Below, one piece after another: positions 1 through 64,000 of a stretch of 64,000 nt of DNA (position 1 is the first letter of the stretch; each line of letters begins with the position of its first letter). The DNA comes from Ignavibacterium sp. (lineage in GTDB: Bacteria; Bacteroidota; Ignavibacteria; Ignavibacteriales; Ignavibacteriaceae), in contig JANWVQ010000091.1 in the NCBI GenBank assembly GCA_025056745.1, forward strand, positions 1 to 64,000. The letters run 5' to 3'. The translations under genes were made by a program, and so were the position numbers. The notes beneath the pieces were generated by a model. It saw only the letters and a program-made list of their open reading frames with translations, made no database searches and had not been told where the DNA came from.

Positions 1-478
1 ATGAATCTGTTGCTGAGTTTTCACTATTAATTCGTTCTAATGATTTGCCATTGCTTCCACCCCACCTTGAGAAGTATTGAAGTGAATCAATAACACGATT
101 TAATGAGTCAAGTAAAATAATTTTATCATCGCTATTATTTAATGATGGAAAAGTTCTGATCAGTATTTTAGAAGATATTTGATATAGATTAAATATTATT
201 GAATCTTTTGCGATCACTAGAAACTCTTCTGGTTGAAGAATTATATTCGTTGTTACAACTCTTTGTGTATCAACAGCATCGGCAATTTTATAATTAAACA
301 AGTTAATAGACTTACTTGAGCGATTATAAATCTCTATCCACTCTGGTTCTGGACTCTGCGGAGCATACATTATTTCATTTATTATTAAATCATTACGAAC
401 TTCGTTTATTGAAACACCATTCACTGAAGCAAAAGAAATGTTATTTGTTGTATCATCATCTGATAAATCTTGTAGATA
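1..478 (-). CDS. Continuation of the LTD/CARDB protein in a shifted frame (third LTD repeat), runs off the left edge
   Basis: Minus-strand translation LQDLSDDDTTNNISFASVNGVSINEVRNDLIINEIMYAPQSPEPEWIEIYNRSSKSINLFNYKIAD... matches the preceding LTD repeat; no ATG, open to the window edge. Confidence 0.7.
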
Positions 479-2142
479 TAAATGTATCTGTTCATACCTT
501 CATCAAAAACATTTGTGTTGATATTTACTGTAACACTATCGTTTATATTCAATGCTTGTACAATAGTTTGTTTAATAAGTTCATTAGTTTGTGGAATTGA
601 ATCTTGATTTGCATCTCGATATAAAAGTAACGTTGATGTTGGTATAAAATTCAAACCAATATTTTTAACAGTAGCTTTGAAAAGAATTTCTTCTCCAAGT
701 ATTGCATAATTTTTATCTGATTTGAAAGAAGTTATTGCAAGGTCATATTCTTTCGGAGTTACCGAATTAATTTTTCCAGGAGTTGCTCTGAAAGGACTTG
801 TAGAAGTTCTCCAATTAGTTGGATCATTACTTGGATTATCTTTTGAAATTCTTTCAAGCGAACGTCCACCTATGTTACCACCCCAAGATGGCAAATAAAA
901 AAGTGAATCAATTATAAATCCAAGTGAATCCTTTATTACTACTGCATCACCATTATTATTCAACGCTGGAATTGATGCTCTTATTATTCTTGACGGAATT
1001 TGAAAATAATTTATGATGGAAGAATCTGCAGTAATAACAACAAAAGAGTCTGGTTGCAAAATAAAATCCTGTGAGGTAATTAGAACTGATGAAGTTGCAT
1101 CAAATAATCTCCAACGTTTGAGATTTATAGGATTACTGCTTTTATTCAATAGCTCCACCCACTCTGGTTGTGGAGAAGTCGGAGCATACATAATCTCATT
1201 AATTATAATATCATTAAACTGTGCTCCTGGTGGATTAACAGTAAATCTTCCTACTCTTCTGTTGTTTATTGGATTTTCATCTTCGTTAAATACTACCAAA
1301 GCAATTATTTGATAAGTTCCAACCTGAGGAGAAATTAAAGTGTGCGTTACTGTTATTGAATCATTGCTTACAAGGTTAGAATAATTTTGTTGAAAGATAA
1401 GCTCATTATTTTGAGCAGTTGAATCAAAGTTGATATCGTTATAAAATCTAACAAAAAAATTCTGAGCTGATAATATTCCAGGATTTTTTACTTGGGCAAT
1501 TATATCTACATTATTTCCAATAACCGGAAACTCTGGATTAAATTTCAAAGAACTTAATTGTAAATCATAATTCGATGGAGAAACAGAATTTTTGAAACCA
1601 GGTGTTCCATTGGCAACTAAAGAATTTGCCCAGTTTGTTTGAGAAGAATCTCTGTTCATTAAAATTTTTTCATCTGAAAAAGAAGTTGAATTATTCGCAG
1701 AGTATGTATAAGCATCAATTGTATCATTGTTTGCTCTTAATAACCAGACTGGTCTGCTTGTAGTGTTAGCCATTCCTGAGGTTCCAAATGAATTATCAGC
1801 AATTTTAAGAATCAAAGCATTAGCAGGGACTAAACCAGAGTAAATTCCACTCGATAAATTATAATCATTTTCAAAAATAATTGCGTAAGATTTGGGTGGT
1901 AGAACTGTTCCAAAACCTGCATCAACAATTTGGTCAGGAGTTGAAGTATAGTATTTAATCTTCCAGCCGTTGAGATTTATAGATTGAGTCGAGCTCAAAT
2001 TATAAAGCTCAATAAATTCATTGTTACCACTAATAGGATTAAACATTACTTCAGATATAATAATCGAAGTATCTGTTTGTGAAGAAACGAACTTTGTAAA
2101 AAGAAAAGTAAAAATTATGAGGAACATTTTTTTCATAATCAT
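421..2142 (-). CDS. Secreted lamin-tail domain (LTD) / CARDB repeat protein, N-terminal part; reading frame appears broken near 476-480
   Basis: Signal peptide MKKMFLIIFTFLFTKFVSSQ; two LTD repeats (IISEVMFNP...NEFIELYNLSS; IIINEIMYAPTSPQPEWVELLNKSS) alternating with CARDB-like repeats; the C-terminal 20 aa do not fit the repeat and homology continues in another frame. Confidence 0.8.
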   Translation of the reverse strand: MIMKKMFLIIFTFLFTKFVSSQTDTSIIISEVMFNPISGNNEFIELYNLSSTQSINLNGWKIKYYTSTPDQIVDAGFGTVLPPKSYAIIFENDYNLSSGIYSGLVPANALILKIADNSFGTSGMANTTSRPVWLLRANNDTIDAYTYSANNSTSFSDEKILMNRDSSQTNWANSLVANGTPGFKNSVSPSNYDLQLSSLKFNPEFPVIGNNVDIIAQVKNPGILSAQNFFVRFYNDINFDSTAQNNELIFQQNYSNLVSNDSITVTHTLISPQVGTYQIIALVVFNEDENPINNRRVGRFTVNPPGAQFNDIIINEIMYAPTSPQPEWVELLNKSSNPINLKRWRLFDATSSVLITSQDFILQPDSFVVITADSSIINYFQIPSRIIRASIPALNNNGDAVVIKDSLGFIIDSLFYLPSWGGNIGGRSLERISKDNPSNDPTNWRTSTSPFRATPGKINSVTPKEYDLAITSFKSDKNYAILGEEILFKATVKNIGLNFIPTSTLLLYRDANQDSIPQTNELIKQTIVQALNINDSVTVNINTNVFDEGMNRYIYIYKIYQMMIQQITFLLLQ

Positions 2143-2153
2143 TAATCTTTTTG

Positions 2154-2924
2154 TTAGCGTGGTTTTGGTTTTTGAGAAGCAAAATATTCAAAGATTCCAT
2201 TCGGTAAAATTTTTAGAATCTTTACCATAAGGCTCAGAAGAAATGGAAATTCAATAACCCGTTTATTCTTTTTAATTCCATCAAGAATAATCTCTGCTGC
2301 TTTTTCAGGTTCCATTAGTAATGGCATATAGAATTCATTTTTATCTGTCATCGGAGTTCGAACAAATCCAGGTCTCACAGTTATAACAGAGATGTTGTGT
2401 TTTTTAAGTTCTACTCTCAAACTCTCTAAAAAAATTGTCAAAGCTGATTTGCTAGCACAGTAAAATCCACTTCCGGGGAATCCACGTGTATCTGCAAGAC
2501 TTGATACCCCAACAATCATTCCTGCTTTTCTTTTGATAAAATCTTCTTTAAGTAAGTGAACGAAATTTACAACTCCGAAAAAATTAGTTTCAAAAATTTC
2601 TCTTGCTTTATCAATCTCAAAATTGCTTTCGCTCATCCGATAACTTACTCCAGAGTTAAGTATTGCAATATCAATTTCGCCCAAATCTGATTTTACTTGA
2701 TTATAAACTGATTGAACTTCATTAAAATCTCTGACATCACATTTATATGAAATAATCTTGGATGAAGGATTTATTTGATTGATTAAATCATCAAGTAATT
2801 CTTTTCTTCTTGAGAGAATTGCGAGATTAGCATTTTCATTTGCAAGTTTTTTAACAAGCTCTCTACCGATTCCAGTTGATGCTCCTGTTAGAAGAATAAC
2901 TTTGTTCGTTAAATTGATTTTCAT
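2154..2924 (-). CDS. SDR family oxidoreductase
   Basis: TGASTGIG cofactor motif, NSGVS, YCASKSAL catalytic YxxxK. Confidence 0.9.
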   Translation of the reverse strand: MKINLTNKVILLTGASTGIGRELVKKLANENANLAILSRRKELLDDLINQINPSSKIISYKCDVRDFNEVQSVYNQVKSDLGEIDIAILNSGVSYRMSESNFEIDKAREIFETNFFGVVNFVHLLKEDFIKRKAGMIVGVSSLADTRGFPGSGFYCASKSALTIFLESLRVELKKHNISVITVRPGFVRTPMTDKNEFYMPLLMEPEKAAEIILDGIKKNKRVIEFPFLLSLMVKILKILPNGIFEYFASQKPKPR

Positions 2925-3037
2925 ATTTAATAAATTCTTAAATCTATTGTTTAATATTAAGAAATGAAAAGTTTATTTACTAAAATTTTTTTATCATTGG
3001 TATATTTCGAGATGTAAAAATAAAAAAGGAAAACAAG

Positions 3038-3820
3038 TTGAGAATCTTAGTTTCAAATGACGATGGAATTGATTCTGCAGGCATTTATGCACTCGTCAAT
3101 TCTTTAAAGGAAATTGCTGATGTAACAGTAGTAGCTCCTCATAAAGAACAAAGCGCAGTTGGTCACGCAATCACAATGCAAACTCCACTGCGTGTTTTTG
3201 AGTACCATCGGGATGGAAAATTTTTTGGTTATGCGATTGATGGAACACCAGCTGATTGCGTTAAAATCGGTATAAGAAATTTGATGTCAGAACCACCTGA
3301 TATTGTGGTATCAGGCATAAATCACGGTTCAAATACTGCAGTCAATATAATCTATTCTGGTACTGTTTCAGCAGCAAGAGAAGCAGCTATAATGGACTTT
3401 CCTGCAATGGCAATATCAATTACAAGTCATTCGGTAAAAGATTTTTCTTTCGCGGCTAAAATTGCTAAGAAATTAGTATTAGAAATTTATAAAAATGGAT
3501 TACCAAATGGCACAATGTTGAATGTAAATGTTCCAAACGTCCCTGAAAGTGAAATAGCTGGAATTCTGATCACTAAACAGGGTAAATCAAAGTGGGACGA
3601 TATCTACGAAAAAAGAGTAGATCCTTACGGAAGAAATTATTATTGGCTTACAGGAAACCTTGTTGAACTCGATGATTCAATTGAATTTGATCAAATCGCA
3701 ATTAAAAATAAGTATGTATCAATAACTCCAATTCATTTCGATCTAACAGATTATCAAATGTATGAAAAGATGAAACAGTGGGATGTTGAGAAACTATTAG
3801 CTCAAAAAGTTGAGAAGTGA
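3038..3820 (+). CDS. surE: 5'/3'-nucleotidase SurE
   Basis: MRILVSNDDGIDSAGI...VVAPHKEQSAVGHAIT...VSGINHGSNTAVNIIYSGTVSAAREA; TTG start. Confidence 0.96.
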   Translation: MRILVSNDDGIDSAGIYALVNSLKEIADVTVVAPHKEQSAVGHAITMQTPLRVFEYHRDGKFFGYAIDGTPADCVKIGIRNLMSEPPDIVVSGINHGSNTAVNIIYSGTVSAAREAAIMDFPAMAISITSHSVKDFSFAAKIAKKLVLEIYKNGLPNGTMLNVNVPNVPESEIAGILITKQGKSKWDDIYEKRVDPYGRNYYWLTGNLVELDDSIEFDQIAIKNKYVSITPIHFDLTDYQMYEKMKQWDVEKLLAQKVEK

Positions 3821-3882
3821 TTTTATTTGAAGTATAAAAATTTTTATTCATTCTGTTTGATTTTGTAAACTTAATTTTTGAT

Positions 3883-6036
3883 ATGTTCGGATATGATAAA
3901 ATAAACATCTCGCTTTCAATTCATTGGTTAATAGTAATCTTGATAATAGTTGCTGCTCTGATTTTTACAATTTATTCTTACAGATATACTTTACCACCAA
4001 TATCTAATCTCAAGAAATTTTTTCTGATTCTCTTGAGGTTCTCAGCTTTGATGTTATTGATTTCAATTTTCTTTGAGCCTGTAGCATACCTTCAAAAGAA
4101 AGATGAGATTCAACCAATTCATTTGGTTTTCATTGATAATAGCAAATCATTATCATCAATCGAAAATCAAAACGAGCTTAATCAAATAGTGAATGAGTTG
4201 GTTAATACAAAGTCTATTTTTGATAAAAACCAAATCAGAGTTTTTACATTTGGTTCAGATGTTAAAGAATTAAAATCAAATGAGGTTTCGCAAATTACTT
4301 TCAATGAGAAATCAACTAATCTATCTAAAGTTTTCAGATTAAATGAAATTATTAAAGATGAGAAACAAAGTTTAAGTATTGCATCAATTACATTATTAAC
4401 AGATGGAATCATAACAGATGGAATTAATCCAACTTATCAAGCTGAGAAACTTGGCTTTCCAATTTTCATTTTTGCTGTAGGAGATAGTTCAAGAAAAAAA
4501 GATGTAATTATTAAAAATGTTTTGTTCAATGAAAATACTTACATTGGAAAACCAACTACAATATCAGTAACAATTAATAATGTTGGATTTAGCAACAGCT
4601 CTGTGAACATCTCTTTAATCGAAGAAAGTAAAGTTTTAGATAGACAAATCATTCAGCTCAATGAATCAGGAGTTAACACAGTTACATTTAATTATACACC
4701 GAAAGATAAAGGTGAAAAAAAGCTTCAACTAAAAATTGATCCTTTAGAAAACGAATCAAATAAGAACAACAATTCTTATCCTTTCTTTCTGAAAGTTGAT
4801 GATGAAAAGTCCAAAGTACTAATTTTAACTGGTTCACCTAATGCGGATTTTAGTTTCATAAAAAGAGTTTTAGAGACTGAGGAAAGCTTCGTTGTTAATT
4901 CAGTTACTCAGATTGGCTCTGATAAATTTTTAGAAGAAAATATTAAATCAAAAATCGATAGTGCAGATGTTTTGTTCTTAATAAGTTTTCCAAATAAATT
5001 TACTTCGACAGAGGTTTTTAACACTGTTAAGAATAAAATTCTTAATCAGAGAACTCCATTCTTTATTTTAATCAATAATGATATTGATTTTAACAAACTC
5101 AAATTAATAGAAACTGAACTTCCTGTAAAACTCGAAAATATTTCTGATAATTATATTAAAGCTCAGCCCGACATCAATTTTACAGGTTCAGATAGAATGG
5201 ATTTGATAAACAACATAACTGATGATAAGTGGAATAAATTACCACCAGTTTTATATCCTCCAAATCTTGTTTCTCCAAAAACAGAAAGCAGAGTAATAAG
5301 TTTTATCAAGGTTGAAACAAACAGATTAAAATTTCCATTAATAATTCAAAGGTCAATTGCTTCATCGAGAAGTATAGCATTTGTTGGAAAAGAATTTTGG
5401 AGATGGAAACTTCAAACAAATTCAGACAATTTTGTTTTTGATAATTTAATTCTAAATTCATCAAAATGGTTAAATGTTAAAGAAGATAATAGACAATTTA
5501 GAGTCAGAACATTAAAGAAATTTTATTCAACTAATGATGAAATAGAATTTGTTGCAGAGCTTTACGATGAATTGTTAAATCCATTAGATAATGCAGAAAT
5601 TGAAGTTGAAATAAGAAATCAGAATGATGTTAAAACTTTGCAACTTTCAAATCTTAGCAATGGATTATATGAAGGGAAAATTACTTTGAACAAATCTGGA
5701 GATTATTCCTTCAATGCAAAAGCAAAAATTAAAAATTCTGTTTTACACAAAGCTTATGGAAAATTCAATGTTGGTGATGTTGATATCGAAATGATTGATT
5801 TAAGAATGAATTACGAATTTCTTTCTGAATTAGCTAAAAGAACTGATGGCAAAGTTTTTTCATTAGATGAATATGATTCATACATAAATAAACTTAAAGA
5901 GATAAACCAAAAATTTTCAAAAGTAAAAACATTTGAGTCACAAATAAAATTATGGTCAAATGAGTTCATTCTGATAATTGTAATTTTACTTCTCGGAATA
6001 GAATGGCTACTGAGAAAAATGTTTAGTCTATTATGA
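3883..6036 (+). CDS. Membrane protein with von Willebrand factor A-like domain
   Basis: Two N-terminal TM helices, MIDAS-like FIDNSKSLS, LTDGIITDG, C-terminal TM helix. Confidence 0.7.
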   Translation: MFGYDKINISLSIHWLIVILIIVAALIFTIYSYRYTLPPISNLKKFFLILLRFSALMLLISIFFEPVAYLQKKDEIQPIHLVFIDNSKSLSSIENQNELNQIVNELVNTKSIFDKNQIRVFTFGSDVKELKSNEVSQITFNEKSTNLSKVFRLNEIIKDEKQSLSIASITLLTDGIITDGINPTYQAEKLGFPIFIFAVGDSSRKKDVIIKNVLFNENTYIGKPTTISVTINNVGFSNSSVNISLIEESKVLDRQIIQLNESGVNTVTFNYTPKDKGEKKLQLKIDPLENESNKNNNSYPFFLKVDDEKSKVLILTGSPNADFSFIKRVLETEESFVVNSVTQIGSDKFLEENIKSKIDSADVLFLISFPNKFTSTEVFNTVKNKILNQRTPFFILINNDIDFNKLKLIETELPVKLENISDNYIKAQPDINFTGSDRMDLINNITDDKWNKLPPVLYPPNLVSPKTESRVISFIKVETNRLKFPLIIQRSIASSRSIAFVGKEFWRWKLQTNSDNFVFDNLILNSSKWLNVKEDNRQFRVRTLKKFYSTNDEIEFVAELYDELLNPLDNAEIEVEIRNQNDVKTLQLSNLSNGLYEGKITLNKSGDYSFNAKAKIKNSVLHKAYGKFNVGDVDIEMIDLRMNYEFLSELAKRTDGKVFSLDEYDSYINKLKEINQKFSKVKTFESQIKLWSNEFILIIVILLLGIEWLLRKMFSLL

Positions 6037-6764
6037 TTAAAAAAGTAGATTATCCATTTTACTTTCAATCTGAGTTGAATAAAAAATTTAATATCGTCTT
6101 TGACTTTTTTCTACCAAGACTTTGTCCTTGTTGTAACAAAAAACTTAATTTTAATGAAACAATAATTTGTATAAAATGTTTCTTCGAATTAGAAAAGACA
6201 AATGAATATTTAATTAAATCTGAATATCAAAATAAATTTCAGGAATGTGGTTTAATCGATGAGTTCAAAGCTGCATTCGTTTTTAGGCAAGAATCTCCTG
6301 TGCAATTCTTACTACATTCGCTTAAATATGATAAAAGATTTTTAGTTGGAATTTTTCTTGGAAGATTGTTAGCAAAATTTTTTCTTGATGAAATAAAGAG
6401 TTGGAATGCTGACTTTATAATTCCAGTTCCACTTCATAGATTGAAAAAAGCTGAACGCAGTTTTAATCAGTCTGAGTATATTGCAAAAGGGATTAGTAGA
6501 GAAACAAATGTTAAAATCAAAACTAAATTGCTGAAGAGAAAAAGATTTACTGAAACACAAACTCATTTGAGTCAAATTGAAAGAATGCAAAATGTTAAGA
6601 ACGCTTTTGAAGTTAAAAATGCTCTCTCAATAAAAGGTAAAAAGATCATTTTAGTTGATGATGTAGTAACAACTGGTTCTACAATTAATGAATGTGCAAA
6701 GGTTGTTAAAGATGCTGGAGCAGAAAAAATCTATGGATTGTTTGTCGCAACTGTTCCTCATTAG
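6033..6764 (+). CDS. comF: ComF family phosphoribosyltransferase
   Basis: N-terminal CPCC...CIKC zinc finger, PRTase motif IILVDDVVTTGSTINECA; 4-nt overlap with upstream CDS. Confidence 0.93.
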   Translation: MIKKVDYPFYFQSELNKKFNIVFDFFLPRLCPCCNKKLNFNETIICIKCFFELEKTNEYLIKSEYQNKFQECGLIDEFKAAFVFRQESPVQFLLHSLKYDKRFLVGIFLGRLLAKFFLDEIKSWNADFIIPVPLHRLKKAERSFNQSEYIAKGISRETNVKIKTKLLKRKRFTETQTHLSQIERMQNVKNAFEVKNALSIKGKKIILVDDVVTTGSTINECAKVVKDAGAEKIYGLFVATVPH

Positions 6765-6776
6765 AAACAAAATAAA

Positions 6777-8405
6777 TCACATTTTTTCTGGTGCACTGAC
6801 TCCAAGTATTGTTAATCCATTCTTTAAAACTGTTTTAACTGCAATTATCAGTGCTAATCTAGCTTCAGCAATATTTTTTTCTGAACCAAGAATTCTTCTG
6901 AAAGTATAAAATTTATGAAACGCTGCAGCCAAATCTTCTAAATAAAAACAAATTCTATGTGCTTCGAAATTTTCAGCAGCCATTAAAACTTCTTCTTCAA
7001 ATCTGTTAAGTTTTTTGAGTAAATCTTTTTCTTCTTCAGTTTTTAGCAAATCTAAGTTTTCAATAGATGGTTTGAGATTTTCATTTTCCACTGTTCTAAT
7101 TATAGAACAAATTCTTGCGTGAGCATATTGAAGGTAGAATACAGGATTTTCATCTGATTGTTTTTTAGCAAGAGTCAAATCAAAATTCATATGAGAAGAA
7201 ATATTACGCATATTAAAAAAATAACGAACCACATCTTTACCGACTTCATCAATCAATTCATCAAGAGTAATGTAATTTGCTTTGCGAGTGGACATCTTAA
7301 CGATTTCACCATCTTTGATTATAGTAACAAATTGATGAATCAACACTTTCACTTTTTCTGTGTCATAATCTAAAGCTCTCAATGCTGCCAAAACATCTGG
7401 ATATGTTGCAGCGTGATCGGAACCGAAAAGATCAACAATTAAATCATAACCTCGATTAAATTTTGTTATGTGATAGGCAATATCCGGAAGCCTGTATGTT
7501 GGCTCTCCTGTGGATTTAACAATTACCTTGTCTTGTTCTTGTCCTAATGAAGTTAATTTTAACCAAATTGCACCGTCTTTATGATAACTCAAATTTTTTT
7601 GTTCAAAAACTTTCAGAAGGTCAGAAATATTTCCTTCATCATAAAGAGATTTTTCATTATAAAATATTTTGTGATTGATATTCAAAGAAGAGAGAGTTTT
7701 TTTTATATCATCAAATATTTCTTTTTCAGCGACTTCTTTGAAAATTCCTTCAGCCGATTCATTTTTTAATTTATCGGAATATTCATTGAAAAGTTTTTGG
7801 GCGATATCTTTAATATAATCACCTTGATAGTAATCCTCTGGAAAATCAACTTTCTCGCCGAGCAATTCGAGATAACGCAGCCTAACCGAATCTCCAAGCA
7901 CGCGCATTTGTCTGCCTGCATTATTAAAGTAATATTCTCTGTCAACCTTATAACCAACCCATTCTAAGAGATTTGCAATCGTATCACCAATTACTGCATT
8001 TCTTCCGTGGCCGACAGTTAAGGGTCCGGTAGGATTAGCAGAAACAAATTCGACATTTGCTTTTTTGCCAGAGTATTTCTCCGATTTTCCAAAGTTATCT
8101 TTTTTATCAAGTATTTTGGGGATAATGTAAGTCAGATAATTTGGATTGAAGAAAAAATTTATAAATCCTGCTCCGGCAATTTCAACTTTTGAAATTAGAT
8201 TATCATCGAATTTGATTTTTGATAAAATATCATTTGCTACTTCACGGGGATTTTTTCGTAACTTTTTAGCCAGTTGCATCGCAATGTTTGTTGAAAGGTC
8301 TCCGTGGAGTTCTGATTTAGGAATTTCAAAAATTAATTGAGTTTCCTTTAATTCTGGAATTTGTGTTTCAAGCTCTTTGAAAACGGATATTAAATATTCT
8401 TTCAA
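6777..8405 (-). CDS. argS: Arginine--tRNA ligase
   Basis: VEFVSANPTGPLTVGHGRNAVIGD (HIGH-type), VKMSTRKANYITLDEL (KMSKS-type). Confidence 0.97.
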   Translation of the reverse strand: MKEYLISVFKELETQIPELKETQLIFEIPKSELHGDLSTNIAMQLAKKLRKNPREVANDILSKIKFDDNLISKVEIAGAGFINFFFNPNYLTYIIPKILDKKDNFGKSEKYSGKKANVEFVSANPTGPLTVGHGRNAVIGDTIANLLEWVGYKVDREYYFNNAGRQMRVLGDSVRLRYLELLGEKVDFPEDYYQGDYIKDIAQKLFNEYSDKLKNESAEGIFKEVAEKEIFDDIKKTLSSLNINHKIFYNEKSLYDEGNISDLLKVFEQKNLSYHKDGAIWLKLTSLGQEQDKVIVKSTGEPTYRLPDIAYHITKFNRGYDLIVDLFGSDHAATYPDVLAALRALDYDTEKVKVLIHQFVTIIKDGEIVKMSTRKANYITLDELIDEVGKDVVRYFFNMRNISSHMNFDLTLAKKQSDENPVFYLQYAHARICSIIRTVENENLKPSIENLDLLKTEEEKDLLKKLNRFEEEVLMAAENFEAHRICFYLEDLAAAFHKFYTFRRILGSEKNIAEARLALIIAVKTVLKNGLTILGVSAPEKM

Positions 8406-8422
8406 TATAAATCTCTCATCGA

Positions 8423-8794
8423 CTATTTTATGTTTGCTTTTTTAAGCGCAGGATCTTCAACTTCCCAGGATGGAGCATCGCCCCAAAGCCTTTCGAGATT
8501 GTAATATTCTCTTGCTTCTTTTCTAAATATGTGAACTACTACGTCAATATAATCTAATAAAACCCATTGCAAAGCCCTCAGTCCCTCAATGTGCCAACAG
8601 CGAATTCCTTGCTCTCTTAGTTTTTCATCTATTTCATCTGTTATTGCTTTTACTTGAGTGTCTGAGTCAGCAGAGCATATTACGAAATAGTCTGCGAATA
8701 CAGCAATGCCTCTAAGATCAATAATTTTTACGTCGTAACCTTTTTTATTAAAACATAACTCTGCAATTTTTTGAGCTAATTGTTGAGCTTCCAA
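8423..8794 (-). CDS. rsfS: Ribosome silencing factor RsfS
   Basis: KGYDVKIIDLRGIAVFADYFVICSADSDTQVKAI...EGLRALQWVLLDYIDVVVHIF...YNLERLWGDAP. Confidence 0.95.
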   Translation of the reverse strand: MEAQQLAQKIAELCFNKKGYDVKIIDLRGIAVFADYFVICSADSDTQVKAITDEIDEKLREQGIRCWHIEGLRALQWVLLDYIDVVVHIFRKEAREYYNLERLWGDAPSWEVEDPALKKANIK

Positions 8795-8799
8795 TTAAG

Positions 8800-9267
8800 T
8801 CACCTTTTTAAGTAATTATTAAAATCTTTTCCAATTACAAATGTAACATCGAGAAAATAATTTTTATTAAAATGCTGAATTACATTTTGGATTGGAACTC
8901 CTAATGATTCAGCGACAGCTAAAGCATATTTTTTATCGCCGATTCGATCAATAATGAAGGTAGTATCAACATCGAAAGAGTAGTAATTTCCAACTTTAAC
9001 AACATCAAAATTTTTTGAACGCAGTAGATCAGTAAATTTTTCAGCAACTCCTGATGTTCCACAACCGTTCAAAACTTCAACAGTTGGAATTTTATCTAGG
9101 GTCTTTTTAGTAATTGGCTTTACATCAAATGATGAATGTAACTTTTGAAAGATTGAATAGAGTAAAAAAATTAAAAATAGAGAAAGAATGATGTTTGAAA
9201 TAAGAACAAATACGTTTTTATTTATTGAAAAATTTTTTTTTGTTTTTAAAGTATTCTGCGATTTAAT
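8800..9267 (-). CDS. LytR C-terminal-domain (LytR_C) membrane-anchored protein; track ORF 8800..9072 is probably 5'-truncated
   Basis: Open frame extends 65 codons upstream of the TTG at 9072 and encodes a TM segment (NVFVLISNIILSLFLIFLLYSIF) and VEVLNGCGTSGVA; only an ATT start (9267-9265) sits behind a GGGAGGGAG SD. Confidence 0.65.
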   Translation of the reverse strand: MKSQNTLKTKKNFSINKNVFVLISNIILSLFLIFLLYSIFQKLHSSFDVKPITKKTLDKIPTVEVLNGCGTSGVAEKFTDLLRSKNFDVVKVGNYYSFDVDTTFIIDRIGDKKYALAVAESLGVPIQNVIQHFNKNYFLDVTFVIGKDFNNYLKR

Positions 9268-9281
9268 TTTCTCCCTCCCGA

Positions 9282-9749
9282 TTAATATCCGAAGTAATAA
9301 TCGTAAAATGAATTATACAAACCTCGCGTTCTGAAAAATGGGTAGCTATTATATTGTAAAGAAATAAATACATCTTTCCACGGACGATAATTAATTGCAG
9401 CACGACTTAAGTAAAGGCCGTTTATACTATTTTGAAAGTCTTTTCCAAAAGTACTATAAGGTGAATTGACAATACTTGCATCAAGTTGAACATTTAAATT
9501 TTCTGAAAACTTATACATCATTGAATTTGTGTAAATTCCCAAAGCTAATCCTTGACCAGCAAAAGATGAATAAGACATACTAAAAGAGTGACGCATAGAA
9601 AAATTTTCATCACTTAAAAAATTAAATATAGAATTTGTAGTTCTATTTAAGATTCCATTCCTAACTTCTTCTTTTGGAAATCCACTATTTTTAAACTGTG
9701 CAAAGCAAGTAAAACTTAACAAAATAAAAATTGTTATAAGCTTTTTCAT
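9282..9749 (-). CDS. Small secreted/outer-membrane hypothetical protein
   Basis: Signal peptide MKKLITIFILLSFTCFAQ; beta-rich sequence, terminal aromatic. Confidence 0.6.
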   Translation of the reverse strand: MKKLITIFILLSFTCFAQFKNSGFPKEEVRNGILNRTTNSIFNFLSDENFSMRHSFSMSYSSFAGQGLALGIYTNSMMYKFSENLNVQLDASIVNSPYSTFGKDFQNSINGLYLSRAAINYRPWKDVFISLQYNSYPFFRTRGLYNSFYDYYFGY

Positions 9750-9870
9750 AAGTGCCTCAAAAAATTAAACCATTATCTTTATTTTTGAGCAAATATAATC
9801 ATTGATTTTTATTACAAACAAGGCAGATGAATTACTAATAAAGAAAATATTTAACTTATTAGGGATATTT

Positions 9871-10972
9871 ATGTACGATGATGAAATAAAAAAAATTAGT
9901 TCTCTAAAAATCCGTATCAATAATTTACGGAGCTATCTTTGACATTGATAAAAAAATAGCTCGAATCTCGGAACTTCAGAAAAAATCAGAAGAATCAGAT
10001 TTCTGGAACGACCAAAAATCCGCACAACAGGTTCTACAAGAAATAAAAAATCTTCAACAATGGGTTGATTTATGGAAAAATCTTGATGATAAATCTATTT
10101 CTATTGAAGAAATAGTTCATCTCGCTCAAACTGAAGAAGATTCATCTTTTGAAGAAGAAATTCAACTAGAGTTGAAATCATTAGAAGAGATGATAGAGTC
10201 CGCCGAATTCAAAAGTATGCTGAGCGGAAAAGATGACCACAGAAATTGTATTTTGACAATTCACTCAGGCGCAGGTGGTACAGAGGCACAAGACTGGGCT
10301 GAAATGCTATTGAGGATGTACCTTCGTTGGGGAGAACAAAATGGATATAAAATGACGATTATTGATATGCTTGAAGGTGATGGAGCTGGAATCAAATCTG
10401 CAACTGTCGAGGTAGAAGGTGAATATGCTTATGGTTATCTTAAGGCAGAAAATGGCGTTCATCGACTTGTTAGAATATCTCCTTTCGATGCTAATAAAAG
10501 AAGACATACATCGTTTGCTTCAGTTTTTGTTATACCTGAAGTGGATGATACGATTGAGATAGAGATAAATCCTGCAGACTTGAAAATAGATACTTTCAGA
10601 AGTGGTGGAAAGGGTGGGCAAAATGTCAATAAAGTGGAGACCGCTGTGAGAATTACTCATATTCCAACCGGAATAGTAGCAGCTTGCCAGACGGAACGTT
10701 CACAGCTACAAAACCGACAAAATGCAATGAAACTTCTTAAAGCAAGACTTTATCAATTAGAACTTGAAAAACAAAAAGCTGAACAAGAAGAACTTGAAAA
10801 ATCTAAAATGAAAATCGAATGGGGAAGTCAAATTCGTTCTTATGTTTTTCATCCGTATAATATGGTTAAAGATCATCGTACAAATGAGGAAACGAGTGAT
10901 GTACAAGGTGTTATGGATGGAGATTTAAATAGATTTATTCGTGCTTATCTATTGAAGTTTAATGAGAATTAA
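9871..10972 (+). CDS. prfB: Peptide chain release factor 2, expressed through a programmed +1 frameshift
   Basis: [23 protein letters not shown] then CTT TGA C at 9937-9943 with upstream GGAG; +1 frame continues [15 protein letters not shown]...[17 protein letters not shown] (GGQ motif). Confidence 0.96.
9930..9943 (+). promoter_or_regulatory. RF2 recoding site: SD-like GGAG plus CTTTGAC slippery/stop signal
   Basis: GGAGCTATCTTTGAC closely parallels the E. coli prfB site AGGGGGTATCTTTGAC; CTT 9937-9939 and TGA 9940-9942 are in frame with ATG 9871. Confidence 0.95.
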
Positions 10973-10999
10973 AATTAAGATTCATCGTTGAAATTGTTA

Positions 11000-12730
11000 T
11001 TATTTAATCAAAATCATCTTTTTTATGTCAGATTTATTATTTGATGTCAATTTGTAGTAGTAAACTCCGCTACTAAGATTTTTGGAATTGAATAAAATTT
11101 CATAACTACCTGCTGATTGGAATTCATCTACTAAAATTTCTATTTCTTGTCCGAGGATATCATAAACTTTGAGATTAACTTTACTATCAACAGACAATTG
11201 ATAACGAATAGTAGTAGATGGGTTAAAGGGATTAGGATAGTTCTGATATAATATGAAATCAGGTTTTGAAATATCTTCTTCAACTTCCAAAATTCTATTT
11301 AATGCAGCAAGCGTGTTTATTATTCCCCAACCATAATAATTATCAGGATTATTGCTTCTTGATGAGGTTTGTCTTAGGATATTTCTTATTTGAATTGGAG
11401 TTAAATTAGGATTAGCTTGAAGTAGAAGAGCGATTGCTCCAGAAGTCAAAGGACAACTAAAAGAAGTTCCACTGACAGAAGTATATTGAGTTTGATTTGA
11501 TGCTCTTGCCGCCACAACACCTGAGCCCATAGCCATAAAATCAGGTTTAATTCTTCCATCCACTGTAGGTCCATAAGAACTAAATGAAACTCTTAATCCA
11601 AAAGAATCAACAGCACCAATAGCTAAAATACTATCACCATCTGCTGGAGCCATTAAAGTATTTGGTGTCCCTCGACTTCCTTCATTTCCGGCGGAGTTAA
11701 CAACAACAATTCCCTTTTTTACCGCTAAATCTCCGGCGCGTGTTATTAAAGCAGTATTGCCATCCATATTTTGCCAAGTATAGCTTGTAAAAGGTGGATC
11801 ATAATCCAAATAACCCAAAGAAGTTGATGTAATATCAACTCCAATACTATCAGCCCACTCAACAGCTGCGACCCAGTTATCTTCTTCAATTGGAGTTTCA
11901 CTGTCAGTATTTTCCGTTTTAGCAAGTAGAAAAGTTGATCGATATGCAGGGCCTATTAAATTACCCGGAGCGTATCCTCCAAGAACAGATAAAACATAAG
12001 TGCCGTGAGAACCTGTACCCATATCTCCTTCATCACCAACATTAGGATCACCATTTACGAAATCCCAAGTTGCTAATATGTTTATTGTGTTGAAAGCTCT
12101 ATGGGCGAGATTATTAAAACCTGCATCCATTACGCAAATAATAACACCTTGTCCATTATATCCGAGATTATGAACTGGAGGGACATTAATAATATTATTT
12201 TGAGTGAATGAGTTTCCGTAATCCAATAAATAAGAATTTTGTGTTTGAGTATTTTTACTGGTGGGTGAAAAAACATAATCATTTTCAAAATCAAGTTTTT
12301 TTGTTCGATATCCTTTTACTAAATCTATCTTTTCTACAAATTCCAGACTTGAGATTTTTGATATCTGTTCTTTTGTTGCAAAGCCACTGATTGCATTGAA
12401 CCATTTAGATTTATTCTTAAGTTGAAAACCTGTTTTTTGAATTTGTTCAATATAATTCTGATTAACAGGTAAATCAGTAAAATCAATTAATTCTTCTGAA
12501 TTTAGTTTTTGTCTTCTTCTTAATGATTTTTCAGAAACAACAGTTAAAGGATTAGTAAAATAATTTTCAATTTGATTCCCCTTGTCTTTTAAGAAGATCC
12601 AAACTCGAAAGAATTCATTAGAGCCCGAGAATTGAGATTTTGATTGCAACACATCAGAGATTTTATTTATTGGTGCCTGTGCAAATAATAAGTTGGATAA
12701 AAGAATTATAAAAGAAAATGTTATTTTCAT
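11000..12730 (-). CDS. Secreted S8 (subtilisin-like) serine peptidase with T9SS type A sorting domain
   Basis: Catalytic Asp VMDAGFNN, His GSHGTYV, Ser SGTSFSCPLTSGA; C-terminal YPNPFNPSTTIRYQL...GVYYYKL. Confidence 0.94.
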   Translation of the reverse strand: MKITFSFIILLSNLLFAQAPINKISDVLQSKSQFSGSNEFFRVWIFLKDKGNQIENYFTNPLTVVSEKSLRRRQKLNSEELIDFTDLPVNQNYIEQIQKTGFQLKNKSKWFNAISGFATKEQISKISSLEFVEKIDLVKGYRTKKLDFENDYVFSPTSKNTQTQNSYLLDYGNSFTQNNIINVPPVHNLGYNGQGVIICVMDAGFNNLAHRAFNTINILATWDFVNGDPNVGDEGDMGTGSHGTYVLSVLGGYAPGNLIGPAYRSTFLLAKTENTDSETPIEEDNWVAAVEWADSIGVDITSTSLGYLDYDPPFTSYTWQNMDGNTALITRAGDLAVKKGIVVVNSAGNEGSRGTPNTLMAPADGDSILAIGAVDSFGLRVSFSSYGPTVDGRIKPDFMAMGSGVVAARASNQTQYTSVSGTSFSCPLTSGAIALLLQANPNLTPIQIRNILRQTSSRSNNPDNYYGWGIINTLAALNRILEVEEDISKPDFILYQNYPNPFNPSTTIRYQLSVDSKVNLKVYDILGQEIEILVDEFQSAGSYEILFNSKNLSSGVYYYKLTSNNKSDIKKMILIK

Positions 12731-14766
12731 TTTACTCTAGTTCCTGATTTAATTTTATCAGATACCGTTAAAACTTCCAAATTTCCATCCTCTGATTCAA
12801 CTGCTAAGATCATACCTTGAGATTCTAAACCAAAAAGCTTTGCAGGTTGAAGATTATAAACCAAAACAACTTTTTTATTTAATAGTTCCTCAGGATTATA
12901 ACTTTTTGCAATGCCAGCTACAACTTGTCTAACTTCTTCGCCGATTTTTACTTTTAGTTTTAATAATTTTTCACTTTTCTTAACCTTTTCTGCTTCAATT
13001 ACCTCTGCAATACGAAGATGAACTTTCATAAAATCATCATAAGAAATCAATTCTTCTTTTTTAACTTCATTTTGAGATAAAGCAGTAAGTTTATTTATCT
13101 GAGCTTCAATTTTTTCATCTTCAATTTTTGGGAAAAGGATTTCGGCTTGATTTAATTGATGTCCAGCTGAGAGTTGAGGTTTTCCGCACTGAAGCCATTC
13201 AACTGGTTTTGAATTTAACATCTTAAAAATTTTCTCAGATGAAAATGGAATAACTGGTGAATATAATTCTGCAAGAGTATAAATTGTTTGTAAGCAGATA
13301 TTGAGGGTTGTTCCACATCTCGTTTTATCTAATTTAATAGTTTTCCAAGGTTCGGTGTCATTAAAATATTTATTTCCTTCACGAGCAAGATTCATTATTT
13401 CATTTACAGCATCTTTAATCTTAAAAGTCTCAATTAAATCGGCAATTTTTTTAGGATATGATTCAATTGTTTTTAACATATCCTCGTCTATTTTTTCAAG
13501 TTTTCCGAGCTCAGGTACTTTTCCATCGAAGTGTTTGAAGACAAATGTGAACGTTCTGTTTATAAAATTACCAAGAATATCAGCAAGTTCACTATTGTTT
13601 CTTAGTTGAAATTCTTTCCAGTAAAAATCTGTATCTCGATTTTCTGGTAAATTTGCAGCAAGACAATATCGTAGAGGGTCAGGAGGAAACAAATCAAGAA
13701 ACTCGTCAACATCAATACCCCATCCACGACTTTTGGAAAATTTTTTCCCTTCGAAATTCAGAAACTCGTTAGCTGGAACATTTTGTGGAAGACAATATTT
13801 ATCTGGATTACCTTCATTCCAAGCCATTAGAATTGCAGGAAAAATTATTGTATGAAAAACAACATTATCTTTTCCAATAAATGCAATATACTTCGTTTTT
13901 TCATCTTGCCAGTATTTTTTCCATAAATCTGGTTGACCAATTTTTTCGCCATACTCTTTCGTTGATGATATATAACCCAATACAGCTTCGAACCACACAT
14001 AGATTACTTTACCTTCGGCACCATCAATCGGAACTTTAATTCCCCAGTCGAGGTCTCTTGTAATAGCTCTATCTTTTAGTCCGTCTTTAAACCAACCACG
14101 ACAATATTGAAGGACGTTTTCTTTCCATCCAAATTTCTGATCCATTTCATCAACATATTTTTCAAGTGCGGCTTGATATTTACCCAAAGGAAAATACCAA
14201 TGGGATGTTTCTTTTAGAACAGGTCTTTCACCGCTTACTTTGCTAATTGGGTTTATCAACTCAGAAGGATCATACAAAGAGCCACAAACTTCGCATTCAT
14301 CACTTCTTGCTTGTTCATTACCACATTTAGGACAAGTTCCTTCTACATATCTGTCAGGCAAAAACATTTTTGCTTTTTTATCATAGAACTGAAGAGATTT
14401 TTTCTCAATCAGAATTCCTCTTTTATAAAAATTAAGAAAAAATTCTTTTGCTGTTTGGTGATGGATCGGAATGCTTGTTCGGGAGTAGTTATCGAAGCTC
14501 ATTCCGAAGCGTTCAAATGCTTTTTTATTTTGTTCGTGATAACGATCTATAATTACTTTAGGCGAGACTTTTTCTTTGTCAGCGCTGATTGTAATCGGAA
14601 CTCCGTGTTCATCGGAGCCACAGATATATATAACATCATCTCCATTTAATCTTTTGTATCTGACATAAATATCAGCTGGAAGATATGCCCCGCTTAAATG
14701 ACCAAGATGAATTGGCCCGTTTGCATAAGGTAAAGCAGATGTAACAAGAACTTTTTCTTTATCCAA
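12727..14766 (-). CDS. metG: Methionine--tRNA ligase with C-terminal tRNA-binding domain
   Basis: VTSALPYANGPIHLGHLSGAYLPADIYVR, zinc CPKCGNEQARSDECEVC, KFSKSRG, C-terminal EMAP/Trbp-like domain. Confidence 0.97.
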   Translation of the reverse strand: MDKEKVLVTSALPYANGPIHLGHLSGAYLPADIYVRYKRLNGDDVIYICGSDEHGVPITISADKEKVSPKVIIDRYHEQNKKAFERFGMSFDNYSRTSIPIHHQTAKEFFLNFYKRGILIEKKSLQFYDKKAKMFLPDRYVEGTCPKCGNEQARSDECEVCGSLYDPSELINPISKVSGERPVLKETSHWYFPLGKYQAALEKYVDEMDQKFGWKENVLQYCRGWFKDGLKDRAITRDLDWGIKVPIDGAEGKVIYVWFEAVLGYISSTKEYGEKIGQPDLWKKYWQDEKTKYIAFIGKDNVVFHTIIFPAILMAWNEGNPDKYCLPQNVPANEFLNFEGKKFSKSRGWGIDVDEFLDLFPPDPLRYCLAANLPENRDTDFYWKEFQLRNNSELADILGNFINRTFTFVFKHFDGKVPELGKLEKIDEDMLKTIESYPKKIADLIETFKIKDAVNEIMNLAREGNKYFNDTEPWKTIKLDKTRCGTTLNICLQTIYTLAELYSPVIPFSSEKIFKMLNSKPVEWLQCGKPQLSAGHQLNQAEILFPKIEDEKIEAQINKLTALSQNEVKKEELISYDDFMKVHLRIAEVIEAEKVKKSEKLLKLKVKIGEEVRQVVAGIAKSYNPEELLNKKVVLVYNLQPAKLFGLESQGMILAVESEDGNLEVLTVSDKIKSGTRVK

Positions 14767-14978
14767 TTTTACATACCTAATTTTTTTACATAATTTGTTT
14801 TTGAAATATAATTAAAATAGAAATTCTTTTGAGAAGATTCGTTTTGCTTTGGTTATTAAGTTAAAAGAAAATAAATGATATTTTGTCTTTGAAAGATAAG
14901 ATTTGTCCATAAAGATTTTGTAGTCAACTTTATATCAAATATATTTGTGCCACTAAAAAATTAGGAATTGAAAGAGAT

Positions 14979-15230
14979 ATGAAAAAAGGAATTCATCCAG
15001 AATACAGACCCGTTGTTTTTCTTGATCCATCTTGTAACTTTGCTATTTTAACTCGTTCAACGATTAAGGCAAACGAAACTATTAAATGGGAAGATGGAAA
15101 TACATATCCACTTGTTAAATTAGAAATTTCAAGTGGTTCGCATCCATTTTTTACTGGTAAACAGAAACTTGTTGATAGTGCAGGTAGAGTTGAGAAATTC
15201 AACAAGAAGTATAGCAAAAAGAAAAGTTGA
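14979..15230 (+). CDS. rpmE2: 50S ribosomal protein L31 type B
   Basis: [16 protein letters not shown]...[26 protein letters not shown]; no zinc cysteine pair. Confidence 0.95.
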
Positions 15231-15252
15231 TTTAATTTTGTTCTGGAATTAA

Positions 15253-15286
15253 AGCTCATTTCAATTCCCTGAAATGGGCTTTTTTA
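15253..15286 (+). terminator. Rho-independent terminator after rpmE2
   Basis: AGCTCATTTCA-attccc-TGAAATGGGCT followed by T tract. Confidence 0.85.
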
Positions 15287-15368
15287 TTTTAAAAGCCATA
15301 TAATTTTTTTTATTCAAGTTAAGCTTTATGATATTTGTAAATAATTTAAATAAAATTGAAAGGACTTT

Positions 15369-16652
15369 ATGTTAGACTTAAAATTTATTCGAGAAAATCC
15401 CGAAATTGTAAGGCAAGGAATCTTAAATAAAAATGAAAAAGATAGAGTTGATGAAGTTTTAGAACTCGATAAAAAAAGAAGAGAAATCATTTCAAAGTCT
15501 GAGGAATTAAAGTCAAAACGAAATCAAGTGTCTGCTAAAATTCCGCAATTAAAAAAAGCCGGCGAAGATGTTTCTGAATTACTTTCAGAAATGAAACAAG
15601 TTTCTGACAAAATCACTGAATTAGATAGTGAGTTAAAAAAAATTGAAAGTGATTTAGAAAATATTCTACTTTTTATTCCAAATATCCCACATAAATCTGT
15701 TCCAATTGGAAAATCTTCAGAAGGTAACATTGAAATAAGAAGATGGCTTCCTGATGGATTTTCTTTAGAACCTGAAAATGGATTTAAACCACTCGATCAT
15801 ATTGAGCTAGGAAAGAAACTTAACATTCTTGATTTTGAAAGAGGAGCAAAAATCAGTGGTTCAGGATTTCCAGTCTACAAAGGAAAAGGTGCAACACTTG
15901 AAAGAGCATTGATTAATTTTATGCTTGACTACCATCTTGAAAAACACGGTTATACAGAAATTTTTCCACCATTCTTGGTTAATCGTGATTCGATGAAAGG
16001 CACGGGTCAGCTTCCTAAAATGGAAGAAGATATGTATTACATTGATAAAGATGGACTTTTCCCAATTCCAACTGCTGAAGTCCCTATAACAAATCTTTTC
16101 AGAAATGAAATTTTGAATGAAAAAGATTTGCCAATTAAATACGTTGGATACTCAGCTTGCTTTAGAAGAGAAGCCGGTTCTTATGGAAAAGAGAGTAAGG
16201 GTTTCTTGAGAGTTCATCAATTTAATAAAGTAGAAATGGTTAAATTCGTCAAACCAGAGACTTCTTATGATGAATTAGAATCACTTGTGAAAGACGCTGA
16301 AGATATTTTACAGGAATTGAAAATACCGTATAGAATTTTAATGCTTTGCACAGGTGATTTAAGTTTCTCTGCTTCAAAGTGTTATGATATTGAAACCTGG
16401 TCGCCTGCTGAGAATCGATGGCTAGAGGCATCTTCTTGTAGCAACTTTGAAGATTTTCAAGCAAGACGCGCTTCAATAAGATTCAGAAATGAGCTAACTA
16501 AAAAAGTTGAGTTTGTCCATACACTTAATGGAAGTGGATTAGCTACAAGTCGTTTGATGGTTTCTTTATTGGAAAATTATCAGACTCCAGAAGGAAAAGT
16601 TATTGTACCAAAAGTTTTACAGAAATATACAGGATTTAATATTATTGGATAG
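15369..16652 (+). CDS. serS: Serine--tRNA ligase
   Basis: [19 protein letters not shown]-terminal coiled coil, [46 protein letters not shown]. Confidence 0.97.
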
Positions 16653-16714
16653 TATTTGAACCTTTTAATTTTCAGTGTAGTTGAAACTTTACACTTTAAA
16701 GTTGTAATTGTTGA

Positions 16715-18463
16715 ATGAAAAATCTTTTTTCACTTAAAAAATATTTTATCAAATATAAGTCTAAACTTCTTTGGGGATTTGTTTTCATACTATTTTCAAA
16801 TGCCGGGATGGTGTATGTCCCAATTCTTTTGAAAGATTCAATCAATTTTTTACAACAATCAGTATCTAAAGAAAAATTAATTGAATACTCAATCTTAATA
16901 GTTGTAACATCATTAGTTGCTGGAATTTTCAGATTCTTAATTCGTCAAACAATCATTGTCGTATCGCGTGAAATTGAATTTGATTTGAGAAATGATTTCT
17001 GGAATCATATTCAAAAACTTCCATTACGATTCTTTCAGAATAATTCTACTGGTAATATAATGGCTCACGCCACTAATGATATTAATGCAGTGCGTTCATT
17101 CATTGGTCCGGCAGTTATGTATTCAATTGATACTGGGATAAGAATTCTGATAGTTGTTTTCATAATGTTATCAATTGATTGGTCTCTAACTCTCCTTGCT
17201 TTGTTACCACTTCCATTACTTTCATTTGCGGTTTATCGTATAATGAAATTAATTCACGAGAAGTACACAAAAATTCAGGAGAAGTTTTCAGAGCTAACAA
17301 CAAGAGCACAAGAAAATTACTCTGGAATAAGAATAATAAAATCTTATGTCCGTGAAGAAAATGAAATCTCAAGATGGAAAGAACTAAGCAAAGATTATCT
17401 TAATAAGAATATGAATTTAGTTAAAGTTCAGGCTTTGATTATGCCTATACTTGTTATGATAACTGGCTTATCAATAATCATAGTTATTTGGCTTGGTGGA
17501 ATGAGGGTCATAAATAATCAAATAAGTTTAGGTGAGATTACAGCTTTTGTTGTTTATTTAGGAATTTTGATTTGGCCTGTAATTGCTTTTGGGTGGGTTA
17601 CAAATATAATTCAGCAAGCTGAAGCAAGTATGAAACGACTTAATAAAATTTTTAGAGAGCCATACGAAATTGTTGATGTGTCAGAATCAAGCTTTAATAA
17701 AAATGAAATAGAAGGTGATATAGAATTCAGGAATGTTTCGTTCAGATATAATGATAATCTTCCATTTGTCCTAAAAAATATTAATCTTAAAATTCCCAAA
17801 GGAAGTACTCTTGCAATTATTGGTCATACAGGCGCTGGCAAAACAACTTTAATAAATTTAATCCCTCGACTTTATGATGTTACCGAGGGAGAATTATTGA
17901 TTGATGGTTACAATGTAAAAGATATTCCTTTGGACATTTTAAGAAAAAGCATTGGACTTGTTCCTCAAGAGTCATTTCTTTTCTCTGATACTATTGCAAA
18001 TAATATTAGTTATGGACTAAGAGAAATAGATTTTGAAAAAGTTGTTAATGTTTCCAGAATTGCACAGCTTGATAAAGATGTAGAATCTTTTCCAAATAAA
18101 TATGATACAGTTGTTGGTGAAAGAGGAATTACTCTTTCTGGTGGTCAGAAGCAAAGAACATCAATTGCAAGAGCACTTGCAATAAATCCTAAAATCCTAA
18201 TTCTTGATGATTCTCTCTCTGCTGTCGATACTCACACTGAAGAAGAAATTCTTAAAAACCTGAAAAATTTTATGAAAGAAAGAACCTCAATTATTATAAG
18301 TCATAGAATTTCAACTGTTAAGGATGCTGATAATATTATAGTTATCAAAGATGGTGAAATAGTAGAGCAGGGAACGCACGAAGAATTAGTTGCACTAAAT
18401 GGTCATTATGCTGATTTACATTATAAACAACTACTTGAGAAAGAATTAGAAGAAATAAATTAG
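16715..18463 (+). CDS. ABC transporter ATP-binding/permease protein (MsbA/MDR type)
   Basis: Six-TM domain plus Walker A GHTGAGKTT, signature LSGGQKQR, Walker B ILILDDSLS. Confidence 0.93.
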   Translation: MKNLFSLKKYFIKYKSKLLWGFVFILFSNAGMVYVPILLKDSINFLQQSVSKEKLIEYSILIVVTSLVAGIFRFLIRQTIIVVSREIEFDLRNDFWNHIQKLPLRFFQNNSTGNIMAHATNDINAVRSFIGPAVMYSIDTGIRILIVVFIMLSIDWSLTLLALLPLPLLSFAVYRIMKLIHEKYTKIQEKFSELTTRAQENYSGIRIIKSYVREENEISRWKELSKDYLNKNMNLVKVQALIMPILVMITGLSIIIVIWLGGMRVINNQISLGEITAFVVYLGILIWPVIAFGWVTNIIQQAEASMKRLNKIFREPYEIVDVSESSFNKNEIEGDIEFRNVSFRYNDNLPFVLKNINLKIPKGSTLAIIGHTGAGKTTLINLIPRLYDVTEGELLIDGYNVKDIPLDILRKSIGLVPQESFLFSDTIANNISYGLREIDFEKVVNVSRIAQLDKDVESFPNKYDTVVGERGITLSGGQKQRTSIARALAINPKILILDDSLSAVDTHTEEEILKNLKNFMKERTSIIISHRISTVKDADNIIVIKDGEIVEQGTHEELVALNGHYADLHYKQLLEKELEEIN

Positions 18464-20251
18464 ATGAGTGATAATAGACAAGACGACGAAATATTAGGTA
18501 AAGCGTATGATGCTAAATTAATGAAGCGATTGCTTTCTTATGTTAAACCATATAGAAAGTATGTTTTCTTTGCAATCCTTCTAAACATTTTTGTAGCTGC
18601 TCTCGGTCCTCTTCGACCATATCTCACCAAGATTGCAATAGATGATTATATAGCAAAGTCGGATTATTATGGCTTAATGATAATTAGTATTGCTCTTTTA
18701 TTTTCATTAATACTTCAAGCTGTGATTCAATATTTCCTTACTTATGCAACACAATATCTCGGACAAAAAACACTTTACGATTTAAGAGTTCAGCTATTTA
18801 GTCACGTTCAAAAACTTGCTTTGAAATTTTTTGACAAAACACCTATCGGAAGAATAGTAACTCGTACAACTAACGATGTTGAATCACTTGGTGAACTTTT
18901 TTCGTCGGGAATAGTAATGGTTTTCAGCGATGTTTTTATTATCATTTGGATACTTGGTTTTATGTTTACTCTCGATGTCAAGCTTTCACTGGTTACATTA
19001 TCTGTTATGCCAATTTTAATTTATGGAACTTTTCTTTTCAGAAAAAAAGTAAGAGAAGCTTACCGCAATGTAAGATATCATCTTGCAAGATTGAATTCCT
19101 ATATGCAAGAACATATTACTGGAATGAATGTGGTTCAAATTTTCAGAAAAGAAGAAGATGAATTCAAAAAGTTCTCATCTATAAATGCTGATCACAGAGA
19201 TGCAAACATTAAATCTATTTTTTATTATGCCATTTTCTATCCGGGAGTTGAATTATTAAGCTCCATAGCAATCGCTTTAATTATTTGGTATGGAGGCGGG
19301 GAAGTAATTCAAAATGCAATTACAATTGGAGTGCTCTTTGCTTTTGTTCAATATGTAGAAATGTTTTTCAGACCAATAAGAGATTTATCAGAAAAGTATA
19401 ACATCCTTCAAACCTCAATGGCATCCTCTGAAAGAATTTTCAATCTTTTAGATAATAAAACTTTTATAAATAATCCTACCAATCCAATTCCATTAAAAGA
19501 TATCAATGGACACATTGAATTCAGAAATGTATGGTTTGCTTATGATGATGAAAACTATGTACTCAAGAATATAAATCTCGAAATAAAACCTGGAGAATCA
19601 GTTGCAATAGTTGGACATACTGGAGCTGGTAAATCAACTCTTATCAATATTCTTACAAGATTTTATGATATCAACAAAGGTACAATTTTAATTGATGGAA
19701 TAGATATCAGACAGGTTGATAAAAGAGAATTGAGAAAACATATTTCAATGGTTTTGCAAGATGTTTTTCTTTTCTCTGGAACAATAAAATCAAATATTAC
19801 ATTAGACAATGATGAAATAGATATTGAAAGAGTTAAAAAAGCTGCTAAGCTAGTAGGTGCTGACAAATTTATTGAAAATCTTCCCAACAAGTATGATGAA
19901 GAAGTTAAAGAAAGAGGAGCAACATTAAGTGTTGGTCAGAAGCAGTTAATTTCTTTCGCACGGGCTTTAGCTTATGAACCAAAAATATTAATTTTGGATG
20001 AGGCAACTTCAAGTATTGATACAGATACAGAAAAAATTATTCAAGAGGCAATTCAGCGACTGTTGAAAGGAAGAACTTCGATCGTTATTGCTCATAGGCT
20101 TTCAACAATTCAGAATGCTGATAAAATAATTGTTCTTCATAAAGGAGAAATAAAAGAAATTGGAAAACATCAAGAGCTTCTTGCCAAGAAAGGAATATAT
20201 TACAAACTCTATCAACTTCAATATAAAGATCAGGAAATCACAATATCTTAA
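18464..20251 (+). CDS. ABC transporter ATP-binding/permease protein, partner of previous
   Basis: Walker A GHTGAGKST, LSVGQKQL, ILILDEATSSID; starts directly after the previous stop. Confidence 0.93.
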   Translation: MSDNRQDDEILGKAYDAKLMKRLLSYVKPYRKYVFFAILLNIFVAALGPLRPYLTKIAIDDYIAKSDYYGLMIISIALLFSLILQAVIQYFLTYATQYLGQKTLYDLRVQLFSHVQKLALKFFDKTPIGRIVTRTTNDVESLGELFSSGIVMVFSDVFIIIWILGFMFTLDVKLSLVTLSVMPILIYGTFLFRKKVREAYRNVRYHLARLNSYMQEHITGMNVVQIFRKEEDEFKKFSSINADHRDANIKSIFYYAIFYPGVELLSSIAIALIIWYGGGEVIQNAITIGVLFAFVQYVEMFFRPIRDLSEKYNILQTSMASSERIFNLLDNKTFINNPTNPIPLKDINGHIEFRNVWFAYDDENYVLKNINLEIKPGESVAIVGHTGAGKSTLINILTRFYDINKGTILIDGIDIRQVDKRELRKHISMVLQDVFLFSGTIKSNITLDNDEIDIERVKKAAKLVGADKFIENLPNKYDEEVKERGATLSVGQKQLISFARALAYEPKILILDEATSSIDTDTEKIIQEAIQRLLKGRTSIVIAHRLSTIQNADKIIVLHKGEIKEIGKHQELLAKKGIYYKLYQLQYKDQEITIS

Positions 20252-20271
20252 AAAAATAAAAGGGGACTTTT

Positions 20272-21282
20272 ATGGAAAAGATTAAATTCAACACTCTTGC
20301 CCGCCACATTTATGAAGAGGAAAGGAAATACCCACAGGCAACTGGTGAGCTATCGGATTTGCTTCACGACCTATCACTAGCTGCGAAAGTAATTTCTCTC
20401 GAAGTTAATAAAGCTGGATTGGTTGATATTCTCGGCTTTACTGGTTCAAGTAATATTCACGGTGATGAAGTCAAAAAACTAGACGTTTTTGCTCACGAGA
20501 TGATGATAAAAGCAATGGATCACGGAGGTCATCTTTGTGTTATGGCTTCAGAAGAAGATGAAAATATTATTCATATACCAGATAAATTCAGAATAGGTAA
20601 ATATGTCTTATTATTTGATCCTCTTGATGGTTCTTCAAATATTGATGCAAATGTAAGTATTGGTACTATTTTTTCAATTTATAGAAGAGTCTCGAAAGGT
20701 GATGGGCCAGGTAGTATTGATGATTGTTTGCAACCTGGATATAAACAAGTAGTTGCCGGCTATGTTATTTATGGTTCAAGTACAATATTTTGTTATACTG
20801 CAGGAAATGGTGTTCATTGCTTTACTCTTGATCCATCTTTTGGTGAGTTTATTCTTTCACATCCAAACATAAAAATTCCAAAGAAAGGTAAAATATATAG
20901 TATAAATGAGGGAAACTATTTGTATTGGCATCCTGGATTAAAAAAATATATAAAATGGTTGCAAGAAGAAGACAAATCAACCGGAAGACCTTATTCATCT
21001 CGTTATGTCGGTTCTATGGTTGCAGATATTCACAGAACATTATTGTATGGTGGAATATTTATGTATCCTGCAGATATTAGAAATCCAAATGGAAAATTAA
21101 GATTGATGTATGAATGCAACCCATTGGCTTTTATTATTGAACAAGCAGGCGGCAGGGCGACAGATGGTAAACAAAGAATTTTGGAAATTCAACCGAAAGA
21201 ATTGCACCAAAAAACCCCAATTTTTATTGGTAGTGAAGAAGATGTTCTTACGGTAGAACGATTCTTGAGAGAAAATGAATAA
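20272..21282 (+). CDS. fbp: Class I fructose-1,6-bisphosphatase
   Basis: [58 protein letters not shown]. Confidence 0.96.
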
Positions 21283-21369
21283 ATGTAAAAATTATTTAAC
21301 AAAAAAGTTTTACGAAATTTCAAAATATTTAATATCTTAAGGTAAACCAATTAAAAATTAGAGGTAAAA

Positions 21370-22680
21370 ATGAAAAAACTTTTATTGATCGCCTGCTTAT
21401 TGACAATCGGGGTCAATGCCCAAAATTTGTGGTTAGAAGAAAATTTTAACTATGGTCCCAATGATGACTCTTCAATTGTAACATTAACAACAAACTGGAT
21501 TCGACATAGTGGTGCAATGGGTCCGAGATATAGCGCCAGTGGTTTAACCTATACTGGATATCCATCTTCAGGGATTGGAGGCGCAATTAGATTTACTTAT
21601 GGTGCTTCCGGCGTTAATGATGGTGATGTTCATAGAAGATTTCCTGATTCCATAACAACTACTCAAGATATTTATGTCTTTGCTCTTGTAAGAATAGATT
21701 CAGCCAGACCAACAGCCGATTATTTCCTACATTTAGGTCCATACAACATTGGAACCACATTTAGACTCAGAGTTTTCGGAAGAGCTTTTGGAAGTGGTTG
21801 GGCGATTGGATTATCAAAATCAACTGAGACAAGAGTCGAAGACTCTGTTAATGTATTAAACTTCAATCAGACCTATTTATTGGCTCTCAAATATTCTTTT
21901 AACACAGCTTCAGCAAGTGATGATGTTGTTAGATTGTATGTTTACAGCTCAGGTGTTCCATTGACAGAACCAGGTAATCCAATTGTTTCTTTAGGACCTG
22001 TAGGAGCTGGAACAACTGGTGATCCTACTAATATTGGTTCAATTGCAATTAGGCAAGGGACAAATACTCCTTCTGGAAGAATTGATGGAATCAGAATAGG
22101 AAATACGTGGGGAATCATTCCAGTTGAATTAACATCATTTACCGCAGATGTCTCAGGAAATTCTGTAAAACTAAATTGGTCAACTGCAACCGAATTGAAT
22201 AATGCAGGATTTGATGTTGAAAGAAAATTAAATAACGGCGAGTGGAAAAAAATAGGATTTGTAAAAGGAAATGGAACAACTACACAAATTCAAAATTATT
22301 CTTTCTTTGACAAGGATTTAGTTTCAGGAAAATATTATTATAGATTGAAACAAATTGATTTTGATGGAACTTTTGAATATTCAAAAACTATTGAAGTTGA
22401 TGTAAATACACTTGATAGTTTTGAACTTACTCAGAACTATCCAAATCCATTTAACCCCAATACGTCAATCAGTTTTTCGATTCCCCAAGCAGGAAAAGTA
22501 AAATTATCAGTTTACAATTTACTTGGTCAGGAAGTTAGAACTTTAATAAAAAACGAGAATTTGGAAGCTGGACCTCATTCAGTTGATTTTAATGCAGAGG
22601 GTTTATTCAGTGGTGTTTATATTTATAGACTTGAATATAATGGAATGTCTTTAACTAGAAAGATGACTTATCTAAAATAA
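21370..22680 (+). CDS. Secreted T9SS type A sorting domain-containing protein
   Basis: Signal peptide MKKLLLIACLLTIGVNAQ; VELTSFTADVSGNSVKLNWSTATELNNAGFDVERK module; C-terminal YPNPFNPNTSISFSI...GVYIYRL. Confidence 0.85.
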   Translation: MKKLLLIACLLTIGVNAQNLWLEENFNYGPNDDSSIVTLTTNWIRHSGAMGPRYSASGLTYTGYPSSGIGGAIRFTYGASGVNDGDVHRRFPDSITTTQDIYVFALVRIDSARPTADYFLHLGPYNIGTTFRLRVFGRAFGSGWAIGLSKSTETRVEDSVNVLNFNQTYLLALKYSFNTASASDDVVRLYVYSSGVPLTEPGNPIVSLGPVGAGTTGDPTNIGSIAIRQGTNTPSGRIDGIRIGNTWGIIPVELTSFTADVSGNSVKLNWSTATELNNAGFDVERKLNNGEWKKIGFVKGNGTTTQIQNYSFFDKDLVSGKYYYRLKQIDFDGTFEYSKTIEVDVNTLDSFELTQNYPNPFNPNTSISFSIPQAGKVKLSVYNLLGQEVRTLIKNENLEAGPHSVDFNAEGLFSGVYIYRLEYNGMSLTRKMTYLK

Positions 22681-22701
22681 CAGAATAATCTTACCATTTT
22701 G

Positions 22702-22734
22702 AACCCCCTAATAAATTTTTAGGGGGTTTTTTTT
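22702..22734 (+). terminator. Rho-independent terminator
   Basis: AACCCCCTA-ataaattttt-TAGGGGGTT followed by T8 tract. Confidence 0.9.
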
Positions 22735-22749
22735 AGAAGTAAACGGAAA

Positions 22750-23670
22750 ATGAAAAAAGTTATACTAACAGGTGCTACAGGTTTAATAGGTCGAAACTTA
22801 ATAAGAGAATTATTCAAAGCTAAATATCCAGTTATTGCTTTGGTCAGAGATGTTTACAAAGCAAGAAAGAAACTTCCTCCGCAAGTTGAGTGCGTTGAAT
22901 GGGATTATAAATCTAATAATATAAATTTAACACTGTTAGAAAATTCTTATTCTGTAATCCACCTAGCTGGGGCAGGTATTTTTGATAAAAGGTGGAATGA
23001 GGCTTATAAAAAAGAAATTTATTCTTCAAGAGTTGACTCAACAAAACTACTAATCGACATTATATCTAAACTAAGAAATAAACCCGAGAATTTTATTGGT
23101 GCATCTGCTGTTGGATACTATGGAAATAGAGGAGATGAGATTCTTACTGAAGATTCGAAACCCGGAAATGATTTTTTAGCAAAGGTCTGCGTTGATTGGG
23201 AACAAGAAGCATCTAAAGTTACTCAATTTGGAGTAAGATGGGCAAGCATCAGAACTGGTATTGTCCTATCAAAAGAAGGTGGTGCATTAAAAAAGATGTT
23301 ACCACCATTCAAAATTTTTTTAGGAGGGCCTCTCGGCTCTGGTAATCAATATTTCCCTTGGATACATATTAAAGATATTCTGGGAATAATTCTCTATGTA
23401 ATGGAAAACAAGAATTGTGTCGGACCAATAAACGCTGCTGCACCTCATATTGTAACTATGAAAGAGTTTGCTAAGGAGTTAGGTAAAGTATTAAAGAGAC
23501 CAGCCCTTTTTTCTGTCCCAGAATTTGCATTGCGAATATTACTTGGTGAAGCTGCCTCCGATATTGTATCAAGTCAAAGAATCAACTCGGAAAAAATTAT
23601 TAACCTTGGTTATAAATTTAATTTCCCATATCTAACAAAAGCTTTGATTGATTTGATCTATTTCAATTAA
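22750..23670 (+). CDS. TIGR01777-family NAD-dependent epimerase/SDR-like protein
   Basis: GATGLIGRNLIREL, AGAGIFDKRWNEAYKKEIYSSRVDSTKLL, SAVGYYGNRGDE. Confidence 0.92.
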   Translation: MKKVILTGATGLIGRNLIRELFKAKYPVIALVRDVYKARKKLPPQVECVEWDYKSNNINLTLLENSYSVIHLAGAGIFDKRWNEAYKKEIYSSRVDSTKLLIDIISKLRNKPENFIGASAVGYYGNRGDEILTEDSKPGNDFLAKVCVDWEQEASKVTQFGVRWASIRTGIVLSKEGGALKKMLPPFKIFLGGPLGSGNQYFPWIHIKDILGIILYVMENKNCVGPINAAAPHIVTMKEFAKELGKVLKRPALFSVPEFALRILLGEAASDIVSSQRINSEKIINLGYKFNFPYLTKALIDLIYFN

Positions 23671-23747
23671 GTTAAATCTCTCTAAAATTTATTTTAATAT
23701 GAATTTTCTTTTTTACAGTTTATTTTTGAACAAAAAGAATAAACATT

Positions 23748-24575
23748 ATGAAAAATCTAAAACTAATTTTACTTGTATTCATTCTAACATTCTTTATAGT
23801 TAGTTGTGAAACTAATCCGCCGAGCGATCCAAATAAAAGGGATATTAAAACAGGTGAAGTTTTAATAGAAGTAAATTTGAAAAAAGGAATTCAATCATCT
23901 TATCCAAGAACTGTTTTACTAGAAGATTTTGCCAACGTAAGTTGTGTGCCGTGTGTTGTTTCTAATAGAATACTTGAGTCTTTGGAAAAATATTCATTCA
24001 CAAGTAGTAAACTAAAAATCATAAAATTTGCTACAAACTTTCCATCCCCGGTTGACCCATTTTATTTAGTGGCCAAACCTTTTTGTGATTTCAGAATGAC
24101 ATTTTACAATATTATGTTTGCTCCTACAATTATAATTGATGGAATGATGAGACCAACTCCCACAGATTCGAATCAGATTAAAAATGGAATTAATCAAAAA
24201 CTGCAAACACCTTCAAATTTTTTGATAGAATTATCTCAGCAAAAAATAAATAATGGTTTATTTATCAAAATAGACATTAGTGCTAATAATATAGATTCAA
24301 CTTTTCTTTCAAATTATTTTCTTAGGACTGTTTTAGTTGAAAAAGAAATTGAATTTTCATCCCCACCCGGTTCAAGCGGAGAAACAAAGTTTTTCGATGT
24401 TCTTAGAGTAATGTTTCCAAATAATCAAGGTATAAATTTGAAAGAGCTTGTTGGAACTAATACTTTCAGTTATAAAAATGCAATTGATACTACTTGGAAT
24501 ATTGATAATCTAAAAGCGATTAGTTTCATTCAAAACAATTCAACAAGGGAAATAGCCCAATCATCCAATAATTAA
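23748..24575 (+). CDS. Omp28-related lipoprotein with CxxC thioredoxin-like motif
   Basis: Lipobox FIVSC; LLEDFANVSCVPCVVSNRIL...APTIIIDGMMRP; paralogous to the N-terminal half of the next ORF. Confidence 0.75.
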   Translation: MKNLKLILLVFILTFFIVSCETNPPSDPNKRDIKTGEVLIEVNLKKGIQSSYPRTVLLEDFANVSCVPCVVSNRILESLEKYSFTSSKLKIIKFATNFPSPVDPFYLVAKPFCDFRMTFYNIMFAPTIIIDGMMRPTPTDSNQIKNGINQKLQTPSNFLIELSQQKINNGLFIKIDISANNIDSTFLSNYFLRTVLVEKEIEFSSPPGSSGETKFFDVLRVMFPNNQGINLKELVGTNTFSYKNAIDTTWNIDNLKAISFIQNNSTREIAQSSNN

Positions 24576-24588
24576 AAGAGAGGTTACT

Positions 24589-26880
24589 ATGAGAAAAATC
24601 CTACTTACTCTGTTAATTTATATCTGTGCAATTAATATTTATGCACAAGGTATCAGGGTTCAATTTAATACTGTTAATGGTTATGGCAATAACCTATATA
24701 TAGATAATTTAACTATTGGAACTCAGTTTAACACTGATGTTGCAGTACTATCGGTTGAGAATCTTATTAAAGATACAAGCTATGCAATTGGCACAACACC
24801 TTTTGTAATAGCACCCAGAGTATCTTTTATTAATCTCGGAAGATTAAACATTACATCTCCATTTAATGTTACAATGACTGCTAGTCCCGGAACATATTCA
24901 AGCACGAAATCGATATCATCATTGCCAAGTGGTCAATCTACGACGGTTACTTTTGACAATTTAACAATTACACCCGGCCAACAAATAAACTATACAATTA
25001 CAGCAAGTTTAACAGGCGATCAAAATCCCTCTAACAATACTTTGACACAAAGTTCTTTATACCTTCCTGGTTTTGCAAGAAAAGTTTTATTAGAAGAATT
25101 TACAAGTTCAACTTGTGGCCCTTGTGCTGCGAACAATCCAACTATTGATGCCTTTGTTCATAATAAATTTGATTCATTGGTCGCAATAAAATACCATATG
25201 AATTGGCCTTCGCCTGGGAATGATCCAATGTATTTATATAATCCAACTCAACAAAATGATAGAAGAACATATTACGGAGTAAACGCTGTTCCGACTGTGA
25301 TTATGGATGGTGTTGTGAGACCTGAATATCCATATACATTGCCAAACAGTTTGCCAGATGCTTTTAATTCGAGAAAGACAAAAGGGACGCCTGTTAATCT
25401 TACAGTTACTAATACCAGAATCCCTGGTGATACTATTCGTGCTGATATTACTTTAACTATTTCTTCGAATTTGCCAGCAGGACAATATTTCTTAAGAGTT
25501 CACGCAATTGAAAGAGTTGTTAGATATGCTACTCCACCGGGAACAAATGGCGAAAAAGATTTCTATGATGTGTTCAGAAGAGCATATCCAAACTCTCAAG
25601 GAATTCAGATACCAACAACAGCTGGAACTTATAATTATTCTGTCAAATACCCTCTTGATTTGCAAGTATGGGTTGATAGTTTAATATATACTGCTGTGTT
25701 TGTCCAAAATGATGCTACAAAAGAAATTTTGAATGCAGCTAAATCCAGAAATTATACTGTTGAGAATTTTGAATATGTCGAACCTGAAAATTTATCTACA
25801 CCAAAACAAATTGTAGCATTTAATTTTATAGAAGCAAATAATTTAATTAAGGTAGAGAACAATAATCCTTTGATAAGTAATAACTTTTATTATGAACTTT
25901 TTGATGGACAATTTCCAGCAGCCGGCTGGTCAATTCAAAATCCAGATGGTGGAATAACATTTGCACAATTTAATGGTGCAAACGGCCCTTCTTTTGGTGG
26001 AAGTAAATGTATTAAAATGGATTTTTATTCATACAGCGCAACAAATCAAAATGACTACCTATTTTCTCGAGTATTTACTGGTTTGAATGAATTTGATACT
26101 TTAAAATTTGATTATGCTCACGCAAATTATCCAAATTACACTGATAGATTAATAGTTAGACTTTCGTTGGATGGAGGTGCTACATATCCACACGTAATTT
26201 TCGATAAATCCGGTACATCGCTTGCGACTGCAGGTTCTACTACAAGTTCATTTACTCCAACTTCTGCTTCGCAGTGGGCAACATTTTCATATCCATTGAT
26301 GCAGGTTATCCCGGTTGAATTAACATCTTTTGAAGCAAGAGCAAATGGTTTAGATGTTGAATTAAGTTGGACAACCGCAACTGAACTTAATAATTATGGC
26401 TTTGAAATTCAAAGAAAATATGAAAATGATTTTATAACAGTTGGATTTATAAAAGGTGCTGGTAATTCTACAACTTTAAGAAAATATAATTTTACTGATA
26501 AACAATTGAATGAAGGAGTTTATACTTACAGATTAAAACAAATTGATTTTAATGGTTCATATCATTATTCACAAGAAGTAGAAGTTTTAATATCTGGTCC
26601 GAAAGTTTATTTTATTGAACAGAATTTCCCAAATCCATTTAATCCTGAAACAGTTATTAGATTTAATCTAGCTACTAATTCAAATGTAACTCTGAAAGTT
26701 TATAACAATCTTGGAGAAGAAATAAAAACTCTTTTTGCTGGGAAAATGAATGCTGGAAGAAACGAAGTTATTTTTGATGGCACAGGTTTAAGTAGTGGAA
26801 TATATATTTACAGAATTGAAGCAGTTGGGGATGATGGAACAATATTCACTTCATCAAAGAAGATGAATCTGATTAAATAA
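24589..26880 (+). CDS. Omp28-related secreted protein with T9SS type A sorting domain
   Basis: LLEEFTSSTCGPCAANNPTI...VPTVIMDGVVRPEYP; VELTSFEARANGLDVELSWTTATELNNYGFEIQRK; FPNPFNPETVIRFNL...GIYIYRI. Confidence 0.82.
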   Translation: MRKILLTLLIYICAINIYAQGIRVQFNTVNGYGNNLYIDNLTIGTQFNTDVAVLSVENLIKDTSYAIGTTPFVIAPRVSFINLGRLNITSPFNVTMTASPGTYSSTKSISSLPSGQSTTVTFDNLTITPGQQINYTITASLTGDQNPSNNTLTQSSLYLPGFARKVLLEEFTSSTCGPCAANNPTIDAFVHNKFDSLVAIKYHMNWPSPGNDPMYLYNPTQQNDRRTYYGVNAVPTVIMDGVVRPEYPYTLPNSLPDAFNSRKTKGTPVNLTVTNTRIPGDTIRADITLTISSNLPAGQYFLRVHAIERVVRYATPPGTNGEKDFYDVFRRAYPNSQGIQIPTTAGTYNYSVKYPLDLQVWVDSLIYTAVFVQNDATKEILNAAKSRNYTVENFEYVEPENLSTPKQIVAFNFIEANNLIKVENNNPLISNNFYYELFDGQFPAAGWSIQNPDGGITFAQFNGANGPSFGGSKCIKMDFYSYSATNQNDYLFSRVFTGLNEFDTLKFDYAHANYPNYTDRLIVRLSLDGGATYPHVIFDKSGTSLATAGSTTSSFTPTSASQWATFSYPLMQVIPVELTSFEARANGLDVELSWTTATELNNYGFEIQRKYENDFITVGFIKGAGNSTTLRKYNFTDKQLNEGVYTYRLKQIDFNGSYHYSQEVEVLISGPKVYFIEQNFPNPFNPETVIRFNLATNSNVTLKVYNNLGEEIKTLFAGKMNAGRNEVIFDGTGLSSGIYIYRIEAVGDDGTIFTSSKKMNLIK

Positions 26881-26906
26881 AATTTTAGTTGTTTTACTTT
26901 AATAAT

Positions 26907-26948
26907 AATCTGTCAGTCTGAGTGTGCCGAAGGCTGACAGATTTTTTG
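26907..26948 (+). terminator. Palindromic element / probable terminator
   Basis: 10-bp perfect stem AATCTGTCAG ... CTGACAGATT followed by TTTT. Confidence 0.7.
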
Positions 26949-26989
26949 TTTTTTTGAATTAATATTTATGTTGTCTAAATAACTATTTA

Positions 26990-27043
26990 GTGCCTTAGTG
27001 TCTTAGTGGCGAAAAACTTCTTACCACAAAGACACAAAGGCAC
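26990..27043. repeat. Imperfect inverted repeat of the GTGCCTTTGTGTCTTTGTGG type
   Basis: GTGCCTTAGTGTCTTAGTGGC versus reverse complement of CCACAAAGACACAAAGGCAC, two internal mismatches, separated by a short spacer. Confidence 0.75.
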
Positions 27044-27166
27044 GAAGTTTAAGCATCTTACAAAACACCTATTAGTTTATATTAATTTTTATCTTATTTG
27101 TTCAATATGAATCTCTCAATCTTCGCTTTAACATAATTATATTCGCATTAAAAAAACGGAGAAATT

Positions 27167-28657
27167 GTGAGCGAAAAGAAAAATAAACCTGCTGATTTTG
27201 TTGCAAATATTGTCTCTCTTGCTAAACGCAGAGGTTTTGTATTTCAGTCAAGTGAAATTTACGGTGGCTTAAACGGTTGTTGGGATTACGGTCCGCTTGG
27301 TGTCGAACTTCTCAGAAACATTAAAGAAGAATGGTGGAAATCAATGACCTATCGCGAAGATGTTGAAGGAATTGATGCTGCAATTCTTATGCATCCGAGA
27401 GTCTGGGAAGCTTCTGGGCACGTTGAAAACTTTACCGACCCGATGATTGATTGTAAAGTTTGTAAAGCCAGATTCAGACTTGATGTGCTTGGCGATTCAA
27501 TAAGTGAAAAGAAAAAAGAAAAAGCACTTAATGATTTGAGATTTGAAATTAAAGACAACTCTGCTTTGCTTGAAAAGTTTGAAAGCAAGATTACTAATCC
27601 GGGTGATGAAGATCCTTTCAATCTTATTTTGGAAGATAATGACTTAGGAAAACATCTACTTTCAAAATTAAATTGCCCGCAGTGCGGTAATCTTAATTCA
27701 TTTACTGATGCAAGAAAATTTAATTTGATGTTCAAAACTTTTATTGGACCTGTCGAGGATAGCAGTGCGGTAGTTTATCTTCGTCCTGAAACTGCGCAGG
27801 GAATTTTTGTTAACTTTCTTAATGTGCAAAGTGCAGCTCGGCAGAAACTTCCATTTGGAATCGCTCAGATTGGAAAAGCATTTCGTAATGAAATCAACAC
27901 AAAGAATTTTCTTTTTCGCACAAGAGAATTTGAACAGATGGAAATGCAGTTTTTTGTAAATCCTCAAAATGATAAGCAATGGTATGATTACTGGAAAGCC
28001 GAAAGACTTCAATGGTATAAGTCACTTGGTATGAATCCAAATAAATTACGTTTTCACGATCATCCACCAACTAAACTTGCTCACTATGCAAAAGAAGCAA
28101 CAGATATTGAATATGAATTTCCTTTTGGTTGGGGAGAGATTGAGGGTATTCATAATCGCACAAATTTTGACTTAAGCAGACACGAAGAATTCTCTGGTAA
28201 ATCTCTAAAATATTTTGATGATGAATTAAAGGAAAAATATATACCGTATATAATTGAAACATCAGCTGGTGCAAGTAGAGGATTTATGGCGTTTTTAATT
28301 GACGCTTATTATGAAGAAGAGGTTAATGGTGAAATGAGATCAGTTCTTAAATTTCATCCTAAACTTGCTCCGATAAAAGCCGCAATCTTTCCTCTGGTTA
28401 ATAAAGACGGTATGCCTGAAATTGCCCGTGAAATTGAAAAAGATTTAAGAAAAAATTTCAAAGTATTCTATGATGATAAAGGCGCTATCGGGAGAAGATA
28501 TAGACGACAAGATGAAGCAGGGACTCCATTTTGTATAACTGTAGATACTCAAACTCTTGAAGACAGAACTGTAACAGTCCGTGACCGAGATTCAATGCTA
28601 CAGGAAAGGATTTCGATTGATAAATTAAAACAATTTTTGTTTAATAAACTTTATTAA
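27167..28657 (+). CDS. glyS: Glycine--tRNA ligase (single-chain class II type)
   Basis: VANIVSLAKRRGFVFQSSEIYGGLNGCWDYGPLGVELLRNIKEEWW; RPETAQGIFVNF; EPSAGASRG-like ETSAGASRGFMAFL; GTG start. Confidence 0.95.
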   Translation: MSEKKNKPADFVANIVSLAKRRGFVFQSSEIYGGLNGCWDYGPLGVELLRNIKEEWWKSMTYREDVEGIDAAILMHPRVWEASGHVENFTDPMIDCKVCKARFRLDVLGDSISEKKKEKALNDLRFEIKDNSALLEKFESKITNPGDEDPFNLILEDNDLGKHLLSKLNCPQCGNLNSFTDARKFNLMFKTFIGPVEDSSAVVYLRPETAQGIFVNFLNVQSAARQKLPFGIAQIGKAFRNEINTKNFLFRTREFEQMEMQFFVNPQNDKQWYDYWKAERLQWYKSLGMNPNKLRFHDHPPTKLAHYAKEATDIEYEFPFGWGEIEGIHNRTNFDLSRHEEFSGKSLKYFDDELKEKYIPYIIETSAGASRGFMAFLIDAYYEEEVNGEMRSVLKFHPKLAPIKAAIFPLVNKDGMPEIAREIEKDLRKNFKVFYDDKGAIGRRYRRQDEAGTPFCITVDTQTLEDRTVTVRDRDSMLQERISIDKLKQFLFNKLY

Positions 28658-28659
28658 AA

Positions 28660-29400
28660 ATGATTGAAATACCATCTAAACTTATAGATAAACTACAAAC
28701 ATCTGAGAAAATAGTTTTTTTTACAGGCGCTGGAATATCTGCTGAATCTGGTATTCCAACTTTTCGTGGTGAAGATGGAATATGGAATAAACTGAGTCCA
28801 GAAGAACTAGCAAACTTTAATGCCTTTATGAAAAATCCAAAGATGGTTTGGGAGTGGTATCAATACAGAAGAAAAATAACACATAACTCCCAACCTAATG
28901 CTGGCCATCTAGCAATTGTAGAATTTGAAAAATATTTTCCTGAAGTAACAGTAATAACTCAAAACGTAGATAATTTGCATCGAAGGGCTGGCAGCAAAAT
29001 TATTTACGAGCTTCACGGAAATATCGAAAAGAATTATTGTATCAAATGCAAAAAAAGGTATGATGAAGATTTGAATTTTGAAGATGGAATACCAAAATGT
29101 GAATGTGGTGGATTGATTCGCCCTGATGTTGTTTGGTTTGGTGAATATTTACCTGTTGATCAATTAAGAAAATCTGAAGAAGCGACAATTTCAAGTGATA
29201 TATTTTTTGTAATTGGAACATCTGCCGTTGTCTATCCAGCTGCTGGATTGGTTTATACTGCAAGGCAATATGGCTCATTTATAGTTGAAATAAACATTGA
29301 CTCTACAGAGGTTTCAAAGATCTGTGATGTAACATTTCAAGGTAAAGCTGGAGAAGTTCTTCCAAAAATTTTAGATGAAGTTAGAAAAATTAAAAGTTGA
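28660..29400 (+). CDS. cobB: Sir2 family NAD-dependent protein deacylase
   Basis: FFTGAGISAESGIPTFRG, TQNVDNLHRRAGS, ELHG, CxxC...CxC zinc site. Confidence 0.95.
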   Translation: MIEIPSKLIDKLQTSEKIVFFTGAGISAESGIPTFRGEDGIWNKLSPEELANFNAFMKNPKMVWEWYQYRRKITHNSQPNAGHLAIVEFEKYFPEVTVITQNVDNLHRRAGSKIIYELHGNIEKNYCIKCKKRYDEDLNFEDGIPKCECGGLIRPDVVWFGEYLPVDQLRKSEEATISSDIFFVIGTSAVVYPAAGLVYTARQYGSFIVEINIDSTEVSKICDVTFQGKAGEVLPKILDEVRKIKS

Positions 29401-29566
29401 TTAAAACTTTTGGTTTTTATCTTTATAAATCTATTCGATTATCAGACTTTAATAATATTTGACATACTGAGCGTGTGGAAGAATTACATAATTTTCATTT
29501 AAAGTAATTCAGTCTTAGATAAAATTTGTTCAAAGTGCATAGCTAAATGAGTTAATTTAATAAAGA

Positions 29567-30949
29567 TTAAATCGCATTTGTTTTTCCACTAACCATCTGC
29601 CAGATAGTTATCAAAATAATTTGAATATCGAGTTTGAATGACCAGTTTTCAATATACCATAAATCATATTTAATTCTTTGCAAAGTTCTTTTTCTATTTT
29701 CTTCTTCATCCTCAACATCACCGCGCAGTCCGTGAATTTGAGCCCAGCCCGTTATTCCAGGCCTAACACTATGTCTTAATTTTATCTCTTCAAAATATTC
29801 AGAATATTTCTCGTGATATGGAATTGCGTGAGGACGAGGTCCTACGACAGACATATCACCTTTTAATACATTAATAAATTGAGGCAATTCATCTATGTTA
29901 TATTTTCTTAAAAACTTCCCTACTCTTGTTATCCTTGGGTCATTCGGTGTAGTTGCTACAAATTCTTGATTGGTTGATGATTGATACATTGTACGAAATT
30001 TTATCAACTTGAATTTTTTATTCTTAATTCCAATTCGTTCTTGATAGAAAAAAACTTGACCTTTTGAATCTAATTTTATTAGAAGTGAAACTATAGGTAT
30101 AATCCAAGATAAGAAAAAGATGGTTATGAAACCTGAAAAAACAATATCAAAAAGTCTTTTAAGAAATCTTCTGCTTGCTTCTTCTAATGGTGCTTCTCTT
30201 GCAGTTATAATTGGGAAATTACCGATTGATGAAACTTCAAATCTATCTGACAGGAATCTGATGTAGTTGGGTATTAAATGAATTTTGACTGCATTGATAT
30301 TACAAATTCTAATTATCTCATCAAGAAATTTAGAGCTGTTATCTGATAAAGCAATAACGACGTCATCTATTTTATTTTTCATTAAAGAACTCTGAAGTTC
30401 ATCAAATTTCTTTTTAGTAAATTCTTCTTCATTCACAAATCCGACAAATTTGTATCCAAATCCAGGGACATCACAAACTTCTTTTTTAAAATGCTCTGCA
30501 ATATCTCCTGTGCCAACGATAAGTAAGTTTCTAATACTAAGTCCTTGACGTCTCAAAAATTTTAGAACTTTTCTAAAAACAATAGTCCAAAGATTTATAC
30601 TAAAGAAAAGGAAAAATGATAAATAAATAATGAAATTTCTCGTAAAAAGATTTTCTTTAACGAAAAAAATGAAGGCTATTGTCAGTAGAATTATAATAAA
30701 TATGCTTTTGATGATATTTATAAAATGATTTACATATTCTCTCAGATAAATGTCTTGATAAAGACCAAGAATATTTGAGGTAAAATACCAGCTGAAGTTG
30801 AGTATTATTAAAAGTAAGAACATATAATTTCTTTCAAGTAAAATTTCCCAGGATTGAGCAAGAACCGCTGACAAGATAAATGAAAAATTCAACAGAATTA
30901 AATCACCGAGTAGTCTTGAAATATAGATTGTGTGTTTATTAACTATCAT
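29567..30949 (-). CDS. Exopolysaccharide polyprenyl glycosylphosphotransferase (undecaprenyl-phosphate sugar phosphotransferase)
   Basis: N-terminal TM region, KRLFDIVFSG, KFRTM, RKYNIDELPQFINVLKGDMSVVGPRPHAIPYHEKYSEYF...RPGITGWAQIHGLRG. Confidence 0.93.
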   Translation of the reverse strand: MIVNKHTIYISRLLGDLILLNFSFILSAVLAQSWEILLERNYMFLLLIILNFSWYFTSNILGLYQDIYLREYVNHFINIIKSIFIIILLTIAFIFFVKENLFTRNFIIYLSFFLFFSINLWTIVFRKVLKFLRRQGLSIRNLLIVGTGDIAEHFKKEVCDVPGFGYKFVGFVNEEEFTKKKFDELQSSLMKNKIDDVVIALSDNSSKFLDEIIRICNINAVKIHLIPNYIRFLSDRFEVSSIGNFPIITAREAPLEEASRRFLKRLFDIVFSGFITIFFLSWIIPIVSLLIKLDSKGQVFFYQERIGIKNKKFKLIKFRTMYQSSTNQEFVATTPNDPRITRVGKFLRKYNIDELPQFINVLKGDMSVVGPRPHAIPYHEKYSEYFEEIKLRHSVRPGITGWAQIHGLRGDVEDEEENRKRTLQRIKYDLWYIENWSFKLDIQIILITIWQMVSGKTNAI

Positions 30950-32067
30950 TTTTTGTTAAAAAATTCTTTCATTTTCTCATCAATAAAATTTTTTATACTC
31001 TGTTCAAAAATATCTCGGTTAAATCTTTTAGCATATTCAGAAATCTTTCTTGGTGAAAAATAATTCCTGAGATTTTCAAATTTTTCTACAGCTTCGATAA
31101 TATCTCCAGCTGATTGATTTTTGAAATGAATACCGGTGAAATTATCAACAACAGTTTCAGCAGTTCCCCCTCTATTTAAAGCAATAACGGGAGTTCCACA
31201 AGCCATTGCTTCAACAACGATTATTCCAAAATCTTCTTCAGCTGCAAAAATAAAAGCCTTAGCTTTTTGCATATAATTTTTCAAACTATCAAATTCTTGA
31301 TAACCTAAGAATTTAATATTTGGCTTTAAAATCATTTTTATTTTTTCTTTTTCAGGTCCACTTCCAATTAAAACTAATTTTTTGTCAGGCATTTGGGAGA
31401 AAGCTTCTACAATTAAGTCAATTTTTTTATATGGAACTAATCGAGATGCGGTCAAATAAAAGTCTTCTTTTGTCTCGCAGAGTTGAAACAAATTAGTATC
31501 TACCGGAGGATAAATTACGAATGCTTCTCTCTTATAAATTCGTTTAATTTTTTCTGCTATATAATTTGAATTTGCAATCAGATAATCAGGAAGTTGTGCA
31601 GATTTTAAATCCCATTTTCTTAGATAATTAAGAATTCTTGTAGCAAGAATTTTTTTTAAGCCTTTATTAAGATCAGCAGCTTCGAAGTAACGTTCAGCCT
31701 CATCCCAGATATATCGCATCGGAGAATGACAATAACTGATATGAATCTGATTTTTATTTTTTCTTACTCCTTTAGTTACAGCGTGTGAACTTGAAAGAAT
31801 TAAATCATATTTTGATAAATCAAATGACTCAATTGCTTTAGGAAAAAGAGGTAAATATTTTCTGTGATGCTTTCTTGCTAAAGGAAGTTTTTGAATAAAG
31901 GTTGTTTTAGCAAATTTTCCTTTAAGAATTTGTTTTCTTTGCTCATAGTTTAGAAAATCTACTAAAGCAAACACATCTGCATCTGGAAAAATATTTAAGA
32001 ATGATTCTACTACTCGCTCAGAGCCAGCATAATTGACAAACCATTCGTGAACTATTGCGACTTTCAA
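30946..32067 (-). CDS. Glycosyltransferase family 4 / GT1-fold
   Basis: VAIVHEWFVNYAGSERVVE, FYLTASRLVPYKKIDLIVEAF, EEDFGIIVVEAMACGTPVIALNRGGTAE. Confidence 0.92.
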   Translation of the reverse strand: MKVAIVHEWFVNYAGSERVVESFLNIFPDADVFALVDFLNYEQRKQILKGKFAKTTFIQKLPLARKHHRKYLPLFPKAIESFDLSKYDLILSSSHAVTKGVRKNKNQIHISYCHSPMRYIWDEAERYFEAADLNKGLKKILATRILNYLRKWDLKSAQLPDYLIANSNYIAEKIKRIYKREAFVIYPPVDTNLFQLCETKEDFYLTASRLVPYKKIDLIVEAFSQMPDKKLVLIGSGPEKEKIKMILKPNIKFLGYQEFDSLKNYMQKAKAFIFAAEEDFGIIVVEAMACGTPVIALNRGGTAETVVDNFTGIHFKNQSAGDIIEAVEKFENLRNYFSPRKISEYAKRFNRDIFEQSIKNFIDEKMKEFFNKK

Positions 32068-32177
32068 ATTCGATTTATTATTGAATTATTGTTGACAAAG
32101 ATAAAAAATAAGTAATAAAGTTTATTAAATTTTTAAGCAGATTGATTCTTTATTTAATTTTATGACAAAGAAAAAAA

Positions 32178-32951
32178 TTGATTATGATTTCAATTATTAC
32201 AATTACATTTAATAACTTCGAACAACTTAAACAAACTCTCGATTCAATTCCTAAATTGGATTTTATCGAATCGGTTGTAATAAATGGTGGAGACTGTCCA
32301 AAGACAAAAAAATTTTTGGAAGACTATCCTTGTAAATCAATTTCAGAAAAAGACGAAGGAATATCTGATGCTTTTAACAAAGGCATAAAATTATCTTCAG
32401 GTGATTATATAATGTTTTTAAATTCTGGAGATGTTTTGATATCTCCGGATTACCTTTTTAAAGCCAAATCAATTTTAGATAATAATAAAGATATAGTTTT
32501 CGTCCATTCAAATATTATTTTTTCAGATCAACTCGGCGCCGAATTATTTATGAAACCTCTTATGAAAAATTTAGGTCGTGGAATGCCTTATCTTCATCAA
32601 ACTATGATAGTTAGAAGAAAAGTTTTTGATGAAGTTGGATTGTTCAAAAAAGAACTTAAATATGCAATGGATTTTGATTTGGTTGTTAGAATGGAAAAGA
32701 AAAATTATAAAGGCTTTTATTTGAATGAAGGTGCTGTTGTGAAAATGGATGGAAGTGGTGTTTCAATTGTTAAAGAAAAAGACTCAATTTTAGAATGTTT
32801 CAAGGTGTTAAAGGATGAAAAGTATTTAACATTTAGAAATTTAGTTGGATTTATAATTAGATTTCTTAAGTTTTTAGGTAGAAAAACACTTCTCTCAATA
32901 AAAGGAGATCGTATTTTGAAGTTTATAAAGCTAAGTAAATATAAACCTTAG
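32178..32951 (+). CDS. Glycosyltransferase family 2
   Basis: ISIITITFNNFEQLKQTLDSI, DEGISDAFNKGIKLSSGDYIMFLNSGD. Confidence 0.9.
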   Translation: MIMISIITITFNNFEQLKQTLDSIPKLDFIESVVINGGDCPKTKKFLEDYPCKSISEKDEGISDAFNKGIKLSSGDYIMFLNSGDVLISPDYLFKAKSILDNNKDIVFVHSNIIFSDQLGAELFMKPLMKNLGRGMPYLHQTMIVRRKVFDEVGLFKKELKYAMDFDLVVRMEKKNYKGFYLNEGAVVKMDGSGVSIVKEKDSILECFKVLKDEKYLTFRNLVGFIIRFLKFLGRKTLLSIKGDRILKFIKLSKYKP

Positions 32952-33820
32952 CTGAATTTGTAAAATAATCCTCTGATTAATCCTATTACTCTTCCAGTAA
33001 TACTTGAAAATGCAGAAAGTATTTTTTTTATATTCAATGTAAAAAAACCAATGATGATATTGTAAAAGGGAACAGCAATCATTTCAACTAATTCATAAAT
33101 AACAACAATCTTTTTTTCTTTAAATAGCCATTTGGCCACCAAGCCACCTTTACCAAATCCGTATCTAAATGATTTTTTTATTTCATCTGAAATTGAATTG
33201 TTCAGGATGGGTGGATGATAAATAATTAGCTCGTGAAAAAAATCAATTTTGTTTTTATTGAAAAATGCTTTCCAAACTAAGTCCGTTTCCTCAGCGGCGC
33301 CCCAAAATGATCCTACTCCGAAATCTGAACTAAATCTTTTTAGCTCTTCAAATAATTTGGCTCTTACAACTAAGTTTGATCCCATAATTTTTTTTGTATC
33401 AGCAAATCCCTTTATTCCACCTTTCATTTTTTGTCTTTTACTATAATATTTTTTATCAGTTTCATTCAGACAAGCACCACCAAATAGATCAAGTTCAGGA
33501 TTTTTTTTTATGATTTCGAAAAGAACTTTTGAAAAGTTTTTATCTGCAAAACCATCATCATCACAGAAAAATATGTATTCTACATCCGGCGGAATGGTGA
33601 TAGAATTTCTCGCAATGGAAATTGATTTTGTATGAACATTAATTACTTCTATTATTTTATTATTAACAATATCATCAGGTAAAATTAATGGTTTCAGATT
33701 TTGATCAATTAAAAAAATTTTTGAAGGTAAAAAATCTTGTGCTAAGATAGACTTCAACGCACGCTCAACAAATTCAGTGCTTCTATTGATAGTGTTTACT
33801 ACTGCGATATAATTTATCAT
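32948..33820 (-). CDS. Glycosyltransferase family 2
   Basis: VNTINRSTEFVERALKSILAQDFLPSKIFLIDQN, FFCDDDGFADKNF, GAAEETDLVWKAF. Confidence 0.85.
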   Translation of the reverse strand: MINYIAVVNTINRSTEFVERALKSILAQDFLPSKIFLIDQNLKPLILPDDIVNNKIIEVINVHTKSISIARNSITIPPDVEYIFFCDDDGFADKNFSKVLFEIIKKNPELDLFGGACLNETDKKYYSKRQKMKGGIKGFADTKKIMGSNLVVRAKLFEELKRFSSDFGVGSFWGAAEETDLVWKAFFNKNKIDFFHELIIYHPPILNNSISDEIKKSFRYGFGKGGLVAKWLFKEKKIVVIYELVEMIAVPFYNIIIGFFTLNIKKILSAFSSITGRVIGLIRGLFYKFS

Positions 33821-33826
33821 ATTTTT

Positions 33827-34750
33827 TTAGATACTTATCCCAAGTTTTTTGAGATGATTTTTTATTTTTTTCTTGATTCCAAGTTTATGGAATAATCTAC
33901 TTTCAAGTTCGTCTGCCTCTATGTTTGAGATTATTTCAGAGGGATGAGATAATGGAAAAGTCATTTTTTCTAATTTCATTTTTCCATAAAGTCCAGCTTT
34001 ACCAGTGTGAGTAGCATTTGGATTATTAAATCCAATATTTAAAACAAGGTTTTTAGAGGGAATTATTGATAATCCTTTATTTTTCCATATTGTATATTCA
34101 AGTTGATAATCCCAAGTATTTATATCACCATTATAAACTTCATCATATATTGTTTTCCAATATTTAACAGCTTTTTTATTGTTAAGAATATTTTTTAAGA
34201 ATTGTAGTTGATTAATTTCTGCCCAATCTGACATTGACACATCATATTTTTGCCAAACCCTTCTCCAAGAGGCCCAACCCCAAATGTGAGCAAATCTTGA
34301 GAAATAATAACTATAATTTTTTACTTCATAATCTGATAAAACTTTATTTCCAGAGATTAGCATTACTTCTTCTCTGTCCTTGTAATATTCTAGTAACTCC
34401 TGACAATATCTGAAAAATGATTGGTCTGGTAGGCAATCGTCTTCAATAAAGATAGCCCTATCAACATTTTCAAAAACCCAGCTAATACCACTTGAAACTC
34501 TTTTCTTGCAACCTAAATTAATATCGGAATAGTTTCTTTTTACATCGCACTCCCAATCAATATTCTCTACAATTGCTCTTGTTTGTTCACAAATTTTATC
34601 TTCTCCAATTTTATTTTTTCTAGGTCCATCAGCAATTATAAAAAACTGTTTTGGTTTTGCTTTTCTGATTTCCTCAAAAACTATTTTCGTTGTATCTGGT
34701 CTGTTAAATATTATAAAAGCAACGGGTGTATTCAGTTTAAAATCTTCCAT
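33827..34750 (-). CDS. Nucleotide-diphospho-sugar transferase / glycosyltransferase
   Basis: VAFIIFNRPDTTKIVFEEIRKAKPKQFFIIADGPR, IFIEDDCLPDQSFFRYCQELLEYY, WGWASWRRVW. Confidence 0.83.
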   Translation of the reverse strand: MEDFKLNTPVAFIIFNRPDTTKIVFEEIRKAKPKQFFIIADGPRKNKIGEDKICEQTRAIVENIDWECDVKRNYSDINLGCKKRVSSGISWVFENVDRAIFIEDDCLPDQSFFRYCQELLEYYKDREEVMLISGNKVLSDYEVKNYSYYFSRFAHIWGWASWRRVWQKYDVSMSDWAEINQLQFLKNILNNKKAVKYWKTIYDEVYNGDINTWDYQLEYTIWKNKGLSIIPSKNLVLNIGFNNPNATHTGKAGLYGKMKLEKMTFPLSHPSEIISNIEADELESRLFHKLGIKKKIKNHLKKLGISI

Positions 34751-34834
34751 AAAAACAATTAAACTTATTACTAATTATTTGACTTCTAAATTTAACTTTG
34801 AAAAGTCAATAAATTAAAATATTAGAAAGTTAAA

Positions 34835-35602
34835 ATGGTATGTAAAATCTGCTCATCCGAAACTGAATTATCTTTTACACATAAAGTTTTGAAAAAATAT
34901 GATGTAAAATATTTCAGGTGTTTAGATTGTAATTATCTTTTTACTGAGAATCCATATTGGCTTGAGGAAGCTTATAAAAGTAGCATAAATCTTTCAGATA
35001 CTGGAATTTTAAGACGTAATATCTATTATTCAAAAGCTGCTGCTATCTTGATATTTTTTTACTTTGATTATAGGAAAAAATTTTTGGATTATGCTGGTGG
35101 ATATGGAATTTTCACAAGACTTATGCGTGATATTGGATTTGATTTTTACTGGCACGATGATTACACTCAAAATCTTCTTGCGAGAGGCTTTGAGATGAAG
35201 GATAACAATTATGAACTGATTACAGCATTTGAAGTATTTGAACATTTTGAAAATCCAATAATCGAAGTAAAGAAAATTCTCAATTACTCTGATAATATTT
35301 TGTTTTCTACGCAAACTATATCTGAGAATATTCCATCTTTAGATTGGTGGTATTATGGTTTTGAACACGGCCAACATATTTCATTTTACTCAAAAAAAAC
35401 TTTTGAACGAATGGCGAATATTCTGGGCTTAAAATATAGTAGTCTTGGTGAATTACATTTATTATCGAAAGAAAAAAGAATTAAGCTAAATTCTAAGTTG
35501 TTAAAATTATTAGCTCTTTCAGATTTCTATCTTATCACTAAACTAAAATTAAAAGGTAAACATTTTACTGATCATCTTTTAATTAGAGATCAAAATAAAT
35601 GA
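34835..35602 (+). CDS. Class I SAM-dependent methyltransferase with N-terminal zinc ribbon
   Basis: CKICSS...CLDCNYLF; LDYAGGYGIFTRLMRDIGFDFYWHDDY; AFEVFEHFENPI. Confidence 0.85.
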   Translation: MVCKICSSETELSFTHKVLKKYDVKYFRCLDCNYLFTENPYWLEEAYKSSINLSDTGILRRNIYYSKAAAILIFFYFDYRKKFLDYAGGYGIFTRLMRDIGFDFYWHDDYTQNLLARGFEMKDNNYELITAFEVFEHFENPIIEVKKILNYSDNILFSTQTISENIPSLDWWYYGFEHGQHISFYSKKTFERMANILGLKYSSLGELHLLSKEKRIKLNSKLLKLLALSDFYLITKLKLKGKHFTDHLLIRDQNK

Positions 35603-36774
35603 AAATCAATTTATTACTTGTTAAGACATTAAATATTTACAGATTTCTAATTTATTTGTTGATCGATTTTATTATTTCATTTTACAAGCAAGAGAAAAAA
35701 AATAATTCTTTACTTCTAATCAGACTGGACTTAATTGGCGATTATTTACTTTTTAGAAATTTTCTTCAAATAATAAGGGAAAGTGAAAAATTTAAAGACT
35801 ATCATATTACACTTTTAGGTAATGAAATATGGAAGAGTTTGGCGGAAAAATTTGATAAAGAATTTGTAGATGAATTTATCTGGATTAATAGAAAAAAATT
35901 TAATGATAACTTTTTCTATAAATTCAAAGTATTAAAAATAATATACCTTAAAGGATTTGAAACAGTAATTGAATGCTCCTATTCGAGAGAAATTCTTTTT
36001 GGTGACGTAATTGTTAACACTAGCAGAGCACAGAATCGCATTGGAAGCTCTGGAGCAAACGATAATTATGTTAAATGGAAAAGAAATTTAATAACCAATA
36101 AATATTACAATCATATCATACCCGCTCGGAATGATATAATTTTCGAGTTCGAAAGAAATAAAGAATTTTTTTCTCAAATTTTGAATCAAAACATTACCAT
36201 CAACAAACCATATCTTTCTATTGAAAGAGTTGAAAATAAATTTTCTTATCTGAAAAATTTCATTATTGTTTTTCCTGGTGCTACCCAAAAAAAACGGAAG
36301 TGGTCAACGGATAAGTTTGCTGAAGTGATCAATTACATCATCAGCGAATATAAATTATTAATTGTTATTGCTGGCTCTAAAAAAGATACTGTTTTGGCAA
36401 AAAAAATTTTAAGTAAAGTAAATTATAATCTGATTGAAGACCTTACTGGTAAAACTGATCTTCCTCAATTGGCTAAATTAATTTCACAAGCAAGATTATT
36501 AATTTCAAATGAGACTGGAGCAATACATTTCGCAGCAATTTTGAACACTCCTTTTATTTGCATATCAATTGGAAATCACTTCGGAAGATTTCATCCTTAT
36601 CCTGATGAAATGGTAGTAAAAGGGGAATATATTTTCCCAGATGAAATAAAAAAATCACTAAACGATATAGATTATTTGAAAACAAAGTTTGGTTATGGAT
36701 CGAATCTAAACATAAATGAAATAAGTGTAAATGATGTTATAATGAAAGTAGATAAATTTTTACGAAATAATTAG
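35599..36774 (+). CDS. Glycosyltransferase family 9 (heptosyltransferase-like)
   Basis: LLIRLDLIGDYLLFRNFLQ; FPGATQKKRKWSTDKFAEVI; LISNETGAIHFAAILNTPFICIS. Confidence 0.9.
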   Translation: MKINLLLVKTLNIYRFLIYLLIDFIISFYKQEKKNNSLLLIRLDLIGDYLLFRNFLQIIRESEKFKDYHITLLGNEIWKSLAEKFDKEFVDEFIWINRKKFNDNFFYKFKVLKIIYLKGFETVIECSYSREILFGDVIVNTSRAQNRIGSSGANDNYVKWKRNLITNKYYNHIIPARNDIIFEFERNKEFFSQILNQNITINKPYLSIERVENKFSYLKNFIIVFPGATQKKRKWSTDKFAEVINYIISEYKLLIVIAGSKKDTVLAKKILSKVNYNLIEDLTGKTDLPQLAKLISQARLLISNETGAIHFAAILNTPFICISIGNHFGRFHPYPDEMVVKGEYIFPDEIKKSLNDIDYLKTKFGYGSNLNINEISVNDVIMKVDKFLRNN

Positions 36775-36814
36775 ATGTTAATGTTTAATTTTAATTTAGA
36801 AATTTTAGGAAATT

Positions 36815-37711
36815 ATGAAGTTAGGAATAGTCGCAAATATTACTAAAGAGAATATTCTGGAGGTTGTTTCTTCATTCACATCGAAATTAAAAGATAATAA
36901 TATTGATTATATCCTCACTAAATCTCTTCTTGAAGCTGATGGAAAAATCAAAATCGAGTTGTTCGAAGAAATTATTTTGAGTGATGATGAATTATATAAA
37001 AATGCTGATATAATTATTTCAATTGGTGGTGATGGGACTATGTTAAACACAGCATTTAATGCATTAAAGTATGAAAAACCTGTTTTAGGAATAAATATTG
37101 GTAAACTTGGTTTCCTAGTTGAAGCAGAGCTTTCTCAAATGGATTTTATTATAGATTGCATTAAAAATAAAAATTATAAAATTGATGAGAGAATTGTAAT
37201 TTCAGGAGATATTTTTGGTAAGCAGGAACAGATTTTAGCTTTTAACGATATTGTGATTGATAAAGGTTCTTGGCATAAAATGATTGAGTTAAGTATTTGG
37301 GTTGATGATGAATATGTTTCAACTTTTAATGCAGATGGAATAATTATTGCAACTCCAACTGGCTCAACCGGATATTCAATCTCTGTAGGTGGCCCTATTA
37401 TAAGTCCTAAAGCGGATGTTGTATCATTATCACCAATATCTCCACACAGTTTAACTGTAAAACCACTCGTGCTACCAAGCAATCAAGAGATTTTAATTAA
37501 GGCTGATTCATTACACAATTATGTACAAGTTAGCTGCGATGGTCAGAGGGCTTATAATGTTCCTCCTCCAATGGAAATAAAAATTAAAAAGAGTGAAAAA
37601 AAATTGAAACTTATAAGTACCTCATTATCCTCTTATTTTTCTACTCTTAGGAAAAAACTTTTATGGGGAATTGATATCAGACATTCAAATAAAGAGGGAA
37701 AAGAAAGATGA
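36815..37711 (+). CDS. nadK: NAD kinase
   Basis: ISIGGDGTMLNTAF; NADGIIIATPTGSTGYSISVGGPII. Confidence 0.95.
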   Translation: MKLGIVANITKENILEVVSSFTSKLKDNNIDYILTKSLLEADGKIKIELFEEIILSDDELYKNADIIISIGGDGTMLNTAFNALKYEKPVLGINIGKLGFLVEAELSQMDFIIDCIKNKNYKIDERIVISGDIFGKQEQILAFNDIVIDKGSWHKMIELSIWVDDEYVSTFNADGIIIATPTGSTGYSISVGGPIISPKADVVSLSPISPHSLTVKPLVLPSNQEILIKADSLHNYVQVSCDGQRAYNVPPPMEIKIKKSEKKLKLISTSLSSYFSTLRKKLLWGIDIRHSNKEGKER

Positions 37712-38214
37712 AAATAATTTTAATCTACCTTTTTTTGATTTCATTAAATTTATTTGGACAAGATTATAATCATTTTACTATAGACACAGTCAAGAATAAA
37801 AAAATGTTAATTGGTTATTGTACAAAAGAAGCTTTTCAAGATACAGCTTTCTCAAATTGGTTTAATGAAAATTATTCTAACTATCAACCTGATAATCAGA
37901 TTTTGGATGAATTACAGAATTTTTTGAACAACTTAAAAATTAAAATTGTTTTGGGAACGTGGTGCAGTGATAGCAGGGAATTTGTTCCAGCCTTTTTGAA
38001 AATTCTTGATTCAATTAAATTTCCAGAAGAAAATTTAGAGATGATTTGTGTCGATAGGAATAAAAAAGGATATCAAAACGAAGTTGATAATCTCGATATA
38101 AATTTTGTCCCGACTTTTATTTTTTATAAAAATGATAAAGAAATTGGTAGAATAATTGAAATTCCAAATACAACCTTAGAAAATGATTTTCTAGAAATTG
38201 TAAAAAACAATTGA
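37708..38214 (+). CDS. Secreted thioredoxin-family protein with CxxS active-site variant
   Basis: Signal peptide; LGTWCSDSREFVPAFLKIL; cis-Pro NFVPTFIFYKND; 4-nt overlap with nadK. Confidence 0.8.
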   Translation: MKIILIYLFLISLNLFGQDYNHFTIDTVKNKKMLIGYCTKEAFQDTAFSNWFNENYSNYQPDNQILDELQNFLNNLKIKIVLGTWCSDSREFVPAFLKILDSIKFPEENLEMICVDRNKKGYQNEVDNLDINFVPTFIFYKNDKEIGRIIEIPNTTLENDFLEIVKNN

Positions 38215-38291
38215 AAAGCCGAAACAAAAACTTTATTAATTCATCTAATATCTGAAAAACATAGACACGATAACAATAAATAGGAGAAAAT

Positions 38292-39137
38292 ATGAACGCA
38301 ATTAAAACTGTATTCTTAATGTCTTTAATGATGGCTTTATTCTTATTAGTTGGATATGCCATCGGTGGAAATGCAGGAATGACAATAGCTCTTCTGTTTT
38401 CAATTATTATGAACTTTGGTTCATATTGGTTTTCTGATAAAATTGTTTTATCGATGTATCACGCAAAACAAATCACTAGAGCTGAAGCTCCTAAGTTTTA
38501 TGATATGATAGAAAGACTAGCACAGAATGCAAATCTCCCTATGCCAAAAGTTTATATTATAAATGATCCAACACCAAATGCTTTTGCAACCGGAAGAAAT
38601 CCTCAAAATGCAGCTGTAGCTGCAACAACAGGTATATTGCAAACCCTCAATGATGAAGAAATAGCTGGAGTGATGGCTCACGAATTGGCTCACATTAAAA
38701 ACCGTGATATTTTGATTAGTACAATTGCTGCAACTTTAGTTGGTACTATTTCATATATCGCTCATATGGCTGGATGGCTTACAATGTTTGGTAGAAATAA
38801 TGATGAAGAAAGCGGAAGTGGTCTTGGTGGATTATTGTTGATAATTCTTTCCCCAATAATTGCGACAATGCTTCAACTTGCAATATCTCGTTCAAGAGAA
38901 TATATGGCTGACGAAGGAGGTGCAAAAATTTGTAGAAATCCACTCGCACTAGCATCAGCACTTTCAAAAATTTCACGTGCAAATCAAATTCATCATATGA
39001 GAAATGTTGAACCGGCAACTGCTCATATGTTTATTGTAAGTCCTTTATTTGGTGGAATTGGTAAGCTTTTCTCAACTCATCCACCAATTGAAGAGCGAAT
39101 AAAAAGATTACAAAAATTAGCTGCAGGTAGAATCTGA
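38292..39137 (+). CDS. htpX: Zinc metalloprotease HtpX
   Basis: TM segments, GVMAHELAHIKNRDILI, SREYMADEGGA, FSTHPPIEERIKRL. Confidence 0.94.
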   Translation: MNAIKTVFLMSLMMALFLLVGYAIGGNAGMTIALLFSIIMNFGSYWFSDKIVLSMYHAKQITRAEAPKFYDMIERLAQNANLPMPKVYIINDPTPNAFATGRNPQNAAVAATTGILQTLNDEEIAGVMAHELAHIKNRDILISTIAATLVGTISYIAHMAGWLTMFGRNNDEESGSGLGGLLLIILSPIIATMLQLAISRSREYMADEGGAKICRNPLALASALSKISRANQIHHMRNVEPATAHMFIVSPLFGGIGKLFSTHPPIEERIKRLQKLAAGRI

Positions 39138-39145
39138 TTAGTAAT

Positions 39146-39745
39146 TTGAAATATATTAACAAAGCTGGGATGTTGTCATTCCAGCTTTTTATTTTTTTCT
39201 CTGTTTTAATTTTTCCCCAAACATCATCGAATCTTGACATCTTCAGGAATTTGACCGATTCATTGACTAATAAAATATTTGAATCATTGAGATATAAAAC
39301 AACTTCAATACAAATAATTTCACAAGAAAATAATCAGTTGAATTACTTAAATGATCAGATAAGATCGAATTTTATTAAAAATAATTTAATGGTAAGAACA
39401 GGAGAAGATGTAGATGAAATACTTATTTTAAATTTTTCTGAAGCTTCTGTTGAATATCCAGAATTATTTAAGGAACATATTTTCGGCAAATATTTTTTAA
39501 CAAGAAAAATCACTTTGTCAGGTATAGTTATTCTATTGAAAAAAAGCGAGACTTTTGATTTTAATTTTACATCATTGGATACGATCGAATATTCTGAATA
39601 CTCTAAATTTGAAAATAAGCTACTACCTTTCACAATTGGTCAACCACCAAAAGAACCTTTTTTCTCAAATCTTATTGAACCTATTATAGCCATTTCAGCT
39701 ACAGCTACTGCTGTTATATTATTTTTCACAGTAAGGTCAAAATGA
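39146..39745 (+). CDS. Hypothetical secreted protein
   Basis: Long ORF between htpX and bamD, same strand, TTG start, N-terminal hydrophobic segment and C-terminal TM-like segment. Confidence 0.55.
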   Translation: MKYINKAGMLSFQLFIFFSVLIFPQTSSNLDIFRNLTDSLTNKIFESLRYKTTSIQIISQENNQLNYLNDQIRSNFIKNNLMVRTGEDVDEILILNFSEASVEYPELFKEHIFGKYFLTRKITLSGIVILLKKSETFDFNFTSLDTIEYSEYSKFENKLLPFTIGQPPKEPFFSNLIEPIIAISATATAVILFFTVRSK

Positions 39746-39817
39746 TTTTATACCTTTTCAACCTTATGATTTTTACTTATTATTGTTTTGTTTTTTATAA
39801 ACATTATTCAAGGACTA

Positions 39818-40582
39818 ATGAAAAAATATTTTCCTGTTGCAATTTTTGTTTTTAATTTGTTCGTAATTATCTCTTGTTCTTCATCAATCGAAACTGCTAA
39901 TTTAACTGCTGAGGAGAGATTAGCAATAGCCTTAAAGTTTTATGAAGATGAAGATTATCTTGAAGCAATTAAAGAATTTGAAGCTATATTAATCCAATTT
40001 CCTGCAAGTGGTATTAATGATGATGCTACCTACTACCTTGGAATGTCCCGATTCAAAAGAGGTGAATATCTTCTCGGTGCTTATGAATTTAGTAAATTAA
40101 TAAAATCGATGCCAACAAGTGAATATCTTTCTAAATCGCAGTTTATGTTAGCAGAATGTTATTATCAACTTTCGCCAGATTTTTCTTTGGAACAAAGAAA
40201 TACAGTTAAAGCGATTCAAGAATTTCAGGCTTTTATTGATTTTTTCCCTTTGGATGAAAAAGTCGCAGAGGCAGAGGCTAAAATCGCTGAGTTAAATCAG
40301 AAGTTAGCAAAAAAAGAATTCGAAACGGCAAGAATATATGAAAAGTTAGAATATACTAATGCAGCACTTTTTTATTATGATAATGTAATGCAAATTTATC
40401 ACGATACAGAATATGCTCCATTAGCACACTTTAATAAAATAAACCTCCTGATATCTAAGAAAAAATTTGACGATGCATTGGAATCAGCAAAAGATTTTGT
40501 TAAAAATTATCCGAATAACTCAAAAGTTTCAGAAGTTCAGAAGATAATAGTTGATCTCGAAAAGCAACTATCCGTAAATTAA
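39818..40582 (+). CDS. bamD: Outer membrane assembly lipoprotein BamD
   Basis: MKKYFPVAIFVFNLFVIISCSSS lipobox; TPR LYFEDEDYLEAIKEFE-type repeats, YYLGMSRFKRGEYLLGAYEF; ATG 39818 preferred over the track start because it opens the signal peptide. Confidence 0.87.
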   Translation: MKKYFPVAIFVFNLFVIISCSSSIETANLTAEERLAIALKFYEDEDYLEAIKEFEAILIQFPASGINDDATYYLGMSRFKRGEYLLGAYEFSKLIKSMPTSEYLSKSQFMLAECYYQLSPDFSLEQRNTVKAIQEFQAFIDFFPLDEKVAEAEAKIAELNQKLAKKEFETARIYEKLEYTNAALFYYDNVMQIYHDTEYAPLAHFNKINLLISKKKFDDALESAKDFVKNYPNNSKVSEVQKIIVDLEKQLSVN

Positions 40583-40585
40583 TCA

Positions 40586-41053
40586 ATGAAAAAAGTAAGT
40601 GAATCTCAAATCGAAATGACAGAATTAGTTCTGCCAAATCATACCAATCAACTTGGTAATCTGCTTGGTGGACAGTTGATGCATTGGATAGACATTTGTG
40701 CAGCATTAAGTGCGGCTAAACATTCAAACACCGTTTGTGTAACAGCTTCGGTTGATAGAATTGACTTCCATCATCCGATAAAACTAGGAGATGCAGTAAC
40801 TTTAATTGCATCAGTTAATCGCGTATTTAAAACTTCTATGGAGGTTGGTGTTAAAGTTTATGCACAGAACTTTCGACTCGGAACAAAAATTCATACAAAT
40901 ACGGCATATCTAACTTTTGTAGCTGTTGATGAAAATGAAAAACCAATTCCTGTTGAGCAAGTTGTCCCTGAGACTGAGGACGAGATCAGAAGATTTGAGG
41001 ATGCTCTCAGAAGGAGAGAAGATAGACTTAAGAATCGTTCTAAGAATCTTTAA
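40586..41053 (+). CDS. Acyl-CoA thioesterase (hotdog fold)
   Basis: NQLGNLLGGQLMHWIDICAALSAAKHS, VDRIDFHHPIKLGDAVTL. Confidence 0.92.
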   Translation: MKKVSESQIEMTELVLPNHTNQLGNLLGGQLMHWIDICAALSAAKHSNTVCVTASVDRIDFHHPIKLGDAVTLIASVNRVFKTSMEVGVKVYAQNFRLGTKIHTNTAYLTFVAVDENEKPIPVEQVVPETEDEIRRFEDALRRREDRLKNRSKNL

Positions 41054-43124
41054 GATATTTTTTATTCTTAATCTGTTTTCATTTCATTCTTATTCACAAA
41101 TCCCAATAAATGGTTTTATAAATTTTTCTGAAATTAAAATAAATCCTGAGCATAGAAAACTTTTTAGTTTTAATTTTAATAAAGATGCATATTCAGATAT
41201 ATTAGTTTTTGATCAAGAGAAAAATACTTCTCAATTGCTAGTTGGCCAGCAAAACCTAAATTTTTCAAATTCACAAAGAAGAAACTTTCCTTTTGAACCA
41301 AATTTTTTCAAACCAGTTTTTAATCAATCTAAACAAATATTTGAATATGCATTTACTTCTCGAAAATCCAGAGTCTTTGGTTTAATAGGCTTTAATCAAT
41401 TTGGTTATCCAAGAATAATAAAAACTATAAAGTTAAATTCTTTCCCAAATAAAATTGATTTTGCAGATATTGATTTAGATAATTCTATCGAATATCTGAT
41501 ATCTGGTGAAGCATTTGATGGTTTGTCGATCATATATGAAAAAAATAACAAATTCGTTGAAAGAAATTATTTCAAAAATCACTCATTTTCAGATGCTTAT
41601 TTTTTTGATATAAATTGGGATGAATACGTTGATATTGTTGCTTATGATTTGTTAAGTCAAAAACTTAAATTGATTTATAATAAAGATGGAGAAAGATTTA
41701 AAGTTGAAAGAGAGATCTTTGTTCCTAATAAAGTTAATAAGTTTCAAATAAGTGACGTTAATCTTGATAATTATAAAGATCTAATATTCTCTACAGATTC
41801 TGGATTGATAATATTTTATGGTGATAATCTTAACACTTTTTCTGAGTCTAAAAGCATTAAAACATTTTCGTCAATTGATAATTTTACAATAGGTGATTAT
41901 AACCACGATGGATATTTCGATTTCATTTGTCATTCTTCATATGGGAATTACCTTTCAATAATTTTTTCCAAAAATGGTAAAGATTTTTTTGAGGAATTGA
42001 TTATTGAAAAAAATATTGAGATATATGATCTAATACCATTCTATTCAAAATTTGTTTATGGAGTATCTTATATTTTGAATAATGGAAAAATAAAAATACT
42101 TTCAGAGTTTAGTTCTTTTCGTAAGGATATAAATTTAATTTATGGCATTGAACCAGTAGCGGTAAAAACTTTTGATTATAATAATAATGGATTAAATGAT
42201 TTTGTTTTCCTTGACAAGTATGATAATAAATTAAAGTTGATTTTGCGTGATAATCAAGGAATCCCATCAACTTATTATCAAGTTGAGTTGAAAGGTATTC
42301 ATTCAGACTTCTATATTTTCCAAAACACAACTAATAAAATTTCATTTTTCTTTTTCTCTGAAAAGCAAAGAATGATAGAGATAATAGACTTAGATTTTGA
42401 TAAATACAATTACAAAAGAGAAATAATCTATACTGAAGGAAGCATTATTGATTTATGGGTTACAGATAATAACGGAAATGGGGAAATAAAATTACTTTAT
42501 TCGAAAAACAATAATCTCAATTATGGAATCCTTAGACTCTCTCTCGATAAAAAGTATAAACTAATTAAATATCCTTTGGTTTCTAATGATTTTGTAAAAG
42601 CTAATATTTTATCTCATAAGGAAGACAAAATAATTTATTGGAAAAATTCTGACTCGTTGATTAGTTTGAATTTGGTAAATTTTATGTTCGATACTAAGCA
42701 AGAGAAAATTTTATTAGAGAGACCAAAAAATGAAAAGTCAAAATTTTTATTATTAATACAAAAACAAAAAAGCGATTATGATTACTTTGCAACTTTAATT
42801 GATAATTCCGATAAAAAATACATTGTTATTTTTGATCAAAATGCTGATGTTATAACAAATTCTGATTTACTAACAGAATATCATTTTAATTACAATATTC
42901 CTTTAGTCTTCGATTCTGAAGGTTTTATTTATTTCTTTGACGACAAGACAAAAAGAATTTTACGCTTAGTTTTTGTAGAAAGAACAAAAAAGGTAGTAAT
43001 TAAAAATGTTTATGAAGAAATTAATCCTACTATTTTTGCAATTACAAAACTTGATAAAATTAATAAACATTTAGTTTATGTTGATTCTTCGGATAAAAAA
43101 ATTAAAATAAGGCAAATAGATTGA
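41001..43124 (+). CDS. Secreted FG-GAP/VCBS-repeat protein
   Basis: Repeated DxNxDxxxD motifs (DINWDEYVDIVAYD, DVNLDNYKDLIFS, DYNHDGYFDFI, DYNNNGLNDFVFL); signal peptide ...FKIFFILNLFSFHSYSQ; start inferred at ATG 41001, overlapping the thioesterase 3' end. Confidence 0.75.
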   Translation: MLSEGEKIDLRIVLRIFKIFFILNLFSFHSYSQIPINGFINFSEIKINPEHRKLFSFNFNKDAYSDILVFDQEKNTSQLLVGQQNLNFSNSQRRNFPFEPNFFKPVFNQSKQIFEYAFTSRKSRVFGLIGFNQFGYPRIIKTIKLNSFPNKIDFADIDLDNSIEYLISGEAFDGLSIIYEKNNKFVERNYFKNHSFSDAYFFDINWDEYVDIVAYDLLSQKLKLIYNKDGERFKVEREIFVPNKVNKFQISDVNLDNYKDLIFSTDSGLIIFYGDNLNTFSESKSIKTFSSIDNFTIGDYNHDGYFDFICHSSYGNYLSIIFSKNGKDFFEELIIEKNIEIYDLIPFYSKFVYGVSYILNNGKIKILSEFSSFRKDINLIYGIEPVAVKTFDYNNNGLNDFVFLDKYDNKLKLILRDNQGIPSTYYQVELKGIHSDFYIFQNTTNKISFFFFSEKQRMIEIIDLDFDKYNYKREIIYTEGSIIDLWVTDNNGNGEIKLLYSKNNNLNYGILRLSLDKKYKLIKYPLVSNDFVKANILSHKEDKIIYWKNSDSLISLNLVNFMFDTKQEKILLERPKNEKSKFLLLIQKQKSDYDYFATLIDNSDKKYIVIFDQNADVITNSDLLTEYHFNYNIPLVFDSEGFIYFFDDKTKRILRLVFVERTKKVVIKNVYEEINPTIFAITKLDKINKHLVYVDSSDKKIKIRQID

Positions 43125-44785
43125 AGAAGAAACTTGTTTTAATGTTATTTGTAGTTTCTGCTGGGAAAATTTTTTCACAATTTGAGCAACAATTTTACCT
43201 TGACTCGCTTTTTATTCATTATGTTTTTATGAGAACTTCTCAAAATCTTAGTGAATCGCCTATTAAAATATCTCCTGAACAAAAAAAATGTGGATTTAAC
43301 CTTGCTGCAAATGTATTTATTAACTTTGAAAAGTTTAATTCATATCAAAAATCCATCTTAAAAAAATTATTGCAAAGACCAATAACAGACACAAGTTTTA
43401 TCTCGCCATCAGGATTTTTTAGAATTCATTTTAATAAAACAGGTCCTGATGCTCCAGCTTATTCATTAAATCAATTAGCTAATGCCTTAGATTCTGTTTA
43501 TAAGTATGAAGTTACATTCCTTGGTTATCCTCCTCCGCCACCTGATAATGGAATGGGGGGAGATAACAGATTTGATATTTACATAACAAATCTTGGTTCT
43601 GATTACTATGGCTTCACACAGCCCGAATACTCAATCGGTAATAACAGATTTACTAGTTATACAGTAATCGACAATGATTATATTGGCTATCCAACATCAG
43701 GTATCAATGGAGCTAGAGTAACTGTCGCTCACGAATTTCATCACGCAATTCAAATAGGAAATTATATTTATAGAGAAGCCGATATTTTTTACTATGAAAT
43801 TTCATCTACTGCGATGGAAGAATTCGTTTTTGATGATATTAATGATTATTATTACTATATGACAGATTATTTCAATAATCCTTCTAGACCAATTATTCTT
43901 AACAATGGATATAACTTAGCAATTTGGAACATTTTTCTTCAACAAAATTTTGGGCATCAGTTGTTAAAAAGAATTTGGGAATTGATGCCAAATCACAGAG
44001 CTTTAACTGCAAATTATTTAGCATTAAATGAAAGAGGAACAAGTTTTGGTGAACAATTTAATAAATTCGGTTTATGGAATTATTTTACAGGATACAGAAG
44101 TATTCGTGGAAAATTTTATGATGAAGCTGAGAATTACCCGATTATAAAAACCTCCAACCCAATGCCGTTTAATCCTCCATCAAGAGTTTATTCTATGAGC
44201 AGTAAAGCAACGACAAACTATTATTTGAAAATTAACTCTGGCTTAGATACTCTTGTAGTTATTATTTCTAATTCTGATGTTGTGAATGGAATCGATAGTA
44301 CTAATAAAGTTTTTTCATTTAATTACAATCTATATAGCGATACATCCAGAGGCACAAGAAAATTAGGTGGAATCTTTTCAGCAGATTTTGATTCGCCGTA
44401 TCAGAATTTTTTTAATGTTTCTGAAATTTTGAATAATATGATAATCATCGGCGACTCTAACTTATTTCCCACAAGAAATAATAGAGAATTATTCGCTTTC
44501 CCGAACCCATTTAGTTTTAATAAAAAATATTTTTATGGTGAATATCTGAATATTCAAATAAATAATGTCTTATTTGATGAAATCTTACTAAATGTGTTTT
44601 CTTCGTCAATGCAGTTGATTTTTAGTAACTATTTAAAGTTGATGTTCCTACCTAATGGTTCAAAAGGTGTTAAATGGGATTTGAGAGACAATAATGGTGA
44701 ACTTGTTTCTTCTGGAGTTTATTTTATTACTGTAAAAATTGGCGAGAAGGTTTTAAGAGATAAAATTGTTGTTCTTTATGAGTAA
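43121..44785 (+). CDS. Secreted putative zinc metalloprotease (MXAN_6640-like) with C-terminal sorting-like domain
   Basis: VTVAHEFHHAIQIGNY (HExxH), DNRFDIYITNLG; C-terminal FAFPNPFSFNKK...VKWDLRDNNGELVSSGVYFITVKIGEKVLRDKIVVL. Confidence 0.8.
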   Translation: MKKKLVLMLFVVSAGKIFSQFEQQFYLDSLFIHYVFMRTSQNLSESPIKISPEQKKCGFNLAANVFINFEKFNSYQKSILKKLLQRPITDTSFISPSGFFRIHFNKTGPDAPAYSLNQLANALDSVYKYEVTFLGYPPPPPDNGMGGDNRFDIYITNLGSDYYGFTQPEYSIGNNRFTSYTVIDNDYIGYPTSGINGARVTVAHEFHHAIQIGNYIYREADIFYYEISSTAMEEFVFDDINDYYYYMTDYFNNPSRPIILNNGYNLAIWNIFLQQNFGHQLLKRIWELMPNHRALTANYLALNERGTSFGEQFNKFGLWNYFTGYRSIRGKFYDEAENYPIIKTSNPMPFNPPSRVYSMSSKATTNYYLKINSGLDTLVVIISNSDVVNGIDSTNKVFSFNYNLYSDTSRGTRKLGGIFSADFDSPYQNFFNVSEILNNMIIIGDSNLFPTRNNRELFAFPNPFSFNKKYFYGEYLNIQINNVLFDEILLNVFSSSMQLIFSNYLKLMFLPNGSKGVKWDLRDNNGELVSSGVYFITVKIGEKVLRDKIVVLYE

Positions 44786-45413
44786 TTATAAACTGGAGAT
44801 AAAAAATCTTTCAAAAATTTTTGGGCAAAGAATAATTTTTCAAAATATAAATTATTCAATTCATTCAAACTTTGTTTTGGGTATCTCAGGAAGCAATGGC
44901 TCTGGAAAATCAACTTTAGTAAAAATTATTGCAGGTGTTCTATCTCCAACTAAAGGCCATGTCAACCATTTTGTTAATGGTGAAAAAATTGATTATGAAA
45001 AGTTATTTAATTTTATTGGATTTGTATCACCATATCTAATTTTGTATGAAGAATTCTCAGCTGAAGAAAATTTAAAGATAATTTCTAAAATCAGAGGAAT
45101 AAAATACGAAGCAGAATATATTAAAGAACTTTTAGCGAAAATGAATTTGTATAGTAGAAGAAAAGACATTGTAAAAACATATTCATCCGGAATGAAACAA
45201 CGTTTAAAATTTATTTTCGCTCTAATGCATAGACCAAATCTTTTAATTTTAGATGAACCAACTTCAAACTTGGATAACGAAGGTAAAGAATCAGTTTATT
45301 CAATTATTAAGGATTATTCACTAAAGAACATTGTAATTATTGCTTCAAACGAGGAGCAGGATTTAGCTCATTGCAATGAGATATTATTTTTAGAAAAATA
45401 TAAATCACAATAG
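44778..45413 (+). CDS. ccmA: Heme exporter ATP-binding protein CcmA
   Basis: ABC ATPase (GSNGSGKSTLVKIIAGVLSPTKG, YSSGMKQRLKF, LLILDEPTSNLD) immediately before ccmB; ATG 44778. Confidence 0.88.
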   Translation: MSNYKLEIKNLSKIFGQRIIFQNINYSIHSNFVLGISGSNGSGKSTLVKIIAGVLSPTKGHVNHFVNGEKIDYEKLFNFIGFVSPYLILYEEFSAEENLKIISKIRGIKYEAEYIKELLAKMNLYSRRKDIVKTYSSGMKQRLKFIFALMHRPNLLILDEPTSNLDNEGKESVYSIIKDYSLKNIVIIASNEEQDLAHCNEILFLEKYKSQ

Positions 45414-45416
45414 TAG

Positions 45417-46082
45417 ATGTTTCAAAAATCATATAACATTTTTATAAAAGATATTAAGTCAGAGCTTAGAACAAGATATGCAATTAATGCTTTAGTTATG
45501 TTTATTTTGGTTGCAATAAGTGTTATACTTTTCTCAATAGGTAATGAAAAAGTAAATTCTGATTTGACTGCTGGTCTATATTGGGTTGTGATTTTCTTTT
45601 CTGCTATGAGTGGCCTTTCTCGTGCTTTTGTAGCTGAGGAAGAGAAAGGAACTAACCTTACTTTGCAATTAATTGCTTCTCCAGATACTGTTTTTACAGG
45701 AAAACTGATATTTAATCTTATATTGACTTTTTTTATGAATATTGTTATTACTTTTCTATATAGTGCTTTTTTTGAGAGTTTTTATATAAAAAATCCTGCT
45801 TTATTTATTTTGACATTCGTTCTTGGCAATATCGGATTAGCAATTTCATCAACAATCATAGCTTCGATCATAGCAAAAGCTGGAGCGAAAGGAACTTTAT
45901 ATCCAGTTTTATCTTTTCCAATTTTATTACCATTGATTTTAACTTGTGTGCAATTAACAATTTTTAGTTTTGATGGCACTAACTTTGAGTCAGTCTTTTA
46001 TGAGTTGTCAATTGTTGTTAGTTATAATATTATTATGATAACAGTTTCATATCTTTTATTCGATTTTATTTGGAAAGATTAA
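45417..46082 (+). CDS. ccmB: Heme exporter permease CcmB
   Basis: Six TM segments, FIKDIKSELRTRYAINALVMF, SRAFVAEEEKGT...LQLIASPDTVFTGKLIFN. Confidence 0.9.
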   Translation: MFQKSYNIFIKDIKSELRTRYAINALVMFILVAISVILFSIGNEKVNSDLTAGLYWVVIFFSAMSGLSRAFVAEEEKGTNLTLQLIASPDTVFTGKLIFNLILTFFMNIVITFLYSAFFESFYIKNPALFILTFVLGNIGLAISSTIIASIIAKAGAKGTLYPVLSFPILLPLILTCVQLTIFSFDGTNFESVFYELSIVVSYNIIMITVSYLLFDFIWKD

Positions 46083-46084
46083 AT

Positions 46085-46786
46085 ATGTATTGGAAAATAA
46101 TTTTATTTGTCTTAATGACTTTCGTCTCAATAGCGGGAATAGCATTCCCAATAGTTGAAAAACCAAGCGCTTGGTATGAATTTCCATTTATTCCCGGTCT
46201 TGAAGAAAATGCAAAAATTATCTTTTTCCACGTCCCAACTGCTTGGTTGGCTGTAATAGCATTTTTGATGGCTTTTCTTTATAGTATCAAATATCTCAGG
46301 TCAAAAAACATTAATGACGATATAAAAGCTTATGTTGCTAACCAACTTGGAATTATTTTCTGTATTCTTGCTACAGTTACGGGAGCAGTATGGGCAAGAT
46401 TTGCTTGGGGTGCATTTTGGAGTTGGGATCCTCGTCAAACAAGTATTTTTGCTTTGCTTTTAATATACGGTGCTTGGTTTGCTCTAAGATCTTCAATTGA
46501 ATCAGAAGAAAAAAGAGCAACTCTTTCTTCAGTTTATTCTATAATAGCTTTTTTTACAGTGCCATTTTTTATTTTTATTATGCCTCGAATAATGACAGGG
46601 TTACATCCCGGCTCTGCTGATGATGAAACTTCAGGACCAATTGTTAATTTTAAGATGAATGAAAATATGCTCCTTGTATTTTTTATATCGCTGATTGCAT
46701 TTACAATTCTTTATTTCTGGATGTGGAACTTAGGTTATAAATCAATAATTTATAAAGATAAATTGAACAAAAAACTTCTGAGGTAA
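46085..46786 (+). CDS. ccmC: Heme exporter protein CcmC
   Basis: Multi-TM with WWD-type motif WGAFWSWDPRQTSIFALLLIYGAWFALR and IFFHVPTAW. Confidence 0.93.
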   Translation: MYWKIILFVLMTFVSIAGIAFPIVEKPSAWYEFPFIPGLEENAKIIFFHVPTAWLAVIAFLMAFLYSIKYLRSKNINDDIKAYVANQLGIIFCILATVTGAVWARFAWGAFWSWDPRQTSIFALLLIYGAWFALRSSIESEEKRATLSSVYSIIAFFTVPFFIFIMPRIMTGLHPGSADDETSGPIVNFKMNENMLLVFFISLIAFTILYFWMWNLGYKSIIYKDKLNKKLLR

Positions 46787-46789
46787 ACC

Positions 46790-46939
46790 GTGTTAGATTT
46801 TTTATCTAAAAATGCAATTTACATTGTAATGATAATTGTCCTGATTGTTTGGACAGGAATTTTCTTTTATTTACTTGGAATGGATAGAAGAATAAAATCA
46901 ATTGAACAAGAATTGAAAGGAGAAAAAAATGAAGAATAA
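46790..46939 (+). CDS. ccmD: CcmD-like single-TM protein (absent from ORF track)
   Basis: GTG start, VLDFLSKNAIYIVMIIVLIVWTGIFFYLLGMDRRIKSIEQELKGEKNEE*; one TM plus charged helix, between ccmC and ccmE, overlaps ccmE start. Confidence 0.78.
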   Translation: MLDFLSKNAIYIVMIIVLIVWTGIFFYLLGMDRRIKSIEQELKGEKNEE

Positions 46940-47321
46940 GTACCTATTTGGTGGAATTATTATCGTTTTATTTTTAGGAATAATGGGTTATTTATTTACC
47001 CAAAGCAATATAAAATATGAAAATAATTTTTCCATCGTTAAAGCTTCTCATAAAACCGTCAAAGCAACTGGTAGTTGGGTAAAGGAAAAACAATACTCTT
47101 ATGATGCAGAAAATAATTTGTTCAAGTTCTATATAAGAGATGATAAGGGTGAGGAAATGTTGGTAGTCTATAAAGGAGCAATGCCTAATAACTTTGAATC
47201 TGCAACAAGTGTAGTAGTTACTGGCTCTTATCAGGATAATTATTTTTACGCAAAGGAAATTCTAACAAAATGTCCAAGCAAGTATCAAGAACAAACTGCA
47301 ACCCAATCATCGAGTTTGTAA
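46929..47321 (+). CDS. ccmE: Cytochrome c maturation protein CcmE, C-x-x-x-Y variant
   Basis: N-terminal TM, OB-fold-like SWVKEKQYSYDAENNLFKFYIRDDKGEEMLVVYKGAMPNNFESATSVVVTGSYQDNYFYAKEILTKCPSKY. Confidence 0.88.
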   Translation: MKNKYLFGGIIIVLFLGIMGYLFTQSNIKYENNFSIVKASHKTVKATGSWVKEKQYSYDAENNLFKFYIRDDKGEEMLVVYKGAMPNNFESATSVVVTGSYQDNYFYAKEILTKCPSKYQEQTATQSSSL

Positions 47322-47361
47322 TATAGTTAATTTTATTTTTCTTTAATTCTTAGGAGAATTT

Positions 47362-49764
47362 ATGATTGGAAGTATCATTTTGACATTCGCATTAGTTTTT
47401 AGCATAATTTCGATGATAATGTATTACTTAAATTTCAGAGGATATAATAATACATTATCCTATGCAAGAATCTTTTATCATTTGACCTCAATATTTGTAA
47501 TAGTTGCTTCGACATTTCTATGGTATTACATACTCACTCATCAATATCAGTATAAGTATGTTTTTAGTTATAGTAATAATTCACTTTCAACGGGACTTCT
47601 GTTCTCCTCATTTTGGGGTGGGCAAGAAGGAAGCTTTATGTTATGGATTTTATTTACTGTAATTATTGGAGTCATTTTACAATCTTATTCTTCAAAAAGG
47701 GGTGATTTAGAACCAAGAGTGATGACAGTTTTTACACTCGCCACATCTTTCTTGTTATTAATGGTTTCTCCTTGGTTAAAGAATCCTTTCGAATATATTT
47801 GGACAACACCAATATTTGTTGATTTAAAGTCAATAAATTCAAATTACTTAAATCTACCTTTTTTACAATCATTTTTATTCCCTGATCCACAAACAGGAAC
47901 AACTTACGTTCAAGTATCATCAACATTATTAGCCTCTTTGGTTCAGAATGGAATTGATCCAAATACATTTATAGTTAATGGTAGAGGATTAAATCCACAA
48001 TTATTGAATTTTTGGATGCAAATTCATCCTCCGATTCTTTTCGTTGGATTTTCTATGGCAACTGTTCCTTTTGCATTTGCTGTTTCAGCTTTAATGAAAA
48101 ATGAATATAGAGATTGGGTTAGTCAATCATTTCCTTGGTTATTGGCAGGAACTGGGATTTTAGGTTTAGGAATAATGCTTGGGGGTTATTGGGCTTATGA
48201 AATGCTTGGTTGGGGAGGTTATTGGGCTTGGGATCCTGTTGAAAATTCAAGTTTAATTCCTTGGCTTATCGGTGTTGCAACTATTCATACAATGCTTGTT
48301 CAAAAAAGAAGTCAAATGCAAAGCGAAGGAAATGGTAGATATGTCAAAACTAATTTAATTTTAAGTATTCTCGTCTATATACTCGTATTATACAGCACAT
48401 TTTTAACACGCAGTGGAGTTCTTGGAGATGCCTCAGTTCATTCTTTTGTTGATCCTGGTATGCTTGTCTACCTATTCCTGATAATTTTCATCGGTTCATT
48501 TACATTACTTGGAATTGGCTTGATAATTTACAGATGGAAAGAACTACAATCTGAAATACCTCAAGATGAAAGTCTTCTCTCCCGAGAATTATCTTTATTC
48601 ACTGCTGCAGTGGTTTTGTGTGCTTCTGCAATAATAGTTTTTGTTGGGACGTCAGCTCCAATAGTTGGTCGTTCGGTTGATATTTCTTTTTATAATGAAA
48701 TGCACGTTCCTTTAGCTATCATAGTTGGTTTGTTGAATGGATTAAGTTTATTACTGAAATGGAAAACTACTTCTACTCAAGAATTATTAAGTAAGTCCGT
48801 CATTTATTTAGCTGTAAGTGCCGTTCTTACAGTTTTGATGATTTTGATCGGTGGAGTAAATGATATAATGATGATTTTACTTTCATTCTCAGCAATTTTT
48901 ACTATAATAGTTAATGGAGAAATTGCTATAAAAATAATAAAGAATAACTTTGACAAACTAGGTGCTTATGTAGCTCACATTGGATTAGCAATTTTTATCC
49001 TCGGTGTTATTGGTTCTTCTGCTTATAGTAAGGAGAAGACTTTGAATTTAGTTAAAGGTAAACCGGTTGAAGCTTTCGGATATCAAATGGTTTTCACAGG
49101 TTATCAACCAATTGAGAATGCAACTAAGTATGCATTTAACATAAGTATGAGTAAAAATGGTAAAACTTATAATGCTTCACCTGTGATGTATATTGCTGAA
49201 TATAACAATAGTTTAATGAGAGAGCCTTCAATTGTTGTATTGCCTACTAAAGATATTTATATAGCTCCATTAAGTTATGAAGAAAAAGATGGTCATTCTC
49301 ACGCGGGGTCAATTAATATTGAAAAGGGGAAATCTGTTGAATTTGAAAATATTAAATTAACCTTTGATAAATTTGAAATGGATTCAGATGTAATGAAGGC
49401 TATGCAAGAAGGTAGAGATTTTCAACTTGGTGCAGTAATGTTAGCAGAGTCAAATGGAAAAACTTATCAATTTAAGTTATTCAGGAAACAAAAAGGCTCT
49501 GAGGTTGAATTTACATCATTTGAATCTAAAGAATTGAATCTTCGAGTAGAGCTTTTGAATTTATCAGCTCAAGGAGTTGAACTTTCAATATCAAGATTAG
49601 ATCAACCAAAAGAAATTGTGAAAAAAGAATCTCAAGAAGTTTTAGTAGTAAATGCAAGTATCAAACCATTTGTCAGCCTAGTTTGGATTGGAGTTTTGGT
49701 ATTGGTAATTGGATTTTTTATATCATTCAGCAGAAGATTGAAAGAATCGCACAATAGTGATTAA
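47362..49764 (+). CDS. ccmF: Heme lyase CcmF/NrfE family
   Basis: About 800 aa multi-TM, WGGQEGSFMLW, WGGYWAWDPVENSSLIPWL WWD motif. Confidence 0.94.
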   Translation: MIGSIILTFALVFSIISMIMYYLNFRGYNNTLSYARIFYHLTSIFVIVASTFLWYYILTHQYQYKYVFSYSNNSLSTGLLFSSFWGGQEGSFMLWILFTVIIGVILQSYSSKRGDLEPRVMTVFTLATSFLLLMVSPWLKNPFEYIWTTPIFVDLKSINSNYLNLPFLQSFLFPDPQTGTTYVQVSSTLLASLVQNGIDPNTFIVNGRGLNPQLLNFWMQIHPPILFVGFSMATVPFAFAVSALMKNEYRDWVSQSFPWLLAGTGILGLGIMLGGYWAYEMLGWGGYWAWDPVENSSLIPWLIGVATIHTMLVQKRSQMQSEGNGRYVKTNLILSILVYILVLYSTFLTRSGVLGDASVHSFVDPGMLVYLFLIIFIGSFTLLGIGLIIYRWKELQSEIPQDESLLSRELSLFTAAVVLCASAIIVFVGTSAPIVGRSVDISFYNEMHVPLAIIVGLLNGLSLLLKWKTTSTQELLSKSVIYLAVSAVLTVLMILIGGVNDIMMILLSFSAIFTIIVNGEIAIKIIKNNFDKLGAYVAHIGLAIFILGVIGSSAYSKEKTLNLVKGKPVEAFGYQMVFTGYQPIENATKYAFNISMSKNGKTYNASPVMYIAEYNNSLMREPSIVVLPTKDIYIAPLSYEEKDGHSHAGSINIEKGKSVEFENIKLTFDKFEMDSDVMKAMQEGRDFQLGAVMLAESNGKTYQFKLFRKQKGSEVEFTSFESKELNLRVELLNLSAQGVELSISRLDQPKEIVKKESQEVLVVNASIKPFVSLVWIGVLVLVIGFFISFSRRLKESHNSD

Positions 49765-49787
49765 TTGATTTAGATTAAAATAATTTT

Positions 49788-49847
49788 GGCTGCCTCAAAG
49801 TTTTAAGAAGTTTATAAACAAATTGAATTTTGAGACAGCCTTTTTTT
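49788..49847. terminator. Terminator hairpin between convergent ccmF and kamA
   Basis: GGCTGCCTCAAA ... TTTGAGACAGCC (one mismatch) followed by T7; A tract also present inside/left side for the minus direction. Confidence 0.7.
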
Positions 49848-51003
49848 ATAACTCTTGTAAAATTTCTAATGGTGATTTCTCCTTTGTACTAATCGTTTTC
49901 TTAGTTTTACCATTCTTCCCATTTTTCTTAAATTCAGATCCATAGCCATTTATATTATTTTTGTCAGCGTAGTTTTTATAAGTATAAAGTTTGTTTTGAT
50001 AATTACGCATAATGATTTTTTCTTCATCGTGATAGAGGACGTATTTGGGCAACAAAGGAATCTTACCTCCACCACCCGGAGCATCAATAACAAAATGAGG
50101 GACTGCTAATCCTGATGTGTATCCTCTCAATGCTTCAATTATTTTTAATCCAGTTTCAACTGAAGTTCTAAAATGATTTGCACCTTTTGTTTCATCAGCC
50201 ATATACATATAGTAAGGACGAACACGAATCTTTAATAGCTTTTGCACAAGTTCTTTAACAACTTCTGGATCATCATTAACTCCTTTCATAATTACCATCT
50301 GATTGCCAACTGGAATTCCTGCATCAGCAAGCATTTCACAGGCTTTAGAACTTTCAGGTGTAATTTCCCAAGGATGGTTAAAATGAGTATTACAATAAAT
50401 TGGATGATATTTCTTTAACATATTGCATAGTTTAGGGGTAATTCTCTGTGGTAGAACACAAGGCATTTTTGTGCCAAGTCTTATTATCTCAATATGAGGT
50501 ATTTGTCTTAATCGTTGCAATATTTTTTCTAACATTGCATCAGTTAACATTAAAGGATCGCCACCAGAAAGTATAACGTCTCTAATTTCAGTATGTTCTT
50601 CTAAATATTTAAATGCACTTTCTAGTCCTTTCATTGAAATTTTTTCGTGGTTACCAACTTTTCTCTTTCTTGTACAAAATCTGCAATATAAACCGCATTG
50701 ACTTGTTACAAGAAACAATGCTCTGTCTGGATAACGGTGAGTAATATTTGGCACCGGACTCATTGCATCTTCAAGGAGAGGGTCTTCTTCGGCGTCATAA
50801 TCTTCTAATTCTTTTTTATCCGGAACACATTGAAGCCAAATTGGATCTCCCGGATATCTAATTAAGCTTAAATAGTAAGGGTTGATACGAGCCTGAAAAA
50901 ATCCGTCGAGTTGTTCGGCAATTTTTCTATCAAGACCGAATTTTTCAACGAGTTGATCCACTGTGTGGATGCTATCTCGTATCATTTGTTGCCATAGTTC
51001 CAT
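49846..51003 (-). CDS. kamA: KamA-family radical SAM protein, lysine 2,3-aminomutase-like
   Basis: SQCGLYCRFCTRKRKVG (CxxxCxxC), DVILSGGDPLML, IRVRPYYMYMADETKGANHFRTSVETGLKIIEALRGYTSGLAVPHFVIDAPGGGGKIPLLP. Confidence 0.92.
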   Translation of the reverse strand: MELWQQMIRDSIHTVDQLVEKFGLDRKIAEQLDGFFQARINPYYLSLIRYPGDPIWLQCVPDKKELEDYDAEEDPLLEDAMSPVPNITHRYPDRALFLVTSQCGLYCRFCTRKRKVGNHEKISMKGLESAFKYLEEHTEIRDVILSGGDPLMLTDAMLEKILQRLRQIPHIEIIRLGTKMPCVLPQRITPKLCNMLKKYHPIYCNTHFNHPWEITPESSKACEMLADAGIPVGNQMVIMKGVNDDPEVVKELVQKLLKIRVRPYYMYMADETKGANHFRTSVETGLKIIEALRGYTSGLAVPHFVIDAPGGGGKIPLLPKYVLYHDEEKIIMRNYQNKLYTYKNYADKNNINGYGSEFKKNGKNGKTKKTISTKEKSPLEILQEL

Positions 51004-51011
51004 AATTATCC

Positions 51012-51494
51012 TCAGTTTTGCTTTTGATTAAAAAACTTTCCAAAAATTAGAAGATTATCTCCTATTGAATAAAAATCTTTTATCTCTCCGATAATTGAAT
51101 AATTATTTCTAAAATAAAAAATCTGTGTTGGAAGATATTCCTCTCTTGAGGAGGTTTCGGCAATTATCCATCTTCCATTTCGCTCTTTGACAAAATTTTC
51201 TGCGTGTTCCAATAATTTTTTGCCAATACCATTTCCTGAATAATCAGGATCTGTAACAATCCAATAAAGATCATATACAGCATCTGTCAAAGGGCGTCTG
51301 CCAGTGCAATGATAACCGAGTATCAAATTGTTTTCTTCGTAAACAAAAACATTATAATCATTTTGTTTTGGATCATTTGCAGCAATATTAACCAGTTCCA
51401 TTGCCACTTTGACTTCTTCGTCATTAAAATTTGATATTTTATTCAGTAGTTTTTCAATTGCACTTACATCAGACGGCTTTATTGAGCGAATCAT
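51012..51494 (-). CDS. GNAT family N-acetyltransferase
   Basis: IRSIKPSDVSAIEKLL; VTDPDYSGNGIGKKLLEHAENFV. Confidence 0.88.
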   Translation of the reverse strand: MIRSIKPSDVSAIEKLLNKISNFNDEEVKVAMELVNIAANDPKQNDYNVFVYEENNLILGYHCTGRRPLTDAVYDLYWIVTDPDYSGNGIGKKLLEHAENFVKERNGRWIIAETSSREEYLPTQIFYFRNNYSIIGEIKDFYSIGDNLLIFGKFFNQKQN

Positions 51495-52530
51495 TTTTCT
51501 TTCTTTCTAAAGCAAAACTTGTTATTGTTTTTAATAATTCACTATAGCTCAATCCCGCTGCTTTTGCAGCTCTTACAAATCCTGAGTCTGGAGATATATC
51601 AGGATTTGGATTAACTTCAATTACATAAGGAATATTTTCTTTTGATAGCCTTATATCAACTCTTGCATAATCTCTACAGTTCATTATTGAATAAGCCTTT
51701 AAAGCAACTTTTTCGATTTTTGATTTTAAATGTTTATTCAATTTTGCAGGACAGATTGGTTTTGTGTATTTGAAATATTCACTCTCTTCAATCCATTTAC
51801 CTTCATAGGTAACAATTTTAGGTAAGTCTTCTGATAGACCCGTGAAGTCTATTTCCGATAATGGTAACACCTGTCCATTTAATATTGCAACATTTATCTC
51901 CCGACCATCTATGAATTCTTCCACTAAAATTTTTTTATTGTAAGTTTCAGATAGGAAGTTAAAGTGTTTCCTTAATTGATTAAAATTTTTTACAACAGAA
52001 AATTCTGATATTCCAATACTTGCATCTTCTTCATCTAATTTCATTATAACAGGAAAATTAAGTTTAAAGTTTTTTGAAGAGATTTTAGTATGTGGCTCTA
52101 AGGTAATAAATCGAGGAGTTGGTATTCCATAAGATGAAAGGATGACTTTTGTTCTTTCTTTGTTTAAGCAATTTCCTAGAGTTGCTGCGGTGTTTCCTGT
52201 AAATTCGATATTTAATAGTTCAAATAAACCAGCCACACAATATTCGTAATTAGTTATGCCTTCGACAGACTCTATGAAATTGACAACTGCATCTGGAGCG
52301 AAATCTTGGAGTTTGTTAATAAAAGATTTAATGTTTTTATCTACGGCATAAGTCTCAACAACAGAAAATTCTTCTGATAAAATTTTAGCAATTTCATCTA
52401 TCTGTTCAGCAAAGGAATATTCAGATAAATCTTTTTTATCAAAACTATTAGAATCGGGTTTTCCATTGTATATTGAAAAAACACTGACTGGTGCATTATA
52501 ACAAACAAGTATTTTTGCTTCTTGTTTCAT
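51469..52530 (-). CDS. ATP-grasp ligase (D-Ala-D-Ala ligase-like)
   Basis: FTGNTAATLGNCLNKERTKVIL, FPVIMKLDEEDASIGI, VEEFIDGREINVAIL, ARVDIRLSKENIPYVIEVNPNPDISPDSGFVRAAKAAG. Confidence 0.9.
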   Translation of the reverse strand: MKQEAKILVCYNAPVSVFSIYNGKPDSNSFDKKDLSEYSFAEQIDEIAKILSEEFSVVETYAVDKNIKSFINKLQDFAPDAVVNFIESVEGITNYEYCVAGLFELLNIEFTGNTAATLGNCLNKERTKVILSSYGIPTPRFITLEPHTKISSKNFKLNFPVIMKLDEEDASIGISEFSVVKNFNQLRKHFNFLSETYNKKILVEEFIDGREINVAILNGQVLPLSEIDFTGLSEDLPKIVTYEGKWIEESEYFKYTKPICPAKLNKHLKSKIEKVALKAYSIMNCRDYARVDIRLSKENIPYVIEVNPNPDISPDSGFVRAAKAAGLSYSELLKTITSFALERKKNDSLNKAV

Positions 52531-53582
52531 ACAAGATTATATCTTTTACAAGCTGCTAATAAAACTTGATTGATCATCTCTTCATAAGTCATTCCAGCAG
52601 TGCGAGCTGCTTTTGGGTAGCTTGAGTTCTCTTTTGGATCGGGCATTATTCCAGGTAATGGATTAATTTCAATTACATTTGGAATACCATCTTTATCAAG
52701 CCTTATATCAATCCTGCTCCAATCTCTACATCTTAAAACTTCATAAGTCTTTAAGCAAACTTCAATGATTTTATTCTCAAGTTGCTTATCAATTTGAGCC
52801 GGACAATCAAAAACATCAAAATCACTTTCTTTAGTATCTAAAATCCATTTAGCTTCAAAAGAATATATGGGCTTAACATTTTCAGGATATTTATCGTAAC
52901 GCACTTCAATTATCGGAAGGACTCTTGTCTCTTTTCCATTACCTAATAGTGCAACAGTAAATTCTCTACCCGATAAAAACTCTTCAACTAATGCAGGTTG
53001 TTTATATAGACTTGTTATTCTATCAATTTCATTTTTCAATTCAGAGAAGTTACTTGCAATTGAAGAGAAAAAAATTCCTTTTGATGAACCTTCGGAGATT
53101 GGTTTTACAAACAGAGGATAATTAAAACTTTTGCCATTTAATTGAGAGGTGTTTTCATAAACAAAAAATTTTGCATTTGGTATATTGTAGTAATTTAAGA
53201 TTTCTTTGGTGCGAGATTTATCTAAACAAATACCAAGTGTTAATGCATCACTGCCTGTGTAAGGTATGTCTAACATTTCTAACATTGCAGGAATTTGAGC
53301 TTCTCTACTAAATCCTTTTAATCCTTCAGCTATGTTGAAGACTATATCAGGACGAGTCGCTTTGAATTTTTCGAATGCGTTTTGATTTGCTTCAATCAAT
53401 GTAACATTATGATAGATTGATAGTGCGTCTTTTACCGCGTTGATTGTCTCCCAAGTATCCCATTCAGCATATTGATCTAACTGAGTTGTATCGTTGTGAA
53501 TAACAGATTGATTTTTTGAGGACACTATTTCGGAGAAAGTTGAACTTTCTGGTTTTACATTGAATGCTAATGCAACACTCAA
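52527..53582 (-). CDS. ATP-grasp ligase (D-Ala-D-Ala ligase-like), paralog of next
   Basis: YTGSDALTLGICLDKSRTKEIL, LFVKPISEGSSKGI, VEEFLSGREFTVALL, SRIDIRLDKDGIPNVIEINPLPGI. Confidence 0.9.
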   Translation of the reverse strand: MSVALAFNVKPESSTFSEIVSSKNQSVIHNDTTQLDQYAEWDTWETINAVKDALSIYHNVTLIEANQNAFEKFKATRPDIVFNIAEGLKGFSREAQIPAMLEMLDIPYTGSDALTLGICLDKSRTKEILNYYNIPNAKFFVYENTSQLNGKSFNYPLFVKPISEGSSKGIFFSSIASNFSELKNEIDRITSLYKQPALVEEFLSGREFTVALLGNGKETRVLPIIEVRYDKYPENVKPIYSFEAKWILDTKESDFDVFDCPAQIDKQLENKIIEVCLKTYEVLRCRDWSRIDIRLDKDGIPNVIEINPLPGIMPDPKENSSYPKAARTAGMTYEEMINQVLLAACKRYNLV

Positions 53583-53640
53583 TCTTCTACTGAATATTGA
53601 TGATAAAATAACTTCTCCGAAAAAATTTTTTTCTAAAGCA

Positions 53641-53668
53641 AATATAATGTTTATAAAAACTTTGTCAA
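53641..53668 (-). promoter_or_regulatory. Candidate promoter of the ATP-grasp/GNAT/kamA operon
   Basis: Minus strand TTGACA - 16 nt - TATATT(TG); also fits the Bacteroidota-style TAnnTTTG -7 element. Confidence 0.5.
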
Positions 53669-53811
53669 GAAGTTGTGATTATATGAGATGTTAATTAAAA
53701 AAATTTTTTTGTGAGTGAATACATTTAAAAAACTTTTTAATGAAATTTTATAACATTCGTTTTAGCATTGATTAGAGGGCTTGAAATCAATATGAACATT
53801 TTAAATTAGAT

Positions 53812-56019
53812 TTAACCTATCTTCGAAAAGATAAAATTGTCTTTAAACTCATCAATAATTTTTTTTCTCAATAAAAAATTTTTTTCTGATACAAGTTCTT
53901 GATCATTTTTAACAACATCGAATGCAGAAACTTTTGCTTCAAAAATAATTTTCTCGTCTTCTACAATATTAACATACTTTAATTCGGGGAAGCCACTTTG
54001 TTTAATACCAAAGATATCTCCGGGTCCTCTTAACTTCATATCTATTTCAGCTATCTTAAAACCGTCATTGAATTTTACCATCGATTGTAATCGTATCGAT
54101 GCTTTATAATTTTCCAATTGAGTTGGGGATAAATATTCAAAGTTTAATTTGTAAGTGTTTTGTCTTTCTACAAGATTATCAGATGAAACCAAAATACAGT
54201 AAGCTTGTTTATTACTTCTTCCAACTCTTCCTCTTAATTGGTGAAGTTGTGATAGTCCAAAGCGATGTGCATCATTTATTAAAATAATATTTGCATCAGG
54301 AATATCTATTCCAACCTCGATAACTGTAGTTGCTACTAATACATCAAATTCTTTTCTTAAAAATTTGAACATCATTTCTTCTTTCTCTTGCCAAGACATT
54401 TTTCCGTGAATCAATCCAAGTTTTAAATCCTTTAAATATGTTGATGAGAGTTCTTCATAATATTTTGTTGCAGCTTTTAACTCGAGTTTATCAGATTCTT
54501 CAATAAGAGGATACACAATAAAAGTTTGATAATTTTCTTTTGCTTTATCTATTATGAACTTATAAATCTCGGGAAGTTTTTTTTCTCCTCTTAGTACCGT
54601 TAAAATTTTTTTTCGATTCCTTGGCATTTCATCAATAACAGAAACATCCAAATCTCCATATAGTGTCATAGTGATTGTTCGAGGGATTGGTGTTGCACTC
54701 ATAACTAAAACATCCGGATTCAATCCCTTTGAAATTAAATCTGCTCGCTGTCGAACTCCAAATCGATGTTGCTCATCTATCACTACGTATGAGAGATTAT
54801 TAAAATTAACGTTCTCTTCAATCAAAGCGTGAGTTCCAATTATTATATCTGTTTGATTATCTTCAATTGATTTCAAAATTTTATTCCGTTTTGATTTGTT
54901 TTGACCGCCAATTAAAAGTTCAACTTGAATTTTTCTTTCAGGATTAATTTGATTTAGTTTTTCAACAAGTGCAGATATATTTCTATAATGTTGGTCAGCT
55001 AAGATTTCTGTCGGTACCATCAATGCAGTTTGATAACCACTATCAACGGCAATTAACATAGATATTAATGCAACAATTGTTTTTCCGCTTCCCACATCAC
55101 CTTGTAAAAGACGATTCATCGGATATTCAGATAATAAGTCTTTTTTGATCTCTGATAAAACCTTCAATTGAGATTTTGTTAATTCATAAGGAAGGATTGA
55201 TAAAAATTTTTTTATTAAATCTGATTTGATTGAATATTTATAAGGCTTTATGTTCTTTTTAATTTTCGATTTTTTAAGTGCAATAATTAATTCAAGAAAA
55301 AATATTTCTTCAAACTTCATTCTTCTTTTTGCTTCGAGAAGTTTATCAATGCTTTCAGGGAAATGATAATTTTTTATTGCTTCATTAAGTGGTATTAAAG
55401 AATGTTTCTTTATTAAATAATCAGGTAAGGTTTCTTCAACTTTATCAACATAATTTTCAACTGCATTATAAATTATTTTTCTTATTCCTAAATCACCAAG
55501 GTTTGTAAGTTTTAATTCTTTTGGAATTCTATAAAAAGGAATAATCTTTCCTGTATTGATAAAATTATTTGATTCTTCTTCAGATATTTTATCATAATCT
55601 GGATGTATGAATTGAAGTCTATTGTATCTATCGATTTCTGGTTTACTACTAATAGCAAAAAAATCATTTTCATTAAAAATTTTTTCAAAATAATTAATTC
55701 CAGAAAACCAAATACATTCAAAGAAACCTGTTTTATCTTTAAAGTAAACTTTTAATAGTTGTCTTTTGGAAGTTTTAATAATTTCTTTTTGTAGAACTTT
55801 TCCAATAATTGTTAATTCACCATCATAACCATTGACAGCGTATTGATAAGCTTGTGAAACAGTAAGAACAGTAGTTCTATCAAGGTATCTGGTTGGAAAA
55901 TAAAAAAGTAGGTCTTTGATGGATTTTATTCCAGCTTTTTCGAATGCAATTGCTCTTTTGGGACCAACAGATTTCAAATATTTTACAGAAGTAGTGAGTA
56001 TGTTCGAATTAGAATTCAT
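53812..56019 (-). CDS. recG: ATP-dependent DNA helicase RecG
   Basis: RLLQGDVGSGKTIVALISML, YVVIDEQHRFGVRQR, VMSATPIPRTITMTLYGDLDVSVIDEMPRNRKKI, QLHQLRGRVGRSNKQAYC. Confidence 0.97.
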   Translation of the reverse strand: MNSNSNILTTSVKYLKSVGPKRAIAFEKAGIKSIKDLLFYFPTRYLDRTTVLTVSQAYQYAVNGYDGELTIIGKVLQKEIIKTSKRQLLKVYFKDKTGFFECIWFSGINYFEKIFNENDFFAISSKPEIDRYNRLQFIHPDYDKISEEESNNFINTGKIIPFYRIPKELKLTNLGDLGIRKIIYNAVENYVDKVEETLPDYLIKKHSLIPLNEAIKNYHFPESIDKLLEAKRRMKFEEIFFLELIIALKKSKIKKNIKPYKYSIKSDLIKKFLSILPYELTKSQLKVLSEIKKDLLSEYPMNRLLQGDVGSGKTIVALISMLIAVDSGYQTALMVPTEILADQHYRNISALVEKLNQINPERKIQVELLIGGQNKSKRNKILKSIEDNQTDIIIGTHALIEENVNFNNLSYVVIDEQHRFGVRQRADLISKGLNPDVLVMSATPIPRTITMTLYGDLDVSVIDEMPRNRKKILTVLRGEKKLPEIYKFIIDKAKENYQTFIVYPLIEESDKLELKAATKYYEELSSTYLKDLKLGLIHGKMSWQEKEEMMFKFLRKEFDVLVATTVIEVGIDIPDANIILINDAHRFGLSQLHQLRGRVGRSNKQAYCILVSSDNLVERQNTYKLNFEYLSPTQLENYKASIRLQSMVKFNDGFKIAEIDMKLRGPGDIFGIKQSGFPELKYVNIVEDEKIIFEAKVSAFDVVKNDQELVSEKNFLLRKKIIDEFKDNFIFSKIG

Positions 56020-56026
56020 TTTAAAA

Positions 56027-56626
56027 TCATAAAAAAGTTGTATTGGTTATGTATGATTTCATAAGAAGATTATGATATTCTTCCCAATGAATATTTCTTG
56101 CACCAAACATTTTAAGATGATCTGTTATATACTGAACATCTAATAACACAAAATTTCTTTCTATTAAGTGTTCGATCAATTTTGCAAGAGCCACTTTTGA
56201 TGCTCCTGAGACTTTTGAAAACATTGATTCACCAAAAAAAGCTCCTCTAAATGCAATTCCGTATAAACCTCCAACAAGATTGTTTTCAATGTAAGTTTCA
56301 ACAGAATGAACAAATCCTCGTTTATGTAATCTTTTATATGCAATAATAAGCTCTTCTGAAATCCAAGTTGTTTCTCTGTTAGCACAATTTTTTATTACTC
56401 TCATAACATCAAAGTCATATCTAATTTCGAATAATTCTTTCTTGATCAAACTTTTCACAGAACGAGGTATATTATAATCATTCAATGGAATAATAGCTCT
56501 AATTGAAGGTAAATACCAATTTATTTTCCCTAAATCATCAGCCATAGGAAAAGCGCCAGATGCATATAATCTAATCATATTCTCTGGCTCAAGAGAGGAA
56601 TCTATATCAAATTTATTGGGACTCAT
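56027..56626 (-). CDS. aat: Leucyl/phenylalanyl-tRNA--protein transferase
   Basis: LYASGAFPMADDLGKINWYLPSIRAIIPL, WISEELIIAYKRLHKRGFVHSVETY, GGLYGIAFRGAFFGESMFS. Confidence 0.95.
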   Translation of the reverse strand: MSPNKFDIDSSLEPENMIRLYASGAFPMADDLGKINWYLPSIRAIIPLNDYNIPRSVKSLIKKELFEIRYDFDVMRVIKNCANRETTWISEELIIAYKRLHKRGFVHSVETYIENNLVGGLYGIAFRGAFFGESMFSKVSGASKVALAKLIEHLIERNFVLLDVQYITDHLKMFGARNIHWEEYHNLLMKSYITNTTFL

Positions 56627-56720
56627 AGCAAAGAATTTTATTTCATTAAAACCTTAATTAAGTTTGAACTGTAATTTTAAAAAATCCTTTAAAGAATGCT
56701 AATGAATTCTAAGGAAATAT

Positions 56721-57665
56721 ATGTCCAAAATTGCAGTTGTAGCATTAGGTGGAAATGCATTACTTCGTGGAAACGAAATTGGTACGATTCAACAACAAGA
56801 AAAAAATACATACGATACCTGTATTAACCTTCTCAATTTAATCAAACAAGGTTTTGAACTTGTAATCACTCACGGAAATGGCCCTCAGGTTGGGAATATT
56901 ATGTTAAGAAACGAAGCTGGCTATAATACATACAAAATCCCCAAAATGCCTTTAGATATCTGTGTAGCTGATTCTCAAGGTGGTATTGGATATATGATTG
57001 AAAAACAGATGAGAAATATTCTTGCGAAAAATAAAATCAAGAAAAATATAGTTACAATTGTAACTCAAGTTCTTGTAGATAAGAATGACCCAGCATTTAA
57101 TGATCCAAATAAACCAGTAGGACCTTTTTATCTTAAAGAAGAAGCTGACCTTTTAGCTAAAAGTAACAATTTTGTTTTCAAAGAAGATGCGAGAAAAAGA
57201 GGGTGGAGAAGAGTAGTTCCATCTCCTGAGCCTTTAGATATTCTTAATAAAAAAATAATTAAACAACTAGTTCAAAAAGGAAATATTATTATAGCTTGCG
57301 GTGGTGGAGGTATTCCTGTTTATTATGACGAAGAAAAAAACTTAATAGGAACAGAAGCAGTTATTGATAAAGATCTTGCTTCATCTTTGCTTGCTAAAGA
57401 AATAAAAGCTGATCAGTTCATTATTTTAACAGATGTTCCAAAAGTTTATTTGAACTTTAATAAACCAAATCAAACTCAGCTTGATGTAATTACACTTTCA
57501 GAAGCAAAAAAATATTATGAAGCAGGTGAATTTGGTGCAGGAAGTATGGGACCAAAAATTTTAGCTGCTATTAGATTTGTCTCAAACGGAGGTAAAGAAA
57601 CTATTATTACTGAATCAACTCAATTAAGTAATCCAAATTGTGGAACTAAGATTATTTCAGATTAA
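56721..57665 (+). CDS. arcC: Carbamate kinase
   Basis: VVALGGNALLRG, THGNGPQVGNIMLRNE, GWRRVVPSPEPLDI, IIACGGGGIPV, EFGAGSMGPKILAAIRF. Confidence 0.95.
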   Translation: MSKIAVVALGGNALLRGNEIGTIQQQEKNTYDTCINLLNLIKQGFELVITHGNGPQVGNIMLRNEAGYNTYKIPKMPLDICVADSQGGIGYMIEKQMRNILAKNKIKKNIVTIVTQVLVDKNDPAFNDPNKPVGPFYLKEEADLLAKSNNFVFKEDARKRGWRRVVPSPEPLDILNKKIIKQLVQKGNIIIACGGGGIPVYYDEEKNLIGTEAVIDKDLASSLLAKEIKADQFIILTDVPKVYLNFNKPNQTQLDVITLSEAKKYYEAGEFGAGSMGPKILAAIRFVSNGGKETIITESTQLSNPNCGTKIISD

Positions 57666-57691
57666 ACTTTAATAAAAAATAGGAGTTAATT

Positions 57692-58624
57692 ATGGCTGTA
57701 AATATGAAAGGAAAAGATTTAATCTCAATCGCTGATTTATCTATTGAAGAGATTTATGAAATTTTTGATGTGGCTAAGTCATTAAAACAGAAATTATATA
57801 CAAACGAACCACATCGATATTTGGAAGGCAAAACTCTTGGTATGATTTTCACAAAACGCTCAACCCGAACTAGAATTTCATTTGAAACAGGAATTTATCA
57901 ACTTGGTGGAATTGGAATGTATTTCGGTCCTAATGATTTACAATTAGGTGTAAGCGAAAGTATAGCAGATACAGCGCGAGTTCTTTCTCGATATTTAAAC
58001 GGAATTATGATAAGAACCTTTGATCATTCGGACGTAGTTGAACTTGCTAAATATGCAGATATTCCTGTTATAAATGGTCTAACAGATTTACTTCATCCTT
58101 GCCAAGCTTTAACTGATTTATTTACAATTCTTGAAAAGAAAAGAAAGTTACAAGGTCTAAAGTTAGCTTATGTTGGTGATGGAAATAATGTCGCTCATAG
58201 TTTATTAAATGGATGTTCAAAAGTTGGAATGGATATATCAATTGCATCACCCAAAGGATATGAACCCAAGAAAGAGATAGTTGAAAAAGCAAAAAGCTTC
58301 GCTTCATATATGGGTAGCAAAGTTGAAATATTAAATGATCCAATTGAAGCAGTAAAAAATGCTGATGTTGTTTATACTGATGTATGGGCTAGTATGGGAC
58401 AAGAAAAAGAAGCTGAAGAACGCAAAAAAATATTCGCTTCTTATCAAGTAAACACAGATTTAGTAAAACACGCAAAAGAGGATTATCTATTTATGCATTG
58501 TTTACCTGCTCATAGAGGTGAAGAAGTTGTTGATGAAGTGGCAGATTCTCCTAATTCAGTTATTTTTGATGAAGCTGAAAATAGACTTCACGTTCAAAAA
58601 GCTATAATGGCTTTGGTAATGTAG
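57692..58624 (+). CDS. argF: Ornithine carbamoyltransferase
   Basis: FTKRSTRTRISFE, LHPCQALTDL, DVWASMGQE (SMG loop), FMHCLPAHRGEEV. Confidence 0.94.
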   Translation: MAVNMKGKDLISIADLSIEEIYEIFDVAKSLKQKLYTNEPHRYLEGKTLGMIFTKRSTRTRISFETGIYQLGGIGMYFGPNDLQLGVSESIADTARVLSRYLNGIMIRTFDHSDVVELAKYADIPVINGLTDLLHPCQALTDLFTILEKKRKLQGLKLAYVGDGNNVAHSLLNGCSKVGMDISIASPKGYEPKKEIVEKAKSFASYMGSKVEILNDPIEAVKNADVVYTDVWASMGQEKEAEERKKIFASYQVNTDLVKHAKEDYLFMHCLPAHRGEEVVDEVADSPNSVIFDEAENRLHVQKAIMALVM

Positions 58625-58651
58625 TAATTAAAAAATTATTTAAGGATTATT

Positions 58652-59956
58652 ATGAATCACGCTGATTACTCAAACGTACAATTATATACAATTATACCTT
58701 TTATACTAATGCTTGCAGCAATTGCTGTTTTACCTTTAAAGTTTAATCATTTTTGGGAAAAAAATCAGAATAAATTGATTATCTCGATAGTATTAAGTGT
58801 TCCTGTGTTGATATATCTTTTAGTAAACGGATTTACACACGAGATAATTCATACTATGCTTTTTGATTATATACCCTTTATAATTTTACTTGGATCACTC
58901 TTTACAATAACTGGAGGTATTTTACTAAAAGGTGATATTCAGGCAAAGCCTTCAATTAATACTTTATTTTTGGGAATTGGAGCAGTTCTTGCATCTTTTA
59001 TGGGTACAACAGGTGCTGCAATGTTGTTAATTCGTCCTGTTATAAAAACAAATCAAGAAAGAACTTTCAAGGTTCATACAATTCTATTTTTTATAGCAAT
59101 AGTAGCAAATTGTGGTGGATTATTAACACCTTTAGGCGATCCACCTCTTTTTATGATGTATCTCAGAGGAGCACCCTTTGAGTGGTTTTTGGGTTTAGTT
59201 AAAGAATGGTTTGTAGTCAATGCTTTGCTTCTGACACTTTATTATTTTGTCGATTCTTATTATTACAAAAAAGAACCGGAAATTTCAATTACAAAAGATA
59301 AATCAGAAGTGGAGCCTTTAAAACTTCAAGGCAAAAGAAATTTTATCTTCTTGATAGGAGTGGTATTATCAGTCGAATTCATTAATGAATTTTATCTGCC
59401 TTTTATGAAGACCAATGAATATTTCAAATTCATCAGGGAAATTGTAATTCTTTCTATGGGATTGTTGTCTTTGAAGTTTACAGAAAATGAGATACGCAAA
59501 CAAAATAATTTTACTTGGCATCCAATTGAAGAAGTTGCATATTTATTTTTAGGAATATTTTTTACAATGATACCAGCTTTAATGTATCTTCAATCTCACG
59601 CAAAAGAACTAGGAATCTCAACTCCACCTCAGTTTTATTATTATACAGGATTGCTTAGTAGTTTTCTGGACAATACTCCAACTGCAGTAACCTTTCATTC
59701 TTTAGCATTAGGGCTTGGAGTCAAAACAAAGGATATTATTGCTGGTATTCCGGAGAATATTTTAGTAGCTATATCAGTTGCTTCAGTATTATTTGGCTCA
59801 ATGACTTACATTGGAAACGGACCTAATTTTATGGTTAAAGCAGTTGCTGAAGAAAACAAAATTAAAATGCCTGATTTCTTTAGTTATATTTTCAAATTTT
59901 CTCTTATAGTTTTATTGCCAATTTTCATATTAATTCAATTATTATTCATTCATTAA
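58652..59956 (+). CDS. Sodium:proton antiporter, NhaD-like
   Basis: Multi-TM; ASFMGTTGAAMLLIRPVIK, VANCGGLLTPLGDPPLFMMYLRG, SSFLDNTPTAVTFHS, NGPNFMVKAVAEE. Confidence 0.87.
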   Translation: MNHADYSNVQLYTIIPFILMLAAIAVLPLKFNHFWEKNQNKLIISIVLSVPVLIYLLVNGFTHEIIHTMLFDYIPFIILLGSLFTITGGILLKGDIQAKPSINTLFLGIGAVLASFMGTTGAAMLLIRPVIKTNQERTFKVHTILFFIAIVANCGGLLTPLGDPPLFMMYLRGAPFEWFLGLVKEWFVVNALLLTLYYFVDSYYYKKEPEISITKDKSEVEPLKLQGKRNFIFLIGVVLSVEFINEFYLPFMKTNEYFKFIREIVILSMGLLSLKFTENEIRKQNNFTWHPIEEVAYLFLGIFFTMIPALMYLQSHAKELGISTPPQFYYYTGLLSSFLDNTPTAVTFHSLALGLGVKTKDIIAGIPENILVAISVASVLFGSMTYIGNGPNFMVKAVAEENKIKMPDFFSYIFKFSLIVLLPIFILIQLLFIH

Positions 59957-60005
59957 TAATATTCAAATTATGATAACTGGGGGTTATGAATATTAAATTT
60001 TTTCA
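59957..60005 (+). terminator. Nested inverted repeat, possible weak terminator between antiporter and dnaE
   Basis: TAATATTCA ... TGAATATTA (9 bp) enclosing ATAAC-tgggg-GTTAT, followed by a T-rich run. Confidence 0.45.
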
Positions 60006-60081
60006 ATTCATTGTTTTGATAATTTAAAATCTTTAATATTGAATAAGATTTTCAAACCAATTTATCCAACGGAAATTTTCT

Positions 60082-63000
60082 ATGTCAGACTTTATTCACT
60101 TACATAATCATACGCACTATAGTCTTCAAGATGGCGCTTGCACTGTATCCGATTTGATTGGTGCAGCTAAAAAATTCAATATGAAATCTGTTGCAATAAC
60201 AGACCACGGAGTCCTTTCTGGAGCAATTGAATTTTATAAAGAAGCCAAGAAAGAAGGAATTAAGCCAATCATTGGAATGGAAGCATACATTGTTAAAGAA
60301 GGCAGCAGATTAGATAAAGGCAAAAACCAAGAAACTGATGGAAAGAAAAAATCTAAACCTTATCATCATTTGCTTCTATTGGCAAAAAATGAAACTGGAT
60401 ATCGAAACTTAGTAAAGCTTTCAACGATTGGTTTTCTTGAAGGTTATTACTACAGGCCTAGAATAGATCTTGAAGTCCTAAAGAAATATAAAGATGGATT
60501 AATTTGTACTTCTGCTTGCCCTGCAGGAGTAGTTTCGTCTCATATTGTCAATGGTGATATTGAAAAAGCAAGACAAGCAGCAATAACATACAAGGAAATT
60601 TTCGGGGATGATTTTTACTTAGAGATTCAAGATCATAATCTTGAAATTGAAAAGCCAATCTTAGAATATGTGCCGCGACTGTCAAAAGATCTTGGAATAA
60701 AATTAGTTGCAACAAATGATTGTCATTACATTGAAAAAGAACATTCAATTGCACACAATATTTTGCTTTTACTATCAGATAAAAATGGCAGTGATTATAA
60801 ACAGCTAAAGTATGGAACAGATGAGATTTACTTTAAATCACCGGAGGAAATGAAAAATATTTTCAGAAAATATAAGGATGCAATCGAAAACACTCTTGAA
60901 ATTGATTCGAAGATAAATTTAGAATTAAATCTCGAAAAACATCATTTCCCGAAATTCACAATTCCCCAAGACTCCAATATAAATGACTTAGATGAATACC
61001 TAACAGAGCTTGCACTAAATGGACTTAAAAACAAGTTTAAAGAAATAACACCTGAAATAAAACAACGATTCGACTATGAACTTGATACAATAAAGAAGAT
61101 GGGATTTTCAGGTTATTTTCTAATAGTTCAAGATTTTATTAACGCTGCTAAAAAAAGAAATATTCCTGTTGGTCCTGGTAGAGGTAGTGCTGCTGGAAGC
61201 TTGATTGCTTATTGTTTAGGAATTACAAATATCAATCCCATAGAATATAACCTTCTTTTTGAACGATTCTTAAATCCTTCAAGAAAATCATTACCAGATA
61301 TTGATGTTGATTTTGCTGATGATAAACGTAATGAAGTTATTGAATATGTGAAAAATAAATATGGCAGTAATTGTGTTAGTCAAATTGTTACATTTAATAC
61401 TTTGTCATCTAAAGCTGTTATAAGAGATGTTGCAAGAGTATTGAATATTCCTATTCCTGTAGTAAATAAAATCACAAAGTTTATTCCAACAAAGTTTGGT
61501 AAAAATTATTCTATCGAGCAATCTCTTGCAGAAGTGCCTGAATTGAAATGGGTTAAAGATTCAAAAGACCCTGAAATAAAAGATTTGATTAAGTATGCTA
61601 AAGTTTTAGAAGGAATGGTTAGAAACGTCTCTAAACACGCTGCAGGAATTGTCATCACTCCGGATGATGTAAGCAATTATATTCCGCTTACAAAAACAGC
61701 TTCTCAAGATGAAATAGTTACTCAGTTTAATATGAAAGATCTTGAGAGTGCTGGTTTATTAAAAATCGATTTACTTGCTCTGAGAACGTTGACTATAATT
61801 AGAGATACCATTGAAATGGTCAAAAGAAATCACAACATTGAAATTGATATAAATAAAATTCCTTTCAATGATGAAAAGGCATTCAATATTTTCAGAAAAG
61901 GACAAACAACAGGAATATTTCAGTTTGAATCAGCTCCAATGCGTGAATATCTAAAAAGATTAAAACCTTCATCGATTAGAGATCTTGCTGCGATGAACGC
62001 TTTATATAGACCAGGTCCAATGGATTTTATTGATGATTTTATTAAAAGAAAATTCAACGAAGCACCTATTGAATATTTACATCCTGTTTTAGAACCAATA
62101 TTGAAAGAAACTTATGGAATAATAGTCTATCAAGAACAAGTAATTGAAATAGCAAATAAAGTAGCTGGAATGTCATTAGCAGAAGCTGATAACTTAAGAA
62201 GAGCAATGGGTAAAAAAGATTTAATTGCGATGGAAAAGCTGAAATCAAAGTTTATTGAAGGAGCATTAAAAAATAACATTGACAATCAAATAGCAGAAAA
62301 AATTTACGAGAACATTTACAAATTTGCTAACTATGGCTTCAATAAAAGTCACGCAATTGCTTATAGTATTGTTGCATATCAAACAGCATACTTGAAAGCT
62401 CATTTCACTGCAGAATTCTTAGCCTCAAATCTTAAAAATGAGTATGACGATACTAAAAAAATAACAAAGTTTTTAGAAGACTGCCGAAAACTGAAAATAA
62501 AAGTTTTACCACCAGATGTAAATAGACCTTCCATTTACTTTGAGGTGATAAATGGTGAAATAATCTTTGGCTTAGCAGCAATTAAGAATGTAGGTGTTTC
62601 TGCAGTTGAAGCAATAATTAGTGCGAAACAAGGAATAAAACGGGACTTTAAGAGCATCTTTGATTTTTGTATAAACGTTGATTTAAGACAAGTAAACAAA
62701 AGAGCAATTGAGTCTTTGATTTTAGCAGGTGCTTTCGATTCATTGCACAATAACAGAGCTCAACTTTATAAATATTTAGATAAGATTCTTGAATTTGCCC
62801 ACAAAGTTCAAAACTCAAAAAAATCTCAAACTAATAGCCTCTTTGGTGATTCAGATGAGTTGATAATCGAAGAACCAGAACTTCCTGAGGTGGAAAATTG
62901 GAGTAAAGATTATCAATTATCTCAAGAAAGAACAGTAGTTGGATTTTATATCTCAGACCATCCTTTAAGAAGATATGAAAAAGAAAGTGAGACATTTGCA

Positions 63001-63570
63001 ACAATCCGATTAGGCTCATTAGACGATATTGAAAAAGAAGAGCAAAAAACAATTGTAGCTTGTGGAGTTATAACCTCACTAAAGACAAAAATTGACAAGT
63101 CAAATAAAAAGATGGCTTTCTTTAATTTGGATGATCTGACAGGTTCTTCAGAATGCATTGCCTTTTCAAAAGTATATGAAGAATATGAAAACTATATTCA
63201 AGAAGATAAAATCGTAATTGCAATTGGAAATTTTGAAAGCAGCGGAGACTCAATAAAAATTCACGTCGAAAAAGTTATTCCTATTGAAAAAGCTAATACA
63301 GATTTACTTGAGAGTATTAGAATAAATATAAATAAAACCTCTGTTGATGAACAAAAACTTTTAAGTTTGCAAAAAGTATTAAACACATCTAATGGTAATG
63401 TGCCTGTATTTTTAAATCTCTATGAAGATCAAAATAATGGTAATAAAGGGAAGTTATTCTTTTTAGAAAAATTTAAAGTGAAAATCAATAAACAATTAAT
63501 CGATTCAATTGAAGAATTGTTTGGTGAAGATTCATTAGTACTGAAACCCAAACTTCTAAATCTTGTATAG
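60082..63570 (+). CDS. dnaE: DNA polymerase III subunit alpha
   Basis: PHP domain HLHNHTHYSLQDGACTV, GPGRGSAAGSLIAYCLGIT, LPDIDVDFADDKR, YRPGPMDFIDDFI. Confidence 0.97.
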   Translation: MSDFIHLHNHTHYSLQDGACTVSDLIGAAKKFNMKSVAITDHGVLSGAIEFYKEAKKEGIKPIIGMEAYIVKEGSRLDKGKNQETDGKKKSKPYHHLLLLAKNETGYRNLVKLSTIGFLEGYYYRPRIDLEVLKKYKDGLICTSACPAGVVSSHIVNGDIEKARQAAITYKEIFGDDFYLEIQDHNLEIEKPILEYVPRLSKDLGIKLVATNDCHYIEKEHSIAHNILLLLSDKNGSDYKQLKYGTDEIYFKSPEEMKNIFRKYKDAIENTLEIDSKINLELNLEKHHFPKFTIPQDSNINDLDEYLTELALNGLKNKFKEITPEIKQRFDYELDTIKKMGFSGYFLIVQDFINAAKKRNIPVGPGRGSAAGSLIAYCLGITNINPIEYNLLFERFLNPSRKSLPDIDVDFADDKRNEVIEYVKNKYGSNCVSQIVTFNTLSSKAVIRDVARVLNIPIPVVNKITKFIPTKFGKNYSIEQSLAEVPELKWVKDSKDPEIKDLIKYAKVLEGMVRNVSKHAAGIVITPDDVSNYIPLTKTASQDEIVTQFNMKDLESAGLLKIDLLALRTLTIIRDTIEMVKRNHNIEIDINKIPFNDEKAFNIFRKGQTTGIFQFESAPMREYLKRLKPSSIRDLAAMNALYRPGPMDFIDDFIKRKFNEAPIEYLHPVLEPILKETYGIIVYQEQVIEIANKVAGMSLAEADNLRRAMGKKDLIAMEKLKSKFIEGALKNNIDNQIAEKIYENIYKFANYGFNKSHAIAYSIVAYQTAYLKAHFTAEFLASNLKNEYDDTKKITKFLEDCRKLKIKVLPPDVNRPSIYFEVINGEIIFGLAAIKNVGVSAVEAIISAKQGIKRDFKSIFDFCINVDLRQVNKRAIESLILAGAFDSLHNNRAQLYKYLDKILEFAHKVQNSKKSQTNSLFGDSDELIIEEPELPEVENWSKDYQLSQERTVVGFYISDHPLRRYEKESETFATIRLGSLDDIEKEEQKTIVACGVITSLKTKIDKSNKKMAFFNLDDLTGSSECIAFSKVYEEYENYIQEDKIVIAIGNFESSGDSIKIHVEKVIPIEKANTDLLESIRININKTSVDEQKLLSLQKVLNTSNGNVPVFLNLYEDQNNGNKGKLFFLEKFKVKINKQLIDSIEELFGEDSLVLKPKLLNLV

Positions 63571-63625
63571 ATTTTTTCAATTTAGTATTATTGCCCCACT
63601 TAATACGAAATAGTAGGAATCATAG

Positions 63626-64000
63626 ATGAAAAATTCTGCGAGTGAAAAACAGTGGGCACTTATTTTAGGAGCTTCTTCAGGATTTGGTGAAGCAATATCC
63701 ATTAAGCTTGCTATGGATGGCTATAACATTTTTGGTGTTCATTTGGATAGGCAAGCTACAATGCATAATGTTGAAAGAATAGTTAATGAAATTAAATCAC
63801 AAGGAGTTGAAGCTGTTTTTTTTAATGCTAATGCTGCAGATGATGAAAAAAGACAAGAGATAATTTCATCAATCAGAAATAAACTCTCAGGTAAGCCAGA
63901 AATTAAAGTTATTGTTCATTCCCTTGCATTTGGAACATTAAAGCCTTTTATACCAAAAGAAGGTCAACAAGCAATAACAAAAGCACAAATCGAAATGACC
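63626..64000 (+). CDS. Enoyl-ACP reductase-like SDR, partial (runs off right edge)
   Basis: MKNSASEKQWALILGASSGFGEAISIKLAMDGYNIFGVHLDR...IKVIVHSLAFGTLKPF; open to window end. Confidence 0.8.
   Translation, partial: MKNSASEKQWALILGASSGFGEAISIKLAMDGYNIFGVHLDRQATMHNVERIVNEIKSQGVEAVFFNANAADDEKRQEIISSIRNKLSGKPEIKVIVHSLAFGTLKPFIPKEGQQAITKAQIEMT

Follow-up and report, generated by a model that had tools for sequence, protein, structure and literature searches.

In System I* of cytochrome c maturation, the heme chaperone is CcmE*; the system was described in 2006 (Allen), works in Escherichia coli (Goddard, 2010) and was reviewed in 2011 (PMC3601427). CPSKY is the commonest motif of bacterial CcmE*, seen in deltaproteobacteria, Chloroflexi and Firmicutes (PMC3601427). 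Loss of CcmH does not define the system, because CcmH is kept in roughly a third of the bacteria that have CcmE* (PMC3601427). In E. coli, CcmE carrying the H130C substitution binds heme but does not pass it to CcmFH (PMC9084895, citing Goddard 2010 among others).

The window, which is the whole 64,000-nucleotide stretch of Ignavibacterium sp. DNA that was analysed, contains a ccmABCDEF operon at positions 44766-49764 of the forward strand, with genes that almost abut. Pfam and TIGRFAM profile matches bear out the order ccmA-B-C-D-E-F given in the original prediction, and the features are as follows.

44766..45413, + strand: ccmA, heme exporter ATPase, 215 aa (ABC_tran, 7.5e-26)
45417..46082, + strand: ccmB, heme exporter permease (PF03379 CcmB, 1.2e-19)
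46070..46786, + strand: ccmC, heme-handling WWD protein that loads CcmE (PF01578, 3e-23; TIGR01191, 3.8e-28)
46790..46939, + strand: ccmD of the CcmD_alt type, 49 aa (PF20077, 1.4e-5; TIGR04391, 8.3e-12, above cut-off)
46929..47321, + strand: ccmE*, heme chaperone, 130 aa (PF03100, 2.8e-17)
47271..47285, + strand: CPSKY heme-binding motif, ccmE codons 115-119 (invariant columns C115-Y119)
47362..49764, + strand: ccmF, heme lyase/synthetase, 800 aa (PF16327, 6.6e-32; PF01578, 1.8e-23)
49252..49659, + strand: additional periplasmic beta domain in CcmF, approximately residues 631-766 (alignment, phmmer end point and modelled strands)
about 49788..49847, + strand: intrinsic terminator, GC-rich stem-loop followed by a run of seven T (fold, -18.6 kcal/mol)

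The ccmA gene starts with TTG, the first ATG lying at 44778. Its product scores 101 bits with TIGR01189, under the cut-off of that model, and its identity is also given by synteny, with ccmBCDEF alongside in relatives. CcmC has the sequence WGAFWSWD and the HVP and LHPG histidines, matching those of E. coli CcmC. The operon ends at a terminator, as had been claimed: the stem-loop and T-run, which were found by folding and have a loop size that escapes a simple terminator scan, give a z-score of -3.9 that was equalled by none of 200 shuffles, and the next gene, lysine-2,3-aminomutase-like, is convergent. None of ccmG, ccmH and ccmI is present within kilobases around the operon.

CcmE scores 63.3 bits with PF03100 (cut-off 24.6). 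The open reading frame ends ...EILTKCPSKYQEQTATQSSSL, with KCPSKYQEQ at the C-terminus, and the tail EILTKCPSKYQEQ agrees with the earlier reading of 46929-47321 as a C-x-x-x-Y CcmE. The HxxxY motif of canonical System I is replaced by CPSKY; the same script that was applied to the relatives reads HDENY in E. coli CcmE. C115 is the sole cysteine of the protein, and the columns from C115 to Y119 are invariant in a 37-sequence alignment. The AlphaFold model comprises one transmembrane helix (residues 3-26) and an OB fold (pLDDT 87), with the motif placed where the flexible tail begins. The PDB matches are all CcmE structures (8ce8, 1lm0, 1j6q, 1sr3 and 2kct), and the nearest of them include CcmE of Desulfovibrio vulgaris (2kct).

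The original prediction had left to be checked whether the variant is fixed across relatives. In the phylum sample, CcmE was read from 130 distinct genomes, and every one of the 130 has CPS[KR]Y. The motif also occurs in all 80 of the named loci taken from the genome collection, which were partly retrieved by a pattern that contains it. The cysteine is not a chance substitution, since it is invariant both in the alignment and in the 130 genomes, and the variant is no isolated case, being the form of each CcmE that was read in the phylum. CcmE was found in 253 of 396 phylum genomes. The closest named relatives of the window genome belong to Ignavibacterium and are 86-87% identical; the ccm locus is ordinary for its lineage.

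In two class-mates, at loci L186 and L193, the motif is CPSRY. Seven other loci of class-mates have a second CcmE-like open reading frame directly downstream of CcmE (L027:441-800 (-), L039:1081-1458 (-), L176:5289-5642 (+), L179:4640-5041 (-), L184:4609-5034 (-), L192:5272-5664 (+) and L202:4594-4974 (-)). These products have a transmembrane anchor and an OB-like region and wholly lack the C/HxxxY tail, and a conserved GHxHxG...PYxHxxxV/I stretch forms the C-terminal end of six. They are possibly CcmE paralogues that would bind heme non-covalently.

The whole genome (2,738,233 bases in 185 contigs, 99.83% complete) was searched with profiles, family by family. A single PF03100 match was obtained, so that the genome has one CcmE and no second copy with HxxxY. 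CcmH gave no PF03918 match at E<=1 anywhere in the genome, in searches that are blind to a non-homologous substitute for CcmH or CcmI. An LRCxxC scan around all ccm loci returned E. coli CcmH and evident chance open reading frames only. The absence of CcmI is read from the surroundings of the operon, TPR repeats not being diagnostic. With a CPSKY CcmE, a complete ccmABCDEF, a CcmF that keeps its heme-handling residues, and neither CcmH in the genome nor CcmG in the operon, the locus has the hallmarks of System I*, and we consider it very probable that it serves cytochrome c maturation in that way.

From these sequences and from the described systems, a pathway can be proposed. CcmABCD would carry heme to the periplasmic face and load it covalently on C115 of CcmE*, with Y119 as the probable axial ligand. 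The holo-CcmE*, a membrane-anchored OB-fold chaperone, would hand the heme to CcmF, which would join it, without CcmH, to reduced CXXCH apocytochromes, namely the subunits of ACIII and the cbb3-type oxidase, NrfA and multiheme proteins. The CXXCH thiols are probably held reduced by ResA/TlpA-like thioredoxins fed by DsbD, and a cysteine-free beta domain of CcmF may assume the apocytochrome-positioning part of the role of CcmH. Covalent heme on the CcmE cysteine and CcmH-independent ligation are inferred by analogy with the work on Desulfovibrio desulfuricans and Methanosarcina acetivorans (PMC3601427, PMC9084895).

A cryptic CcmH-like protein encoded away from the operon, comprising a zinc ribbon, a transmembrane helix and two CcmH-like domains, might instead perform the function of CcmH. 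Proteins with PF03918 matches of up to 34.6 bits do occur in relatives from this order and family. In the window genome, however, there is no PF03918 match, and matches to the cryptic protein cover the zinc ribbon only (profile positions 16-134 and 20-62 of 287). Full-length copies are sparse, at about a dozen in 392 genomes, and the gene in relatives has neighbours that look metal-related by eye rather than ccm genes. For the window genome this alternative is largely refuted, and we regard it as very unlikely.

Across the 396 phylum genomes no ordinary CcmH was recognised, and PF03918 matched in 11. Nine of these matches are CcmH-like-domain proteins, mostly with a zinc ribbon and a transmembrane helix. 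The match at L049, a weak one to a histidine-kinase-like open reading frame, was rejected as CcmH, and the eleventh is a weak match to a 689-aa open reading frame. The CcmH-like-domain proteins lie at L041, L042, L043, L044, L045, L046, L047, L048 and L050 (match near 1200-2100 in each), belong to Ignavibacteriales and mostly have one or more zinc ribbons, a transmembrane helix and two CcmH-like domains (CxCxxC...CxC). Their neighbours, as judged by eye, include heavy-metal-binding-domain-like products and FtsX-like permeases, and ccm genes are not adjacent.

It is similarly improbable that the genome has an ordinary System I whose ccmG, ccmH and ccmI have merely moved elsewhere. Two secreted thioredoxins of the ResA/TlpA type are indeed encoded, at L003 (WCKPC) and L006 (WCPPC), and the latter shares 28% identity with E. 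coli CcmG. Both, however, score best with ResA and fall under the DsbE/CcmG cut-off; the genome has no CcmH; and CcmE is of the cysteine type, which in the E. coli H130C protein binds heme and cannot pass it to CcmFH (PMC9084895). A 599-aa DsbD is also encoded, so the reduction of apocytochrome thiols has a plausible source, and the ResA/TlpA proteins together with DsbD may provide a CcmG-like activity from outside the operon. The original prediction of a system without CcmG and CcmH consequently stands in full for the operon and, for CcmH, throughout the genome; since the ResA/TlpA proteins could act as CcmG, 'no CcmG' holds for the operon and not for the chemistry of the genome.

No CXXCH protein is encoded within the window. 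Elsewhere, the genome encodes CcoO and CcoP of a cbb3-type oxidase, ACIII-type subunits, NrfA and multiheme proteins in which the CXXCH motif occurs up to 13 times, all names except NrfA having been assigned by eye from sequence. The detected proteome of Melioribacter roseus, a relative, includes CcmF, which is listed with the proteins upregulated aerobically; ACIII and a soluble monoheme cytochrome c are also described for that organism (PMC5492636). The least credible explanation, that the operon is vestigial or serves some other purpose such as heme export while System II matures the cytochromes c, could draw on a third Cytochrom_C_asm protein in the genome, but that protein is HemX-like and adjoins hemA, the operon is intact and conserved across the phylum with invariant catalytic residues, and the genome is rich in CXXCH proteins. 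The HemX-like gene (G000:C96:94126-94743 (-), locus L010) shares its contig with the ccm operon and is easily mistaken for CcsA; as it encodes the only non-Ccm Cytochrom_C_asm protein, the search of that family argues against a CcsA/System II synthetase.

In the favoured System I* reading, CcmF would act without CcmH. Its best match, both by sequence (1e-56) and by fold, is Thermus thermophilus CcmF (PDB 6zmq), and the four histidines (H173/H261/H303/H491, E. coli numbering) and the WWD aspartate are invariant in 129 sequences. The protein is 800 aa long, compared with 647 aa in E. coli. In the 129 aligned sequences, the segment between the motifs that read DLYAAL and YKPFVRW in E. coli has a median length of 136 residues, against 20 in E. 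coli itself, so that nearly all System I* relatives examined have an extra domain of about 130 residues that, in the alignment, is not in E. coli or Thermus CcmF. The phmmer match to Thermus CcmF stops at residue 644 of the window protein, just short of the extra domain, which the match leaves uncovered. The segment is beta-stranded in the structure model (pLDDT mostly 70-88) and lacks cysteine in 127 of the 129 sequences. Plasmid-borne proteobacterial CcmFs among the matches listed end by residue 647; the comparators for the domain are E. coli, Thermus and proteobacterial sequences only. The domain is also found in Chloroflexi loci, several of which have a ResA-type gene downstream, and it therefore tracks the System I* lineages in hand and not the loss of CcmG.

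Besides E. coli, only L175 has a short segment (29 residues) among the 129 sequences. Its CcmF (L175:5339-7402 (+)) is 688 aa long and has seemingly lost the extra beta domain, while its CcmE is still CPSKY; the domain can thus be lost and is not a strict requirement. A duplication inside the CcmF beta domain is not proposed, its sequence signal being weak (one of 300 shuffles was as good).

We speculate that the extra domain is a candidate stand-in for the non-redox role of CcmH. The broader proposal is that System I throughout the phylum generally takes the form of System I*, and that its CcmF has gained a second periplasmic beta domain, free of cysteine, which would replace CcmH in positioning apocytochromes, making CcmF* a stand-alone synthetase; taken as a whole, it is tentative and rather doubtful. 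On the way in which CcmF dispenses with CcmH, it offers a testable idea. In annotating genomes of this phylum, System I is to be read as System I*, and absent ccmG and ccmH are not to be taken for assembly gaps.

The interpretation is essentially correct but not new: the window operon is an additional case of a system already described. No report of System I* in Ignavibacteria or Bacteroidota was found in the searchable literature, outside which subscription papers mostly lie; the known variant pathway of heme attachment is here extended to a whole phylum for which that literature does not list it. The likeness to the variant of sulfate reducers and archaea, in another lineage, holds as predicted, with a CPSKY CcmE, CcmH absent, CcmG missing from the operon and the remaining genes complete. 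The E. coli System I shares with the window the ccmABCDEF order, the OB-fold CcmE and the CcmF histidines and WWD motif, and differs in its HxxxY CcmE, in the presence of CcmG and CcmH, and in a 647-aa CcmF without the extra beta domain. The streamlined Ccm of Methanosarcina acetivorans (PMC9084895) likewise has a CXXXY CcmE and no CcmH; however, it has no CcmD and its CcmF is split into CcmF1/F2, whereas the window has CcmD and a single 800-aa CcmF. The experimentally studied System I* involves CcmI (PMC3601427), of which the window operon shows none. System I* of Desulfovibrio belongs to a different phylum, yet it has a CPSKY CcmE, CcmABCDEF without CcmG or CcmH, and CcmD, as in the window.
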